From Heterobilharzia americana (Eukaryota > Platyhelminthes > Trematoda > Strigeidida > Schistosomatidae), in assembly GCA_944470555.2 (NCBI GenBank), contig OX104134.1, forward strand, positions 97,892,701-97,956,700: a DNA stretch of 64,000 bases. Direction: 5' to 3'. The position numbers and the translations under genes are program-made. The notes under the pieces are model-generated. The model did no database searches and was not told the origin of the DNA. It was given only the letters and a program-made list of their open reading frames with translations. Position 1 is the first letter of the stretch; the number at the start of each line of letters is the position of its first letter. Shown here in pieces: positions 1-64,000 of this stretch.

Positions 1-1003
1 TAACGAAAAGAGAGATGTAAGCTCGAAGAGTAGAAATTGTCTTTTCCCTAGGGCAATAGATATCTAGGCTAAACTCTAGATAACTTGTCATACTATAAGC
101 AGTGTCGTTCAAAACAACACCGTCAAATATATTCTAATCTGTACCTCTCAGCATTCCTCTTAGTTGAAGTGTGTTACTTTGTGAATGGTTTCTATGTACG
201 ATTTTCTTATACCGATAGGTTAACGCTGGATGAGAAGAGAATTAGGAATTTCAACAGGTTATTGATTTTCGCTTCTAAATTCAATTATACGTGGAATAGT
301 GCATAGGATACGAAAGATAGCTCAGTATGACTAAGGGGGATAACTTGGAAGTCAAAACAATTGCGGGATCGATCAGTTTACGACAGCTATTTAACGCCTC
401 GAGAGGAGATGATTCAACAAATTAGAGAAGCAGCGAGAAAGTGACCTCAGACTAACTCAGTATTCACTTCTTAGGGCAAGATGAAATTGAGTTCATCTGT
501 CCTATATCTGTCAAATTTCAAACAGTCCTACTCTATGTAAGAAACTGACAGTTGCTTCTTACACAAAGAGGCCCGTAATATCACAGTACAATCATTTTAT
601 TGCGGCGGATACTTCAGTGAATTTATCATCATCATCAAAATGGGTCACTGTATAATGGTAGTGAATTCACCATCCAATGTAATCTACTGGACGAAGAAGT
701 ATTTTCTAAAAATGATGGATAAACTTGAATTATGCATGTCAAAAGAACTTAGTCAATTATTTTTCTCATCAGATTTTAAAGTCAACTCCACACTGTACTT
801 TGTTCGATAACTTATAGATTAATAGAGATTTCTTCCCAAAACTTCCCTTGATTATGTTGCATTTTTAAAATATCCTAGCACCTGACGTACACATTGTGAT
901 TTTACAACTGTCGTTTGTTTTATTCCCTACTAGTCTTATTTCTACCACCTACGTCATACTTTTAAAATAAACACATCCGTTTAGGCTGGTAAATCTGATT
1001 GGT

Positions 1004-1007
<4 letters not shown>
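1..1007. other. AT-rich stretch without a recognised gene
   Basis: No long reading frame, RNA gene or recognised repeat could be supported. The only open frame (85-306, 73 codons) has no recognisable motif and is what chance gives in AT-rich DNA. Confidence 0.5.

Positions 1008-1049
<42 letters not shown>
1008..1049. repeat. GA dinucleotide microsatellite
   Basis: About 21 uninterrupted GA units are visible. The antisense poly-Ser/Leu frame across it is an artefact of the repeat. Confidence 0.97.
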
Positions 1050-1050
<1 letters not shown>

Positions 1051-1244
1051 CAGGAGGTAGGGAGGGGACACAAGGACTGAGATAACTGTATATTAGCTCA
1101 GGTAGCACTCTACGTCGAGAAAACCAGGGAAAATAAAGAACAGAAAAGATAAAGAAACAAACCATAACGTTACCAGTCGTAAAAGATCATAGGATTGAAG
1201 AAAAGTGGTATTAAAGTGATCAAAAAATATTAGTTTCGAAATTT

Positions 1245-1325
1245 GGGACCTACCATCCAGCTGGCAAGCCCCAAATAGGATGAAACGCGCTTCATAGATT
1301 CCACTGCTAGCCACTGTCCATCATA
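1245..1325 (+). mobile_element. SM-alpha-like element, hammerhead-containing fragment
   Basis: The stretch carries the schistosome SM-alpha hammerhead layout: ATCCAG stem I arm, CTGGCAAG in place of CTGACGAG, loop CAAATA, GAAAC, palindrome-like ACGCGCTT, then ATAGATT and the tail CCACTGCTAGCCAC. Two catalytic bases are changed (A6 to G and G8 to A in hammerhead numbering) and the cleavage triplet is TTC instead of GTC, so self-cleavage is not expected. The tRNA-like head is missing. Identity with the family is strong from the tail and the stem II loop. Confidence 0.8.
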
Positions 1326-2769
1326 AACATAATCCGTTATGCCTCAAATTGTCAATAGTCTTCAACAGTCTATTTCAGCAGTGTCATGGGCCTTCACCGT
1401 GGAGCATGTATTTCCTAATATTGCTCAAACAATCAGACTTCCACCTTTTTATATATCCGTCCCGAGTATCTTTCTAACTTGACTCATTGGATTGTGTAAA
1501 ATGTTTGTCCACATTATTCAATAGTGTTTCAGTTGATTTATCTCTATTACTTTTTAACACATGACTAAGTTGAGCATTCGTCATCTAGTGATTCCGCCAT
1601 ATTTCCGCAATGCTACAGAAACAGTGGCGGTAAAATAACTGAAGCCTTCACAAGTCGTCCACTTATAGTGAACATATTTGACAACCATATAGTACTAGAG
1701 AAACCAGCGCAGCCAGTCGTAAAAAAAGGGATTCAATTGATGAAATCCTGAAGTCGAAGTCGATTAATGACTCAAACTATAGGTGTAGTGGGCATTGCTG
1801 ATCAGGATGAATATAAGTAGTATATGTTGAGAGGACGGCAGAAATCATAGGTAATTGCCAGCGATGGGTAAAGATTCTACCCAGAGAAACGCAAGAGCCA
1901 ATGAGGTCACACTAAGAGCAAATTGAGATAGAAGCAGAAGAGGAAATGAAGCACAGTATGCAAATGACTGTCTTAGTGCAAAGTGTACCATATTTGATGA
2001 CTATTGTACAAGATGTCCTTAATAAACATTCCTTCACTCGTCTCCGTCTTGTCATTTTCTACATAGGGATCTGAAATCAGTAGGTTCTCATTTGTCACTA
2101 ATCTGTAGTCTGTCAAATATCTGGAGAGTGATTGTCCCCCTTTAGAATGTACTAATGCCATCAGGTTCATCTGATCACAAGCTGTACGACTGATTTTGGC
2201 TGAGAAAGAAATCCAAGAACTGGAAAGGCTGTGCTCACGAGATCACCGACTAATGGCTTGAGGCAGCTACTACTCATCTGTATACAAAATGCTCCTTTTT
2301 CATTTCAACAAGTGGCTGTCATACCAAGTTGTTAGAATAACAATGAGTTAATGATTAAATTAAACTTTCACGACTGGTTTGTGTTTCTGATGAATCAGTC
2401 AAATCAGCGAACACTAAAAAGGAAACCTGGTACTACTGTATAATGGTCCAACTTGACTACTTCATAACTAGAAAATACAGTTTAAGAAAATACATACCTT
2501 CAGTAAGTTCTCGTCAAGCTTTATAACTGTGTTTACAAAGTATTTAACGCAAACACTTGATACTGTTATGCTTAATAGAATTCGACCTTCGGTACGTGAA
2601 TAAAAATAGAGGTGATAGTGATAACAACAGTAAAATTATGCTGAGGCTTACGTAATGATAATGATAAGAGTACTAGCAAAGATAATATTTACATTTAAAA
2701 CATTTACGAACAACATGACCGAAATTTATAGTCTACATAATGGGTAGCTGCTAGTTAGAGGTGGCCTAT
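1326..2769. other. AT-rich stretch without a recognised gene
   Basis: Only short frames without motifs (for example 65 codons at 1973-2170, minus). No repeat family could be assigned. Confidence 0.45.
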
Positions 2770-3060
2770 GTGCACCAGCGGTCTAGCGGATGATATTTTG
2801 GGATTGAAAGCGAAGGGCACTGGGTCCGAGCCCCAGTGGGAACAATATTACTCACTGGAGGGCGGGTAAATCCAACCAACCAGTTCCGAATAGGATGCCG
2901 TTTTTGGATTTCTCTGCTAGCCACCAAGTAGACTACTATATAATGAATACCCGGACGTTATCGAGGCATCCAGATAGGACTCCATATACCAGCAGAGGTC
3001 GGGCAATTCGACCCACTATAGCAGTTGGGAATTACAAGTATCGATGAATAAAAAAAGCTG
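2770..3060 (+). mobile_element. SM-alpha-like element, nearly full unit, degenerate
   Basis: The head has a tRNA-like A-box region (GGTCTAGCGGATGATATTTT) and a B-box remnant (GGTCCGAGCCCCAGTGGG). A decayed hammerhead follows (about 2868-2918) with the tail TCTGCTAGCCACCAAGTAG. The 3' half (about 2948-3050) has the family words ATCGAGGCATCC, ATACCAGCAGAGGTCGG, CAATTCGACCCACTATAGCA and GGGAATTACAAG. The hammerhead core cannot be traced base by base, so it is inactive. The copy helps define the whole unit: head, ribozyme, tail, roughly 290 bp. Confidence 0.78.
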
Positions 3061-4289
3061 TTGAAATCCGTTGGTTGAAAAGACGAGGAGGTAAAATGAG
3101 TAACCAGGTGTGAAATGACATAAAGCTCACGATAAGATATCGGTGCATCTGTACCACTGAGACTGATCATGAACCAGATCGTCTTGAGTCTTCAATCACC
3201 GCTTTTGTAAGCCTTATGTACCTCAACATGGAAGCCTGTTTCTCGTCACACGGTTCGGGATAACAGTCAGCAACTTCAGGGGCTGATACCATGTTTCATT
3301 CTAACTCCGTGTAACCTTTTCGCATTTGGGACTTTCTTCAGCTAAAATTGCGCTATGCAACAGGTAATGGCTAGGCACGTGTAACACTACTTAACCACCT
3401 CTTTGAATGAAAATTTGCAATCACATCAACTGACTTTCTTCTGCCCATAAACTCTACTCCCCCCATCAACTTTTCTAGCAGGGTAGAACCGGGACATATG
3501 CCCAGTGGTACAAAGGCAGTGGTGGTTTTGCATCGGAAACCTTAGCATGTGCTCCATCTTTAGTGGCTACGTTTCATATCCATAGATTATGAGTGTGAAA
3601 ACTGCTGTATAGTACGCTCATTGATTAATAAGCAATCGACCATAGGTAGTGTAAGTTGGCAGAAGTTAATCGAGCCTTTCGTATTGATGTCGAGATTTTT
3701 TCGGCCACCTTTCCACTATGATGGATCTGATTTCTCAAGTGGATGAACTGGACAATACCCTAGACCGCTTAACTCCCTCCTGTCAGACGAAGTTATGATG
3801 TAGAGCGATCGTGAAATAATAGTTCGCAGTCAGATGGTGAGGTGCACTTTCTGAACATCCTAAAGTCGTCACTCAAACCATCTGAAAGAATCAGTCTCTT
3901 GTCAGCCTATTCATCTATATTTTCTGAGTATTGTAAACTTACTGAGGGGTCTCGTGCAATGAGATCAAGCACTATAAAGATAAAAAGCCCCTGATAAACA
4001 GTAAATACTAAACATTCAGTGAAGTTGTTAAAAGGAGGTATCACTTACACTAAATGCTGAGTGCTAATCCATATTCCGCTATTTAGATTTTGTCGGTGAA
4101 ACGGCCACCCAAATTTCTCGCAGAATCATACTATAAATTGACACCAACTGGAGACTAATATTTGATATTTATCTCAGAATTTTCAAACATCAAACACTAA
4201 GTGGGGTCAGGTAATTCAGATGTGAAGACTGTTACTCAAAGACGGCAATGAATGGAGGTCACACCACTTCGTCAACTGACAGCATTAGG
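3061..4289. other. Stretch without a recognised gene
   Basis: No reading frame with a motif and no repeat recognised; several stop codons in all frames. Confidence 0.4.
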
Positions 4290-4505
4290 AAATATGGACG
4301 ATTTGATTCTGACCCACTGGCTCAATAGTAACTTACTAACCACGGAACCTGAATGTCCTGGGTTCATTCCCTGTCGGAGTCATGGCCGCATGCTGTTGAG
4401 AAGTCCTATAGAAGGACGAAACAGCTATCCAATGCTTCCCGGTCTTCAGTGGTTCTCTAACTGATGTCAGTCCGTGATGAATACCAAATTGAAGTCAATA
4501 AATCA
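4290..4505 (+). mobile_element. Family 2 tRNA-headed SINE-like repeat with hammerhead-like motif
   Basis: The head reads like a tRNA: A-box-like CCACTGGCTCAATAGTAAC and B-box-like GTCCTGGGTTCATTCCC. About 40 bases on, a hammerhead-like order appears: TTGAGAAG, TCC, ATAGAA loop, GGAC, GAAAC, AGCT, ATC. It ends with the family tail CTAACTGATGTCAGTCCGTG and ATGAATACCAAATTG. In this copy C3 and G8 of the core are substituted. The family has at least seven other copies in the window (14.1, 16.6, 17.0, 28.9, 41.7, 45.7 and 47.0 kb). Confidence 0.75.
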
Positions 4506-4550
4506 ATCCTAAGAAACCTCCAAATGGAAATGAATGAAGTAACTTTCTTG

Positions 4551-4720
4551 ACTCGGTCGCCTAGTGGATAGCGATTTGGAGTTTGAAGTGACTGGTCCGA
4601 AGTCCGAGTCCCAATGGGAACAACATCACTCTCTGGGAAGTAGATGCATCCAGCTGACGAGTTCCAGCTAGGACAAAACGCACATCCTGAATTCCACTGC
4701 TAGCCACTATCCATCAGTAC
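4551..4720 (+). mobile_element. SM-alpha-like element with clear hammerhead domain
   Basis: The head GCCTAGTGGATAGCGATTTG is an A-box match and AAGTCCGAGTCCCAATGGG a degenerate B box. CAACATCACTCTCTGGGAAG leads to the ribozyme and the tail TTCCACTGCTAGCCAC. The layout matches the other SM-alpha-like copies in this window without large indels. Confidence 0.85.
4647..4693 (+). ncRNA. Hammerhead ribozyme domain (SM-alpha type), probably inactive
   Basis: Stem I arms ATCCAG and CTGAAT enclose CTGACGAG, stem II TTCC/GGAC with a six-base loop, then CAAAAC where GAAAC is needed, and the triplet ATC. The first motif is intact but G12 is replaced by A, a position needed for catalysis in hammerheads. 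SM-alpha hammerheads are established ribozymes; inactivity of this copy is inferred from the core change. Confidence 0.75.
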
Positions 4721-5186
4721 TGCGAAATGAAAACAATTGTTGTTTGACCTGTCCACTTCGATCGGCACACAACATTTAGGACTTGACGATAGTCTGTCGC
4801 CTATAATCCAGTCCCACATAGGGTCAGTCATAGGCTGACTAACTTTTTAGTGAAGTGTATAGCTTCGGTAGTAGGTGGCACAAGTTAGTGTCCCTGAGCA
4901 AGCATGATTTCACTCAAGGCTATGGGTGCGACTTTTTTGTGGGATTTCAGTAAACCACGCAGTAATTGCATGTATGTAATTTCACTATTATCGATCATGT
5001 TTTTAGTATCATTGCAGAAATTTTATGAAATGGTGGGGTGTGTAAATACACCGTCTTATATTGGTCATATTGGTCACAAGTTTCATGACACTGTTAATAA
5101 AACTGTAAATGCATGTGTACATCACGTTAACAAGGCCACACAGTACATTCTGATTGTTATTAGACCTTGGACTGGATGGCTTATGA
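4721..5186. other. Stretch without a supported gene
   Basis: A 117-codon open frame (4904-5257, plus) begins here. It has hydrophobic patches but no recognised domain, and its 3' third runs through an inverted-repeat element, so it is not called a gene. Confidence 0.4.
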
Positions 5187-5320
5187 TTGTGACAAGCGCA
5201 TTAAGAACTTCACTTCCCTATCCAACGCACTTTACTTCATCGCATTTGCTCCACTAGCATTGTGATAAAGTGAGCTTCATTGGATAGGGAAGTGCAGTTC
5301 TTAATAACCTTGTCACTACC
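5187..5320. mobile_element. Fold-back / MITE-like inverted-repeat element
   Basis: Left arm (about 5187-5236) and right arm (about 5266-5320) are imperfect reverse complements. The shared words are GTGACAAG, ATTAAGAACT and CACTTCCCTATCCAA. The spacer is about 30 bases. No coding capacity is present. The structure fits a MITE or an old fold-back element; no target-site duplication was seen. Confidence 0.75.
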
Positions 5321-6360
5321 ATTAGTCTCTGACCTAAATCACACTAAGAATGATAGTTTATCCTGTTATTGCAATAAATGTGTTGTAATTATTATTGTTG
5401 TTTGGATCGATCATTTTCATTAAGTGAAGTTGCAGCTTCAAGTACTTTGATCAAGGTCATGCATATAAAGTGCTCGTTCTCTTCTCCACTAGTTCATGCG
5501 CTAGTCTGATTTGATAAATATAGACAGGTCAACATATTTGTGAAGAAAGGGGGCAAATGAAAATTTGAAAAGTGTCATGCGGTACCAGATCAATAAAGAG
5601 AGATAGATAATTAAAAAAAATAGGTAGACAATTTAAACCAATAATCGTTGTTAATATACCCTTGGTCTGGAAGATTAAATTGACTAGGGATAAAACTGGA
5701 GGATCTGCGTTTGCGACGGACTACAGTATGGATTCATTTGTGTAAACATATAGCTCAATTTCTCGGTTTTCAGGTATGTTCAACAGTTTAGATGTGTTTC
5801 TGAAGAAAAATCCAGACAAAGTACTTCTACCGAATTGAACCTCCTTACTGGTCAATATCGTTTTACTTACTTTGCGAAGCACTGAATAAAATCGATTTGT
5901 AGCATTCGAACCATGGAGACCAGGTGAAAACTTTACAAATTAATCATTATGTACAGGGATAAACAAAGTTCAGAGAAATCTTGAACAGCCGTATCGTTCG
6001 AACCGATAGTCTTCAAATAACATGCCTGGCGTTCTACTGATAGAATCTCAAGATCAAATTGCTAACCGATTCTCGAAATCACGTCAATCACCAGGTATCT
6101 CCCCTCTTATCTTGTGTAAATCAAAGATATACATACGATTTCAGTCCATAATTCGTAACTAGAATAATGCCATCAGTGGTAGGAATGTACACTGTTGAAT
6201 TTATTTGGTATTGAAGTTGCAAGGCTTTGAAAACTGATAATTACTTGATGTCTACATGGAGTCAATAAATAAAACTACATTGCATTTACAGTCTTCGAAA
6301 TTGATGCGTTCACACATTGATTAGTCATTAAGGGGTAGGGGGGGTGAGTGGGGGGGGCGA
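5321..6360. other. AT-rich stretch without a recognised gene
   Basis: No motif-bearing frame and no repeat could be assigned. A G-rich run lies at about 6334-6361. Confidence 0.4.
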
Positions 6361-6364
6361 GTAG

Positions 6365-6475
6365 CCAATTCATACTGTTTTGAGTGCTGATCGAATTCAA
6401 AGTGCACCAAGATCGTGAGTTGCCTAGCTTGGTGGCCACATCATAAAATGATCCATATAATATTTAGAATTAGGC
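6365..6475 (+). repeat. Family 4 tail segment
   Basis: The words GAGTGCTGATCGAATTC and AGCTTGGTGGCCACAT recur at 24.48-24.56 kb (plus) and 45.32-45.44 kb (minus). At 24.5 kb they lie about 60 bases behind the hammerhead-like motif, so they belong to the same repeat family. Confidence 0.6.
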
Positions 6476-6541
6476 AACGTGATGTTGGGTGATCCTCAGT
6501 AACCAGTCGATGTATCTCATCAAGCTCTACAAAAGGCCCAT

Positions 6542-6715
6542 CGTGGCCTGAATACCTCAGTGGTATGGTCCATGGCTGCAGCACTGGGTGACGTGGGTTC
6601 GAATCTCTGAAGAGATGTCAGTTCCATGCAGGTTGCTGATGAGAACCAACAAGCACGAAACCGAGGTTAAACAAGGCTTTCTATTGATCTCCTCTAACTA
6701 ACTAGCACTATGCAT
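6542..6715 (+). mobile_element. Family 4 tRNA-headed SINE-like repeat with hammerhead-like motif
   Basis: An A-box-like CGTGGCCTGAATACCTCAG is followed 45 bases later by a perfect B box, GGTTCGAATCT (6596-6606). AGATGTCAGTTCCATGCAGG leads into the hammerhead-like motif at 6631-6673 and then the tail CTCCTCTAACTAACTAGCAC. A second copy with the same order lies at 24.28-24.56 kb. The head differs in sequence from SM-alpha and family 2, so this is a separate family or a distant subfamily. Confidence 0.7.
6631..6673 (+). ncRNA. Candidate hammerhead ribozyme of family 4
   Basis: CTGATGA is intact (6636-6642), GAA is intact (6657-6659), stem III is ACC/GGT with a two-base loop, and the cleavage triplet is GTT (NUH rule satisfied, cut after 6668). 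The stem I arms GTTG and AAAC pair at three of four positions. Stem II (GAACC / GCAC) is poor in this copy. The core is complete but the helices are weakened, so activity is doubtful. Confidence 0.5.
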
Positions 6716-7558
6716 TCATAATTTATCTACTTATACGTGTTTATTCGAAGAATGGTGACAACAGCAATTACAAACTAAAGATTGAATATTTTTTGCAGCA
6801 GTCTAACTGTTCTTTCTGCATGCTCTCTAGAGCTGAACAGCACTCCCAGCTAATTCTAAGTCAGCCATTATTTCCGTAACTTCCCAGGAATTTTTACAAC
6901 TTGTTGCGCTCATACTCCTTAAAATACGTTTCATCCAACACGTAGATTAGAAATGATTTTTTTATCTTATAAAGGTTATGTATAACTATTTGGTTAAAAA
7001 CCTTGAATTGTTCTCACAAACTGATCTTGAATTCATACGATTAACTTCATTTTACGAGCAAGATTCAAATCTTTCTATGAGGAGCAGATGCAAGTTTTTT
7101 AAGCTAACTCAATGCGTCATTTAACGTCCGGTATTCATATGTAGCACTCATATACAGACAAATCTGCTGTGGCATTACTTATGAATACTAATCACATCTA
7201 ATTCACATTTATTCTATTCAGTATTCACTTTATCTGTTTTCTTCCACGATAACGGTTAGTCAAGAAACATTTTCATAAGTTTAAAAGGAAAGTGAAGTGT
7301 TAAATTTCTACTTCATTTTTTGTAAATGACGACAGTTTCATCACTAAATTATTCAGCTTAGAAAAAGATTGGTGGTATGAAAAACATTTGTGGAGCTGTG
7401 GTTCATTGGTTTGAAGAATTGATATTGAACCAGGGGGTCGTGCGTTCGAACCTCGATTAACTAAATAAGGTTTGGGTAGACAGATCATAATTATCATTGG
7501 CTATGACACACCAGGTATGGCTAATTCCCTACTGCACGAACATGTACAAGTTTTCTGA
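6716..7558. other. AT-rich stretch, one isolated B-box-like site
   Basis: No gene was recognised. TGCGTTCGAACCTCG near 7440-7454 resembles a Pol III B box behind GTGGTTCATTGGTTTG, probably the head of a decayed tRNA-derived repeat. Confidence 0.4.
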
Positions 7559-8725
7559 GAGGTGATGAAGATACCCAACCAACAACAACATCAACGACAA
7601 GCACCAATCACCATCAACGAGAGAAATATAAAGGAAGTTGTCTCTTTCATCTACCTAGTCAGGGCAGCATAGTTTCAACCACAGACGGAGGTGGTGACGA
7701 TGGCACAGATGAAGACGTCAAAGCCAGCGAGGATTGGAAAGACAGCAAGACACACCTTCATTAACCTGAAATCAGTGTGGGGATCAACTCCACTGCACTG
7801 CACTCCACTCCACTCCACTCCACTACACTCCACTCCACTCCACTACACTACACTACACTACACTACACTACACTACACTACACTACACTACACTACACTA
7901 CACTACACTACACTACACTACACTACACTACACTACACTACACTACACTACACTACACTACACTACACTACATCACACCACACTACACTACACTACACTA
8001 CACTACACTACACTACACTACACTACACTACACCACAACACAACACACCACACTACACCACACTACACTACACTACACTACACTACACCACACCACACCA
8101 CACCACACCACACTACACCACACCAAACTACACCACACTACACTCAGCATAAAGCCTGAACAACATTCGGATTTTCAACACTAATCTCAGTCAAGTAAGT
8201 CAGTGCTTCTATGTGATGTGATGATTGAGAGACTTGGTGCGTTATGAAAAGCGTTTCCAATAAACTGTAGACATTGATGAACAGCTGCCACCTACACTCA
8301 CTCGATACTGACACTGAAGATGGAGATCAGATAGATGGTCAGAATCATAAGAATAAGCAAGAATGAACTGTGTTTGGCTGGCAGACAACGAATCAACCAA
8401 CCAACCAACCAACAACCCATCATCCAACAAATATGTAGAAGAAAGTGAAGATGGATCGGGTATACACTGAGGAGACCTTTTGGGGACATCACCGACCCGA
8501 CCACGCCAGGCCGTCTAGTGGAACCCGAGTGGGAAATGGCAGGTTGGACGTCCGATGGTGACACGGAGGAGATCGTGTGAAGGAGAAATGAAAGATTGTT
8601 GGCAGTCGTGAATTCAAGTTGAAAAGACTGGAGAGAAGAGAGTGAAGTGGCGAAGTTCTGTTGAAGTCCTATGTCCCACTAGGAACCCAAAGGCCAAATA
8701 GTAATGTAATAATAATAGTAACAAT
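7559..8725 (+). mobile_element. RTE/CFDP2-like retrotransposon copy B, 3' fragment with satellite
   Basis: The fragment begins inside the element at GAGGTGATGAAGATACCC (the D motif end of RT in copy A) and runs to CACTAGGAACCCAAAGG and an AT-rich TAA-like tail. It carries the C-terminal region of the endonuclease-RT polyprotein, interrupted after the Leu-Lys-Ser-Val-Trp segment by about 360 bp of CACTA-type satellite. Downstream pieces match copy A (for example GATTTTCAACACTAATCTCA), but all frames are broken. The part 3' of the satellite is almost identical to copy C in inverted orientation. Confidence 0.9.
7787..8146 (+). repeat. Pentanucleotide satellite (CACTA and variants) inside RTE copy B
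   Basis: About 70 units of CACTA, with CACTC, CACCA and CAACA variants, replace the single CTGCACTCAGC of copy A (12097). The array starts as CTGCACTGCACTCC and ends as CACTACACTCAGC, so it grew from this word. The long Thr/Leu/His/Tyr frames across it are repeat translations and not proteins. Confidence 0.97.
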
Positions 8726-9361
8726 AATTTGCTTTCCGGTTGGTACATACTATGATGATGCACAAAGCGATGAGTATCCTCTGACTTAATTCATTGAATT
8801 ATGTGTTTATTCTATTTTGCATTAATGATGGATAGTTACTCTCAGTGAATTGTATCTGCTCGCCGTCTATCAGAATGATACAGTAGTAGGAGAATTTTCA
8901 GAGATTACGACAACTGTCACACTGTTCTTAAATCTCAAAAAAGAGGGATTTAGTTTCGTGAGTCACTTTTCAAATGGCGAAGTCTACAGTCTTCTGAAAC
9001 TTCAGCACTCTCAGTAGGAAAGTAAGATCGATATCCATCAAGAAGCACTAGACAGACTACAAAAGGTTAGAAACATATTTTGCAGAATAAAGTATTAGGT
9101 AGGAAAATATAAACTGCGGACAAAATACAGTACTATGTGGAAATTAAGCATAGTTCTGGAATAGCTGGTACATGTGTCCCAGAGTTCATATGAAGGCTAG
9201 AAGTGAATTGTACCGGATTAAAAATGTTTATAAGCTGCAATGTTTAAACCTTTATTAGTAATTTATGGCTGTCAATAATTACTTTCCTAAGAACAAGTTC
9301 CTTCGAATAATAATTAGGTTTTATTTAGGTTAGACTTCAAGTTTATCTGAGATATATGGAA
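8726..9361. other. Stretch without a recognised gene
   Basis: AT-rich spacer between RTE copies B and A; no motif-bearing frame. Confidence 0.45.
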
Positions 9362-9610
9362 GCCTAACCTCGCCTGGTTAACTAGTTTACTAGTTACTAG
9401 CCGGTCCTAAGCCCGGGTAAAGAGGGAAGGTTGGGCATAGGGCTAGCAACCCTACCCCGTAAAACAAATCTAACCGCTAAAGAAACTTCAAAGCACAAAC
9501 AAAATATAAAAAATGAAAACAAACTTATTCCCCGCTGGAATCGGAGAGGCGAAATGACGCCAGTTGGTGAAAGCCTTCGGGAAGCCAATTGGCCGATGTG
9601 TCTTCTCTCG
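9362..9610 (+). promoter_or_regulatory. 5' leader of RTE copy A
   Basis: About 250 bases before the first likely Met of the endonuclease. The words GTAAAGAGGGAAGGTTGGGC, GGCTAGCAACCCTACCCCG and AAATCTAACCGCTAAAGAAA recur in copies C, E and F. That conservation suggests the internal promoter of the element; promoter activity itself is inferred. Confidence 0.55.
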
Positions 9611-10470
9611 ATGAAAGCGAAAGTAAACGTGGGGACATGGAATGTCCGCACCATGTTTGAACCCAGTAAGGCAGCCCAGATTGCAAAGGAGATGAGAAGG
9701 TATAACATCGAAGTGCTTGGGATTTGCGAAAGCAGATGGAATGGGAGTGGACTCTCCAAACTGTCAACTGGAGAATCAATAATCTACTCCGGTCACCCAG
9801 ACGCCAACCACGAGCACACTGAGAGGAGTGGCTATCATGATGTCCTCAAGAGCATCGAAGGCTCTCATGCAGTGGGAACCAATCTCCTCCAGGATCAGGA
9901 TCATGACAGCAAGATTCAACTCAAAAGGAAGAAAGGTCACAATCATACAATGTTATGCACCTACAAATAATGCAGAGCAAGAGAAAAAGGAGGAATTCTA
10001 CAGACAACTTCAATCAACACTGGACAAGACGTCAGTTGGCGATATCAAAATTCTAATGGGCGACATGAATGCCAAACTGGGAGGGGACAACACGGGAAGA
10101 GAACTAACCATGGGTCGAGAGGCGCTAGGTGAAATGAATGAGAATGGAGAATTGTTTGCAGAATTCTGTGCATTCAACGATTTGGTGATTGGAGGCAGTG
10201 TGTTCAGGCACAAGGATATCCACAAAGCGACATGGATTTCACCAGATGGACACACTAAAAACCAAATCGACTTTATCTCAATCTCAAGAAAATGGAGACG
10301 CAGTCTACTTAACACAAGGTCAAGAAGAGGAGCAGATGTAGGTTCAGACCACTATCTAGTGCAAGGAACCTTCCAAATCAAGTTAAAAGCCTTCAAGGAA
10401 GCTGGTGATAGACCTCAATTCAAGTACAACACTCGGAAACTGAAGGATGAAACTACAAAGGAGATCTTCA
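9611..10470 (+). pseudogene. APE-type endonuclease domain of RTE copy A, one frameshift
   Basis: This part encodes the nuclease that nicks the target for reverse transcription. Visible motifs in order: GTWNVRTMF near residue 8, the catalytic Glu in ICESRW, CYAPTNN, LMGDMNAKLG, NQIDFISISRKW and GSDHYL. These are the active-site blocks of APE-like LINE endonucleases. The start at 9611 (MKAKVNVGTW) sits close before the first block; an upstream in-frame Met at 9431 would add the leader and is less likely. One extra base near 9825 moves the frame from 2 to 3. No stop codon lies in the composite frame. It resembles proteins annotated as craniofacial development protein 2-like, which are RTE endonucleases. 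Confidence 0.92.
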
Positions 10471-11930
10471 AGAGCAGCCATCAAGACAAAATGGGAGACA
10501 TCGAGGGACATCCCTGAAGAAACCTGTGTAGAAGAACACTGGAAGTCTTTGAAAGCTATGTGGAAAGAAACCTGCACAACAGTATTAGGAAGGAAGAAGA
10601 AAGAAGACAAGGAATGGATCTCGACGGATACCTGGAAGCTGATAGAGGAGAGGAGGATGGTGAAGCAGAAGATAAACCAGTGCAAGGATGCTCAACGACA
10701 AGAGGAACTGAGCACAATGTATAAAACACTGGATAAAGAAGTGAAGAAGAGTGCACGCAAAGACAAACGACACTTCTACGACACACTGGCAAGTGAAGCA
10801 GAACAGGCTGCAGGTAAGAGAGACCTGACGACATTGTATCAAATAACCAGGTTGCTATCAGGGAAGAGACCAACACAGATGAAACCAATAAAAGATGAAG
10901 AAGGAAATTTAATTACAAAAGAAGAGAAACAGAGGAAACGATGGGCCGACCACTTCAAGAAGCTCTTGAATCGACCACCACCTGCACTTCGTCCAGAAAT
11001 ACCACCTGCAGCCGCTGAATTACAAGTGAACATTAATCCCCCAACGAAAATGGAAGTCCTGAACGCCATAAAGCTACTGAAATGCGGGAAAGCAGCAGGA
11101 CCAGATGGAATACCGCCAGAAGCACTGAGAACAGATGCAGAGACAACAGCGGACATGCTCACACCACTATTGCAGAAGGTGTGGAGGAAGAGAAGGTACC
11201 TGACGATTGGAAGAAGGGTTACCTTGTCAAACTGCCGAAGAAGGGAGACCTCAGTGCTTGCAAGAACTGGCGCGGAATCACTCTCCTGTCCACCCCAAGT
11301 AAAATATTAAGCCGCATCATCCTGGAGAGGCTTAAAGACGCACTGGATTCAAAACTGCGACCGGAACAGGCAGGCTTCAGGAAGTACAAATCATGTGCTG
11401 ACCAAATTGCAACGCTTCGTATCATCATAGAACAGAGCGTAGAATGGCAATCAGCTCTATACCTCAACTTCATCGACTTTGAGAAGGCCTTTGACAGCGT
11501 CGACCGAGAAGTAATTTGGAAACTGCTTCAATACTACGGAGTACCGCAAACCTTTATCCGCCTCATTCAACAACTATATGAAGATGCCACATGCCAAGTA
11601 ATCCACAATGGGAAGCTCAGTGATGCCTTTGAAGTGAAGACAGGAGTGAAACAAGGTTGCCTACTATCCCCCATGATATTCCTTATTGTGGTGGACTGGA
11701 TCATGCAGCAAACAGTAGGCAGCGAGAAGAGGGGGATACACTGGACGACGGAAAAGAACCTAGAAGACTTGGATTTCGCCGATGACTTATGCCTAATGTC
11801 ACATAAACTTGAAGATCTGCAGGCAAAAACTAACAAGTTGACAGAAGAGGCAGCTAAGACGGGACTTCAGGTGAATATAGAGAAGACAGAAGTGATGAAG
11901 ATACCGCACCACCACCATCACAACAACAAC
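10471..11930 (+). pseudogene. Linker and reverse transcriptase domain of RTE copy A, frameshifted
   Basis: A charged, Lys/Glu-rich linker (frame 1) leads to AAGPDGIPPEAL, the first RT block. A one-base loss near 11190 shifts the frame to 3, which carries the rest of RT: LLSTPSKILSRIIL, the motif A aspartate in IDFEKAFDSVDR, motif B GVKQGCLLSP, motif C LDFADDLCLM with both catalytic Asp, and motif D GLQVNIEKTEVMK. All catalytic residues are present. The frame entry at about 10470 is also shifted relative to the endonuclease. There are no nonsense codons, so decay so far is by small indels only. Confidence 0.92.
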
Positions 11931-11934
11931 AACA

Positions 11935-12576
11935 AACTCCAATCACCGTCAACGGGAGAAACTTGAAGGAAGTAACCTCCTTCACTTATCTAGGAAGCAC
12001 TGTTTCAACTACAGGCGGGACGGACGAGGACGTCAAAGTCAGAATCGGAAAAGCAAGACAGGCATTCATTAGCCTGAAACCAGTGTGGAGATCTTCTGCA
12101 CTCAGCATGCGGAACAAGATACGGATTTTCAACACCAACGTCAAGTCAGTGCTCTTGTATGGCTCAGAGACTTGGCGCGTCACGAAAGGCATTTCCAATA
12201 AACTACAGACATTCATCAACAACTGCTTACGCGCTCGCTGCTGAAGATCAGATGGCCAGAAAAAATAAGCAACAAGGAACTCTGGGAACGAACCAACCAA
12301 GAACCTATCACGCAACAAATATGCAGGAAGAAGTGGAGATGGATTGGCCATGCACTGAGAAGGCCGACTGAGGACATCACGCGTCAGGCCCTCGAGTGGA
12401 ATCCCCATGGGAAGCGACGAGTTGGACGTCCAAGGGTGACATGGAGGAGGTCATGCGAGGAGGAAATGAGAGCTTCTGGGCTGTCGTGGAACCAGGTTCA
12501 AAAGATCTCAGAGAACAGAGGTCACTGGAGGCGTGCTACTGAAGCCCTATGTTCCACTAGGAACCCAAGGGACTAA
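11935..12576 (+). pseudogene. C-terminal domain of RTE copy A
   Basis: Downstream of an AAC/CAC tract that changes the frame, frame 2 gives FTYLGSTVSTTGGTDEDV, SLKPVWRS, IFNTNVKSVLLYGSETW and the thumb-like continuation. Near 12240 the frame moves to 1, which carries RWPEKISNKELWERT, RWIGHALRRP and RRVGRPRVTW, ending at TAA 12574-12576. This is the usual tail of RTE-type RT proteins. Summed over the frames the protein would be close to 990 residues, normal for the clade. Confidence 0.88.
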
Positions 12577-12592
12577 TAAATAATAATAATAA

Positions 12593-13074
12593 AACTTTGA
12601 GATTTTTTCGCAGGCTGTTGGAAAACTGACTACTACCTCAATCTTGAAATTTCACTGCATATACTTTTTTGTTCCACCCAGCTTCAACTAGCCATCTGTA
12701 AGTTCCCTCTACACCAAGTACCATTAGATGATTGATTGGAGTGAATCCTATCTTTTCCGTAATCACTGTAGAATCCCAGCTTCGACTTGGTATCATCGTT
12801 TGCAAACTGGTACTTAACAACAACAACAAAAGTTCAAACCTTAGCAAATCTCTCTGATGGTTCAAATTTTGATGTATTAGACAGGTACAAATACGTGAAG
12901 CTGAAAAGTAAATGATACTGAAAAGCTAACAGTGATTTTGACAGTTACGTAAAACAAGAGTGAAACCACTGATGAAAGACATCAAGATATGAAATTAAAT
13001 TAAGAGGAAGATAGGTCTGAGACACTTTAGTCAGTTTTGAGTCTTATCATCACTCAATCTTCATTATTTATCAA
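12593..13074. other. Stretch without a recognised gene
   Basis: AT-rich, a short (CAA) run near 12818, no supported coding sequence. Confidence 0.45.
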
Positions 13075-13280
13075 TACTGGTAATTTCCCATTGGTATACC
13101 TGACCGAATTGATCGACTTCTGTTGGGATACGGGTTCCTGTCAAAATGCCTTGATAAGTCCTGCAGATTCACTATATAATGTACTCTGCTTGGTAGTGGC
13201 TATCAGTGGAGCAAAAGATATAGGTTTTGTCCCAAATGGGGCTCATCAGCTTTTCCGCGAAATAAACCGTAAAGTGAACC
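13075..13280 (-). mobile_element. SM-alpha-like fragment, minus strand
   Basis: On the minus strand the ribozyme part reads AGCTGATGAGCCCCATTTGG then GACAAAAC, followed by CCACTGATAGCCACTACCAA and the 3' half (GACTTATCAAGGC, AATTCGGTCAGGTATACCAA). CTGATGAG is intact, but the second core motif is AAAAC instead of GAAAC and the stem I pairing is lost. Confidence 0.65.
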
Positions 13281-13284
13281 TTTA

Positions 13285-13590
13285 TGTAATATCGGAGAAC
13301 CCGCATAGGAGACTATATTCGAACAGTGGCCAAACAGTTCAACCTTGTCTAGCAACGGGAAGTTACATGTATCAAAAAGCAACTGACACCTGAGGCACAA
13401 GAGGTGACTATCATGCCCCAGTGGCCTAGTGGATAGAGCTTTGGTGTTTGATGTGGTGGGTATTGGGTTCGAATCTAAGTGGTAACAACATCACTTAGTG
13501 GGATGCAGATACATTCACCTGACGAGTTCCAAGTAGGACGAGACGAGCGTCCTGGATTCCAGTGCTAACTACCACCAAGTGGATTACACC
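13285..13590 (+). mobile_element. SM-alpha-like tail joined to a following SM-alpha-like head (tandem junction)
   Basis: 13285-13400 is the 3' half of one unit (GAACAGTGGCCAAACAGTTC, GCAACGGGAAGTTACA). It passes through CAACTGACACCTGAGGCACA and AGAGGTGACTATCATG directly into the head of a second unit (CCCCAGTGGCCTAGTGGATA, B box GGTTCGAATCT), its ribozyme and the tail to about 13590. The same tail-to-head junction occurs at 40.29-40.35 kb, so units were arranged head to tail. Confidence 0.75.
13513..13556 (+). ncRNA. Hammerhead ribozyme domain (SM-alpha type), core mutated
   Basis: CTGACGAG is intact, stem II TTCC/GGAC is nearly intact, the second motif is GAGAC (A14 to G), and the triplet GTC is intact before CTGGAT. 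Stem I is weakened because the upstream arm is ATTCAC. Probably inactive. Confidence 0.7.
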
Positions 13591-14104
13591 TAAAGTCTAA
13601 TTTATTGTTCACCTCTCTTCAGACTGTAACCAGAAAGCCATACTCCAAAGTATTTAGACATCCGAGTTGTGTCATTTCTTGATCTGATCACCTCAAAAAT
13701 ATTTCACTTCCACTTTGCAACTAGCTAACCACACTTATGTATTTGTTACAGTGTGCAATTAGATTGCAAAGACGCTTTAGAAAAGTCGGAAATCTTTAAA
13801 ATCTTTCACAGTCGACCATCATACTACGAATTTTTGAGTAAAGACATGTTCATACGCTTAAACATCATATTGGCTGAAGAATGTCTTTCTAGAAAAAGGT
13901 CTTGAAATAACCGACATCACTGCAAATGTTTATGTATCATTGCATATAATTTTACGTTGCAATACACCTTCCATTGTCTTACCGCCTTTTGTACTTCCGA
14001 GAAACTGAGCGACCATCAAACGTGGTATATGAAAGCTATGAGTCAGGCCCTCACATTTATAACGTCAGATATGCGTGCTATATTTGGCGTTTATGCTTCT
14101 TAGG
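13591..14104. other. Stretch without a recognised gene
   Basis: No motif-bearing frame or assigned repeat. Confidence 0.4.
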
Positions 14105-14300
14105 CCATTCGTAGTGATAATTTCAGGTTGGTATTCATCGTGGAATGACATCAGTTGGAGGGACATTGGAAATCTGGGAACACTGAGCAGTTGTTTCGTC
14201 CTAGTATGGGACTCCTCAGCAGTGAGCACCCATGACCCCGTCAGGGATCGAACCCAGGACATTCAGGTTCGGCGGCCAGTATGCTGTCACTGAGCCACTG
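14105..14300 (-). mobile_element. Family 2 SINE-like repeat, complete head, hammerhead-like motif
   Basis: On the minus strand: A-box-like CAGTGGCTCAGTGACAGCAT, B box GTCCTGGGTTCGATCCCTG (14241-14259), then CACTG-CTGAGGAG, GTCC/GGAC stem II with loop CATACTA, GAAAC, AACT, GCT, CAGTG, and the tail CCAACTGATGTCATTCCACG. The cleavage triplet is GCT, breaking the NUH rule at U16.1. Both stem I arms (CACTG/CAGTG) are intact. Antisense open frames of 65-72 codons across it are not genes. Confidence 0.75.
14179..14226 (-). ncRNA. Candidate hammerhead motif of family 2
   Basis: CTGAGGA and GAAA cores are intact and stems I and II pair fully. Only the cleavage triplet (GCT for GTC) and stem III (ACAACTGC) are damaged. 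With the 45.7 kb copy it defines the family structure. Confidence 0.5.
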
Positions 14301-15165
14301 GTCTATATTTCCTACTTCTGTCAGCTCACTTTATAACCCAACCTTCACCAATGCCGTCGTTGACTGTCTTCATGTTCCAATATTTCGTGTTCTGACATTA
14401 ATCAATGATGAATACAAATCTGAAATCAATAAATAAACCGCACACACTTCAAAATCGTGGTGATAATGTTTAATTCTACTCTTCTCAAATTTAAAGGTTT
14501 CTTTCGCAGTGCAAGTGGTTTTGAACTGTGATTTGTGGGGTGGAAGAGGGGGTGGTTATCCGGCTCACTAAATAACTACGCCTTTTGGTATGATTAATCC
14601 AATATCTATGGTGAATGTTCGCCATTTCACTGAGTCACGGTCGCAAACTTTCTGACTGAAAGATGAAATGAATTCATTTCACGTTCAATCAAACTATCTA
14701 AAACAATCTCTTGCACATAGGGCTGATGATGATTGTAGTTCATGAATTTATGACTTTATAAACAATGCTTCTCTGACCACATGTGGTTAGCCCCACATTC
14801 AATGACCTGATAAACGTGTGTTCAAATATTAAGGACATTCTGTTCCCTAATGTCACGATTTTTCACTAATTCATACATTATGCTTTATTCACCTATCTTA
14901 TGACTAACAAGTTGTAGCTTTCTGACTAACTTGGGGGGTGGATAGGTCCTTTGTACTGCAGTACTCAGTCTATGACTCAGCAGTGTGCCGGTTTCATCCT
15001 CTTTGAAGGTAAGGCGTAGATAGATGAGCTTCTTTTCAGTTGTACTTCACTTGATTCTCTTCGTTTCTGCCCTATTGTACTTGTCAATGAAATTCTGTGT
15101 ACAACCATTTTCGCGTAGACAGTTTTGGACAAAGGTCGTTTCTTCCTCGATTTTCCGTTCAGGCA
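14301..15165. other. Stretch with only a family 2 tail remnant
   Basis: AATCAATGATGAATACAAAT with CTGAAATCAATAAATAAA at about 14399-14440 resembles the family 2 tail. Nothing else is recognised. Confidence 0.4.
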
Positions 15166-15365
15166 ATAGTTTACTCATACAGGTGGTGGCTGTCGCGCCC
15201 CAGTGGCCCAGTGAATAACGCTTTGGTGTTTGAATTCATGGGTACTGGGTTAGAGATTTAGTGGGAACAACACCGCTCAGTAGAAGCCAAGTAAGTCCAG
15301 CTGACAAGTCTCAAATAGGGTGAAACGTACGTGCTGGATTCCACTATTAATCGCCAAGCAGATTA
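15166..15365 (+). mobile_element. SM-alpha-like element
   Basis: The junction-like GGTGGTGGCTGTCGCG precedes the head CCCCAGTGGCCCAGTGAATA. The B box is decayed (GGTTAGAGATTTAGTGGG). The ribozyme lies at 15295-15340 and the tail TTCCACTATTAATCGCCAAG follows. Confidence 0.82.
15295..15340 (+). ncRNA. Hammerhead ribozyme domain (SM-alpha type), inactive
   Basis: CTGACAAG carries G8 to A. GAAAC is intact and stem III ACGTACGT is a perfect eight-base palindrome, but the triplet became GTG, which the NUH rule forbids. Stem I CCAG/CTGG is kept. Confidence 0.72.
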
Positions 15366-16260
15366 CAATTTAAGTAAATCCCAATCCACGTGTCTTTCTG
15401 CTGAAAACATTTATAAATCTTTCTATCTGCGTGACGTTGTAGGCCAAGGTATATCGTCTACAACGTCTCTTATGGCACTCATGTGGTCATCACCATTCAG
15501 ACTTGAAGGAATCTGATTATCAGCCAGTCAATCTGTCAGACTCACAATACAGTTGGATGAATATTATTACAGGGAAAAAAGTCCAGCACAACGACATCTG
15601 TTCCATTTACACCATCAGTTGGGAACCTAGCAATAACGGTAAAAATAACGTACGAATATTTCAGTGTATTGAAGAACTGATCTCATTAGGACTGCTAGTT
15701 GGTGGGATTTTCTTTACTTGTCAGTAATATATTCCACTGTTTTCAATGAGTGAATTCATGGGGAGTTGTAGGTCAGTTAAAGGAAAGTAAGTATTAAGTA
15801 GACTGACTGACTGACAAAATCAATGTAGAAACTCACACACAGGTGCATCGCCTCAAGTTGCCACAATCCACAGTAGTACACAAAGAACAGGTGCATAGGA
15901 AATAACTAATATCAAAGGTGAAAAAGTCTGAAGATAAAGGTCAGTGCCAATATTTTAAACTTTCGAAGATGTCAAGGAGTAAATACATCAACAACATTGT
16001 GACCAATTTTCAACCATATCATCAAAGGTCCTCAACCACCGATTCCTACCGTCTCGGGGACACCAACTAGGTAGTCTACACTTCCCTTTATGCATCAGAC
16101 CAACAGTCATACACTGAAGTTTACGGGAACTTTCGCTTGATGGAAACGCTTTCAAAGAATATCGATAAAAGTAACTGTCGAAGTTTATACCATTTTCGTT
16201 GGTTAGCTTGTGACACAGTCAAACAGCAATTTTTAGTAGATAACTTTTTGATACAGCACG
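15366..16260. other. Stretch without a recognised gene
   Basis: Contains a short GACT run near 15802-15815; the 61-74 codon frames have no motif. Confidence 0.4.
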
Positions 16261-16261
16261 A

Positions 16262-16460
16262 TGACTGTGTTTGAAATGAAAATCTGGGTGGCGTCAGGAT
16301 TCGAACCGGCGACCTCCGGGTTATCGGCGCGGTGCTCTACCAACAGAGGTGTGAGATCTGGCTGACTGCTGACTGGATTTCTATCTCACTTCAATCATCA
16401 CCCAGTATCAATACAGGTTGTCAAACCACGGTTATCTAAGACAGTTAGTCTAACTGATAA
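16262..16460 (-). mobile_element. Family 3 tRNA-derived SINE-like repeat (no ribozyme)
   Basis: On the minus strand: A box region CTGTTGGTAGAGCACCGCGC and a perfect B box GGTTCGAATCC (16297-16307), then CAGATTTTCATTTCA, after an upstream body with TGATTGAAGTGAGATAGAAA. Copies lie at 22.5 (-), 29.2 (+), 33.6 (-), 33.9 (+), 35.9 (+) and 44.0 (+) kb. No CTGANGA...GAAA order was found behind its B box, unlike families 1, 2 and 4. Confidence 0.75.
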
Positions 16461-16599
16461 CCCTTTGGACACAGTTTATTGTCCGAACAAACGGAAACCC
16501 TCGGGAAGAGAGTTGTCTACAATTTTCCAGTAATTACTACTGTTAAATTTACCTATTGAAGTTAATTAAAGTCACTAGCAAAGATATATGCTTGATCAC

Positions 16600-16745
16600 T
16601 TGGAGAACTACTGAAAACCTGGGAACACCTGACAACTGTTTCGTCCCAATATGCTACTCCTCGGAAGTTTTCACCTACGACCCGATCAGCGAACTCGTTA
16701 ACCATCCAGCCACTGGGTAGGAGTTAAGTTGTCCACGGTTTTCTA
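16600..16745 (-). mobile_element. Family 2 SINE-like repeat
   Basis: On the minus strand: CCGAGGAG, stem II bases around ATATT, GGACGAAAC, AGTTGTC, and the family tail CCCAGGTTTTCAGTAGTTCT. U4 of the core is changed to C. The head is partly preserved (GTTAACGAGTTCGCTGATCG). Confidence 0.65.
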
Positions 16746-17165
16746 CTTCCATCGATTAGCAATATAGCAAGACTATCCACCGTGGTCTTCATTTGGCGTC
16801 CGCTTCACTTCCGATTGGCTGACTCCACAGGACGCTTGTCATAAGAACTCCAGGATAACCATCTCGAAGTATGTCACAAACGAACACCATAATGAAGACC
16901 TTGGTAGATGACCACGCTGAGTTGCGAACTGAGGGAGGTAGGAAAACATAAACCGTGGGAATCCGACCCAGTGGATGAATTGTTAGTGCGTTCACTACGA
17001 AACTCAAAGGTCTTGAGTTCGGTCTCTGACGGAATCGTAGGTGAGTACTTGTGAGGAGTCCCATACTAGGACAAAATAGCCGTCCAGCACCCCAAGGTTT
17101 TCAATAATTCTCCATTTCGTGATGAATGCTACCTTAAATAAAATTCCGCACCAACTTGAAACTCC
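16746..17165 (+). mobile_element. Family 2 SINE-like repeat, plus strand, with adjoining repeat body
   Basis: The part 16955-17165 has the head (TTAGTGCGTTCACTACG, B-box-like GAGTTCGGTCTCTGACGG), TTGTGAGGAGTCCCATACTA, GGACAAAAT, AGCCGTCCAG and the tail TTTCGTGATGAATGCTACC. C3 and G12 of the ribozyme-like core are lost. 16786-16880 shares CTCGAAGTATGTC and CACTTCCGATTGGCTGA with the reverse complement of 41.83-41.93 kb, so a longer repeat body is likely. Confidence 0.6.
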
Positions 17166-17524
17166 ACTTATTTCCTTCTTTGGAAAGAAGGATGAGGAAA
17201 TTCGAGTACGTAAGTTCAGCATTTTAAATCTATAGACTCTTCCTTGTGTTGTCTTACGTTCAACTTTGCACTAAAAATCGATACTTCAGAAATTGCCCCT
17301 TGTTGAACTTAGCTTATCAGTGAACACAGGAGTGGGTAAAAATGATGACCGACTTGCCTGTATGGGTGAGAAGCCATACCTCATTGATCAAGTTTTGTTG
17401 GAATCCCTTGTCCTAATGAATAGATAACAACCGCTGGCACTAGAATCAGTCAAGTGTGATTCCAATTTACTGACCCATCTAAAAATCAGTCACTTACATA
17501 GACGTGTCAATGAAGTCTATGTAG

Positions 17525-17672
17525 CGGACAATGCTTTGATGTTTGTAGACGTAGGGATTGCTTTTCAGTCTCAGAGAGAAAACCAACGCTCAATGGAAGG
17601 CAAGTGGATCCAGCCGACGAATCCCAAATAAGATGAAACACTTGTCCTGGATTCTACTACCAGGAATTAAGA
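17525..17672 (+). mobile_element. SM-alpha-like element
   Basis: The degenerate head GCGGACAATGCTTTGATGTT precedes a hammerhead at 17608-17651: ATCCAG, CCGACGAA, CAAATA loop, GATGAAAC, TTGTC, CTGGAT. U4 to C breaks the core. Stem I is perfect and the GTC triplet is kept. The tail TTCTACTACCAGGAATT is altered. Confidence 0.75.
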
Positions 17673-18240
17673 ATTACTGTTAATTCGTATGCCTTGGGTT
17701 CCTAGTGGAAATAGGACTTCAGCAGAGCGTCGCCACTTCACTCTCTTCTCTCCAGTCTTTTCAACTTGAATTCACGACTGCCAACAATCTTTCATTTCTC
17801 CTTCACACGATCTCCTCCGTGTCACCATCGGACGTCCAACCTGCCATTTCCCACTCGGGTTCCACTAGACGGCCTGGCGTGGTCGGGTCGGTGATGTCCC
17901 CAAAAGGTCTCCTCAGTGTATACCCGATCCATCTTCACTTTCTTCTACATATTTGTTGGATGATGGGTTGTTGGTTGGTTGGTTGGTTGATTCGTTGCCT
18001 GCCAGCCAAACACAGTTCATTCTTGCTTATTCTTATGATTCTGACCATCTATCTGATCTCCATCTTCAGTGTCAGTATCGAGTGAGTGTAGGTGGCAGCT
18101 GTTCATCAATGTCTACAGTTTGTTGGAAATGCTTTTCATAACGCACCAAGTCTCTCAATCATCACGTCACATAGAAGCACTGACTTACTTGACTGAGATT
18201 AGTGTTGAAAATCCGAATGTTGTTCAGGCTTTATGCTGAG

Positions 18241-18657
18241 TGTAGTGTAGTGTAGTGTAGTGTAGTGTAGTGTAGTGTAGTGTGGTGTGGTGTGGTGTGG
18301 TGTGGTGTAGTGTAGTGTAGTGTAGTGTAGTGTAGTGTAGTGTGGTGTGGTGTGGTGTAGTGTAGTGTAGTGTAGTGTAGTGTAGTGTAGTGTAGTGTAG
18401 TGTAGTGTAGTTTAGTGTAGTGTAGTGTAGTGTAGTGTAGTGTAGTGTAGTGTAGTGTAGTGTAGTTTAGTGTAGTGTAGTGTAGTGTAGTGTAGTGTAG
18501 TTTAGTGTAGTGTAGTGTAGTGTAGTGTAGTGTAGTGTAGTGTAGTTTAGTGTAGTGTAGTGTAGTGTAGTGTAGTGTAGTGTAGTGTAGTGTAGTGTAG
18601 TGTAGTGTAGTGTAGTGTAGTGTAGTTTAGTGTAGTGTAGTGTAGTGTAGTGTAGTA
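18241..18657 (-). repeat. Pentanucleotide satellite (CACTA/TGTAG) inside RTE copy C
   Basis: About 83 units, mostly TGTAG on the plus strand, with TGTGG and TTTAG variants. The right flank (TATAACGTTGCAATTTGATC) is the RT site and the left flank (GGCTTTATGCTGAG) is the C-terminal site. In copy D these two sites carry separate short tracts at 61434-61458 and 62258-62315. Confidence 0.97.
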
Positions 18658-18900
18658 TAACGTTGCAATTTGATCCACACATGATTCGTTCTTCCTGAAG
18701 CCAACCAGCCAGCGTGTTCCGGTTGTAATTTTGAATGCAGAGCATTGTTTAGTCGCCCGAGGATGATGTGGCTTGATATTTTGATTGGGGTGGACAGCAG
18801 CATCATTCCGAGTCAGTTCATGCACATACTTAGGTCTCTCTTCTCTGGGAGTTTGACAAGGTAGCTCTTCTTCCTATCAATGGGTAGCCACCTCTCCTTT

Positions 18901-18955
18901 CTCCCTTCCTTCCTTCCTTCCTCCCTCACTTACTTACTCACTTACTTCTTTCATT
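18901..18955. repeat. CTTCC / CTTA short tandem words in copy C
   Basis: CCTTCCTTCCTTCC and ACTTACTTACTCACTTACTT lie where copy A has single words; part of the expansion pattern of this subfamily. Confidence 0.8.
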
Positions 18956-19165
18956 GAAAACCTTCTGCAATATTGGTGTGAGCATGTCCACTACTGTTGT
19001 CTCTGCATCTGTTTTCAGTGCTTGTGAAGGAATTCCATCTGGTCCTGTTGCCTTCCCGGATTTCACCAACCTCATGGCGTTCAGGACTCCACTTCTGCAT
19101 TCGTCGGAGTGTTTGTGTTCACCGTTAATTCTGTGTCAGGGCTGCTGATTGCATTTTTCGACGAG

Positions 19166-19171
19166 TTGCAG

Positions 19172-19218
<47 letters not shown>

Positions 19219-19242
19219 GGTGGTGGTGGTGGTGGTGGTGGT
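19166..19242. repeat. GTT then GTG trinucleotide tract in copy C
   Basis: About 12 GTT and then about 13 GTG units. On the coding (minus) strand this is CAC/CCA and AAC, at the place where copy A has the short CGACCACCACCTGCAC before its RT domain. Confidence 0.93.
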
Positions 19243-20490
19243 CTCCCATTTTGTCTTGATGGCTGACTGATGTGAGGATGTCCTCTGAAGTTTCCTCCTT
19301 CAGTTCGGTTTCTGTTCTGGGTGTTCAACTTCAATTGTGGCTTGCCACCTGCTTCTTTGAAGGCTTTCAGGTTGACTTTCTAGGTTTCTTTGCACCAGGC
19401 AGTGAGTGGTCTCAACCTACATCTGCTCCTCTTCGTGATATGGTCTCGTGTCCAGTAGGCTGGCTGCGTCCCCACTTTCTTCACATTGAGATGAAATCGA
19501 TCTGGTTTTCAGTGTAGTGTGTCCTGGTGTCTGTCTGATAAAATCAAATCCATATCTCTGCCTTGTGAATATCCTTGTGTTTGCACACACTGCCCCACTC
19601 CAATCACCAAATCACTGAATGTGCAGAAGTCTGCAAACAGTTCTCCTTTCTCGTTCTTCATTTCACCAAGTCTCTCTCAATCCATGATGAGTTCTCTTCC
19701 TGTGTTGTCTGCTGTCTGCTCCCTCCCAGTTTGGCATTCATGTCACCCATTACAAATTTGATGTCTCCATCTGGTTTGGGGTCTTGTATATTACTGATTG
19801 CAGTTGTCTATACAATTCCTCCTTCTTCTCTTCATCTGAATTAGTTGTAGGTGTGTAGTGTGGAATTGTATGATTGTGACCTTGCTTCCTTTCGAGTTGA
19901 ATCCTGTTGTCATGATCCTGATGGTGTAGAAGGAGATTGGTTCTTTCTACATGAGAGAGGGAGAGAGAGAGACTTCGATGCTCTTCAAGGGGACATCATG
20001 ATAGCCACTTGAAAAGTCAGTGTGTTGTGCTCGTGGTTGTCGTCTGAGTGACAATATCGGAGTAGATTGTTGACTCTGAAGTTAACAGATGAGAGAGTCC
20101 ACTTCCATTCCATCTGCATATTCCTCTCAGATTCCCAGCTCATCTATGCTATACCTTCTCATCTCTTTGGTAATCTGGACAACCTTGCTATTTCATACAT
20201 GTTGTGGACATTCTATGTCCCCATGTTTATTTTCGCTTTCATTGAGAGAAGTGAAGACACGTCAGCGAATTGTTTTCCCGAAGGCTTTCACCAACTGGCG
20301 TCATTTCGCCTCTCCGATTGTAGTGAGGAATAAGTTTATTTTCACTTTTTGTATTTCATTGTGCTTTGAAGTTTGTTTAGCTGTTGGATTGTTTCTTCGG
20401 GGTAGGGTTGTTAGCCATATGCCGAACCTTCCCTCTTTATTATTTGGGCTTAGGTTGGGCTATTAACTAGTGAACTAGTTAACCAGACAG

Positions 20491-21074
20491 GGTAAGTCAT
20501 CATAGATAGCTTGGTATAAAACAAAACAGTAGTAGTTAAACAGCATGACCATTCATTGCAGCGGTTTGAAATATAGATAAACAAAGTCTTATATCTAATA
20601 TCGACCTATATATCCTTTGGATATCGATGTTTATTGATTTTATTTTTAAATGTTACTATGTTACATTAACGAGACTGAATTCAGTGAAGGAGTCATGGTA
20701 ATTGTTATGCATTTAAATACCTGAATCTGACAGTTATTTGCTTTGAATAATGTAAGACAATATTATTGTTTTTATTTGAATCTAAATTAGTATCAAATTT
20801 CTAAAAATAATCGATAAATCCGTTACCTACATAGAAATCAACTATTTGCCTTAATAACTAAATCTATGTATAAAATGTGAGAAAAATATTTTTTTTAATA
20901 AAATCTTAGCAACCCTTTAACAAGAGTCAATGAAATAAACATAAACTTATTCATTGGCACTTGTAATTACTCCTTGCTATACTGGATCGAATTGCTGGAC
21001 CTCCTTAGGCAGTATAAGCTCGTCAGTGGATGTGAAGATATTACCTTAATATTCATTATTTTGTAGTATTCTCA
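20491..21074. other. Very AT-rich stretch, SM-alpha-like piece at its end
   Basis: No gene. AATTACTCCTTGCTATACTG and CTCGTCAGTGGATG (20963-21045) are a short minus-strand SM-alpha-like remnant. Confidence 0.45.
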
Positions 21075-21240
21075 ATGTCTAACCTCGCCTGGTTAACTAG
21101 TTCACTAGCTTACTAGCCAGTCCGAATAAAGAGGGAAGGTTAAGCATACGGCTAGCAACCCTACCCCGGAAAACCAATCTAACTGCTAAAGAAAATATAA
21201 AGAATAAAATTAAACTTATTCCTCGCCGAAATCAGAGATC
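21075..21240 (+). mobile_element. 5'-only fragment F of the RTE leader
   Basis: The words CTAACCTCGCCTGGTTAACT, AAAGAGGGAAGGTTAAGC and GCTAGCAACCCTACCCCGG match the leader of copy A in order. The match stops at CGCCGAAATCAGAGA, before the endonuclease. LINE insertions normally lose the 5' end, so a piece keeping only the 5' end is unusual. Confidence 0.88.
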
Positions 21241-22484
21241 CACTTCTTTTGAAAAGTGTATCAGCTGTTACTTACTGATTCTTTTAGTTTCCCATAGCTA
21301 CGCTGGGTCGGACCTCTCTACCTCTGTAAGCAGATAAGCTCAAGTTGAACCAAACTGCTACACAATTTATACTTTTTGTAATGATGATAATAAAAAAATA
21401 GGAACAGCGAATGAATGATGATTTCAAAAGGTCAGTTGTTGACAGTAATTAAGTAATGATAACTGCTGTAGTTTACAAGATAAATAACTCTATGGGTCTT
21501 CCTTGTACAATTAAACTATGCAGATGACCAAGGCAAGAGAAAGAGGCTGAATACATTTCAACACAGAGTTGGCTTGAGCGTCTGGATCCTGATGGCATCG
21601 ACTGCATTTATAAGATGAATGCTTAAAGTATGGATTAAAGCAAAAGGAGTGGGATAAATAACTTTATATTCATTATGAATAAAAGCATAATGTCTAGTGT
21701 CAGCCAGTTGAGAGAGTGTACAGCTTCGTATTGATTTTTTCTGTTCTTCAAAGATGATATACAGAAATTTGACGGTTTTGCTGAACCATACTTTCAGTGT
21801 AACTGGTTCCACAGGAGCAGTTCATCTAATAAATAAGCATACGAGAAAGACAACCAGGGACTATGTCTTCGATTTACTAAGTCTTCATCAGTTAGTCGCC
21901 AAGTGTGCAGCATTCATTTACTGTTTTGAGTATACTGTTTTTATTGTATTTCCTTGAAGTCGTGTCGAAACTACACTTTTTATATTACCCCAAAAGTTTA
22001 GTTATAGTAGTAGCCGTTTCTTAGAAGCTGTTAGTACTCTGATTTTGTGTTCGATGAATTCACACTGCTCAACTAGAAACCTTGCTGGATATCTATTACC
22101 ATCGATTAGATGATGAATAATCTTAAGCTCCCCGTCGAAAGTATCATCTGAGCAGATAACATTTGCTCAGTGATCTAGGCATTCTACTATACCAGCTGAC
22201 TTTGCTGATCGAAATATACTGCCGTTTACTGTTCCATTCCAATTAAACATCTAAGAAATTGGTAAGATTGTTGAAATGGTTTCAGAACAGTAAAAAGGTT
22301 AAGATTTAGAGTCTCGAAATATGGACGTATATATTTCCAATAGTTAGTTAGTTTAAATGGATACAACTATTTTCTCGACTGTTGCCAACTTGTCTCTCAG
22401 TACAGTTTCTCACTCAGTATCTTATTCTGAGCAATATATTGTTTGTTTTTGAAAAAATCTTTATTGATACTGCGTGATCATTGG
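21241..22484. other. Stretch without a recognised gene
   Basis: CCCATAGCTACGCTGGGTCG near 21290 resembles the SM-alpha 3' half. Otherwise nothing assigned. Confidence 0.4.
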
Positions 22485-22575
22485 AGGTGAAATGAAAATT
22501 TGGCCTGCTGCCGGATTCGAACCAGTGACCACTGGGTTTCTGGACCATTTGTATAAGGTCCACAGGTGCTATAGC
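22485..22575 (-). mobile_element. Family 3 SINE-like fragment
   Basis: On the minus strand a perfect B box GGTTCGAATCC (within GTCACTGGTTCGAATCCGG) followed by CAGGCCAAATTTTCATTTCA. The A box side is diverged. Confidence 0.65.
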
Positions 22576-23549
22576 CTAATTGCTCATAGGAATAGTCTAA
22601 TGAATCAACATGATTCAAAACGTTGAAGCACACAGACTACTTCCTGTTCAGTTCAGCCTGATCTTTAGCTTTCAGTCCATTATTTTGACCCCAACAGTTC
22701 GCATAACTGCCACAGTGCTCTTAACTTGCGTCAATCCGTAAGCCAAAGTGTTCATTAGCTGATCGCATAAACTGACTTTCAGTCCTAATTAACTGGCATT
22801 ACTGGTCACCATCACCTGCTAGGAATTTCATCGTAAGCTATCAGAGACCACAGATCATTCGATCACCGTCATCACCATTCAAGTTTGTAATATTTTTCAT
22901 AATAATCAGATTAAAAAACCGACAGTTTTGTATGATTGATAATATTTTTTATTTATTTTGATAACTCAACTTATTTAACAACCAAATTTACGCTTGATAT
23001 TTATCAACCACTCCACCAGGGTTACTGGACTATTTGTCACCAGAGGTATAAGGAGTTAGTTTTCAGACAAAATATGCACACATTCCAGTGCTTCCTATTC
23101 CTTTTTTGTCAGACAGTTAGTTGCATTTGTAAAATAATGTTATGACTGAGTCAAAACTGAGACAAAAAGAAAAAAAAGATCATTCAACTAGCAAAGGTTA
23201 CATAACATAAATACTTGATAATGCGCTTGCATAACCGATATGTTTACCTCTCTATCTATTCTACACGTGGGTGTGCGTGTGTGTGTGTGAACAGCAGCGG
23301 TTATCGTGAGTGCATATATCTACCCTGCACTAGGTTACTAACCCAGTAACAGGTTGGTGTTATACTAAGTATATCAGATACCCTTCCATTTCACAGTGTA
23401 CACATAAATGCATTTGTGGAAGCCTGTGAACAACATCAACAGTTAGACATATAATTATTTGCTGTTTAATAAATCGAATGAAGAAACATACTGTGTTCAT
23501 GGAGTTGAATACTTGACCATAGTTTATACCAGAAAAATGAGACTGGACA

Positions 23550-23550
<1 letters not shown>
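22576..23550. other. AT-rich stretch with a short GT run
   Basis: A GTGTGCGTGTGTGTGTGTG run lies at 23270-23289. No gene recognised. Confidence 0.45.

Positions 23551-23632
<82 letters not shown>
23551..23632. repeat. TA dinucleotide microsatellite
   Basis: About 40 TA units. The Ile-Tyr frames on both strands are repeat translations. Confidence 0.98.
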
Positions 23633-23633
<1 letters not shown>

Positions 23634-24282
23634 CAAAATTTTCAGACAGATCTAAATGACAGACCAGGGACTTTGTTATGCTAGCAATTTTCCCTTGTAT
23701 ATCTTTCTGTCTAGGTGTTTCTGTTACAGACACACGCTAGACAACAGTATTTATTGTTTAAGGCAGAGATGCTGTGTGCGTGTGCGTATTCGTCTAATCT
23801 GAAGCTATTTTCAAACTGCACACACTTGCTGTCTGAGTATAACTGTAGGCATATAGTGGCTTGTTATGCAACTGGTATTCAGAATAAAGGCTAGCTAGCT
23901 ACCGAGTGTTGATAAACATTAGATTGCATCGTCGTTAATTAGCTGAATTCATCCAGTCTGGAAATGAAACTTCAACTTCTTGCCGACAAATTATCCAGAA
24001 TTTGGTTCCCTGATTATAGCATCTACACTTGTTGTATATTTTTTGCTCATGTCAAATCTTGAATCTCCCTATCACATAGTTTACCAACTAGTTAGCCTAG
24101 TTTTGTATGTTTCATTGAAAATCTAGCCTTACTTTATTCAGTCCTTTTTCTTTGATGGGACCGCTTTTATCGCCTTCTCTGTTAAACAGTTATTATCGCC
24201 TTTCCATTTTCTAAAAATTTCTTTTGTAGGTGTGGCAAACTATTCCTTCGGTACGGTCAGAGTTGACGAAAGAGGGAGGTCA
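23633..24282. other. Stretch without a recognised gene
   Basis: No motif-bearing frame; no assigned repeat. Confidence 0.4.
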
Positions 24283-24560
24283 GTCGCACCCCGAATAGTT
24301 CAACGGTAACGTTGCTAGCTACAATCCTAGGTGGCCGAAATTTGAATCCCAGAGGGGACATCAGTTCCCTCAACGTCAGAGATACGCCTTACTGACGAAT
24401 GCCAACAAGCATGAAACCTAGGTCCAGTCTTCCTACCTATTACCTCTAACTAACTAACACCCATCAAAATGCACCGCTAGGCTAAGCCTCCCAGCTTGGT
24501 GGCCACATTGCAATAATGATCGATGGAATTCGGTATGCACTCAGGGCTAGATACTATGAG
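24283..24560 (+). mobile_element. Family 4 SINE-like repeat with hammerhead-like motif, longest copy
   Basis: Order: A-box-like CCGAATAGTTCAACGGTAAC, B-box-like AATTTGAATCCCAGAGGGG, TCAGTTCCCTCAACGTCAG, the ribozyme-like motif (24392-24424), CTCTAACTAACTAACACCC, then the tail AGCTTGGTGGCCACATTGCA and GATCGATGGAATTCGG. The tail is shared with 6.4 kb and 45.4 kb. The repeat is about 280 bp and has no coding capacity. Confidence 0.72.
24386..24430 (+). ncRNA. Candidate hammerhead ribozyme of family 4
   Basis: All core bases are present: CTGACGA (24392-24398), GAA (24413-24415), triplet GTC with the cut after 24424. Stem II is a perfect ATGC/GCAT with loop CAACAA. Stem III is ACCTAGGT, a perfect palindrome. 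Stem I is weak (only two of four pairs). The motif is homologous in place to the 6.6 kb copy. Self-cleavage is not shown. Confidence 0.55.
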
Positions 24561-25024
24561 ATTATTTGCCCTCCAGTGATCAATTAATGTATTGCAGTTA
24601 TGTTCATATCACAGCATACCTCAGTATTCGTGTATTGAAATTATGAGGTGCGCCACTTCTGGTCTCTTGCTTTATTCTATTCAAATCTTCAAACTGATAA
24701 TGTCCAACAGATTTCAGGAGTTTGTGGACTATTTTGTGAATATATTGAACGGATAATTATCGACTTTCATTTTATCACCTTCAATGGCAATTTCGCTGAG
24801 GTGACAGTCAAGTACATTGAACCATGAGATTTTTTAGCAATTTTTAAATAAAACGCAATAACTTACGAGATATCTCAAATAAAATCTGAAGATTTTAACT
24901 TCTCGGAGGTGATTTTCAATATTAGCATGTAGTGAATCACATTTCTCCCTCGCTTACTAAGGCTATCCATCCTTACCAAGTGCTAAGTTAACCTTCGATA
25001 GAATTTGTAATTCACCAACCTAAT
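24561..25024. other. Stretch without a recognised gene
   Basis: No assigned content. Confidence 0.4.
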
Positions 25025-25280
25025 TGATAACGCTTCAACTTTTGAAAGTGATGTCTGGCGCGTTCAAATTTCATTGGAAGTACCATCATTTCTGGGATGC
25101 AGGTACATCCACTTGACGAGTCCCAGGTAGAGTAAAACACTTATGTTGAATTCTACTGTTAGCCACCAGTAACCAGGACATTTATGATCAATCATTAAAC
25201 AATATCGAGGCATCTGCATATAAGCGCATATGCCAACAGGGGGTGATCGATTTGGTGCAAGATAACACTCAACAAGAAAA
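25025..25280 (+). mobile_element. SM-alpha-like element with 3' half
   Basis: A decayed hammerhead at 25106-25152 (ATCC, TTGACGAG, AGGTA loop, AGTAAAAC, CTGTTAGCCACC tail) is followed by the 3' half ATCGAGGCATCTGCATATAA and ATATGCCAACAGGGGGTGAT. G12 is lost and stem I does not close. Confidence 0.72.
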
Positions 25281-25440
25281 ATATGAGAATCGATATGATT
25301 GTTTCTCCATAAAAATGTTTGGGTAGACATAAGCTTTACATATACTTTACAGGAATACACGTTTCATTACCGTTTGATGGGCTCGTCTATTTTTCTGTTC
25401 TCATCAGTGTAACATACTATTTATCGCATGATTCTGTGGG

Positions 25441-25570
25441 TGACTTAAAGACCACTCTAGCTACAATTGAAATAACCAGTCAGACTTTTTTTAAATCTGA
25501 CTTCCCAGATGAGATGAAGAAACCCAATTGGTTATTTCTATCGTTGCTAGAGTGGCCTTTAAAGTGAAAG
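25441..25570. mobile_element. Inverted-repeat (MITE-like) element, family with CCACTCTAGC arms
   Basis: The left arm starts TTAAAGACCACTCTAGC and includes GAAATAACCA. The right arm is its reverse complement: TGGTTATTTCTATCG then GCTAGAGTGGCCTTTAAAG. Arms are about 45-50 bases around a short centre. Related elements lie at 35.64-35.78, 40.90-41.03 and 44.87-45.0 kb, with a half at 56.85 kb. No coding capacity. Confidence 0.82.
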
Positions 25571-25805
25571 CTGTTCTAACTACTCATCGATTACATATCC
25601 CGAAGAACACAATGTTGTTGTATTTACCATCTAGTGCTACAAATCTTATCCACGTTGATTAAACTATTTGAGAGATCGTGAAATTAGTAGATTGAGCGTT
25701 ATGTGTGCAAGCGGATGGTGATTTAGTCCAGGGCTTTATTAACTAAGTGATTACAGCCAGGAACTGATTCTGTCTATATTTCACTTCATTTATAGAAATC
25801 TTTCC

Positions 25806-25916
25806 CCAGATCACTCTGATATGACTGAAAGATACTACTACTGGACAGCTTGAGTAGTTAGAAACCACCAGACTGGTCTGTAGCATTTCGCCAGTCAGAT
25901 GAGAGTGATCTGAAAC
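25806..25916. mobile_element. Second inverted-repeat element, CAGATCACTCT arms
   Basis: CAGATCACTCTGATATGACT on the left faces AGTCAGATGAGAGTGATCTG on the right, with about 70 bases between that include ACTACTACTGGACAGCTTG. That inner word recurs at 26189-26210 (ACTACTACTGGACGATTTG), a diverged half copy. Confidence 0.75.
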
Positions 25917-26073
25917 ACCGGATGGTCATTTCACTCGTTAGGGAACCAGCTAATCAGAGGTGTACCCTGACAGATTCTGCGTACCTAACTTGCATGGATC
26001 AGTATGCCTAAAAGAGAATGAACAATTTGCATATGATTTACGAATTGCAAAGTCCACGTCAGAATTTGTCACA

Positions 26074-26135
26074 GCTGAGTGGTTTTTCAACTGTCGAACT
26101 GTAGTATCAACAAGGTTTACGCTTAAAAACCACTC
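26074..26135. repeat. Small inverted repeat
   Basis: GAGTGGTTTTT (26079) and AAAAACCACTC (about 26125) are perfect reverse complements about 35 bases apart. Confidence 0.7.
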
Positions 26136-26245
26136 AAATGAGATCACAAGGTGCGAAATCTGACACAAGTGTCATAAAATAGCGAAAAATACTACTACTG
26201 GACGATTTGTATAGTTGCAAACCATTTGGATTGATCTCTAGTAAA

Positions 26246-27414
26246 AACTGGCTGAACAGCTATTGTGAAGATGATGACGACAAGTAGACATTTGTTTACC
26301 ACTCATTCACGTGATAGGTGGATAAACTGACACTGAACAGACAAAGAGACGAAAGTCAACAAGAACTGACAAATTTGACGTTAAGTACAATACGTTGAAT
26401 ATTACCATCATATAGGAATATCAACATCTTGCTCACAAGCATTGGAGTGAATGAACAACATGAGGAACACGTAAAGAAGAAGTAAGGGCATGAATCATCC
26501 ACTCTTAGTGTTGCTATCAATACCACATTGTTAATATTTTTGTTATTGTAGTCTAAGTGTTTGTTGAACACACTGCCCTTCTATAAGACAAGTAATCAGT
26601 GCATCAACTGATACTAACCATAGCAAAGGAGACGCTTTCACATCACTTGTGTGAAAGGGAAAGAGATGGGGAGGAGAGAGAGAAAGAGAAAACAAAACCG
26701 ATAGCAACAGCAGCAATAATCTATTTAATTTATGTATCATATTGTTATGATGGGTATCTGATTACTATGTTACTAGATTGCCGTTGTCTTCGTTGTTTTG
26801 CATACTTTGTTCATTCTTTGAATGTTTCTAACTTCTCTCTTTCTCTCTCTCTTTGCTTCTCATTATTTGTGTTTTCATTTATAGACCTATTTTCATCAAT
26901 ACATACATGTATTTGCGTAGAATCGTTGGAAAACAACAGGCGTACACTTTGACCGATGGGTCTATTTATTTTTAATCTTAACAAAAACTACTTATTTTCA
27001 CGTGTGTAGATGTACAACCTACCGTGCATGAATGTCTCTATGTGTGTAGTAACATGAGTAATGAGGCATACATCTTCAATGAAATTACTAAACAGTTGTC
27101 TACTCTGTGCATGCACAATAATGAGAAGAATTATCACAAATGAAAACACATCAGTACTATTGAAGAACACTTGTGTGTATTGCCAATATGCAATAAGTAT
27201 ATGTATTGGGTCTGTGAATTTTGTTTACATTTCACTGAAGAAGGAGTCTATATATTGAAAAACAAAAGTGACCTTGAGGATAGCAGCTTGCTTTTAGCTG
27301 GGTTACTCGACATCCTACTGTTTGGACAAAAGTTCAGCTGATGCATATATAGACATATGTGTATGTACATAAACATTAATCTGCATTCTTTTCTTGATGC
27401 TAAAGCTAGTACAT
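26246..27414. other. AT-rich stretch with CT/GA-rich runs
   Basis: A purine-rich run lies at 26655-26690 and a CT-rich run at 26836-26860. A 117-codon frame (26599-26952) shows no recognised domain and crosses both runs; not called a gene. Confidence 0.4.
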
Positions 27415-27551
27415 CTCCGTCTTTGATTGGATCGAACTGATAGGCCACTATTGGCATAAACGCCTCTGTTTGTATGCCTCGGTATTGCTGGTATTTTCAT
27501 ATTTGATGTTAATGATGAATAGGGACTAGCAGTGGGATCCAGGATTTGCGT
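27415..27551 (-). mobile_element. SM-alpha-like fragment, minus strand
   Basis: On the minus strand: AACGCAAATCCTGGATCCCA then CTGCTAGTC (the end of the hammerhead and its tail), followed by the 3' half (GAGGCATACAAACAGAGG, ATCAGTTCGATCCAATC). It stops inside the ribozyme where the plus-strand copy begins. Confidence 0.68.
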
Positions 27552-27725
27552 TTAGTGGCTATCGTCACTTCGTGGTTTAATGGATAACGCTTTGATGTTT
27601 GAAGCGATTCGCCCTTGCTTCGAGTCCGAGTGTTAACAACATCAGTCACTAGGAGGCAGATGCTTCTAGCTGACCAGTCCTAAATAGAACGAAGCGAGCA
27701 TCCTAGATTCCACTGCTTGCAAGTA
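27552..27725 (+). mobile_element. SM-alpha-like element
   Basis: The head reads CGTGGTTTAATGGATAACGC with B box remnant GCTTCGAGTCCGAGTG, then AACAACATCAGTCACTAGG, the ribozyme and the tail TTCCACTGCTTGCAAG. It abuts the minus-strand fragment head to head. Confidence 0.8.
27664..27708 (+). ncRNA. Hammerhead ribozyme domain (SM-alpha type), inactive
   Basis: CTGACCAG carries G8 to C. GAAGC replaces GAAAC, so A15.1 is lost. The triplet is ATC. Stem I CTAG/CTAG is intact. Confidence 0.7.
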
Positions 27726-28854
27726 ATCTGCATTGATTGAGAGAAGTTTCTGAAAATATTTCTACATTCTTTGTTATCTGTAAATTGTTCATAATATGAT
27801 CATCGAATTACTATCTAAAGAAGGGGTCAGTAAACCCATTGAAGTAGCGAACTTTCCAGTTCACTCTTCTCGATGTGGTTAGGTTTGTGAAGCAAGGCAG
27901 GTTTTACAGAGAAGATAGGGAATAAAACCGAAAGGATAATCTGGTTGGCTACGCGATCAGAAGTTCGGTGGCTCGTACTTTTCCACAATCTTGGTTGTTT
28001 TAGTTTCAGATATGGATCTTTTAAATAAGAACCAACTCCGATAATCCAAGGTAATCTAGTCAGCCAACCTGTAAGTTATAAGTCACAGTTACTAATGAAT
28101 TACCGCAACTCTAGGTATACGCATACTCTCTTCAAGAGATTAAAAGAAGCGGTGAAATTCAGGTGATTATCTTTGCCATGTCAGATACCACTTAGCTAAA
28201 TAACTATGGTTAGATTTGTTAGTTCAATTAAACAATTTTGTCACTCTTTTTGACTTACTATTCAGTGTAATGAATAGTATGGAAAATTTTCTCTTTAGAT
28301 CATCCACTATTTGGTGTTCTTCTGATGGCTACCTGTTTATGTAGTCAAGGTAACTGCTTTTGTTTCTATTTATCTATCGGTTTTGTCCGAGATAGAAATT
28401 AACTTTTTGGTTGTTACCACCCAATATAAATGTACTGATGTAACGTGTTAGGTGATAACATATAATTCAGGAATGCCAGTTTCGAGGATGAAGAATATTC
28501 CTGAATAGTAGTCTATTTAATGTACTTCTGCGTACTATCTTCTTTATTGTGAGTAGGTGAAGGAATGAACATAAGTAGAAAAAGCGTTGTATGAACAACA
28601 TACGATTTTGTATACTCTCTTACTGTTCCTCATTTTGAATAAACTATTGCGTATCAGTTAGTGTCAGTGTGAATTTTTAGATCCAATGACTGTACAACTG
28701 CTGCTGTTGGGATGATAGTAGATGCTTTTTTCACTGCATGAAATACTTTATTAAACTATGAATTGGTAAAGACTGTCATTAAACTATCTCACCTGTTTTG
28801 CCAACTCTTTTAATCAAACTATATGTTTGCATTCTCATATTGATTTTACGCTAC
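27726..28854. other. AT-rich stretch without a recognised gene
   Basis: A nine-base palindrome arm pair TACTATTCA/TGAATAGTA lies at about 28258-28281. No coding sequence supported. Confidence 0.4.
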
Positions 28855-29000
28855 TATTCATCATGAACTGACACCAGTTGAAGAACCATTGAAAATCTGG
28901 GAGCACTGGACAAGTGTTTCGTCCTCGTTTGAGATTCATTAGCAATGCGCACTTAAGACCCCATGAGGGATAGAGCTCAGGGAAGAAGGATCGCTAGGAG
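28855..29000 (-). mobile_element. Family 2 SINE-like repeat with hammerhead-like motif
   Basis: On the minus strand: B-box remnant GAGCTCTATCCCTCATGGGG, then CTAATGAATCTC, loop AAACGA, GGACGAAAC, ACTTGTCCAGTGCTCCCAG and the tail CAACTGGTGTCAGTTCATGA. The second core motif, the triplet GTC and CAGTG are intact. G5 is replaced by A. Confidence 0.7.
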
Positions 29001-29099
29001 AGCATCCTGCAATTTATTACAACGTTTCCCTGTTCTTTTAGTTCAGCTTGGATTCGGCTGGGATGGGAAGATCTAAGTGGGTGTTCGTTGTGACTATTA

Positions 29100-29300
29100 T
29101 GAACTGACAGTTGTGTCGTGGATTCATATGACAGATGGATAAAACTCTTGATGATTGTAATGAAGTTAAGAATTCGTCAGCAGCTGAATCTCGTAGCTTA
29201 GCTATTAGAGCGCCAGCTCGATAATCCGGTGGCTACTGGTACTAACCCTGTAGCAACTCAGACTTTCGTTTCACGTTTAATCACCACTGAGTATCAACAA
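29100..29300 (+). mobile_element. Family 3 SINE-like repeat
   Basis: CGTGGATTCATATGACAG and GATGATTGTAATGAAGTTAA precede the tRNA-like head TCGTAGCTTAGCTATTAGAG; the B box is decayed. AATCACCACTGAGTATCAAC closes it, as in the other copies. Confidence 0.65.
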
Positions 29301-31380
29301 AACCAAATCAAGTAACTAAGCGAGTGGGTGAATTGTGCATACCTCATATGGCAAATATGCGCAAAGTTAATATCATGTGAGGTGTTAGCGTTGGAGATGA
29401 TTTACAAAAATCACGTGATGCAATAAAACTGCTACTGGTGGGAATATGAAATACTGTGCATAACTTTCTCTAACCATTCAACATCTGAATATTATTATTG
29501 CTACCTTGTCTAGAATTTTCATTCTATCACTGCATAGATAATTAATCTTCGACTAGTCTTAACAACTTCGTCGATATCAGTCAACCTAAATCTTCATTAC
29601 CTTCCATATACTTTGTATAACGTTTTTCTCATAAACATTATGCTCGATGGATTGTGGAGCAGCTGAGGAGACTCCACAGAATACATGGATGCTAATTCCT
29701 GTACTATTGTTCTTCTAGCTTTATTCTAATTCCTGATTAACTGACCTCCCTAATGTCTAGTAAATTCATTGGCGTTCAATGGCTTTTTTGTACGGTCTCA
29801 GTAGTGGGCAGTGGTGAACCAGTGGGGGTATTCAACGATAACATCACAACGGAGTAGTCCAAGTAGGGTGAATATATATAGTCACTTTTCACTGAGATCA
29901 ATCCTATTGAGGAGGCTTCATACCTACAGTTTTAATCATTCCTATGTTTTTAGAGAAGACTGGTGAACTGAAATGTCACACATCATGTCAAACGGATAAA
30001 AATGAGATCATGGAATTCGCTACTGAAAAGCTTCTTTTTTAAACACTTGGAAACTTTAGGCACATTCGTACTGTAGGGGATGAGTCACACCATTTGTGTG
30101 ATGGCCAATGACATTTACTACCTGGCTATCAAACCTCGGTAGGTTCATCGAGGTTAGAACCCGCGACCCACTGGTTGGATGTTAATTTCCTAAAACAATA
30201 AGCCACAGCTTCATTCTGCTTCCTATTTCCAGTTAGCGGTAAAAACATGGGGACTTCTCGATATTCGATGCCATCCAATATCAATCTGGGATGTCGCTAT
30301 CGGAAACGGTTAAAAACAATAGATCCATGCTAATTCTTTTACTGTTGTCCTTCTGGCTTTATTCAGTTTCGTGAAACGGAAGAATTGTATGCAGTATGTG
30401 ATTTTTCATTAGCGGAGAACATCTTTATAATTAAAATATTTAGTGATATTCACTGGAATGAACCGTGACTTGACTTAAATTTGTAAACATGGGTCACTGT
30501 ATAGCGACTTAGTGGATGAACAACAGATAACTTACTTGCATTCATATCTGTTGGTCTTCAGTTAGATCTTGTGTACATATGATTGCAAACTTCAGCTCTT
30601 TTACCTTTGTTAAGTTCGATAAGAAACCACTTTGATCTCTGTATGAACATAATTGTAATTCAGTTCATTTTCAGTACTCAGTTCCCAAGTATCATGTTCA
30701 AAAGCTGCAATTATGTCTGTCTATGATAACGTGACTCAGAATTTCCACTTTGCTTTATTTACAACTTTTTTCATGACTCCGGTTTGAAGTGTATCAATCA
30801 TGACTGATAGTTTGATTCTCTTTACAGCTCCTTCTGAGTGAGATTATCCACTAATCCTAATCGTATATCGGTGTTTTGAATAGGTTCTTTAACTGGATGT
30901 GGTGTCGAAATAAACATTGTTGAATACTTGGTGACAATTTTCTATTCAGCTTCTGTTGTCATACTAGAAATAAAATTAACAGTAAAGAAATGCCTGAGGC
31001 TTTGTAATTTACTGCTGAGTATTGACTTAACTATGCTGCTGCGATCAGCCTTTACAAATCAAATAAATTCAACAGGGAATACTTCAGATAACTTGTATTG
31101 CAAGCTAACATCACCTTCAAAAACAACAGGAATGAGGTGTTCACTTTCATCAGCAAAGAAATGAACACTAGCCTTATCCAACCAATCAGTTTCTGGTGTC
31201 TACTAGCTTAAAGTTGCTATTTTTAAAAGTTGTTTTAATCTTTGTTATATCTTCTCATAATTTTGTTGAGTTCATTTAACGTTTTTCCTATGTTTCGAGT
31301 TCGGAATTTTTCGTGATTGACCTCATTCATTATTAGGCATAAAGTTCTTATTCATTTTTGAGATGAATGGGGAATTTTAA
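29301..31380. other. Stretch with weak repeat pieces, no gene
   Basis: ATGCTAATTCCTGTACTATT (29690) and ATGCTAATTCTTTTACTGTT (30327) begin two related ~45-base segments. A minus-strand tRNA-like head with B-box-like GGTTCTAACCTCG lies near 30150. The 78-codon frame at 30928-31164 has no motif. Confidence 0.4.
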
Positions 31381-31517
31381 TTTAGAGGTAGTATTCATCA
31401 TGAACTGACATGGGACTCCTCAGCAGTCCCATACTAGGGCTAAACAGCTGTCCAGTGCTCCCAGATTTTCAATGATTCCCCCACTGATGTCAGTCCATGA
31501 TGAATACTACCTCTAAA
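31381..31517. mobile_element. Palindromic element built on a family 2 repeat
   Basis: Terminal arms 31381-31410 and 31488-31517 are 30-base inverted repeats with one mismatch (starting TTTAGAGGTAGTATTCATCA). Inside lie GGGACTCCTCAGCAGTCCC, itself a hairpin, and ATACTAGGGCTAAACAGCTG-TCCAGTGCTCCCAG, which is family 2 sequence. The left arm is the reverse complement of the family 2 tail, and the inner hairpin contains CTGCTGAGGAG on the minus strand. The structure suggests a folded or template-switched family 2 copy. Confidence 0.82.
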
Positions 31518-33549
31518 TAAAGTTCTTAGATTTTACTGGCGCTTAAAAGTAACTTAAATCAGTTCAAGTATATATTTCAAGGACAGTGTACACAATAACT
31601 AGGCTTTCATTCAGTAACTTCTAGTGTTCAGGGATTTCGTAACTTATGACGAACCACATGTGGATGAGTTCCTAGAAGTTAATACCTTTTGGGAGCTAAG
31701 GTATTTTATTCATTAAAAAAAATTGAAACTTCTCTCAGCATTATTTGCAGACGGTTATCTCTTTATCTTAAACGGTAGTTCTTCAATGGCTAGTACTCAT
31801 CAATGAGGCTTTTTTGAAATGTTTGAGCAACTTATGATCCTTCAGAAACTCAAATCTGCTTAGTTCAGCAGCACAGTCAGGAATTTTGTCTCTGAGCTGT
31901 TACACCAGTAACTAAATTAGTTCAGAAACAGAATAACTAAATTCACGAGTCAAATGGCTTGAAGACCTTAACCTGTAAGGAGTCAGCCGCTGGTTTCATA
32001 GCTTAGTGGTCACGATTTTGAACTTTGGTACTCAGTGGCATGGATTTGAATCACTTTTAAGACAACAGTTTCCTCAGAATTATAAGTGTATCTTGTAGAC
32101 AACTAGCGAAACGAATGACACCTTGGTATACACCTTCTTGCTGCTCATCCTTGATAGAAGTAGCAACTGAAACTAGACACAACAGGTGTATCAGCTGTTC
32201 TTTCATGTTTCCCGTTGTATATTTTCTTTTTTCCTTTCTGACAGATGACCAATGACATAGCACAGACTGTGAAGATATGTAATATAAAGTTTTTGGTACC
32301 CCACTGTCCTGCCTACCACCTTCCTCAAACTCATAGGCATAATCCATACACAAATCTGATGTATAAGACTGTACTGATAATCTATTCATGCAAAATCATC
32401 TTCCACTCAACGAAAGTTTTTTATCGTGCACTCTAGTTAGCTGCGTAGCTGTCGATAAAGATAGCTGGACGGCTGTTTCATTCCAATTTGAAAATCTCCA
32501 GTGAAGCTCACTTTTGATGCTTGATAAAATTTAGGTTCTTACATACAAGTACAGTATCAAGTAACCTACAGTTTAGCGAATGGCTTGAAATCATATGGTA
32601 GGCACTTATAACCTTTGCTGTCTCACAATGTAGCACAACCATACTCTGCTATCACTAGAGAACATCGTTTTTCACTCTCGACTTGGCTTCCATATTTTAT
32701 ATAATTTATTTCATGAATTTCACTGAAAAAAGTTATTACAGGTAATTTTAACATAGTAAAGATGATTTGAGTTGCTCAACACTTATCATCTTACAAAACT
32801 ATTGATATTTTAGGTTCAGATGCAGGTATTCTAAAAATAAACGTGCTTTTGACACTGATTTTCGCATGCTAATGCTCATGTAAGACAGTGAATTGATTCG
32901 ACGTTCCTTCGCATGGACACGCTGTAAAGATCCATGTGCAGCAATTACTTTGGGACAGAATGACAGCGCGATTCAAACGTATCATCCACGGGTGTTGCAT
33001 CTAAACTGGAGCATCTAACTAGGCACGCCATAACCTGACGCATTCTGTTGTTAAGTTTAAATTTTTTACTAAAGTTGGTAGGAAGTCGTTGTATCTACCT
33101 AAAATCTCAGAAATCTGTAAAACGAAAATCACTTTCTCGAGGTAATTTACGTTTGTTTTCACTTCATTGTCATGTGGCACAATTTGATTGTTCATCTCAG
33201 TGTTCCGTCAAAATGATCATCAAGAAGGGAATAGATTTTGTAGACATCGGGATCAAAATTTGACCTAACAGAATTCTAGAAGTTCAGCAGTGAATACATT
33301 TCGTTTATAAACGAATAGATGATTATTTAGGAATAAGACACTCAGCAAAGGGATTGCTTTTAAGGAATTTATTTTCAAACTATACATTTGCATGTAAATG
33401 ATATGTGAAAAATTATGTCTCACAATGAAACTGAAATAATGGGTAATAATATTAATAACGCAAAAACACTTATAGTTATGATGTTAGCCAAAATGTGAGT
33501 GATAACAAAGTAGATCATTAAAGAGATGTGGAATGACTTACGCCGCGAT
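31518..33549. other. AT-rich stretch, one tRNA-like head
   Basis: TTCATAGCTTAGTGGTCACG with GGATTTGAATCAC (31995-32055) is an A/B-box pair of an unassigned tRNA-like repeat. The 110-codon minus frame (32057-32389) has no recognised motif. Confidence 0.4.
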
Positions 33550-33720
33550 AATTGAAGGTGAAATGAAGACCTAGATCGCAGCAGTATTCGAAACAGAGGT
33601 GGCTTGATTGACGGCTTGGTACTCTGCCAGCTCTGCTATTAGCTCTTTCGGATGACTACGTCTTAACTTCACTCCAGTCAGCAAGAGTTTCGTCCAGCAG
33701 TCTTGCAGTTGTGCTATTCA
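33550..33720 (-). mobile_element. Family 3 SINE-like repeat
   Basis: Minus strand: AGAGCTGGCAGAGTACC (A box region), TGTTTCGAATACTGC (decayed B box), then TCTTCATTTCACCTTCAATT. Confidence 0.65.
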
Positions 33721-33849
33721 TTATCGTTCGTTCATATGAATCACACTATCAATCAGAGACACATCAGCAATCAGTACAAAACTCTCCTTCTCTTTTATTC
33801 AGTTCGATGTAGATTTGATGAGAAGCCCTAATGATGATTTCGATAAATG

Positions 33850-34090
33850 AACAGTTAATGATCCTGTGGTAATATGGTAACCAGATAAAACCCTCGATGA
33901 CTGAGAAGTTAGAATGTGGTCAGCAGCTGGGTCTCATAGCGCAGCTGTTAAAGTGCCACGCTGGTATTCAGGGAGTTGCTGATTTGAATCCTGCCGTGAG
34001 TCAGGTTTTCACTCCACTTTCAATCGACACACCATAACTGTCATATCAGTCTGTTAAACTACGGCTGTCTCAAATAGGCAGATCAGTAAT
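33850..34090 (+). mobile_element. Family 3 SINE-like repeat
   Basis: TAAAACCCTCGATGACTGAG then GGTCTCATAGCGCAGCTGTT (A box), GATTTGAATCCTGCCGTGAG (B box), and TTTCACTCCACTTTCAATCG. It faces the minus-strand copy 130 bases away. Confidence 0.7.
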
Positions 34091-34479
34091 ATACAGAATC
34101 GTTTACATGTGATAGAATGAGGTAGGTTGCTCAAAATGAAGTGAATGTCTCCCAGAAAAGATTCAGACGATCAAGTGAAATAGCACCAAAAACTATTCAC
34201 AGTGGTGATAGTAATGATAACAGTGGTAGAATATAAAGTGGCAGATGTTATGGCCAAGATAACAACAACGAAAGTACATAATCCTTCATGCTTTAGTTCA
34301 TAAGCTGCTAAGGCCTGCACTGATTTAAGAAGTTGAAAGCAAAGAACTATCCATGATTACAGACTAGTAGTCAGTTTGACCGCAACTATGCATAAATATG
34401 AACCGAACTTTTAAGATAATATGGGGTGCATAGTTGAGGTTATTTCTTAGGTAGATTCAGTACCTTTTTCGCCGAACAG

Positions 34480-35260
34480 GAAACATCCAAGTAATGCATT
34501 CACATAAGGACGAATACTCCTGTCATTGCATTCTGTTGCCGCCCCCTCAGACTGATCAGTGTTATTCCCTCTCGGCCACCAGGCCTCAGCACATTCAAAT
34601 TCACCAGTTAATCAGTTCGATGACCATATTCATCTAACGTGGGCAGATGTAAGCGGGATATGTCTCACTGAAGTCTGCACAATCTTCCAGATCTAGAAGT
34701 ACCTTACCTTCCGGAAAAGACATTCCTCAAAAAGGCCTGGCCATGAACCCGTAGTGTTGATAGATTCATTTCGGTGGTTTCCTTTTGGGTGTTTAAGTAC
34801 AAACTAGGATAGGGCTACCGAAACTGGCATTTCCGACGGAAAATAACTCACCCGTCCCTAAGGATTGCTTCAAAAACAATGTATTCTGGAATTAGGAAGC
34901 TGGTTCACCTTACCTTCCAGTTGCACTGCTCCCAGCTCACTCAGGGCGGGAGGGAGATCCTGGAGGCTATCAAAACCTTTCGTGCCATAAAGACCCGTAC
35001 CACTAAACTTGTGCATATGGATCTCGTCAGCTGCGGTTCTCGCTAAGTCAGATTGATGATGTATCGGTTAATAACCACGGTGACTATGAGGAGGCTCATT
35101 GACTTACCCAAAAAGGCTCGACCTGTAATCCACAGCAGACGAAACATCTCCAGTTTCCAAGACTCAGCAATACAAACCCAGCACCACTTAACCACGCCAC
35201 ATACGGCTTCTTCACGTCCACCCCATGCCACGTAACTATGGCGTAGATCTATGCTGCTTA
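34480..35260. other. GC-richer unclassified block
   Basis: Base composition differs from the AT-rich surroundings (runs such as CAGGGCGGGAGGGAGATCC). Two internally similar segments, CCTCAAAAAGGCCTGGCC (34730) and ACCCAAAAAGGCTCGACC (35106), are visible. No frame over 75 codons. It may be the leader of a further LINE family, but no motif proves this. Confidence 0.4.
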
Positions 35261-35639
35261 AAATAGTCATAGTTACTCCCGTGCTTGACTCTGATCACAA
35301 AGAATCGAATACATCACATTCTTTCCTTAATTAGCTGACAGAAATCATGTCTCGTAGCATTTCATACCTTTGATCGACTGAATTATAGTAAGCAGGCGTG
35401 ATTTGACAGGCTGATCTTCATTCAGTAGGAAAATAAATTTGGAAAGAAATCGGAGTCATAATAATATTGTAATTGGAGGTTTCTTTGATCCTGCCAGTTC
35501 AAAGGAATACAAAGTTTGTAGACTTTTTTTTAATCATCACTTTGACTGAGATAGCCATGGTTTGGCAGGCTTGCATTAATACGGAGTGAAGATTGAAGGG
35601 CTGGGCCGTCAGTATGAATAAGGTGAACGGATGAAGTGA
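35261..35639. other. Stretch without a recognised gene
   Basis: AT-rich, no assigned content. Confidence 0.4.
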
Positions 35640-35780
35640 CTCTGAAGATCGCCCTACCAGCTGCCGTCTCAACGAGTTAGGTTTCTTTATTTTACAAAAA
35701 TCTACACTTCCAGTCGAAATACTGAAACCTAATTGGTTATTTCATCAGTTGCTAGGGTGACCTTTAGAGTCACTCAGGGA
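35640..35780. mobile_element. Inverted-repeat (MITE-like) element, CCACTCTAGC-arm family
   Basis: GAGTTAGGTTTCTTTATTTT on the left faces AATACTGAAACCTAATTGG on the right. The outer ends are ATCGCCCTACCAGC and GTTGCTAGGGTGACCTTTAG. Same family as 25.44 and 40.90 kb. Confidence 0.75.
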
Positions 35781-35794
35781 TAGTAACTCATCGC

Positions 35795-35965
35795 AAATCC
35801 ACATGACAGTCGGGTAAAATCCTAAATGATTGACGTGAAACTAAGATGTGATCTGCGGCTAGGTGTCATAACTCAATTGGTAGGACACCGAGCAGATAAC
35901 CCGGGGGTCACTGGTTCAAATCTTATCACGGCCCAGACTTCAACTAGTTAATTCCTTTAGTAGAA
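35795..35965 (+). mobile_element. Family 3 SINE-like repeat
   Basis: GACAGTCGGGTAAAATCC, GGTGTCATAACTCAATTGG and GTAGGACACC (A box), GTCACTGGTTCAAATCTTAT (B box), then CGGCCCAGACTTCAACTAG. Confidence 0.75.
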
Positions 35966-36265
35966 AAAACTAGCCAGGTGTGTGGGTGTATATGAATAGC
36001 TATAGTGGACAACATTCAAAAAGTCGAAAAAATTATAATTAAAGGTCAGTAACTTGCCAGTGTACGCACTTACGTAGTACATATAAATGATTAAGAAATG
36101 AAATACTAATCTATCGTGTTCACCTAGTTAAATGTGTTTGCGTTATAACCGGTTGTGATTGTTCAACACAGCAACCAAGATGATGTGATTCATTTTAACA
36201 GTTCGGTTTTGGACATCTGTAGCACATACAAATATGCATGTCTAAAGGCTCACGTATGTCCTGAC

Positions 36266-36268
<3 letters not shown>

Positions 36269-36340
<72 letters not shown>
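36269..36340. repeat. AT dinucleotide microsatellite
   Basis: About 36 AT units, broken once by ACATAT at 36310-36316; followed by GCACGTGC. Confidence 0.97.
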
Positions 36341-36344
<4 letters not shown>

Positions 36345-36982
36345 GTGCAGTCGCGTGCATATATTTGTGTGTTGATAGACAAGTATGTCTGTCTAGGTAT
36401 ATATTTCTGTCTGATAAATTGTCTGCTAATGATTTCAACTGAATTTCTTTGTCTGGTTTGTAAGTCGTAAATATAAGATTTTTGAAAAATTTAATACCCC
36501 ATGAATATGATACAGAAGTGTTTCAGTTTTGCTGGCAAAATAAAATTCTGTATTACTTACCAGTTAATGCTTGTTGCTAATAGTTATTACCTTTTTCTGA
36601 GTTAGTTTTCAAGAAAATCGATCAATCTGAACGAAAAGTTGATATTATTGAAGTGGTTAGGTTGACAGAGAAATGTAATCAGTGACCGGTTACACATCTA
36701 GAAACAAATTTTTTGGGTGCTGGAGTGAACAGCTTTAATTTCTGAAGCGACTGCCAGTGTCCAGTATATTGCTATGTAAGCCGTATGTGGCATGACTGAC
36801 ATTAATGGTTATTATTTCTTTATTATAGTGTGTGAAATGAGTAGTTTTGAGCGCAATTTTATTCATATCTTTATTTACTATAATAGTTTTTAAAATATTT
36901 ATTTGAACAAAAAAATGATCACTAATGCAAGTCGTGCCAAATAAAGTTTACATGGTAACATGCAGGATACTGGAAGTCCTTC

Positions 36983-37002
36983 GGCTGTATGCGCGTACAG
37001 CC
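36983..37002. repeat. GC-rich hairpin
   Basis: GGCTGTA and TACAGCC pair around TGCGCG. No run of T follows, so a terminator role is not supported. Confidence 0.6.
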
Positions 37003-37225
37003 CTCAAGATCGGATCTACATTCCAGTTAAGTTGTATCGTAATAGTAAAATTTCCTAGGTTATGTCGGATGAGTTATAATGTAAGTTAGAGATGATTTCG
37101 CCTAAAGAATAACCTGACTCATATCAGGAATTGCAGCCGAGAACTTCATGTTACTGAAGAGACGGTTAAACTCAGTGAATTACAAGACCTAAATGCTAAT
37201 CATATCTCAGTCGATTGCCTCCATC

Positions 37226-37289
<64 letters not shown>
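37226..37289. repeat. TAA trinucleotide microsatellite
   Basis: About 21 TAA units. The bases just downstream (CTCCAAACAATATGTG, TGTGGAATTCTCAG) resemble 63172-63210, where the end of a minus-strand LINE lies, so the tract is probably the A-rich tail side of an old insertion. Confidence 0.95.
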
Positions 37290-37345
37290 CGGTATACTCC
37301 AAACAATATGTGACAGTGTGGAATTCTCAGCATATAATTTCTCAA
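37290..37345 (-). mobile_element. LINE 3'-end remnant
   Basis: Matches the terminal bases of the minus-strand LINE at 63.17 kb (ACTCCAAACAATATG, GTGTGGAATTCTCAG). Short and diverged. Confidence 0.5.
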
Positions 37346-38489
37346 CAGATTCACTCCAAGAACAATACTTTCAGAGGAAATGGTTATCGCATCGGAATGA
37401 TGTTAATAATAACACTATTGTAGGCAATAGTATGGAATAGTCATCTGGTCCTACATGGGCGTCCGGTCCATAATGACGAATCAACAGAAATGCAAGCATA
37501 AATTTGTTGGTGATTCAGTCAGCCAGTATAAAAATCGGCGACTCTAGCTAAGCATCTCACGGATAGAAATATGATGTACTTTTGTGCACCGAAAAGTCCA
37601 CTTGCATATAACGTAACATTTTTTCTTTGCTTTGTGATGGACTCGAGAAATAGAGAGTCAAAAACAGTTTAAGAATGTGCAAGAGAAAATGATACTTTTG
37701 AAGGACATATTTATATGATTAAAACAAATTGAAAAGAAAGAATATGATGAAAAATGTTCAGTGGATGATTTTGGTAGCCTGGGGTTCAAGAAGGCCGCCG
37801 TAGAGAAAATACATCCATTTCAATGTATCACGAAGATGAGTCTCCTAACCTGTTGGGCACACTGCAAAATTATCAACGATCAGCACTTGGGAGTAGGTAA
37901 CATGAAATTCGTTACTAATCCATCCAGGGGAATTAGTCAGACAGGAGAACTGATTGGTCATCGATTATACTAACTAGAATATCTTTCTCTTGAGTAGTTT
38001 CACCTCATATGAGGAAGTGAGGAGTAAAAGCGATTTGAGTGATATACTCTGAATAATAGGTAAACGATTATCTCTCTGATTTCTGAGACCTATTTGTTAA
38101 CTACTTTTCATTTCTGTCCTCTATAGAATTTAAAACAATCAACAAATGTTTAAAAAAACAGGATTTGATAAATTCATAAATTTGTATCAGGAAACAAATG
38201 TTTTCAAAGCTTATAGTATTAACTCTCAACTCTTAATGATAATGAAATAAATCATCATAGAATTTCAGCAACGAGTCATGCTGTCCTATGAGCATTCGAT
38301 TTAAATGCAACGATGCCAGCATACACCTCTCAGTAAAAGTGTAAACGACAGCATGTCACAAGTTTATCAGCTATATGAATTGTGTAAAATGGTTCAAAAC
38401 GTTTTTTGCCCCAAGCGGAATGGTAGAAAAATTGAAACAAATATCAAATATGTTATACCTAACTTAGTGCTTAGATATCCCAAAATAAG
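37346..38489. other. Stretch without a recognised gene
   Basis: AT-rich; the 70-codon frame at 37761-37973 has no motif. Confidence 0.4.
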
Positions 38490-38640
38490 GAAATATGAGA
38501 AGCGCATCTCTTTCTATCTTGTACTCTTCAGTTGGATGAACTTACACTCCAGTGAGCGATGGTGTTCCCACTGAGATTCGAACTGAGGTCCAACCGATTC
38601 AAATGTCAGTGCGTTGTTCACTAGGGTACTGGGGGGACGT
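38490..38640 (-). mobile_element. SM-alpha-like element, minus strand, degenerate
   Basis: Minus strand: CCCCCAGTACCCTAGTGAAC (A box region), CCTCAGTTCGAATCTCAGTG (B box), GGAACACCATCGCTCACTGG, ATCCAACTGAAGAGTACAAG. The CTGAAGA core motif survives; the second motif is GAGAT. Confidence 0.7.
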
Positions 38641-38889
38641 TGGGAGGATGTCAAGAGATTTGACTTAGTATAGCAAAGGGCGGTCACAAGTATAAATAAA
38701 CATCAGACATTAAATACTTCTAGTTGTTTCTGTTAATTAAAATTAACTACAAATCTAATGGGAATCAACGCCATTCATGTGATATTTCTTAATTCCGAAG
38801 AAAAACTCTTGTTGGATTCAATGGAGTCCGCTTAAATTTCAATAAATCTATGATCAGTTAAACAGCCTACATTGTGATTATTTGTTGAT

Positions 38890-39190
38890 GCTTATAACTT
38901 CCTGTTGTTATACTGGATCGAATTAATCGAAGCGGTCGGCATATGATTCGCTTCTTGTCGGGAATACCGTTATCCACTACAGTGCAAGTGCATCCAGCTG
39001 AGGAGTTCAAAATGAGGCAAAACACATATTCTGGATTCCTCTGATAAAAACTATCCATCGGGAATGCCAAATGTTGGTTTCGACTCCCAGTGAAGAGTTC
39101 AACATCAATATACATGTGTGTTCAACTAAAGAGTTTCATTTAGGACGCGACATGTCTTAAATACCATTGCTAGCTAACACTAAAGAAAGT
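38890..39190 (+). mobile_element. Two degenerate SM-alpha-like ribozyme regions in tandem
   Basis: The first ribozyme (38990-39036) has ATCCAG, CTGAGGAG, AAATG loop, GCAAAAC and CTGGAT. The second (about 39118-39165) has TTCAACTAAAGAG, GGACGCGAC and the tail CATTGCTAGCTAACAC, behind a B-box-like GGTTTCGACTCCCAGTGAAG. 38890-38950 is a minus-strand 3' half. Confidence 0.65.
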
Positions 39191-39429
39191 CATACCGAAG
39201 TGAAAACAATGTTTGTAACGATAGATGTATTGAGTAAATTTATATTTATGTGAAATAGTCGGTATGGTCAACCTTATGTACAGTATTTTTGCAGTAAATA
39301 TTTGCACACCATCTATTTAAATTGATTCAAAGCCTTTTAATTGTTTTCGTTCCGATTTTAAATTAAAGCAGGGTGCTTACAACGCTTCAGATCTTGATGA
39401 AAAAGTCACTACAGTTGAATATAGGTCGA

Positions 39430-39495
39430 TCCAATCGACAAGTTTCATAGCTGACGAGTGCATGCCCCAAATTCCACCACTAGACACTAACAGAA
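39430..39495 (+). repeat. SM-alpha-like remnant
   Basis: CATAGCTGACGAGTGCATG with CCAAATTCCACCACTAGACAC; the stem II-stem III part is deleted. Confidence 0.5.
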
Positions 39496-39999
39496 GTGGC
39501 ATCAAACTGCTGATATTTTTAATTTGTCACCCTTATTGCAAAGAAGAAATCACCCGTATAGGCAATTCCACGAGGATAATCGTAGCGAACTTCAAAGTTC
39601 AATCTGCATACGAAGCAGTATTGATAGCAGATAAGCATTCATAAATTATGACTACGGAATACTAGGCGTGTCCAAAATGCTTTTCAGAAAACTATAGTCT
39701 ATCAGTACTTGGTAAATCTAAAGAATAAAATGTCATGTGTGGGTAATTGCAACCACTTTGACCGTTCTGTCTGCGGAAATATCATTTAGCCTGTTTAGAA
39801 TCGTTCACTAAGTTGTATAGGCTAGAAATGTATTATGAACTCTTCAACCACTGTAAGCTGTAGGTGTTATAGCGTGTACTGGGATACTGGTGTAATATAT
39901 TGGAAAGAACCCTGTCAGCGGTTAGTCAGTAAACTAGTATGCTACTGAATACTTGTTCTTGTTAATAGTCAGTCAGGTAGTGTTATTAAATGGGCTGTG

Positions 40000-40350
40000 A
40001 CTTGTTGTTTGATACCAGTAATTTCCCATTGCCACAATGGGTCAAATTGTTTGACATCTGTTGGCAAATTTTCTACTATATGGATGTCTCGATAATGCCA
40101 GACATTCATGTTTTATTCATCTTCGTGACTAGCGGTGAGGCGCAGGACACATATTTAGTCCTATTTGGGATTATCCAGTCCTATGTACCTGCACCCTACT
40201 GAGTGATGTTGTTTCAAGTGAGCGTCGAGCCTAGTGCCCATCGCTTCAAAGCGTGATCCACTAGACCACTGGGGCACGAGAGTCACCTCTTGTGCATTCG
40301 GTACCAGTTGTTGTTTCATGATTGTAACTTCCCGTTGCTATACTAGATTT
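40000..40350 (-). mobile_element. SM-alpha-like full unit plus part of the preceding unit (tandem)
   Basis: Read on the minus strand: the end of a first unit (CAACGGGAAGTTACAATCAT), the joint GCACAAGAGGTGACTCTCGT, then the head of the second unit (GCCCCAGTGGTCTAGTGGAT), CAACATCACTCAGTAGGGTG, a decayed ribozyme (40143-40184: CTGGATAA, CCAAATAGGACTAAAT, GTGTCCTG), ACCGCTAGTCAC, and the 3' half (ATCGAGACATCC, CAAACAATTTGACCCATTG). It gives the unit length as about 300 bp and shows head-to-tail order. Confidence 0.78.
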
Positions 40351-40689
40351 TCCGTAAGTAGTGATACTGGCACTTGATACGATGATATTCGTCTTAGGTT
40401 TTCAAAAATGAGGAGAACATATTAGATTACCTGTATTAATTTTTGCTATTTTCAATGAAGTGAACAATCAGTTTTGTCTTGAAATAGTCAATGGAAGGTG
40501 CTAAAACTATGTACTCTAGCAGAAGGCTAGTTCTACGGGTTGGAAATTCAGTGTAACAAATGGATTTTGAATGTCAGTGGTTCGATCAAAATTATTCGAG
40601 TGTTCTGTTATGTCTTACCAGGTGACGGATTCGAAAGCCAAGAAATAAACAGGGTAAATTAGTTATTAATGATGAATAGTGAGTAGAAG

Positions 40690-40745
40690 TGGAATTTAAG
40701 ACGCACGTTTCGTTCTATTTGGGATTCGTCAGTAGGATAGCTTAG
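40690..40745 (-). mobile_element. SM-alpha-like hammerhead fragment, minus strand
   Basis: Only the ribozyme and its flanks remain (CTATCCTACTGACGAATCCC to AAATTCCACT). Confidence 0.72.
40692..40738 (-). ncRNA. Hammerhead ribozyme domain with complete core, weak stems
   Basis: CTGACGA, GAAAC, stem III ACGTGCGT and the triplet GTC are all intact. Stem I (CCTA / TTAA) and stem II (ATCC / GAAC) have mismatches. It keeps the most complete core of the SM-alpha-like copies seen here, but helix loss makes activity unlikely. Confidence 0.68.
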
Positions 40746-40896
40746 TACTTAAATCAGCACTTAGCATACACTACGCTGATAGATAGGATGTGATTTATTA
40801 TATATTATAAGAAACGGCTTTTGATGATGTTGTAAGATGTTTTGGTTGGAAATAGTTGCTTTTATGAGCCCATAAATGAAAGAACTCTTGGAATCA

Positions 40897-41035
40897 CGAT
40901 GGATTCTAAAGGTCACCCTAGCAACGACGGAAATAGCCAGTCAGGTTTCTTTATTTCTGTAGGAAAGGTAGATATTCATAAAATAAAGAAGTCTAGGCGG
41001 TTATTTTACTCGTTATGGGGGTCTTTTGAGTTATT
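40897..41035. mobile_element. Inverted-repeat (MITE-like) element, CCACTCTAGC-arm family
   Basis: Left: TCTAAAGGTCACCCTAGCAA and GTTTCTTTATTTCTG; right: AATAAAGAAGTCTAGGCGG and CGTTATGGGGGTCTTTTGAG. Arms are about 55 bases, with the centre around 40965. The 102-codon frame crossing it (40842-41150) is not a gene. Confidence 0.8.
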
Positions 41036-41704
41036 TGGAGTTATGCCGACAGATGAGTCGACCACAGATGTTGTTTCTTTTGTGATCGTTCACTTAGTCA
41101 AAACTGGTCAGCTGTTGTTATTTTCTAACACAGACACTGAAAGATTATAAAGTTAGAGAGTAAGTCAAGCAAGTATTTGGTGGATAATATCTTATAGGTT
41201 TTGCTCAGACATAATGGAAACACTGCATAAATCTCAGCTATTACAAATGTACTATGCAGAAATATTTATAATCTGTAGCAAAACACAAGACAATATGACC
41301 TTGAAAACCATAAACTTGACAAATTCTAGTGTTTTGATCATTCTTCAGTTTAAAAACAAAATTTCATTATATCATCTAATCGTTGGTTATGTGGTCATCA
41401 TGCTATTTATTTTACAAGGTGAAGGTAATTGTTTGTTTACTAGTCAACGATGCCACGTGATTGTAGTTTTACTTGCATATCAATATATGTTCAAGGTTTA
41501 TGCATAGTATGGATTTTCCAGATTAATGATGCAGTTTACTTTAGTAATGAGAGCGTGAAGACAAACCAAGAGATTTCATAGTATAGTCGCGTCATTTGTA
41601 TCAGCTTACAATAAGCAATACAAGTAAACTGAGCATTTATTTCCTTTGATGAACTTGATGTTGTTTTATTATGCCAAATGTGTTGTTATTGTATTTTCAG
41701 GTTA
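41036..41704. other. AT-rich stretch without a recognised gene
   Basis: The 97-codon frame at 41214-41507 has no recognised motif. Confidence 0.4.
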
Positions 41705-41840
41705 ATCTGGATTTCATTCTTAAGGTAGCATTCATCACAGACTGACATTATTTGGAAAACCGCTGAAAATCTAAGGGCACTGGACAGCTATTTCGTCCCC
41801 ACTAACCTCAAAATACGTTACTGTATAGTACTGATTAATG
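41705..41840 (-). mobile_element. Family 2 SINE-like repeat
   Basis: Minus strand: TTGAGGTTAGTGGGGACGAA, ATAGCTGTCCAGTGCCC, and the tail AATGTCAGTCTGTGATGAAT. GTC and CAGTG are intact, CTGAGGA is lost. Confidence 0.65.
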
Positions 41841-42080
41841 ACGTACTTCGAGATGGATATCGCGAAGTTTTAATGACAAGCTGTGATCTATGGGTCAACC
41901 AGTCGGAAATGAAGTGGAAGCCAACTGAGGAACTTGAGTGATAGTTGTGCTATATCACGAATTGGTAGAAGTAGGAAACTATGGACAGCTGGACTCCAAC
42001 CCAGAAGCTGAGTGGTTAGCGCTTTTGTCGTGGAACCTAAAGGTCTTGAGTTCAGTCCCTAACCGGCCCGTGGTTGCATA
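41841..42080 (+). mobile_element. Family 2 body and tRNA-like head, plus strand
   Basis: CTTCGAGATGGATATCGCG and GTGATCTATGGGTCAACCAG lead to the head AGCTGAGTGGTTAGCGCTTT and the B-box-like GAGTTCAGTCCCTAACCGG. It stops before the ribozyme part. The same body precedes a head at 16.8-17.0 kb and at 46.9 kb. Confidence 0.6.
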
Positions 42081-43889
42081 TGGTCCTTGTTGCCTTGTTC
42101 AAATGTAAATTTAATGCTACACAACGTAGAGTTTGTTTACATGACTAAGTTACTTGAAGATGACTGGTAGGCAAAAAGCCTACTTGGTACTTTTTCATAT
42201 TGTTTCGGCGAATCTGTCGGAAAAGTATGATCCAAACACGTCGGTTTTAGTGTTGCGTCTTTACAATCTAACCACATCAGGAGCTAGAATACATAGAAAG
42301 GCAACTTCTTATCAGAGAATCAAACCCCACCGCTGACTGCACTGCAGCGTAGCAGACTTTTAAAGCGCAGAATCAACTCTTGAAATTCGAAATCAAATAG
42401 TTTTCATAATGCCTTATGTGACTAACTGCACGAAATCGTTCTTTGGGTTCAGACTGCACGTTCCCATTTCTACAAAGCTATCTATAACAATCTAGCTTCG
42501 TTTGCACGCTTTTCAAAAAGAAATAACTAGGGTTTTCAGTCATCACAGACATTTTGTTTATTACGTATCACTTACATTTGTACTCATTAATCTCCAAGTT
42601 TTATTCGTCTTCCTCTGATAGCAACTTCTGTATACTTTCTTCAAATTCCCTTAAGTTAGTTATTACTGCGAAAGATCTGAATTCATGATATAGTATTTTT
42701 AGTCTCTCTAAAGCGTATACCAGGGGACATGTTTGAGTTTTTAGTGTCATCAATCTGTATCAAGTCAGATAGCAAAGTTGTCTTGCTAGTACTTTGGGAT
42801 CTGTGTTTATGAAAAGCAAACATGATCTTATTGGACTATTTATTTATTTGATCTCGCTCTTTCAGTGTTGTAAATCTATCAGAATTCATTTTTCAGGTCT
42901 ATATAAACCATAGTTTTCGATGGTTTCTAGGTCCTACAGTGTTCATGACTCACTAATTTACAAACAAACCAGTCGTCTACAGATTTTCGGTTAATGAATT
43001 GTAAAGAATAAGTTTAACTGGTTAGTTGTAAACAGCAACTGGTCACTAAATGCAGCGATCAGGTTGAAATTTACATTTAGTTTACTATCGACTACAACAT
43101 TTGTAGTTTTGACACTGAAGGTCCTAAGGCAGAAAAAAAGTCAGGTCAGCTGTAACTATCATTTCTATGAGGAGAATTGTGTGTGAAAAAAGATGAGTCA
43201 TCCCTACACAACCTTTTATTTACCAAAAGAGAATATTTTTCTTCATGCTACCAAAACATCAGCTGGTCAGATAAGATGTTTCGTTTGCTTGTGCATTAAC
43301 ATCGGTTCACTCAACTAAACGTACATCTTATTGGCAATAGTTTTGTACCTATAAATTCACAAACAAAGAATTTCACTTGAAAAGAAGACATAGGTCAAAG
43401 AGATTCATTGACACACACACACACAAGGGTATCTGTGTGGCCTGCCACGCGTCCACTCGTTTAACATGTTTCTACAGGTCACGTAAAACAGAACTAGATT
43501 TTATCCAATCATATTTTAAAAGATAAAATTATATGATGAGGTCAAGGTCGTAAGCTTTCTGTAGCATCATAAATGTTGACTAAGATTTCCAATTGGGTCT
43601 GCAGTGTGTAAACCCGTTTAGGTGCTTACGAGAAGTGTGTTCACACAAAGCTGTTATACGCACAGAATTCAACCGAAAAGGTTAATTATGATAAATTTCA
43701 ACTATCACTGGGTATATGGTTTCACAAGGTATATGGTATATCTCCTTAAAAGTCAGTTGAACGCGAGTTTCGCTCAAATAGTAGTCGAATCCATAAAAAT
43801 AATCTATCAACGGACGGTTTATTCTTTTCAGGACCATTTCATGTATGCATTGTAAAATGAATTCTGCTTGTTACTGGGTGATGTTTGAA
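42081..43889. other. AT-rich stretch with a short CA run
   Basis: ACACACACACACACA at 43411-43424. No gene recognised. Confidence 0.4.
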
Positions 43890-44150
43890 AGTGAAATGAA
43901 AATCTGCGCCATTGTGAGTACGGTCAAACGATAAAACCGCGTCACGAATTCATATGGCAGTTGGACAGAAGCCTTGGTGACTGAAGTGAAATTAAAATCT
44001 GGTCAGCAGTCGAATCTCATAGCTCAGTTGGTAGAGCACCGGGCTAGTAGCTCGGAGGTCTCTAACTCTAATCTTACTGAGGCCCAAATTTTCATTTCTC
44101 TTCCAATCATCACCCAGTATCTATACAAGTGGCCGTCTCATAAAGTCAAA
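43890..44150 (+). mobile_element. Family 3 SINE-like repeat, best preserved head
   Basis: TCTCATAGCTCAGTTGGTAG is a near-perfect tRNA A box (44013-44032), AGCACCGGGCTAGTAGCTCG follows as in a tRNA anticodon arm, but the B box is decayed (TCTAACTCTAATCTTACTG). It then continues AAATTTTCATTTCTCTTCCA and ATCATCACCCAGTATC. A minus-strand head piece (43890-43925) adjoins. It is not a functional tRNA gene because the T-arm is lost and the body is shared with the other copies. Confidence 0.75.
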
Positions 44151-44871
44151 CTGCTAATTCTACTTGTGACACTATGAACAATGAAGGATGACGGAAAGAA
44201 GAATACACTTGCTGCTAATTAAAGTAATATGAGACATACATAACTGCATATTAAAGTAGTCTCTTTGATAAAGAATGAAGGGATGCATTATTATTTCCTA
44301 TATGCCATTATAAGCATAACGTATCGCTCATATTCATATCAAAGTAGTCCCACCACTTACTATCTTAGTCTTTTATGTAGTTCTACTGCTTCTCATTCTT
44401 TGGTTTTAGTGATAGTAGGATTTTCAGCATGTACCTGGAATTATTGTTCAGTCATTCATACTATTCATGTTAAGCATAGAATCGGTTCACAAACAATTTT
44501 ACTTTGAACACACGTGTCTACAGAAAACCGTCGCATCCCAACAGGTATCTAGATCATCTCACCCGAAATCGTTACGCGGAGGCTTAGTAAAGTTTTTAAG
44601 TAATCGACTTGAGAGTTTATACACTAAGTCAGTGAATCTAGATAAAGAAATGAAACGCATATGAGAAATTTTATGCCTCAGTGACTATCCTCCTTAGTTT
44701 GGTTAGAAATACATAAGAATGCACAAAAAAGGAAAAATTTTAATGTCGGCATTGATTTTAACACTAAGATGGAATTCGTTTCCCCTCCAGTGTTGTCATA
44801 TAAGCAGGAGGCATTAGAAAGCCTACTTAGGATCTTCAGTAGGGCTGGGAGCAACAAGTTTAAAGTTAATT
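44151..44871. other. Stretch without a recognised gene
   Basis: AT-rich, short frames only. Confidence 0.4.
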
Positions 44872-44998
44872 TAGAAATGACTGGAAAAACCAATTAGGTT
44901 TCTTTATTTATATCTGAAATGTAGTTTTTCATAAAATACATTACTGTATTCAGTTACTTCAGGTGTTGTTGGAGTGGCCTTTAAAGTCAGTCGACTGG
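44872..44998. mobile_element. Partial inverted-repeat element, CCACTCTAGC-arm family
   Basis: AACCAATTAGGTTTCTTTAT at the left and GGAGTGGCCTTTAAAGTCAG at the right end match the family; the outer left arm is missing. Confidence 0.6.
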
Positions 44999-45317
44999 GA
45001 CTAGGGTGGTGTTCAAACCGAGACAAACTTTCTCGGCTTTAGGATTCTATTGACTGGATTAAAGAAAACACTTAATTTGCCAAATATCATGCAGTGGGTG
45101 CGAGATCAAGCGCATAGATCAAACCAGACGGTCAGGAGCTAGTTAGGTTAGCAGAACATATGAACGTAGATAAGTCTACGTTGACAGACCCTACTATGAT
45201 GAGCAATCTAGAGAAGAATTCAGGCATAGCCACGCATGCTATAACACAACTGCACAATAGAGTGAAACACAGTAGCTATTCTAAAGACTGATGCGATTAT
45301 ATCGACTGGTCACTTGA

Positions 45318-45445
45318 GAGTGACCAGTTCCATGTTGTCTAGTCCTGAGTGCTGACCGAATTCTCTTGATCATTTTTGCAATGTGGTCACCAAGGGAGGG
45401 AACTCACCATTGCTGTGAACTCCGATTGATGTTAGATCCTTAGAG
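45318..45445 (-). repeat. Family 4 tail, minus strand
   Basis: AGTGCTGACCGAATTCTCTT and TGCAATGTGGTCACCAAGG are the reverse complement of the tail at 24.5 kb. Confidence 0.55.
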
Positions 45446-45689
45446 GTTGTCCATAGGAAACTGAACAGCGAAAGGAGGTGGTCACTGAATCTTAGTTAAT
45501 CGATTCAATGTCTAATATGTATAGTAAGAATAACTGAACACCGATATAAGACATGTAGAAAATCCTACTATCATTAAAATCAAAGAATGAGAAGCAGTAG
45601 AACTGCGAGAAGAACGAAGACAGGAAGTTATGCGATTGGCTTAAAGTGAATATGAAGGATAAGTTGTGGATGAAACGTCATCTAGTAAA

Positions 45690-45830
45690 TAATACTGCTG
45701 AAGAGTCCCATTCGAGGACGAAACAGCCGTATAGTGCTCCCAGGTTTCCAATTTTCCTCCAAATGACATCAGTCCATGATGAATTCCAAGTTGAAGTTAA
45801 TTATAAATCCCCACAAACCTCCAGACTGAA
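45690..45830 (+). mobile_element. Family 2 SINE-like repeat, headless, best ribozyme motif
   Basis: It starts at the hammerhead-like motif and keeps the tail GTGCTCCCAGGTTTCCAA, ATGACATCAGTCCATGATGA, ATTCCAAGTTGAAGTTAAT. The tRNA-like head is absent. Confidence 0.75.
45693..45736 (+). ncRNA. Candidate hammerhead ribozyme of family 2, all core bases present
   Basis: CTGAAGA (45698-45704), stem II GTCC/GGAC with seven-base loop CATTCGA, GAA (45720-45722), stem III ACAGCCGT, triplet GTA (allowed by NUH; cut after 45731). Stem I TACTG/TAGTG pairs at five positions, two of them G-U. This is the only copy of the family in the window with both core motifs and an allowed triplet. Type I, with open stem I ends. 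Activity is an inference. Confidence 0.58.
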
Positions 45831-46939
45831 TAAGTAAAGCTTAGCAAAAAGCTGATAAAAATTTGTAAGTACTTTTGTCTGTCAGCCAGTAGGCTAATGG
45901 ATTAGTTTTTATTTGTCCTTTACTCAGCTATTCTGGATTATATTCAAATGTTCTACCATGGACTTGCTAAACTGTACGAACATTATAAGTAGCTCCACAA
46001 AGCAGTTAAACAGATACATGCAAACAGAACAGTCAGAATCAAGAAGTCTGTCTTTGAACTCTGTACCTCTAAATGACTGAGTGTAGAAGATAGGACATAG
46101 CTTTGCAGAACTGAAAGTCCTTTGAAAAGTTGAGTTATAACCACGTTAGTGATATCGCTTTTGAATTCTATTTTCAAGAAAATGGGTTTCTAAGGGACTG
46201 TATTCATTTTTAGTTTAACTTTCGTTTCCATCAAAGAACGTTCAATGTTGCAAAGTTGTGTCTTACCTTCCACAGTTGGCTAATTATAGATACACAGTAT
46301 GAAGATAGACTTCCTGATTCTGCCTTTTCTGTGTGTATTTACCAGTTTAACTGTTCCTATGATTCTAGTAACCTAGGGCGTATAATTAGGCCAACCCATT
46401 GTATAATAATGGATTAGTGTTTAAATAGATGAATGATACCATTCTCTTTGGTTTGATCGTAAGTTGAAGTCTGGTAGACATATTTCTTACTGTTTCTGAA
46501 TTTGTTTAAAGACATAAAAACCTAACCGAAAAATCTGTATATTCTGCTGAAGAAGCTGTGGCTTACACAGCAAAAGCTTCAGAAGAATCTTGTTTTGATT
46601 TTTTAAGCGCGCTGGAATTATATGAAACTATATTCTTATAGTGGTCTCTAGGTGTTTCTATTTCTTCTCAATCTACGGATCCGTGAACATGTGGTCCAAC
46701 GATTTAATCACTAGGCGTTCAAGACATAATAGTGTCTACAGGTTTCTAAATCTCTTCATATGGATTCATTCAGAAGTGTTCATTGACTTTCATGAATTAA
46801 TCCGACTTGTTTATAATTACCATTAAATTACCTTTATTAACTTTGTCAGTTACTATGATGTAGTCATTTCTTAGATTATGCAGAGCTAGTACTTATAGTT
46901 TTGTCAGATCTTCAAGACCTTGAATTATAGTCGCACTAT
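45831..46939. other. AT-rich stretch without a recognised gene
   Basis: No motif-bearing frame or assigned repeat. Confidence 0.4.
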
Positions 46940-47170
46940 GTCATGAATCAACAGAAGCAGGTAACTGTGGAACATTGAACTCCGACCCATTGAGTGTATG
47001 GTCAACGCTTTCGCGGTGAAACATGAAAGTGCTGAGTTCGATCCCTAGCCGGGTAGTGGGTGTATACTGTCGAGGAGTTCCATACTAGGAAGAGACAAAT
47101 ATCAGTGCTCCCAGGTTTCAATGGTTCTCCAACTGATGTTTGTCAGCTACCTAGTATTGAATTACATCCT
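46940..47170 (+). mobile_element. Family 2 SINE-like repeat, complete
   Basis: AAGCAGGTAACTGTGGAACA and GAACTCCGACCCATTGAG lead to GTATGGTCAACGCTTTCGC, B box GAGTTCGATCCCTAGCCGGG, then TCGAGGAGTTCCATACTAGG, AAGAGAC, ATC, AGTGCTCCCAG and the tail CTCCAACTGATGTTTGTCAG. U4 and several second-motif bases are lost. Confidence 0.72.
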
Positions 47171-48615
47171 ATCACAGAGCCCAAATTCTATATTTACACT
47201 GATGAGTACCGAGAAACACGATAGGTATACCAAAGAGGGCTGCCTGCTGATTCAGTCCCTAAATCATTCGCACCCGTAAATTAAGTTCACCTCATAACCT
47301 AGCGCATACATTTTTACTTGGTAACTGAGCTGCATTATCCTTAGCACTATTTCCATGGCTGTTCCAATGACATGTAAATCTTGATAAATTGATCGATCTT
47401 TGAAACATCAAATAAGGCACAATCCAGTTACCTTATAACCATCTGTTCATTTAGCATTTCAGATTTATCAGTCACTGACTTACTTCGGAGTTTCTATTAC
47501 ATTTTAAGAGATTATCAGCATCTATGCACCGGTCCTTACGTATATATGAAGGCACAAGTTCATTACTTGCGGACATAGAGATGTAAAGTCATTGAAGACG
47601 TCATGATATAAACCGTATAAGATAACAAAGCCGATAGGAATTCATGAATAAAAAATCAATGTCGAAGTATCACAGCATCACTGATGTTGGTTATCAGCTA
47701 CTATATTCCATGATCTTTCGCATATATGAGTACATTTCTTTCGATGATTTTGTGTTTTCTGAGCTGGATGGTTTATTTGTGAAGCTTTCATTGTCATTGA
47801 CAATATCATCAACACAAACGTTTTTCTTTTGCAATTAAACCACCCACCTCACAGAACACAACACTATCAAAAACATCCTCTTGAGCTACAAATATACTCC
47901 GTCATTTAGATTTATATCTATCCAAAAGGGAAACAAATATTCACTAGTGATACTGGATACTGATTCTACTATACTGTGAACTTACTGAAGTTTTTTTAAT
48001 GTGGATCAATGAAGGGCATCCTGATGACTGAGGAGTAAGATAATCTATTTGAAGCTTCCTATTCCTGGCTTCAGTCTCATGTGGGGTCTTGGGTGCAAAG
48101 TGATGTGTTCTAAATGTGAAAAGATAAGTTGTCTAAAGGTCTTGAGGAAGTGAATGGCTCTGCAGATGATGACAATGTCAACCTGTGACAAAAATGACCT
48201 ATTTCGGTGTTAGCCGGTGGTGGTGCCTATGTGGATGATGGCAAGTAAGTTTAGTTGGATTTTTAAAGTTTTTCTCTTCTTCATTCACTTACCTGTAGTC
48301 GTCTGAACTTCCTGTATATATGCCTCATCCTCCTATTTACATGCTGAATATGGTTATTTATTATTCGGCACTGGTATAAAGTCACCAGCTGATAGGTACT
48401 CACTAACCTTCACTAAAAGAATGTCATAAAGCCAGTAAAAAACATCAACTTGGAACTTGCAAATTAATTGTCAAAGACAGTAGCTCAAGTATAAATTCAA
48501 TCATTGTAGTGTATTATTCATGCTGAAATAGTAGGGGGAGAAGAAGGAGCTGGAACTAGACTTCCGTGAAGAAACTTTGAAATTAGTTTATTTTGAACAC
48601 ACAGTAACCTACACA
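47171..48615. other. AT-rich stretch without a recognised gene
   Basis: No gene or assigned repeat. Confidence 0.4.
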
Positions 48616-48650
48616 AATGTAAACTACATCTGTTTAAAGTAGTTTACATT
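48616..48650. repeat. Perfect 12-bp hairpin
   Basis: AATGTAAACTAC and GTAGTTTACATT are exact reverse complements with an 11-base loop. Function unknown. Confidence 0.85.
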
Positions 48651-50099
48651 GCAATTCATTTCTCACTTTGTTTCCCTTACAAGATTTATTCATTTCCCAT
48701 ATCTGAAAGGTTTCGGTTATCTTCAGTTGTCATTTTAACACATGTGTAGTAATGAGTTTATAATGATATTGATTTTGTGCAATTTCATATCACAAACATT
48801 ATTTCCATATATTATACTGGTATTAAATAGTCGGTGGTAGTGGAATCCGAATTTCAGTCAAACCCAGCACACATTGCTTTAAAAGTTGAAGCATTACCCA
48901 CAAAGTACTGAGTCATGATAGGCACTTCTCATGTGACAGTATACTTTCGTGTTACAGCTTGTAGATTCCTGTCGTTTGACTTTCTGACTGATGACAGAAA
49001 TACGCAACCCAACATGTATTCGTATGGCTTCACTTTATCTGACTTCTTCATCGATTGACACTAACTAGCCTGATAGTTTGAAGATAATTCTAATTTAACC
49101 GTCCTTTTTGTGTTGCATGGTGTCTTCATAGTACATGAAACTGACGAAATGTGGACCTGATATAAATCAATTGATGGATAGATTGTTTATTCACCTCCGT
49201 TTTGTCTAATTTGACTTTTCAATCGGTTAGCATCATCTCTAGGTATATACGCACATACATAAACTCATGAAGTGAACACAAGTCTGTTCTCTCACTCTAT
49301 GTAGCTTAGGCTATATTTCTCTCTTTCTCTCTCTCTCTTTCTGTATGTGTGTGTGTGTACACGCATTTAACTGTACTCAATCTTGACAGATAACACAGAC
49401 TGATAGATAATGGGTGAGGTCGATTCCCTCACTGCATCCTCTCATTTATCCAAACATTTTATTGATTTAAGTAAGTGGTCAAAACTGTTTCAGTGTGCTT
49501 TTTATCAATCATAACAGTGGAATACATTGTCTTAACATGTTCTTTGTATGAAACATTCAGTAATTTTATGTTAACTTGCAAAGAAAAAGTGTAGAGTAAA
49601 CAGACGACTTTTTCGCAAGTACTTTTACAAAGTAGGCGAAAATTGGTCACTAGGTAATTCTGCTTTGTCACCTACGTTAAGAATGCATACATGTAAGGTA
49701 ACCAGCGTTTTCTTAGTACAAACTGATTCCTTTTAGACAGATTTCTTGAAGTCTATGATGAAAATCGAGCATTTTTCCCTCTCTTAACCATAAACCTGTG
49801 AACTGGTAAATACAGACGAAGATGAGGTGAGCAGTGTATTTATTCATTTTAGATTGACTCGCTAAGCATACTATGATGTAAACTGAAATCAGTCCAACAG
49901 AAGGGATGCTGACTTTCAGTGTACTTTTTATTCTCCTATTCTTCTTGATATTTCATCTTCCTTGAGTGCTAAGCAAACGAAAGCAAGTTTCTTCTCAACA
50001 GTCAAATGTTTCAGTTTTTCCTTATATTCTCTTCCAAATTATCCACATGGTTGATAACGGCACAGAAGAAGCTTTTACTTAATTGGCACCAGACTGTAA
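48651..50099. other. AT-rich stretch with CT and GT runs
   Basis: CTCTCTTTCTCTCTCTCTCT and GTGTGTGTGTGT at 49317-49360. No gene recognised. Confidence 0.4.
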
Positions 50100-50530
50100 G
50101 CCCTTTCGGTTTATAACCTATGTACAAATAAAGAGAGAGAGAAGACAGTAGTTAAATTCGGAAAAGTAAGTTAGTTTTGAGTAAGCTCCCCCTCCCTCAC
50201 ATCTTAATTAGGTGTCATTTCGGCTTTTGAAGGATTCCTATGAAGTAACCTCGACCAATTCTGGAGGAAGAGCGTTCAAAGACTTGACAACTGTTAAGGA
50301 GCAGAAGTTGCGCCTGGTATCTAACCTCCTATTTTCTAGGCTTCATTTCTGTTAGTGTCCTCTAAGATTAGTGTTATAACTAAGGTTCAATAAGTGACGA
50401 AATGGATGTTCAAGTGTGTTTAAGATATTGTAAGCTGTTATCAAGTCTCTTTTCAGTCTCAAGCGCTACCGGTCTTTCCTAATATGTTTTAGACCTAAAT
50501 CCTCAAACAGATTTGTTCGAGCGCCTCTAG
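50100..50530 (-). pseudogene. C-terminal remnant of a CR1/jockey-like LINE
   Basis: On the minus strand the frame reads NLFEDLGLKHIRK, LKRDLITAYNILNTLEHPFR, NTNLRGH, RLDTRRNFCSL and SLNALPPELVEV, interrupted by stops. This order (hydrophobic start, RDLI..YNIL, then RR.F...V...N.LP) is the usual end of LINE reverse transcriptase proteins. The 3' region has CTTTATTTGTACATAGGTTA near 50130. Strongly decayed. Confidence 0.72.
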
Positions 50531-51718
50531 ATGCGTTCTAGGCTTGATTTGTCTTTCCACAAAGAGGGGAAGGGGGAACTATAAATCACACCTCAGAATA
50601 AACTTCGCAGATTATTTGCTTTCCCTAACGCCTTTCTTTAGCACAAATAATTTCCTCATCGATTTTTCCTTTCAGCATAATTCTCACATTTTGTTGATTA
50701 GTTTCTTAATTGAAACTAGTTTGTTACTGACAAGACAAATATGTATATAGTCAGGATGCTGACCTGTCTATGCATTATTTAGATGAATATTTTTCTGGAT
50801 TGTGTCATTATTTTTGCACCGTCACTGGTGACTGTTTGATATGCACAATCCAGTCCTACAGAGGGACAGTTATGGTATGAACAGCTTAGTGGTTGAGTCT
50901 CCAGCTTGCTAAAACCGATAGCTACTACCTTCACGAGGTGATCCAGCCAGTATACCATAGTGACGTAATGAACAATGCTGGTGAAACACCTGCTCTTTTG
51001 AGGTCCTACTTTACCAGGAAGGTCAACTGGATAGTGCTAAGACAAAAGCAGTCATCAGTAGAATGTAAATTAATTTGCTATTATGGAGGTGAAGTCATAC
51101 CGGTGTTTGCAAGGTATTGTGACAGCGGTAAGGTGTTTTCCTCGCATGACCAGCAGCACTATTTTGATGCTGCCTTCCCTATGGGAACTCAGGGGGGGGG
51201 TACCAAAGGTTGACCAAAACACAGCACACTCCCATCTGCCCTGTGGTCTTCCGATGTGGGCGACACAGGTTTTTGAGGAGGATGGAAATCGGCCAAAGGT
51301 AAGCTCGAGACTTCCAGAAGGGGTTGGATTTGACTCGGCTGAAGCAGATATCCCTTGGGTTCTCTGGTCACGCACCACTGCTAACAATCCACTTTATTTT
51401 TCAGGCACCTCCATCAGAAGAAACCTTCCTCACTGTAGACAGTCATGAAGTTTTAAAAGACTTCACAACTCCATCAGTATTCAAGTTCTCCCAGACCATA
51501 ATCATGGACTGTTGGTGACTTGGCTGAAAGTCGGTCACAATGGCACAGGTGTATTCACTCCTTGACATCTTTTAAAGCTTGAATTTTTGCAGTAACCTTT
51601 ATCTTCAGATTTTTTTCTTTGATATCACTCTTTTTCTGTCCATCTGTTCTTTGTGTACCACTGTAAATTGTGGCAAGTTGAGTCGATACACTTGTGTGTG
51701 AGTTTCTACGTTAATTTT
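50531..51718. other. Unclassified stretch, GC-richer between 50.9 and 51.4 kb
   Basis: CAGCTTAGTGGTTGAGTC (50881) resembles an A box. Overlapping frames of 105-121 codons (50893-51448) show no recognised domain, and a G9 run at 51191-51199 interrupts them. Possibly an unrecognised repeat. Confidence 0.35.
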
Positions 51719-51778
51719 TCAGTCAGTCAGTCAGTCAGTCAGTCAGTCAGTCAGTCAGTCAGTCAGTCAGTCAGTCAG
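51719..51778. repeat. TCAG tetranucleotide microsatellite at a gap edge
   Basis: About 15 units run directly into unknown bases. Confidence 0.97.
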
Positions 51779-52174
51779 NNNNNNNNNNNNNNNNNNNNNN
51801 NNNNNNNNNNNNNNNNNNNNNNNNNNNNNNNNNNNNNNNNNNNNNNNNNNNNNNNNNNNNNNNNNNNNNNNNNNNNNNNNNNNNNNNNNNNNNNNNNNNN
51901 NNNNNNNNNNNNNNNNNNNNNNNNNNNNNNNNNNNNNNNNNNNNNNNNNNNNNNNNNNNNNNNNNNNNNNNNNNNNNNNNNNNNNNNNNNNNNNNNNNNN
52001 NNNNNNNNNNNNNNNNNNNNNNNNNNNNNNNNNNNNNNNNNNNNNNNNNNNNNNNNNNNNNNNNNNNNNNNNNNNNNNNNNNNNNNNNNNNNNNNNNNNN
52101 NNNNNNNNNNNNNNNNNNNNNNNNNNNNNNNNNNNNNNNNNNNNNNNNNNNNNNNNNNNNNNNNNNNNNNNNNN
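51779..52174. other. Assembly gap (396 N)
   Basis: Unknown bases; the flank suggests that the TCAG repeat stopped the assembly. Confidence 0.99.
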
Positions 52175-53224
52175 ATTCACTACTGTATTTGTAGTTAAAG
52201 TTAAGCTAGATGCTGTTGAAACTAATCCTACACTTTCAATGACGATGCTATGAGCAACTGAGGATTCCAGCTTATACTGAAGTTTTCTCAGACATTTCTA
52301 ATCTATCAGGGTTATTATTCAAGTTGAAGAACAAAATCTATGGTAGGCGGAGTATTTGAACTAGTGATTTCTACATTACCGACCTGTTGTTTTTCAGTGA
52401 CTCAGTTATGAAGTCTACCTGTTAATCAGATTCCAAAATGATCTTCCCTTTGACTTCTATCCGCAGTCAATAGTACTGGCTTCACAGCATAGGGTTCATA
52501 CACATGTTCAAGCAGTATCTCAACTGATCTAGTTTCGTGACTCAGTGTAAATCTATTTTGACACTACAATAATGATGAAGTTTCAGGTGAGATATTTCCC
52601 TCGCTGATCCAGTTTAATAACTGCTTATATAGTCTGAACAGAAATTGTAATTCGACAGCTTTACACATAAACTCTTACAGTCACTATGAATCACAATCTT
52701 TCAACGTGATACGTTGCTACCGACTTAATATGAAATCTCCACAGCTATTAAACGTGACTTAAACTAATTGTGCTAGATTTCCGGATTACTGAAAGTAATA
52801 GGCTGAAAACATAAACCTGAGAGAACTATTTTCTATCTTCACTCGATAATTCATTGAAGCCTGAATAAATCTCTGAGATGCAGTGCTTTAGAAAAGTCTG
52901 ACTGCTTATCGTATTATAGTAAATACAGAGTTATACTGAGAGCTAATTCGATTTTGTTTAATTTCTGCTGTCCACTGACTCAACTGTAACCGATTTCACC
53001 GTTGTTGTTTGTTTTCTTCAGTTTTCTGATTTATGTATCAATGTACTGAAGTACTCTGTGATAAGGAACACAGAATTCAAGAGACCGTACATTACATCTC
53101 CTTTTTGGCAAGTTAAAGTGAGGGTACAGTTTCATCCCGACAATTTACCAGTGCATGGGTAACCTCGAAGGACACAAGTATTACTAACCGTGCTGGCTAC
53201 ATACATGAAAATAAATTATTATTT
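52175..53224. other. AT-rich stretch without a recognised gene
   Basis: No gene or assigned repeat. Confidence 0.4.
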
Positions 53225-53961
53225 TATCATATTTATTTGTCCCTTGGGTTCCTTATGGAACATGGGGTTTCAGTAGCACGTCTCCAATGCCCTCTCTTCT
53301 CTGAAATCTTTACAACCTAGCTCAACAACAGCCCACAACCTCTCATTTCGTCCTAGCACGATCTCCTCTATGTCACCCTCACCTCGGACGCCCAACTCGT
53401 CGTTTCCCGTCTGGCTTCCACTCGAGGGCCTGGCCTGACGCGTGATGTCCCCAGTCGGACTTTTCAGTGTATGCCCAATCCATCTCCACTTCCTTCCAGT
53501 GCATATTTGTTCAGCGATAACTTCTTGGTTGGTTCGTTACCAGCCAACCAGAGTTCCTTGTTGCTGATTCTTATCATTCTGGCCATCTGATCTTCAGTAA
53601 CGAGTCAGCGTAGGCAGTTGTTCATGAATGTCTGTAGTTTGTTGGAAATGTCTTTTGTAACGCGCCAAGTCTCTGAGCCATACAGAAGCACTGATTTGAC
53701 TGGCATTGGTATTGGTATTGAAAATCCGGATGTTGTTCCACATGTGGAGTGGAATGCAGAAGATCTCCACACTGGTTTCAGGCTTATGAACGCCTGTCTT
53801 TCTGTCTTTCCAATCCTGGTTGCCTTGACGTCCCGATCTGTGCAGCCACCTGTAGTTGAAACAGTGCTGCCTAGGTAGGTGTAGGTGAAGGAGGTTACTT
53901 CATTTCAGTTCCTCCAGTTGATGGTGATTGGAGCTTGCTGCTGCTGTTTCCGTTGCCGTTG

Positions 53962-55219
53962 CTAATGTTGTTGTTGATGTTGGTTGTTTGGTTGGTTGGT
54001 TGGTTCGGTATCTTCATCACTTATGTCTTCTCTATATTCACTTGAAGTCCCGTCTTCGCTGCTTCGCCTCTCCTCTTCTGTCAACTTGCTAGTTTTCTCC
54101 TGTAGATCTCCAAGTTTGTGCGACATCAGACACAAATCATCGTCAGCGAAATCCAAGTCTTCTAGGTTCTTTTCTCCACTCCAGCCAGCCTATCACCCTC
54201 TTCTCACAGCTCTCCACTGTTTGTTGCATGATCCAGTCCAGTCCAGTCCAGTCCAGTCCAGTTGACCACAATCAGGAATATCATGGGATATAGTGGATGG
54301 CAGCCTTGTTTCACTCCTGTCTGCACTTCACTTCACTTCACTTCAAAAGCATCACTGAGCTTCCCATTGTGAATTACTTGGCTGGCATGTGGCGTCTTCA
54401 TATAGTTGTTGAATGAGGCTGATAAAGGTTTGTGGCACCGAGACCGTTGTGTTGAAGCAACTGCCTGTCAAATTACTTCTCGGTCGACGCTGTCAAAAGC
54501 CTTTCTAAAGTCGATGAAGTTCAGGTAGACTTGAGTTGACTGCCATTCTATGCTCTGTTCTATGATGATGCGTAGTGTAGTGTAGCGTTACAATTTGGTC
54601 AGCACATGATTTTTACTTCCTGAAGCCAGCCAGCCAGCCAGCCAGCCTGTTCCCGTCGTAGTTTTCAATCTAGCACATCCTTTAGCCTCTCCAGGATGAT
54701 GCAGCTTAATATTTTGCTTGCTCTGGGTGGACAGGAGTGGAGCATGATTCCGTGCCAGTTCTTGCAAACACTGAGGTCTTCGTTCTTCGAGAGTTTGACA
54801 AGGTAACCCTTCTTCCAATCAATGGCCAGGTACCTTCTCTTCCTTCCACACCTTCTGCAATAGTGGTGTGGTATGAGCATGTCTGCTGTTGTCTCTGCGT
54901 CTGTTGGCATCCCGTCTGGCCCTACTGCTCTCTCTCATTTCAGTAGCTCTATGGCGCTCAGGACTCCGACTCTTTTTGGAGGCTTTATGTTCACTTGTAG
55001 TTGTGTGGCTGGGCTGCAGGTGGTATTTCTGGAAGAAGTGCAAGTGGTCGTGGTCGACTCAAGAGCTTTTTGAAGTGGTCAGCCCATCGTTTCGTTTGTT
55101 TCTCTTCCTTGACAATTAAATTCCCGTCATCATCTTTTATTGGTTTCACGTGTGTTGATCTCTTCCCTCTCAGAAGGTAACCTGGTTATTTGATACAATG
55201 TTGTCAGGTCTCTTTCTCG

Positions 55220-55251
<32 letters not shown>

Positions 55252-55330
55252 CATCAGCCTGTTCTGCCTCGCTTGCCAGTGTGTTGTAGAAGTGTCTTTT
55301 GTCTTTCCGCTCACTCTTCTTCACTTCTTT
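53962..55330 (-). pseudogene. Linker and reverse transcriptase of RTE copy E
   Basis: Pieces in order: KKSERKDKRHFYNTLASEAE then a Gly-Arg-Gln-Ala repeat from the CCTG tract, DWKKGYLVKLSKNEDLSVCK (54665-54910), motif A sequence on 54480-54530, motif B region near 54300, and motif C as DFADDDLCLMSHKL (54120-54156). Motif C has an extra Asp codon after the catalytic pair. No continuous frame remains. Confidence 0.82.
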
Positions 55331-55779
55331 ATCCAGTGTAGTGTTTTATACATTGTACTCAGTTCCTCTTGTCGTTGTGCGTCCTTGCACTGCACTGGTT
55401 TATCTTCTGCTTCACCATCCTCCTCTCACACCTCGATCACCTTCCATGTGTCCATCGAGATCCATTCCATTCCATTCCATTCCTTATCTTCTTTCTTCTT
55501 CCCTCCTTCCTAATACGGTTGTGCAGGTCTCTTTCCACATAGCTTTCAAAGACTTCCAGTGCTCTTCCACACAGCTTTCTTCAGCGATGTTCCTCGATAT
55601 CTCCCATTTTGTCTTGATGGCTGGCTGCTGTGAAGATTTCCTTTGTAGTTTCCTTTGTGGTTTCGTCCTTCAGTTTCCGAGTGTTGTACTTCAACTAAGG
55701 TCTATCACCAACTTCCTTGAAGGCTTTCAACTTGATTTGGAAGCTAGGTTCCTTGCACTAGACAGTGAGTGGTCTGAGC

Positions 55780-56598
55780 CTACACCTGCTCCTCTTCTTC
55801 ACCTGGTGTCAAGTAGGCTGCGTCTCCACTTTCTTCACATTGAGATGAAGTCGATCTGATTTTTAGTGTAGTGTGTCCTGGAGTCTGGTGAAATCCATGT
55901 CGCTCACTTTGTGGATATCCTTGTACTTGAACACAGAATTCTGCAAACAATTCTCCATTCTCGTTCATCACCTCACCGAGCGCTTCTCGACCCATGGTTA
56001 GTCCTCCTCCTGTGTTTTCCACTCCCTCCCAGTTTGGCATTCATGTCACCCATTAGAATGGATTTTCATGTCGCCAACTAACTCAGGTCTTGTCCAGTGT
56101 TGATTGCAGTTGTCTGTAGAATTCCTCCTTCTCCTCTTCATCTGAATTATTTGTAGGTGTGTAGTGTGGAATTGTATGATTGTGACTTTGCTTCCTTTCG
56201 AGTTGAATCCTGTTGTCATGATCCTGATGGTGTAGAAGGAGATTGGTTCTTTCTACATGAGAGAGGGAGAGAGAGAGACTTCGATGCTCTTCAAGGGGAC
56301 ATCATGATAGCCACTTGAAAAGTCAGTGTTCTGTGCTTGTGGTCGTCGTCTGGGTGACAATATCGGAGTAGATTGTTGACTCTGAAGTTGACAGATGAGA
56401 GAGTCCACTTCTATTCCATCTACTTCCCCAAATTCCTAGCACTTCAATGTGATACCTCCTCATCTCGTTTGCGATCTGGGCAGCCTTGCTGGATTCAAAC
56501 ATTGTGAGGACGTTCCATGTCCCCATGTTTACTTTCGTTTTCATCGAGGGTGAGAAGACACATCGGCCAACAGTTGGCTTCCCGAAGGCTTTCACCAA
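55780..56598 (-). pseudogene. Endonuclease domain of RTE copy E
   Basis: VNMGTWNVLTMFESSKAAQI and IEVLGIWGSRW appear in one frame (56323-56598), where the catalytic Glu of ICESRW is replaced by Gly. A later frame (55780-56040) has GREALGEVMNENGELFAEF. The segment between them is disrupted by a GA tract (56262-56277) shared with copies C and D. Confidence 0.82.
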
Positions 56599-56775
56599 CT
56601 GGGGTCATTTTGCCTCTCCGATTCCAGTGAGGAATAATTTTGTTATTATTTTTTATATTTTGTTTGTGCTTTGAAGTTTGTTTAGCGATCGGATTTGTTT
56701 TCCGGGGTTGGGTTGCTAGCCGTATGCCCAACCTTCCCTCTTTACCCGGGCTTAGGACTGGCTCTTAACTAGTGA

Positions 56776-58254
56776 ACTTGTCTTATTTATGTTGCATACT
56801 ACCGGAGAATTAGGCACCATTTCAACCACAATATGTGTATTTCTCTAGAGATGTCGGAAAAGAAATGGCGAATTGAGGTTTCTTTATGTCTGAAAACGGA
56901 GTAATTTTCAGTGTTTCGATATCGTGAATATGATATTTATTCGGGATAGGTCTGTTTTGTGAGTACGTTTGATAAAAATTATCATAGTAGAATCACTCGA
57001 TATGTAAGTTGTCAATATGTTTGCAGTGGTTACACAGTCACATTTTATGAAGTGAATATCAGATGTAACAAACTGTTCTTAACCAAGTCAAGTATTTCAC
57101 CCAAGTTAACAAGAATCAGGTGTATTAGTACACAGGATAATGCAAAATACGCAAGATAAACCGAAGTGTGTTTAGCTTACCTCCTGTTTAGCAAATAATG
57201 ACAGGAATGTTGGTATTGGAGGAGAATAGATAAAGCAATATGGAGAAACAAACTGTTTAGAAGACTGTATACTTGCAGCTAGTTTTCATTTAACGTAACT
57301 GGTCCTTCTGATTAACTTGAAAAGCGGAATGAGAAGACGAAGATTATGTGAAACCTGTGATGTGTTAGGTTTCATTACCAAGGTCACCCCGAACTATGCT
57401 ACTTTCTAATTTTAAGTAGCATAAAACTGAAGCGTAAATATAATCAAAAGGCATAGAAAGCCATAATGAGAAGTTTGAGAATAACTGAAATCAGCAAGAG
57501 AAAAACAAATAAAGAGAATTGAGCACGGTCAGATTCTTTGCCCAACCATCGATGATTCAGTAAAATTACTACATATTAAATCCATGGAAATTATGTTCAT
57601 TGTGGAATGACTCAATTTATTATCTACATATTTAAAGTAAGTATTTAGGCAGAATGGTAAGATTTTGTTTTGATATTTACACACCAATCATTTAAATTTC
57701 TTTTTCAACATCCACAGATAAAAATCAGTTGATTTCTTGAACAGTTGATATCTCTTTCTATAACAGTCTTTCTTCAAGGTCAAAGTAAACGGATTAAAAG
57801 GAGTGAACTTTCGAAATTTGCACAGGGCAGGAACAATTATTACTCACCTAATTTCAAGCCTGATCTCTGTGTGTAGAAGAGTTATATTCAGTCTAACATT
57901 CTACAATGGTCTCAACCCCTCCTTTTATTTTATTGTTTTTTTTAGATTTCATCATAATTAATCATTTTGCAATTATCAACTTCATCATGACTCTTATTTC
58001 TCTCTGAATTCTTCAGCCAAGGGGACACTCCATAGTATTTCCCATCTACTGAAAATTTTCACCTTGTCAAGTTCCTTGTTTACCTCGTTAAGTGCCTTTT
58101 ATAACATATTATTACGCGACTCCTTTCCCCTCCTTACTTCAGTATGAACACTACCTTAATGACCTAAATACACCATATCTGTCGAAAATAAACTGTTGTA
58201 TGCTTGCAATATGAATTTCAAAAAAATGTATAGGAAAAGATAAAAGATAGTTGC
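56776..58254. other. AT-rich stretch, half fold-back element
   Basis: 56853-56925 (GAATTGAGGTTTCTTTATGT) resembles half of the CCACTCTAGC-arm element. Nothing else is assigned. Confidence 0.4.
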
Positions 58255-59610
58255 AACGAAGAAAACATTTTCCTTTCGACGGAGTCATTTACCAAGCTAT
58301 ACGTTCGTGAAAATAGCTGTATGTCTTGACTTGAAGGAGGCATTCGACTTCGTTGATCGAGAAATCTTACGACAATGTCTCTCACTCAAGGGCGTGCCAA
58401 GTAAATACATCACCTCATTGAAGGCTCTCTACTCAAACACTTATGGGCGTGTTAGAGCCTATGGTGAGATATCCAGGGAGCTACGCTCATCGAGTGGTGT
58501 CCGTCAAGGGTGCCCACTGTCTCCATTCTTATTCAATTGCATCGTAGATATTCTTATGGAAGTCTCCCTCTCGTCACCAGGTTACACAGAGGTTGACCTA
58601 ATCACACGAGAATTTTCGGTAGACCTAGAATATGTTAAGTGAAGACGCTGACATGATGCAAAGTCTTCTGAACACTTTGAGTGGGAAATTGAGAATGTTT
58701 GGGATGCGTTTCTCACCACCTAAATGAAAACTGTTGCTCCAGGAGTGGTCTTCAACGGTGCCCCATCGCGGCTAACAATAGAAAGTGTAATGTGTCAACC
58801 TCTTCACTTACCTGGGAAGTAGGATCAGTCCTGCCCTAGCGGCTGGCTCAGTGGCCCATCAAATCTCTGCATGAATACAAAAGGCTCAGTTGGCTTTTGC
58901 CAATTTACGCCACCTGTGACGCCACCACGGCGACATCCAATTGTCTATTAAGGGTCGCGTGTACTGCACAGCAGTCCGCTCTGTTCTACTGTATAGCTGT
59001 GGAACATGGACATTGAAGGTGGCAGACATGAGAAGGCTTCAAGTGTTTAACTACCATTGCCTTCGTAGTTTAGGCCGTATTCCATAGTGTCACCACGTGA
59101 GTAACGTAGAAGTCAGGTATAGAGTTATAGGGAGTAGAGGTAAACCAGTTGACAAGGTTGTGAACCTACATTGATTGAGATGGCTGTGACACGTACTACG
59201 CATGCTTGGCAATCGATTGCCTCATCACACACTGTTGGCCGAAATAGGTTCAGGCTGGAAAAAGGCACGAGGTGGCCAAACTAAACCATGGTACCAGTGT
59301 ATATAGTCTCTGACTGTTGGTTTTGGCCATGTGGAGCTATGCAGACTTGGTGGTTGGGGTTGGTGGGACGAAAGGAAGCAGTGGTTTGAGACTGTAGGTG
59401 ATATGGCTCAGAACCGATGTCAGTGGCGCAGACGTATACATACATTATCCTCATCTTAACGACGCTATACCGAATCTCACCATATTTGTCATTCTTTCTT
59501 CCTGTCTTTTCGTACTTTGTATTTCTTTAGACTGAATTTTCCTTTCTTCATCTTCACTTCATTGCCTTCTTACTTGATGTACTGATATGAGCAGTGGCAA
59601 CTCGGAGCTT
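58255..59610 (+). pseudogene. Second RTE-lineage retrotransposon, RT fragment to 3' end
   Basis: Readable motifs: CLDLKEAFDFVDREIL (motif A), GVPSKYITSLKALYSN, SSGVRQGCPLSPFLFN (motif B). The frame then passes VDLEYVK where motif C (YADD) should follow; the aspartates are deleted and a stop follows at 58640. Later pieces are LYSCGTWTLKVADMRR, FNYHCLRSLGRIP, RWLCHVLRMLGNRLPH and QWRRRIHTLSSS ending at TAA 59457-59459. The protein differs from copies A to E. The 5' part is lost, with a deletion just before motif A. Confidence 0.88.
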
Positions 59611-59634
59611 GGCTGACGTCTCTTCTCTTATCTC

Positions 59635-60600
59635 GATGAAAGCAAAAGAAAGCATAGGGACATGGAATGTTCGCACAATGTTTGAAGCTGACTGGCTAGG
59701 CTGCTCCAATTGCAGAAAAGATAAGAATGTATAGCATAGAAGTGCTAGGAATCTGAGAGGAATATGCAGATGGAATGGAAGTGGACTCTCTCATCTGTCA
59801 ACTTCAGAGTCAACAATCTACTCCGATATTGTCACCCAGACGACGACCACAAGCACAGAACACTGACTTTTCAAGTGGCTATCATGATGTCCCCTTGAAG
59901 AGCATCGAAGTCTCTCTCTCTCCCTCTCTCATGTAGAAAGAACCAATCTCCTTCTACACCATCAGGATCATGACAACAGGATTCAACTCGAAAGGAAGCA
60001 AAGTCACAATCATACAATTCCACACTACACGCCTACAAATAATTCAGATGAAGCGGAGAAGGAGGATTTGTATAGACAACTGCAATCAGTAATATACAAG
60101 ACCCCAAACCAGATGGAGACATCAAATTTGTAATGGGTGACATGAATGCCAAACTGGGAGGGAGCAGACAGCAGACAACACAGGAAGAGAACTCATCATG
60201 GATTGAGAGAGACTTGGTGAAGTGAAGAAGGAGAAAGGAGAACTGTTTGCAGACTTCTGCACATTCAGTGATTTGGTGATTGGAGTGGAGCAGTGTGTGC
60301 AAACACAAGGATATTCACAAGGCAGAGATATGGATTCGATTTTATCAGACAGACACCAGGACACACTACACTGAAAACCAGATCGATTTCATCTCAATGT
60401 GAAGAAAGTGGGGACGCAGCCAGCCAACTGGACACGAGACCAGATCACGAAGAGGAGCAGATGTAGGTTCACACCACTCACTCCACTATCTAGTGCAAGG
60501 AACACACCTTCAAAATCATTTTGAAAGCCCTCAAAGAAGCCAGAACAGAAACTGAAAGACATAACTACAAAGGATATCTTCACGTCAGTCAGCCATGAGG
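59635..60600 (+). pseudogene. Endonuclease domain of RTE copy D
   Basis: GTWNVRTMFEAD is followed by broken sequence; ATGGGTGACATGAATGCC near 60133 encodes the GDMNA block. The (CT) tract at 59911-59929 and CTTCTACACCATCAGGATC are insertions relative to copy A that copies C and E also carry. Confidence 0.8.
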
Positions 60601-61199
60601 AAGAAATGAGAGGCATTAAGCAACATCTCCGGGGAAACCTGGGTGGAAAATCACTGGAACACTTTGAAAGCTATGTGGAAGGAAACCAGCATAACCATGT
60701 TAGGAAGGAAGAAGAGGCGGAAAGACAAGGAATAGATCTCGGCGAACAAATGGAAGCTGATAGAGGAGGGAGAGGGAGAGGGAGACAGAGAGAGAGAAGG
60801 TGGAGCAGAAGATTAACCGGTGCAGTGCAGTGCAGTGCAGTGCAGTGCAGTGAAGTGCATTGCAGGGATGAACAACGAAAGGAGGAACTGAACACAAACT
60901 GTACAACACTACACTGGACAAAGAAGTGAAGAAGAGTGCATGCAAAGACAAAACACACTTCTACGACACACTGGCAAGTGAAGCAGAACAGACTGCAGGT
61001 AGGAGAGACAGACACCTGACAACACTATATCAAACGACGAAAATACTATCTGGTTGAGAAGAGATCAACGCAGCACAGATGAAACCAATGCCAGATATTG
61101 AAGGAAACTTAGTTGAGACTAAAGAGGAGAAAGGGAGGGAACGATGGGCTGACCACTTCAAAAAAATCTTGCATTTACCACCACCACCACCACCATGTT

Positions 61200-62000
61200 G
61201 GCGAAATCCAGGAAAGCAACACGACCAGATTGAATCCTGCTAGAAGCACTGAGACAACAGCAGTGAACATGCTCACACCACTACTGCAGAATGTTTGCAA
61301 TGAAGGAAGCAAAATATTGAGCCGAATCATCATGGAGAGACTAAACAATGCTCTGCACTCAAAATTACGACCGGAATAGGCTGGCTGGTTGGCTTCAGGA
61401 AGAACAAATCATGTGCGGATCAAATTGCGACGTTACGCTACACTACACTACACTACACATCATCATAGAACGGAGTATAGGATGACAGTCAACTCAACTC
61501 TCTACCTCAAATTCAATGACATTGAAAAGGCACTGGACAGCGTCGACCGAGAAGTAATTTGACAGGCAGCTACTTCAACACTACGGTCTCAGTGCCACAA
61601 GCCTTTATCAACCTGATTCAACAGCTATATGCTATATGAAGATGCTGCATGCCAAGTGATTCACACAGCATTGGGAAGCTCAGTGATGCCTTTGAAGTGA
61701 AGATAGGGGACAGGGGTAAGACAAGGTTGTTGCCTACTATCACCAATGATCTCCCTGATTGTGGTCGATTGGACTGAACTGGATCATGCTACATACAAGT
61801 GTGAGGAGCTGGGAGAAGATGGGCATAGGCTGGGTGGACCGATGGAAAGACCCCAGAAGAAGATTTGCATTTCGCCGATGTTTGATGTGTAATATCGTAC
61901 AAACTCGAAGATGTACAGGTGGAAACCGACAAGTTTGGAGAAGAGGCGAGGTGAGGCGAGGCGAGGCGATATGAGGCGATGAAGACGCGACTTCAGGTGA
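61200..62000 (+). pseudogene. Reverse transcriptase region of RTE copy D
   Basis: The RT start SKILSRIIMERLNNALHSKL is readable (61308-61376). Motif A reads DIEKALDSVDR with Leu for Phe. Motif C reads CATTTCGCCGATGTTTGATG, so the second catalytic Asp is lost and a stop follows. RT cannot be active. Confidence 0.82.
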
Positions 62001-62257
62001 AAGTAGAGAAGACAGAGGTGATGAAGATACCCAACCAGCACCAACACCACCACCACCACCATCATCATCAACAACAACAAGCACCAATCACCATCAACGA
62101 GAGAAATCTAAAGGAAGTTGTCTCTTTCACCTACCTAGTCAGGGCAGCATCATTTCAACTGCAGGCGTCACAGGCACAGATGAGGATGTCAAGGGCAGGG
62201 TCGGAAAGACAGCAAGACACGCCTTCACTGACCTGAAATCAGTGAGTGTGGAGATCT

Positions 62258-62315
62258 GCTCCACTGCATTACACTGCACTGCACTGCACTGCACTGCACT
62301 GCACTCAGCATAAAG
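62258..62315 (+). repeat. CTGCA/CACTG pentanucleotide tract in RTE copy D
   Basis: About ten units at the same element position as the long satellites of copies B and C, between GGAGATCTG and CTCAGCATAAAGCC. Confidence 0.95.
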
Positions 62316-63054
62316 CCTGAACAACATCTGGATTTTCAACACTAATGTCAGTCAAGTAAGTCAGTGCTTCTATGTGATGGTTGGTGCGTCATGTAAGGCA
62401 TTTCCAACAAACTACACAGATAGATACATCAACAGATGCCACTTACGCTCACTCAATACTGAAGATCAGATCAGATGAGATCAGATCAGATGGCCAGAAA
62501 GAATAAGGACAAGTAAGAAGGAACTGTGGCTGGCTGGCTGGCTGGCCAACCAACAACCCATCGTCCTACAGATGTGCAGAAGAAGAAAGTTGAGATGGAT
62601 TCGATTGGACATAGACTGAGAAGACCGATTGGGGACATCACGCGTGAGGCGAGATCAGGCCAGGCCAGGCCAGGCCATGCCATGCCAGGCTGTCGAGTAG
62701 AACCCGAGTTGGAAACGACGAGTTGGGCGTCCGAGCTGTGGGTGACATGGAGGAGGTGGTGTGAGGAAGAAATGAAAGATTGTTGGCAGTTGTGGATCGA
62801 GGTTGAAGAGACTAGAGAGAAGAGAGTGAAAGGGGAAGTGTTACTGAAACCACTAGGAACCCGAAGGACAAATAAAAAAATTAAAAAATAATCCTATTTC
62901 GTCACTCAGCACTTAACAGCATAAAGTTGGTTACTTTCCACCAAGCTATGGAGGCTTTCATATTGTTCACTATTCACCTACAAGAAGACTAGTTAGAAGT
63001 GTACAGAGAAGCAAACAGTGTATGATACGGTACTGTGAAGTGAAGAGTAGGTGT

Positions 63055-63155
63055 TTTCAGTTAGCATTTGTTGGCGTCCCATGACCTCTTCTGTGGGTCC
63101 TATACATCATGGGATTCAGTGGTTTGAGATGATCGTAGACATAACTCAGAATCCA
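63055..63155 (+). repeat. Short remnant of the second RTE lineage, 3' end
   Basis: TGGGATTCAGTGGTTTGAGA and ACATAACTCAGAATCCATA correspond to the last coding bases of the 58.3-59.5 kb element (CAGTGGTTTGAGACTG, ATGGCTCAGAACCGATG). Confidence 0.55.
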
Positions 63156-64000
63156 TAATAATAATTCACTTTATTCCAAACAATTTGTGGTACAATTTGG
63201 AATTCTCAGAGTGATATATTTCAATAACAACAAAATATAAGTATATACATACTCCTTTACAACATTTCGAATTGTTTTATTATAAAAAATTTAAGTTATG
63301 TGAATAATATTAAGAACGAGAAAATTTTACATTGTTAGTTGAATTATTGAAATGGGATTTTTAACTGTCACAAAGGTGATGCGTGATTTCTATTCTAACA
63401 CCTTTTTCCTCACAAAATATGCGTGCAAGGTAAGGTATAGTCGAATTCTTATACTTAGCTGTACGAGCATACAGTCTTATGTAGTTTCTCCTTGTCCTCC
63501 CTGAGGAGATACATGGAGAGAGCTGTAAATGAAGTGGATGTTCACTGTCAGTTAAAATTTCTGTAGCTTGTTGCTTGCAGGAATTTATATGTTTATTAAC
63601 CATAGTGTTAATCAGTTGAGCCAGAGACACACCACTCACCCTGCTGACGGTCTTCAAAGTCCTACGCAACATAACATAGTTCCTTTTTAGAAGACCAGGA
63701 AAGATTAATGGGGAACAATATAGAAGAATAGGTAAAATGCAGGAATTAATAAATTTTAAAAGAAGCAGTTGTACCAGAAAGCCTTAGTTTCTTTATGTAT
63801 TAAGTTAAACGAAAGATTTTTCTACAAGTTAACAAAATGTGGGACGACCAGCAAAGGTCAGAAGTAAAACCCAACCCAAGATAGTTCACACTCGATTTAC
63901 TTTCTGTAGAAATACCATTGATGCAGTAGGCATCATGAGATTTAAGCAGCTCACATAAGTCTTGTTTTTGCCAGAGGCTGAAATTAACAGTCTGACATTT
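63156..64000 (-). pseudogene. CR1/jockey-like LINE, C-terminal part, cut by the window end
   Basis: On the minus strand from the window end: NFSLWQKQDLCELL, SSVNYLGLGFTSDLCWSSHI, then after frame changes a 103-codon frame (63361-63672) with LKTVSRVSGVSLAQLI and SGRTRRNYIRLYARTAKYKN, TIPYLARIF. This is the post-RT region of LINE proteins of the CR1/jockey type. The stop is at about 63361 and the 3' end near 63160 (CAAATTGTTTGGAATAAAGT). At least two frame breaks lie near 63720-63860. Confidence 0.8.

Follow-up and report, generated by a model that had tools for sequence, protein, structure and literature searches.

A decayed second family of hammerhead-bearing SINEs beside SM-alpha in Heterobilharzia americana

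The window analysed here is a 64,000-nucleotide stretch of the Heterobilharzia americana genome (contig OX104134.1, positions 97,892,701 to 97,956,700). It contains repeats with hammerhead ribozyme motifs, which we assigned to three families: SM-alpha-type elements (F1), a second family (F2) and a third one (F3). The F2 features are given below, each copy named by its position in kb. Mismatches are to the 44-mer of a preliminary description of this DNA, and lesions are those of the hammerhead core and triplet.

45693..45736, + strand: F2 hammerhead motif; CUGAAGA, GAAA and the GUA triplet all intact (7 mismatches)
45692..45812, + strand: F2 element at 45.7 kb, ribozyme and tail only, 5'-truncated at the ribozyme
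4303..4511, + strand: F2 element at 4.4 kb; head, hammerhead 4391-4434 (C3U, G8A; 9 mismatches), tail
14107..14311, - strand: F2 element at 14.2 kb; head, hammerhead 14181-14224 (core motifs intact, triplet GCU through U16.1C; 3 mismatches), tail
16582..16727, - strand: F2 element at 16.6 kb; head with internal deletion, hammerhead 16626-16669 (U4C; 10 mismatches), tail
16957..17153, + strand: F2 element at 17.0 kb; head, hammerhead 17046-17089 (C3G, G12A; 8 mismatches), tail
28827..29016, - strand: F2 element at 28.9 kb; eroded head, hammerhead 28904-28947 (G5A; 9 mismatches), tail
46976..47159, + strand: F2 element at 47.1 kb; head, hammerhead 47065-47108 (C3U, U4C, A14G and a gap at the cleavage site, the gap position being alignment-dependent; 14 mismatches), tail
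31413..31525, + strand: F2 fold-back copy at 31.4 kb, ribozyme 3' half and tail
41718..41799, - strand: F2 element at 41.8 kb, 3' part; second ribozyme half and tail
41839..42080, + strand: F2 element at 41.8 kb, 5' part, inverted; 5' module and head, ending at the ribozyme start

The motif at 45693-45736 pairs at 5/5 positions of stem I, 4/4 of stem II and 3/4 of stem III. This copy was said to keep both core motifs and an allowed GTA triplet. It does, and it is the only one of seven F2 motifs in which core and triplet are fully intact, the other six being damaged. It is also the sole site with zero core deviations among the 11 sites found with the hammerhead descriptor defined below. Rfam Hammerhead_1 matches it at 45692-45732 with 25.5 bits, below the gathering score of 34. 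A search of positions 45300-45695 with the head profile detected no tRNA-like head upstream of it. The Pol III-type head said to precede the motif is a tRNA-like head in most copies, but none was detected at 45.7 kb.

When both strands were searched, seven of the eight places listed in the preliminary description contained the F2 motif, with 3 to 14 mismatches from its 44-mer. The eighth, at 41.8 kb, has half a motif only, the ribozyme 5' half being missing, and the head and the ribozyme half lie there in opposite orientations, contrary to the proposed order. Head, ribozyme and tail are all present at 4.4, 14.2, 17.0 and 47.1 kb among these eight places; the eroded head at 28.9 kb scores 6.2 bits with the head profile. 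An extra copy, absent from the earlier list, starts at 31414 (+) and has 6 mismatches to the 44-mer. Its 5' half and tail end are repeated inversely on the left, the apparent first half being the reverse complement, and the fold-back arms (31377-31411/31487-31521) are 94% complementary over 35 bases. The F2 alignments comprise seven of the nine places and exclude the 31.4 kb copy (inverted-repeat 5' half) and the 41.8 kb copy (half motif). A hand sum of the F2 pieces in the window comes to at least about 360 bp. Among the profile matches in the window there was no tandem F2 array; the copies are dispersed single units. At 16582-17153 two F2 copies stand head to head and share the intervening stretch, with arms that are 72% complementary over 92 bases. 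An inverted F2-like tail (14375-14440, + strand, 13.9 bits) adjoins the 14.2 kb copy, just ahead of its 5' end.

SM-alpha elements are reportedly SINE-like repeats of Schistosoma mansoni described by Ferbeyre in 1998; the elements of this type in the window would indicate a schistosome as its source. Their best representative in the window by Rfam score is the following element.

17504..17681, + strand: SM-alpha-type element (F1) with the window's best Rfam Hammerhead_1 match, 53 bits

F2 had been presented as a repeat family distinct from SM-alpha, with a different head, stem II loop and tail, and leave-one-out profiles bear this out in 13/13 tests. With itself left out, each of the seven F2 copies scored 78 to 146 bits with the F2 profile and 0 to 12 with that of SM-alpha, a preference of at least 77 bits for every copy. 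All six SM-alpha copies tested in the same way scored 50 to 135 bits with their own profile and 0 to 17 with that of F2. Iterated per-family profiles were dropped after all families had merged, and strict seeds with leave-one-out were used instead. Sixteen matches were of the SM-alpha type, eight of which were aligned; those at 2.8, 13.2, 25.0, 27.5, 38.5, 39.1, 39.4 and 40.1 kb were left out. F2 and SM-alpha (W36.2) of S. mansoni share a tRNA-like head, a type I hammerhead at the same place, stem II GUCC/GGAC and a self-complementary, loop-less stem III. They differ in the majority stem I (UACUG/CAGUG in F2, UCCAG/CUGGA in SM-alpha), in the stem II loop (CAUACUA, seven bases, versus CAAAUA, six), in stem III (ACAGCUGU versus ACGCGCGU), and in head and tail.

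The majority sequence of the seven F2 copies contains CUGAGGA, GAAA and GUC and thus agrees with the hammerhead consensus of CUGANGA, GAAA and an NUH triplet. Its stem I 5' arm is TACTG; the CACTG proposed earlier occurs in the 14.2 kb copy only. The claim that core lesions differ in position from copy to copy holds roughly: six of seven copies are damaged, but C3 is hit in three of them and U4 in two. Three stems can be paired around the core, with the end of stem I open: 89% of the stem I cells in the seven copies are paired, 86% of stem II and 71% of stem III. Of the F2 cells in the outer helix of stem I (UGGG/CCCA), only 64% are paired, without compensation. The core is conserved at 86%, the stems and loop II at 82% each and the flanks at 80%. 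Since core and flanks are so similar (86% versus 80%), there is no clear sign of selection on the copies, and the decay appears close to even. Covariation across the F2 copies, which the preliminary description had named as a test for stems I and II, was absent: the one double change observed within the family was reached by 443/500 shuffles. Within F2, 78% of cells pair, compared with 77.5% in shuffles and 33 to 40% in slid controls, the latter favouring a structure derived from those very sequences.

The window holds more hammerhead-like sites than expected by chance. The pattern CTGANGA..GAAAC occurs six times versus 1.21 expected, and 0/100 shuffles reach six. Two of these sites are in F2 (14.2 and 45.7 kb), two in F3, one in SM-alpha and one (2387) off the known elements. 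A structural descriptor allowed at most two core deviations and required at least 4/5 pairs in stem I, at least 3/4 in stem II with a loop of 4 to 9, at least 2/4 in a loop-less stem III and U before a non-G at the cut. It gave 11 sites, seven on SM-alpha-type repeats and four on F2 (4.4, 14.2, 28.9 and 45.7 kb); 100 dinucleotide shuffles yielded 1.23 sites on average and never more than 5, none reaching 11. Apart from the hammerhead core, this descriptor contains no letters taken from the families, but its stem lengths were fixed after viewing them. One of the SM-alpha-type sites, at 13212, is on a weak 22-bit fragment. The F2 copies at 16.6, 17.0 and 47.1 kb failed the descriptor. Among the aligned copies the whole core is also kept in SM-alpha at 40.7 kb and in F3 at 6.6 and 24.4 kb, whose stems fail it.

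At gathering thresholds Rfam reports six hammerheads. Each belongs to an SM-alpha-type element, and F2 has no match at this level. At E values up to 10, Hammerhead_1 gives 14 matches, nine on SM-alpha-type elements and five on F2: 14.2 kb (27.7 bits), 28.9 kb (27.6), 45.7 kb (25.5), 17.0 kb (24.4) and the 31.4 kb fold-back copy (19.9). The F2 copies at 4.4, 16.6, 47.1 and 41.8 kb have no Hammerhead_1 match at this cut-off. The expected match to the type I model (RF00163) was therefore seen in none of the seven aligned F2 copies at the gathering score of 34, while four of seven match at the exact site with 24.4 to 27.7 bits; these scores are for single copies. Because six of the SM-alpha seeds were chosen from Rfam hits, the Rfam matches on SM-alpha elements are partly circular and the agreement is informative for F2 only. 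The F2 seeds came from the motif of the preliminary description.

The third family is represented by two elements.

6527..6730, + strand: F3 element with tRNA-like head, hammerhead core 6636-6661 and different stem II loop and stem III
24277..24484, + strand: F3 element with tRNA-like head, intact core 24392-24417 and stem II AUGC/GCAU

The 24.4 kb copy has a perfectly palindromic stem III, ACCUAGGU, and only 2/5 pairs in stem I; Rfam Hammerhead_HH9 matches it with 21.3 bits (gathering score 52). The 6.6 kb copy has an intact core with 2/4 pairs in stem II and 3/5 in stem I. By hand, its 5' arm and the 3' arm at 24.4 kb could pair at 5/5 positions, two of them G-U. Weaker F3 profile matches of 12 to 30 bits lie at 4814, 31789 (-), 31982 and 47198.

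When seven F2, eight SM-alpha and two F3 rows were aligned, 79% of the cells of the 13 core pairs were paired (26 to 36% in slid and 66.8% in shuffled controls). Double-change cells between families numbered 35 versus a shuffled mean of 17.6, a value reached by 0/500 shuffles, with the qualification that the rows represent few lineages and the cells are not independent. The between-family covariation score was 0.450, compared with 0.240 in shuffled and at most 0.120 in slid controls. Pairs showing a double change between families numbered 9, which was not above shuffling (mean 7.7; reached by 132/500). Counted by hand, the F1 and F2 majority sequences both pair at 13/13 positions and differ on both sides at four. 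A covariance model built solely from F2 also recovered SM-alpha motifs (the best at 17604, 27.9 bits, E 1.3e-4) and, with 24.2 bits (E 1e-3), the F3 motif of the 24.4 kb copy at 24375. The pairing between families and these matches are the best evidence for what would be a once-working fold, kept while its letters changed. Two of the model's 19 matches are off assigned elements, at 32457 (-) (E 0.05) and 25905 (-) (E 0.9). The former (32457-32518, 17.6 bits, E 0.049) has GAAAC and a stem III-like stretch and is unclaimed by the F1 and F2 profiles (2.7 and 7.5 bits).

The palindromic stem III claimed for F2 is perfect in the majority sequence, where ACAGCUGU is self-complementary, but only 4 to 6 of 8 positions are self-complementary in the seven single copies. 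The 8-copy SM-alpha majority and the Rfam consensus both have ACGCGCGU, and a 6-copy profile gives ACGCACGU. Single SM-alpha copies are self-complementary at 2 to 8 of 8 positions and the 6.6 kb F3 copy at 6 of 8. A stem III without a loop cannot close within one molecule, and its self-complementarity suggests that two motifs would pair and cleave as a dimer. Action in pairs has been reported for newt and viroid hammerheads in the text drawn on here (PMC6155905), and amphibian retrozyme hammerheads, according to the portion consulted of another paper, need dimer action for higher rates (PMC7229834). Energy folding of seven single F2 copies gave no hammerhead (z-scores -1.74 to +0.96). Homodimer folding of seven sequences, including three F2 copies and the F2 majority, recovered the full double hammerhead in none; for F3, stems II and III were recovered and stem I was not. 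The dimer cleavage that we propose is therefore inferred from the architecture.

The tRNA-like nature of the F2 head is weak. A relaxed ARAGORN threshold gives tRNA folds for the majority head and for that of the 14.2 kb copy, although the opposite strand of the majority head is called too and the folds gave no definite anticodon. ARAGORN at default settings called no tRNA in the F2 heads, and Rfam gave no tRNA match there. In the 14.2 kb head, TGGCTCAGTG and GGTTCGATCCC resemble the Pol III boxes A and B. The inversion between head and tail at 41.8 kb is no more than suggestive of twin priming; because it has that layout, we infer that F2 was inserted by a LINE. No LINE with an F2 tail was present among the F2 profile matches in the window.

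Other features of the window were observed alongside. Type-P1 twister ribozyme matches below the gathering score of 67.2 lie at 9361-9434 (+; 44.8 bits) and 56728-56784 (-; 24 bits). The former directly precedes reading frames at 9431-11966, which include one reverse transcriptase domain and one endonuclease match just below cut-off, so the twister may be located at the 5' end of a LINE. Within this LINE region, a SECIS_1 match at 9544-9609 (+; 34.2 bits, just below the gathering score of 35) is probably due to chance. A tRNA-like stretch at 44016-44081 (+) scores 23.6 bits, below the gathering score of 29.

It could be argued that the F2 motif is an accident, i.e., a tRNA-derived repeat that merely resembles a hammerhead. 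The low Rfam scores of single copies, the absence of covariation within the family and the energy folding without a hammerhead would fit such a reading. Yet an accident would have to account for the descriptor enrichment (11 sites versus a shuffle mean of 1.23), for Rfam matches at the exact F2 site, for double changes between families and for three families each having a different self-complementary stem III, and we regard it as highly improbable. We also find it quite unlikely that F2 is merely a diverged SM-alpha subfamily. The two have the order head-hammerhead-tail in common, their majority stem II (GUCC/GGAC) is identical and the families merge under iterated profiles; with strict seeds, however, they separate in 13/13 leave-one-out tests, and head, stem I, stem II loop, stem III and tail are all different. 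It is concluded that F2 is a real, decayed second hammerhead SINE family beside SM-alpha. The family, its motif and pairings, the covariation between families and the decayed state are direct observations.

The explanation that we favour, with a probability of roughly 0.8, is that F2 is a SINE family with an ancestral dimeric hammerhead, inserted by a LINE and neutrally decayed. F2 would be a tRNA-headed, non-autonomous family of SM-alpha-like architecture, whose ancestor carried a catalytically active type I hammerhead with a palindromic stem III lacking a loop. Its RNA would be transcribed by RNA polymerase III. Two motifs, located in one tandem transcript or on separate RNAs, would join via stem III into a double hammerhead, which would cut after the GUC triplet, just before CAGUG, and release unit-length RNAs. 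A LINE reverse transcriptase would have inserted the copies, which then decayed, presumably neutrally.

A hammerhead element of S. japonicum, Sj-alpha, was reportedly the subject of work by Laha in 2000. The contrast with SM-alpha alone, as drawn in the preliminary description, is too simple: F2 is distinct from SM-alpha, but a study of S. mansoni describes, in the portion consulted, hammerheads not only in W36.2 (= SM-alpha) but also in W25.2, W26.2 and W27.2, with weak similarity among families (PMC8490949). According to that text the monomers are 415-428 bp (W25.2), 399-402 bp (W26.2), 403 bp (W27.2) and 333-335 bp (SM-alpha/W36.2). Autosomal copies number 39,648 (W25.2), 25,162 (W26.2) and 55,303 (W27.2), nearly all partial, each of the four families including W36.2 having tens of thousands of mostly partial autosomal copies. 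Three of five tested hammerhead candidates, variants of W25.2 and W36.2, cleave. Three of the four families have orthologues in all schistosomes examined, and the W26.2 motif is given as absent in S. japonicum (PMC8490949). Other partly consulted sources link tRNA-Gln-TTG repeats to SM-alpha (PMC2770079), place S. haematobium hammerhead-like small-RNA clusters on SINE/tRNA and LINE/RTE-BovB repeats (PMC5993326) and give GenBank numbers HQ880231-HQ880235 for W25-W29 fragments (PMC3701142). Likened by description alone, Sj-alpha (named in PMC2770079) resembles F2 in being SINE-like with a hammerhead. Animal non-LTR retrozymes, as described in the text consulted (PMC7229834), share with F2 a type I hammerhead in small non-autonomous retroelements; unlike them, the F2 copies of the window are dispersed single units with a tRNA-like head.

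F2 is close to earlier reports for these worms and is possibly already catalogued as a W element. We give slightly better than even odds to its being the published W25.2, W26.2 or W27.2, an identity that competes with the novelty of the family and not with the mechanism. Compared by description alone, these families, like F2, have hammerheads weakly similar to SM-alpha and a very short stem III, with mostly partial copies and monomers near 400 bp. At about 360 bp or more, F2 is longer than SM-alpha/W36.2 (333-335), and nine places in 64 kb would correspond, by a rough estimate from genome size, to tens of thousands of copies per genome, compared with the 25,162 to 55,303 copies given for the W families in the part consulted (PMC8490949). 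Against this, the same text calls its candidates highly similar, the five tested coming from W25.2 and W36.2, which makes F2 a poor fit for W25.2. Six F2 sequence strings gave no match in the literature text searched, which says little, since sequences sit in figures and supplements. A pattern search, run without a positive control, found no F2 match in bacterial and archaeal contigs; the lack of a match in viral contigs is uninformative because the SM-alpha control was unmatched there too.

A wider reading, which we consider unlikely, is that a superfamily of tRNA-headed schistosome SINEs has one hammerhead architecture with a self-complementary stem III particular to each family (ACGCGCGU, ACAGCUGU and ACCUAGGU) as a "password", F2 and F3 being undescribed members. 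If true, the RNA of each SINE would dimerise solely with RNAs of its own family, forming a double hammerhead that cuts them. Should F2 and F3 be distinct families, hammerheads in schistosomes would not go back to a single lucky SINE but would be a component retained or handed on while heads, loops, stems and tails changed. Ribozyme biochemistry would then gain naturally occurring variants in which loop-loop partners and dimer interfaces are new, and there would be a testable case in which self-cleavage, probably dimeric, is required for the spread of the elements.
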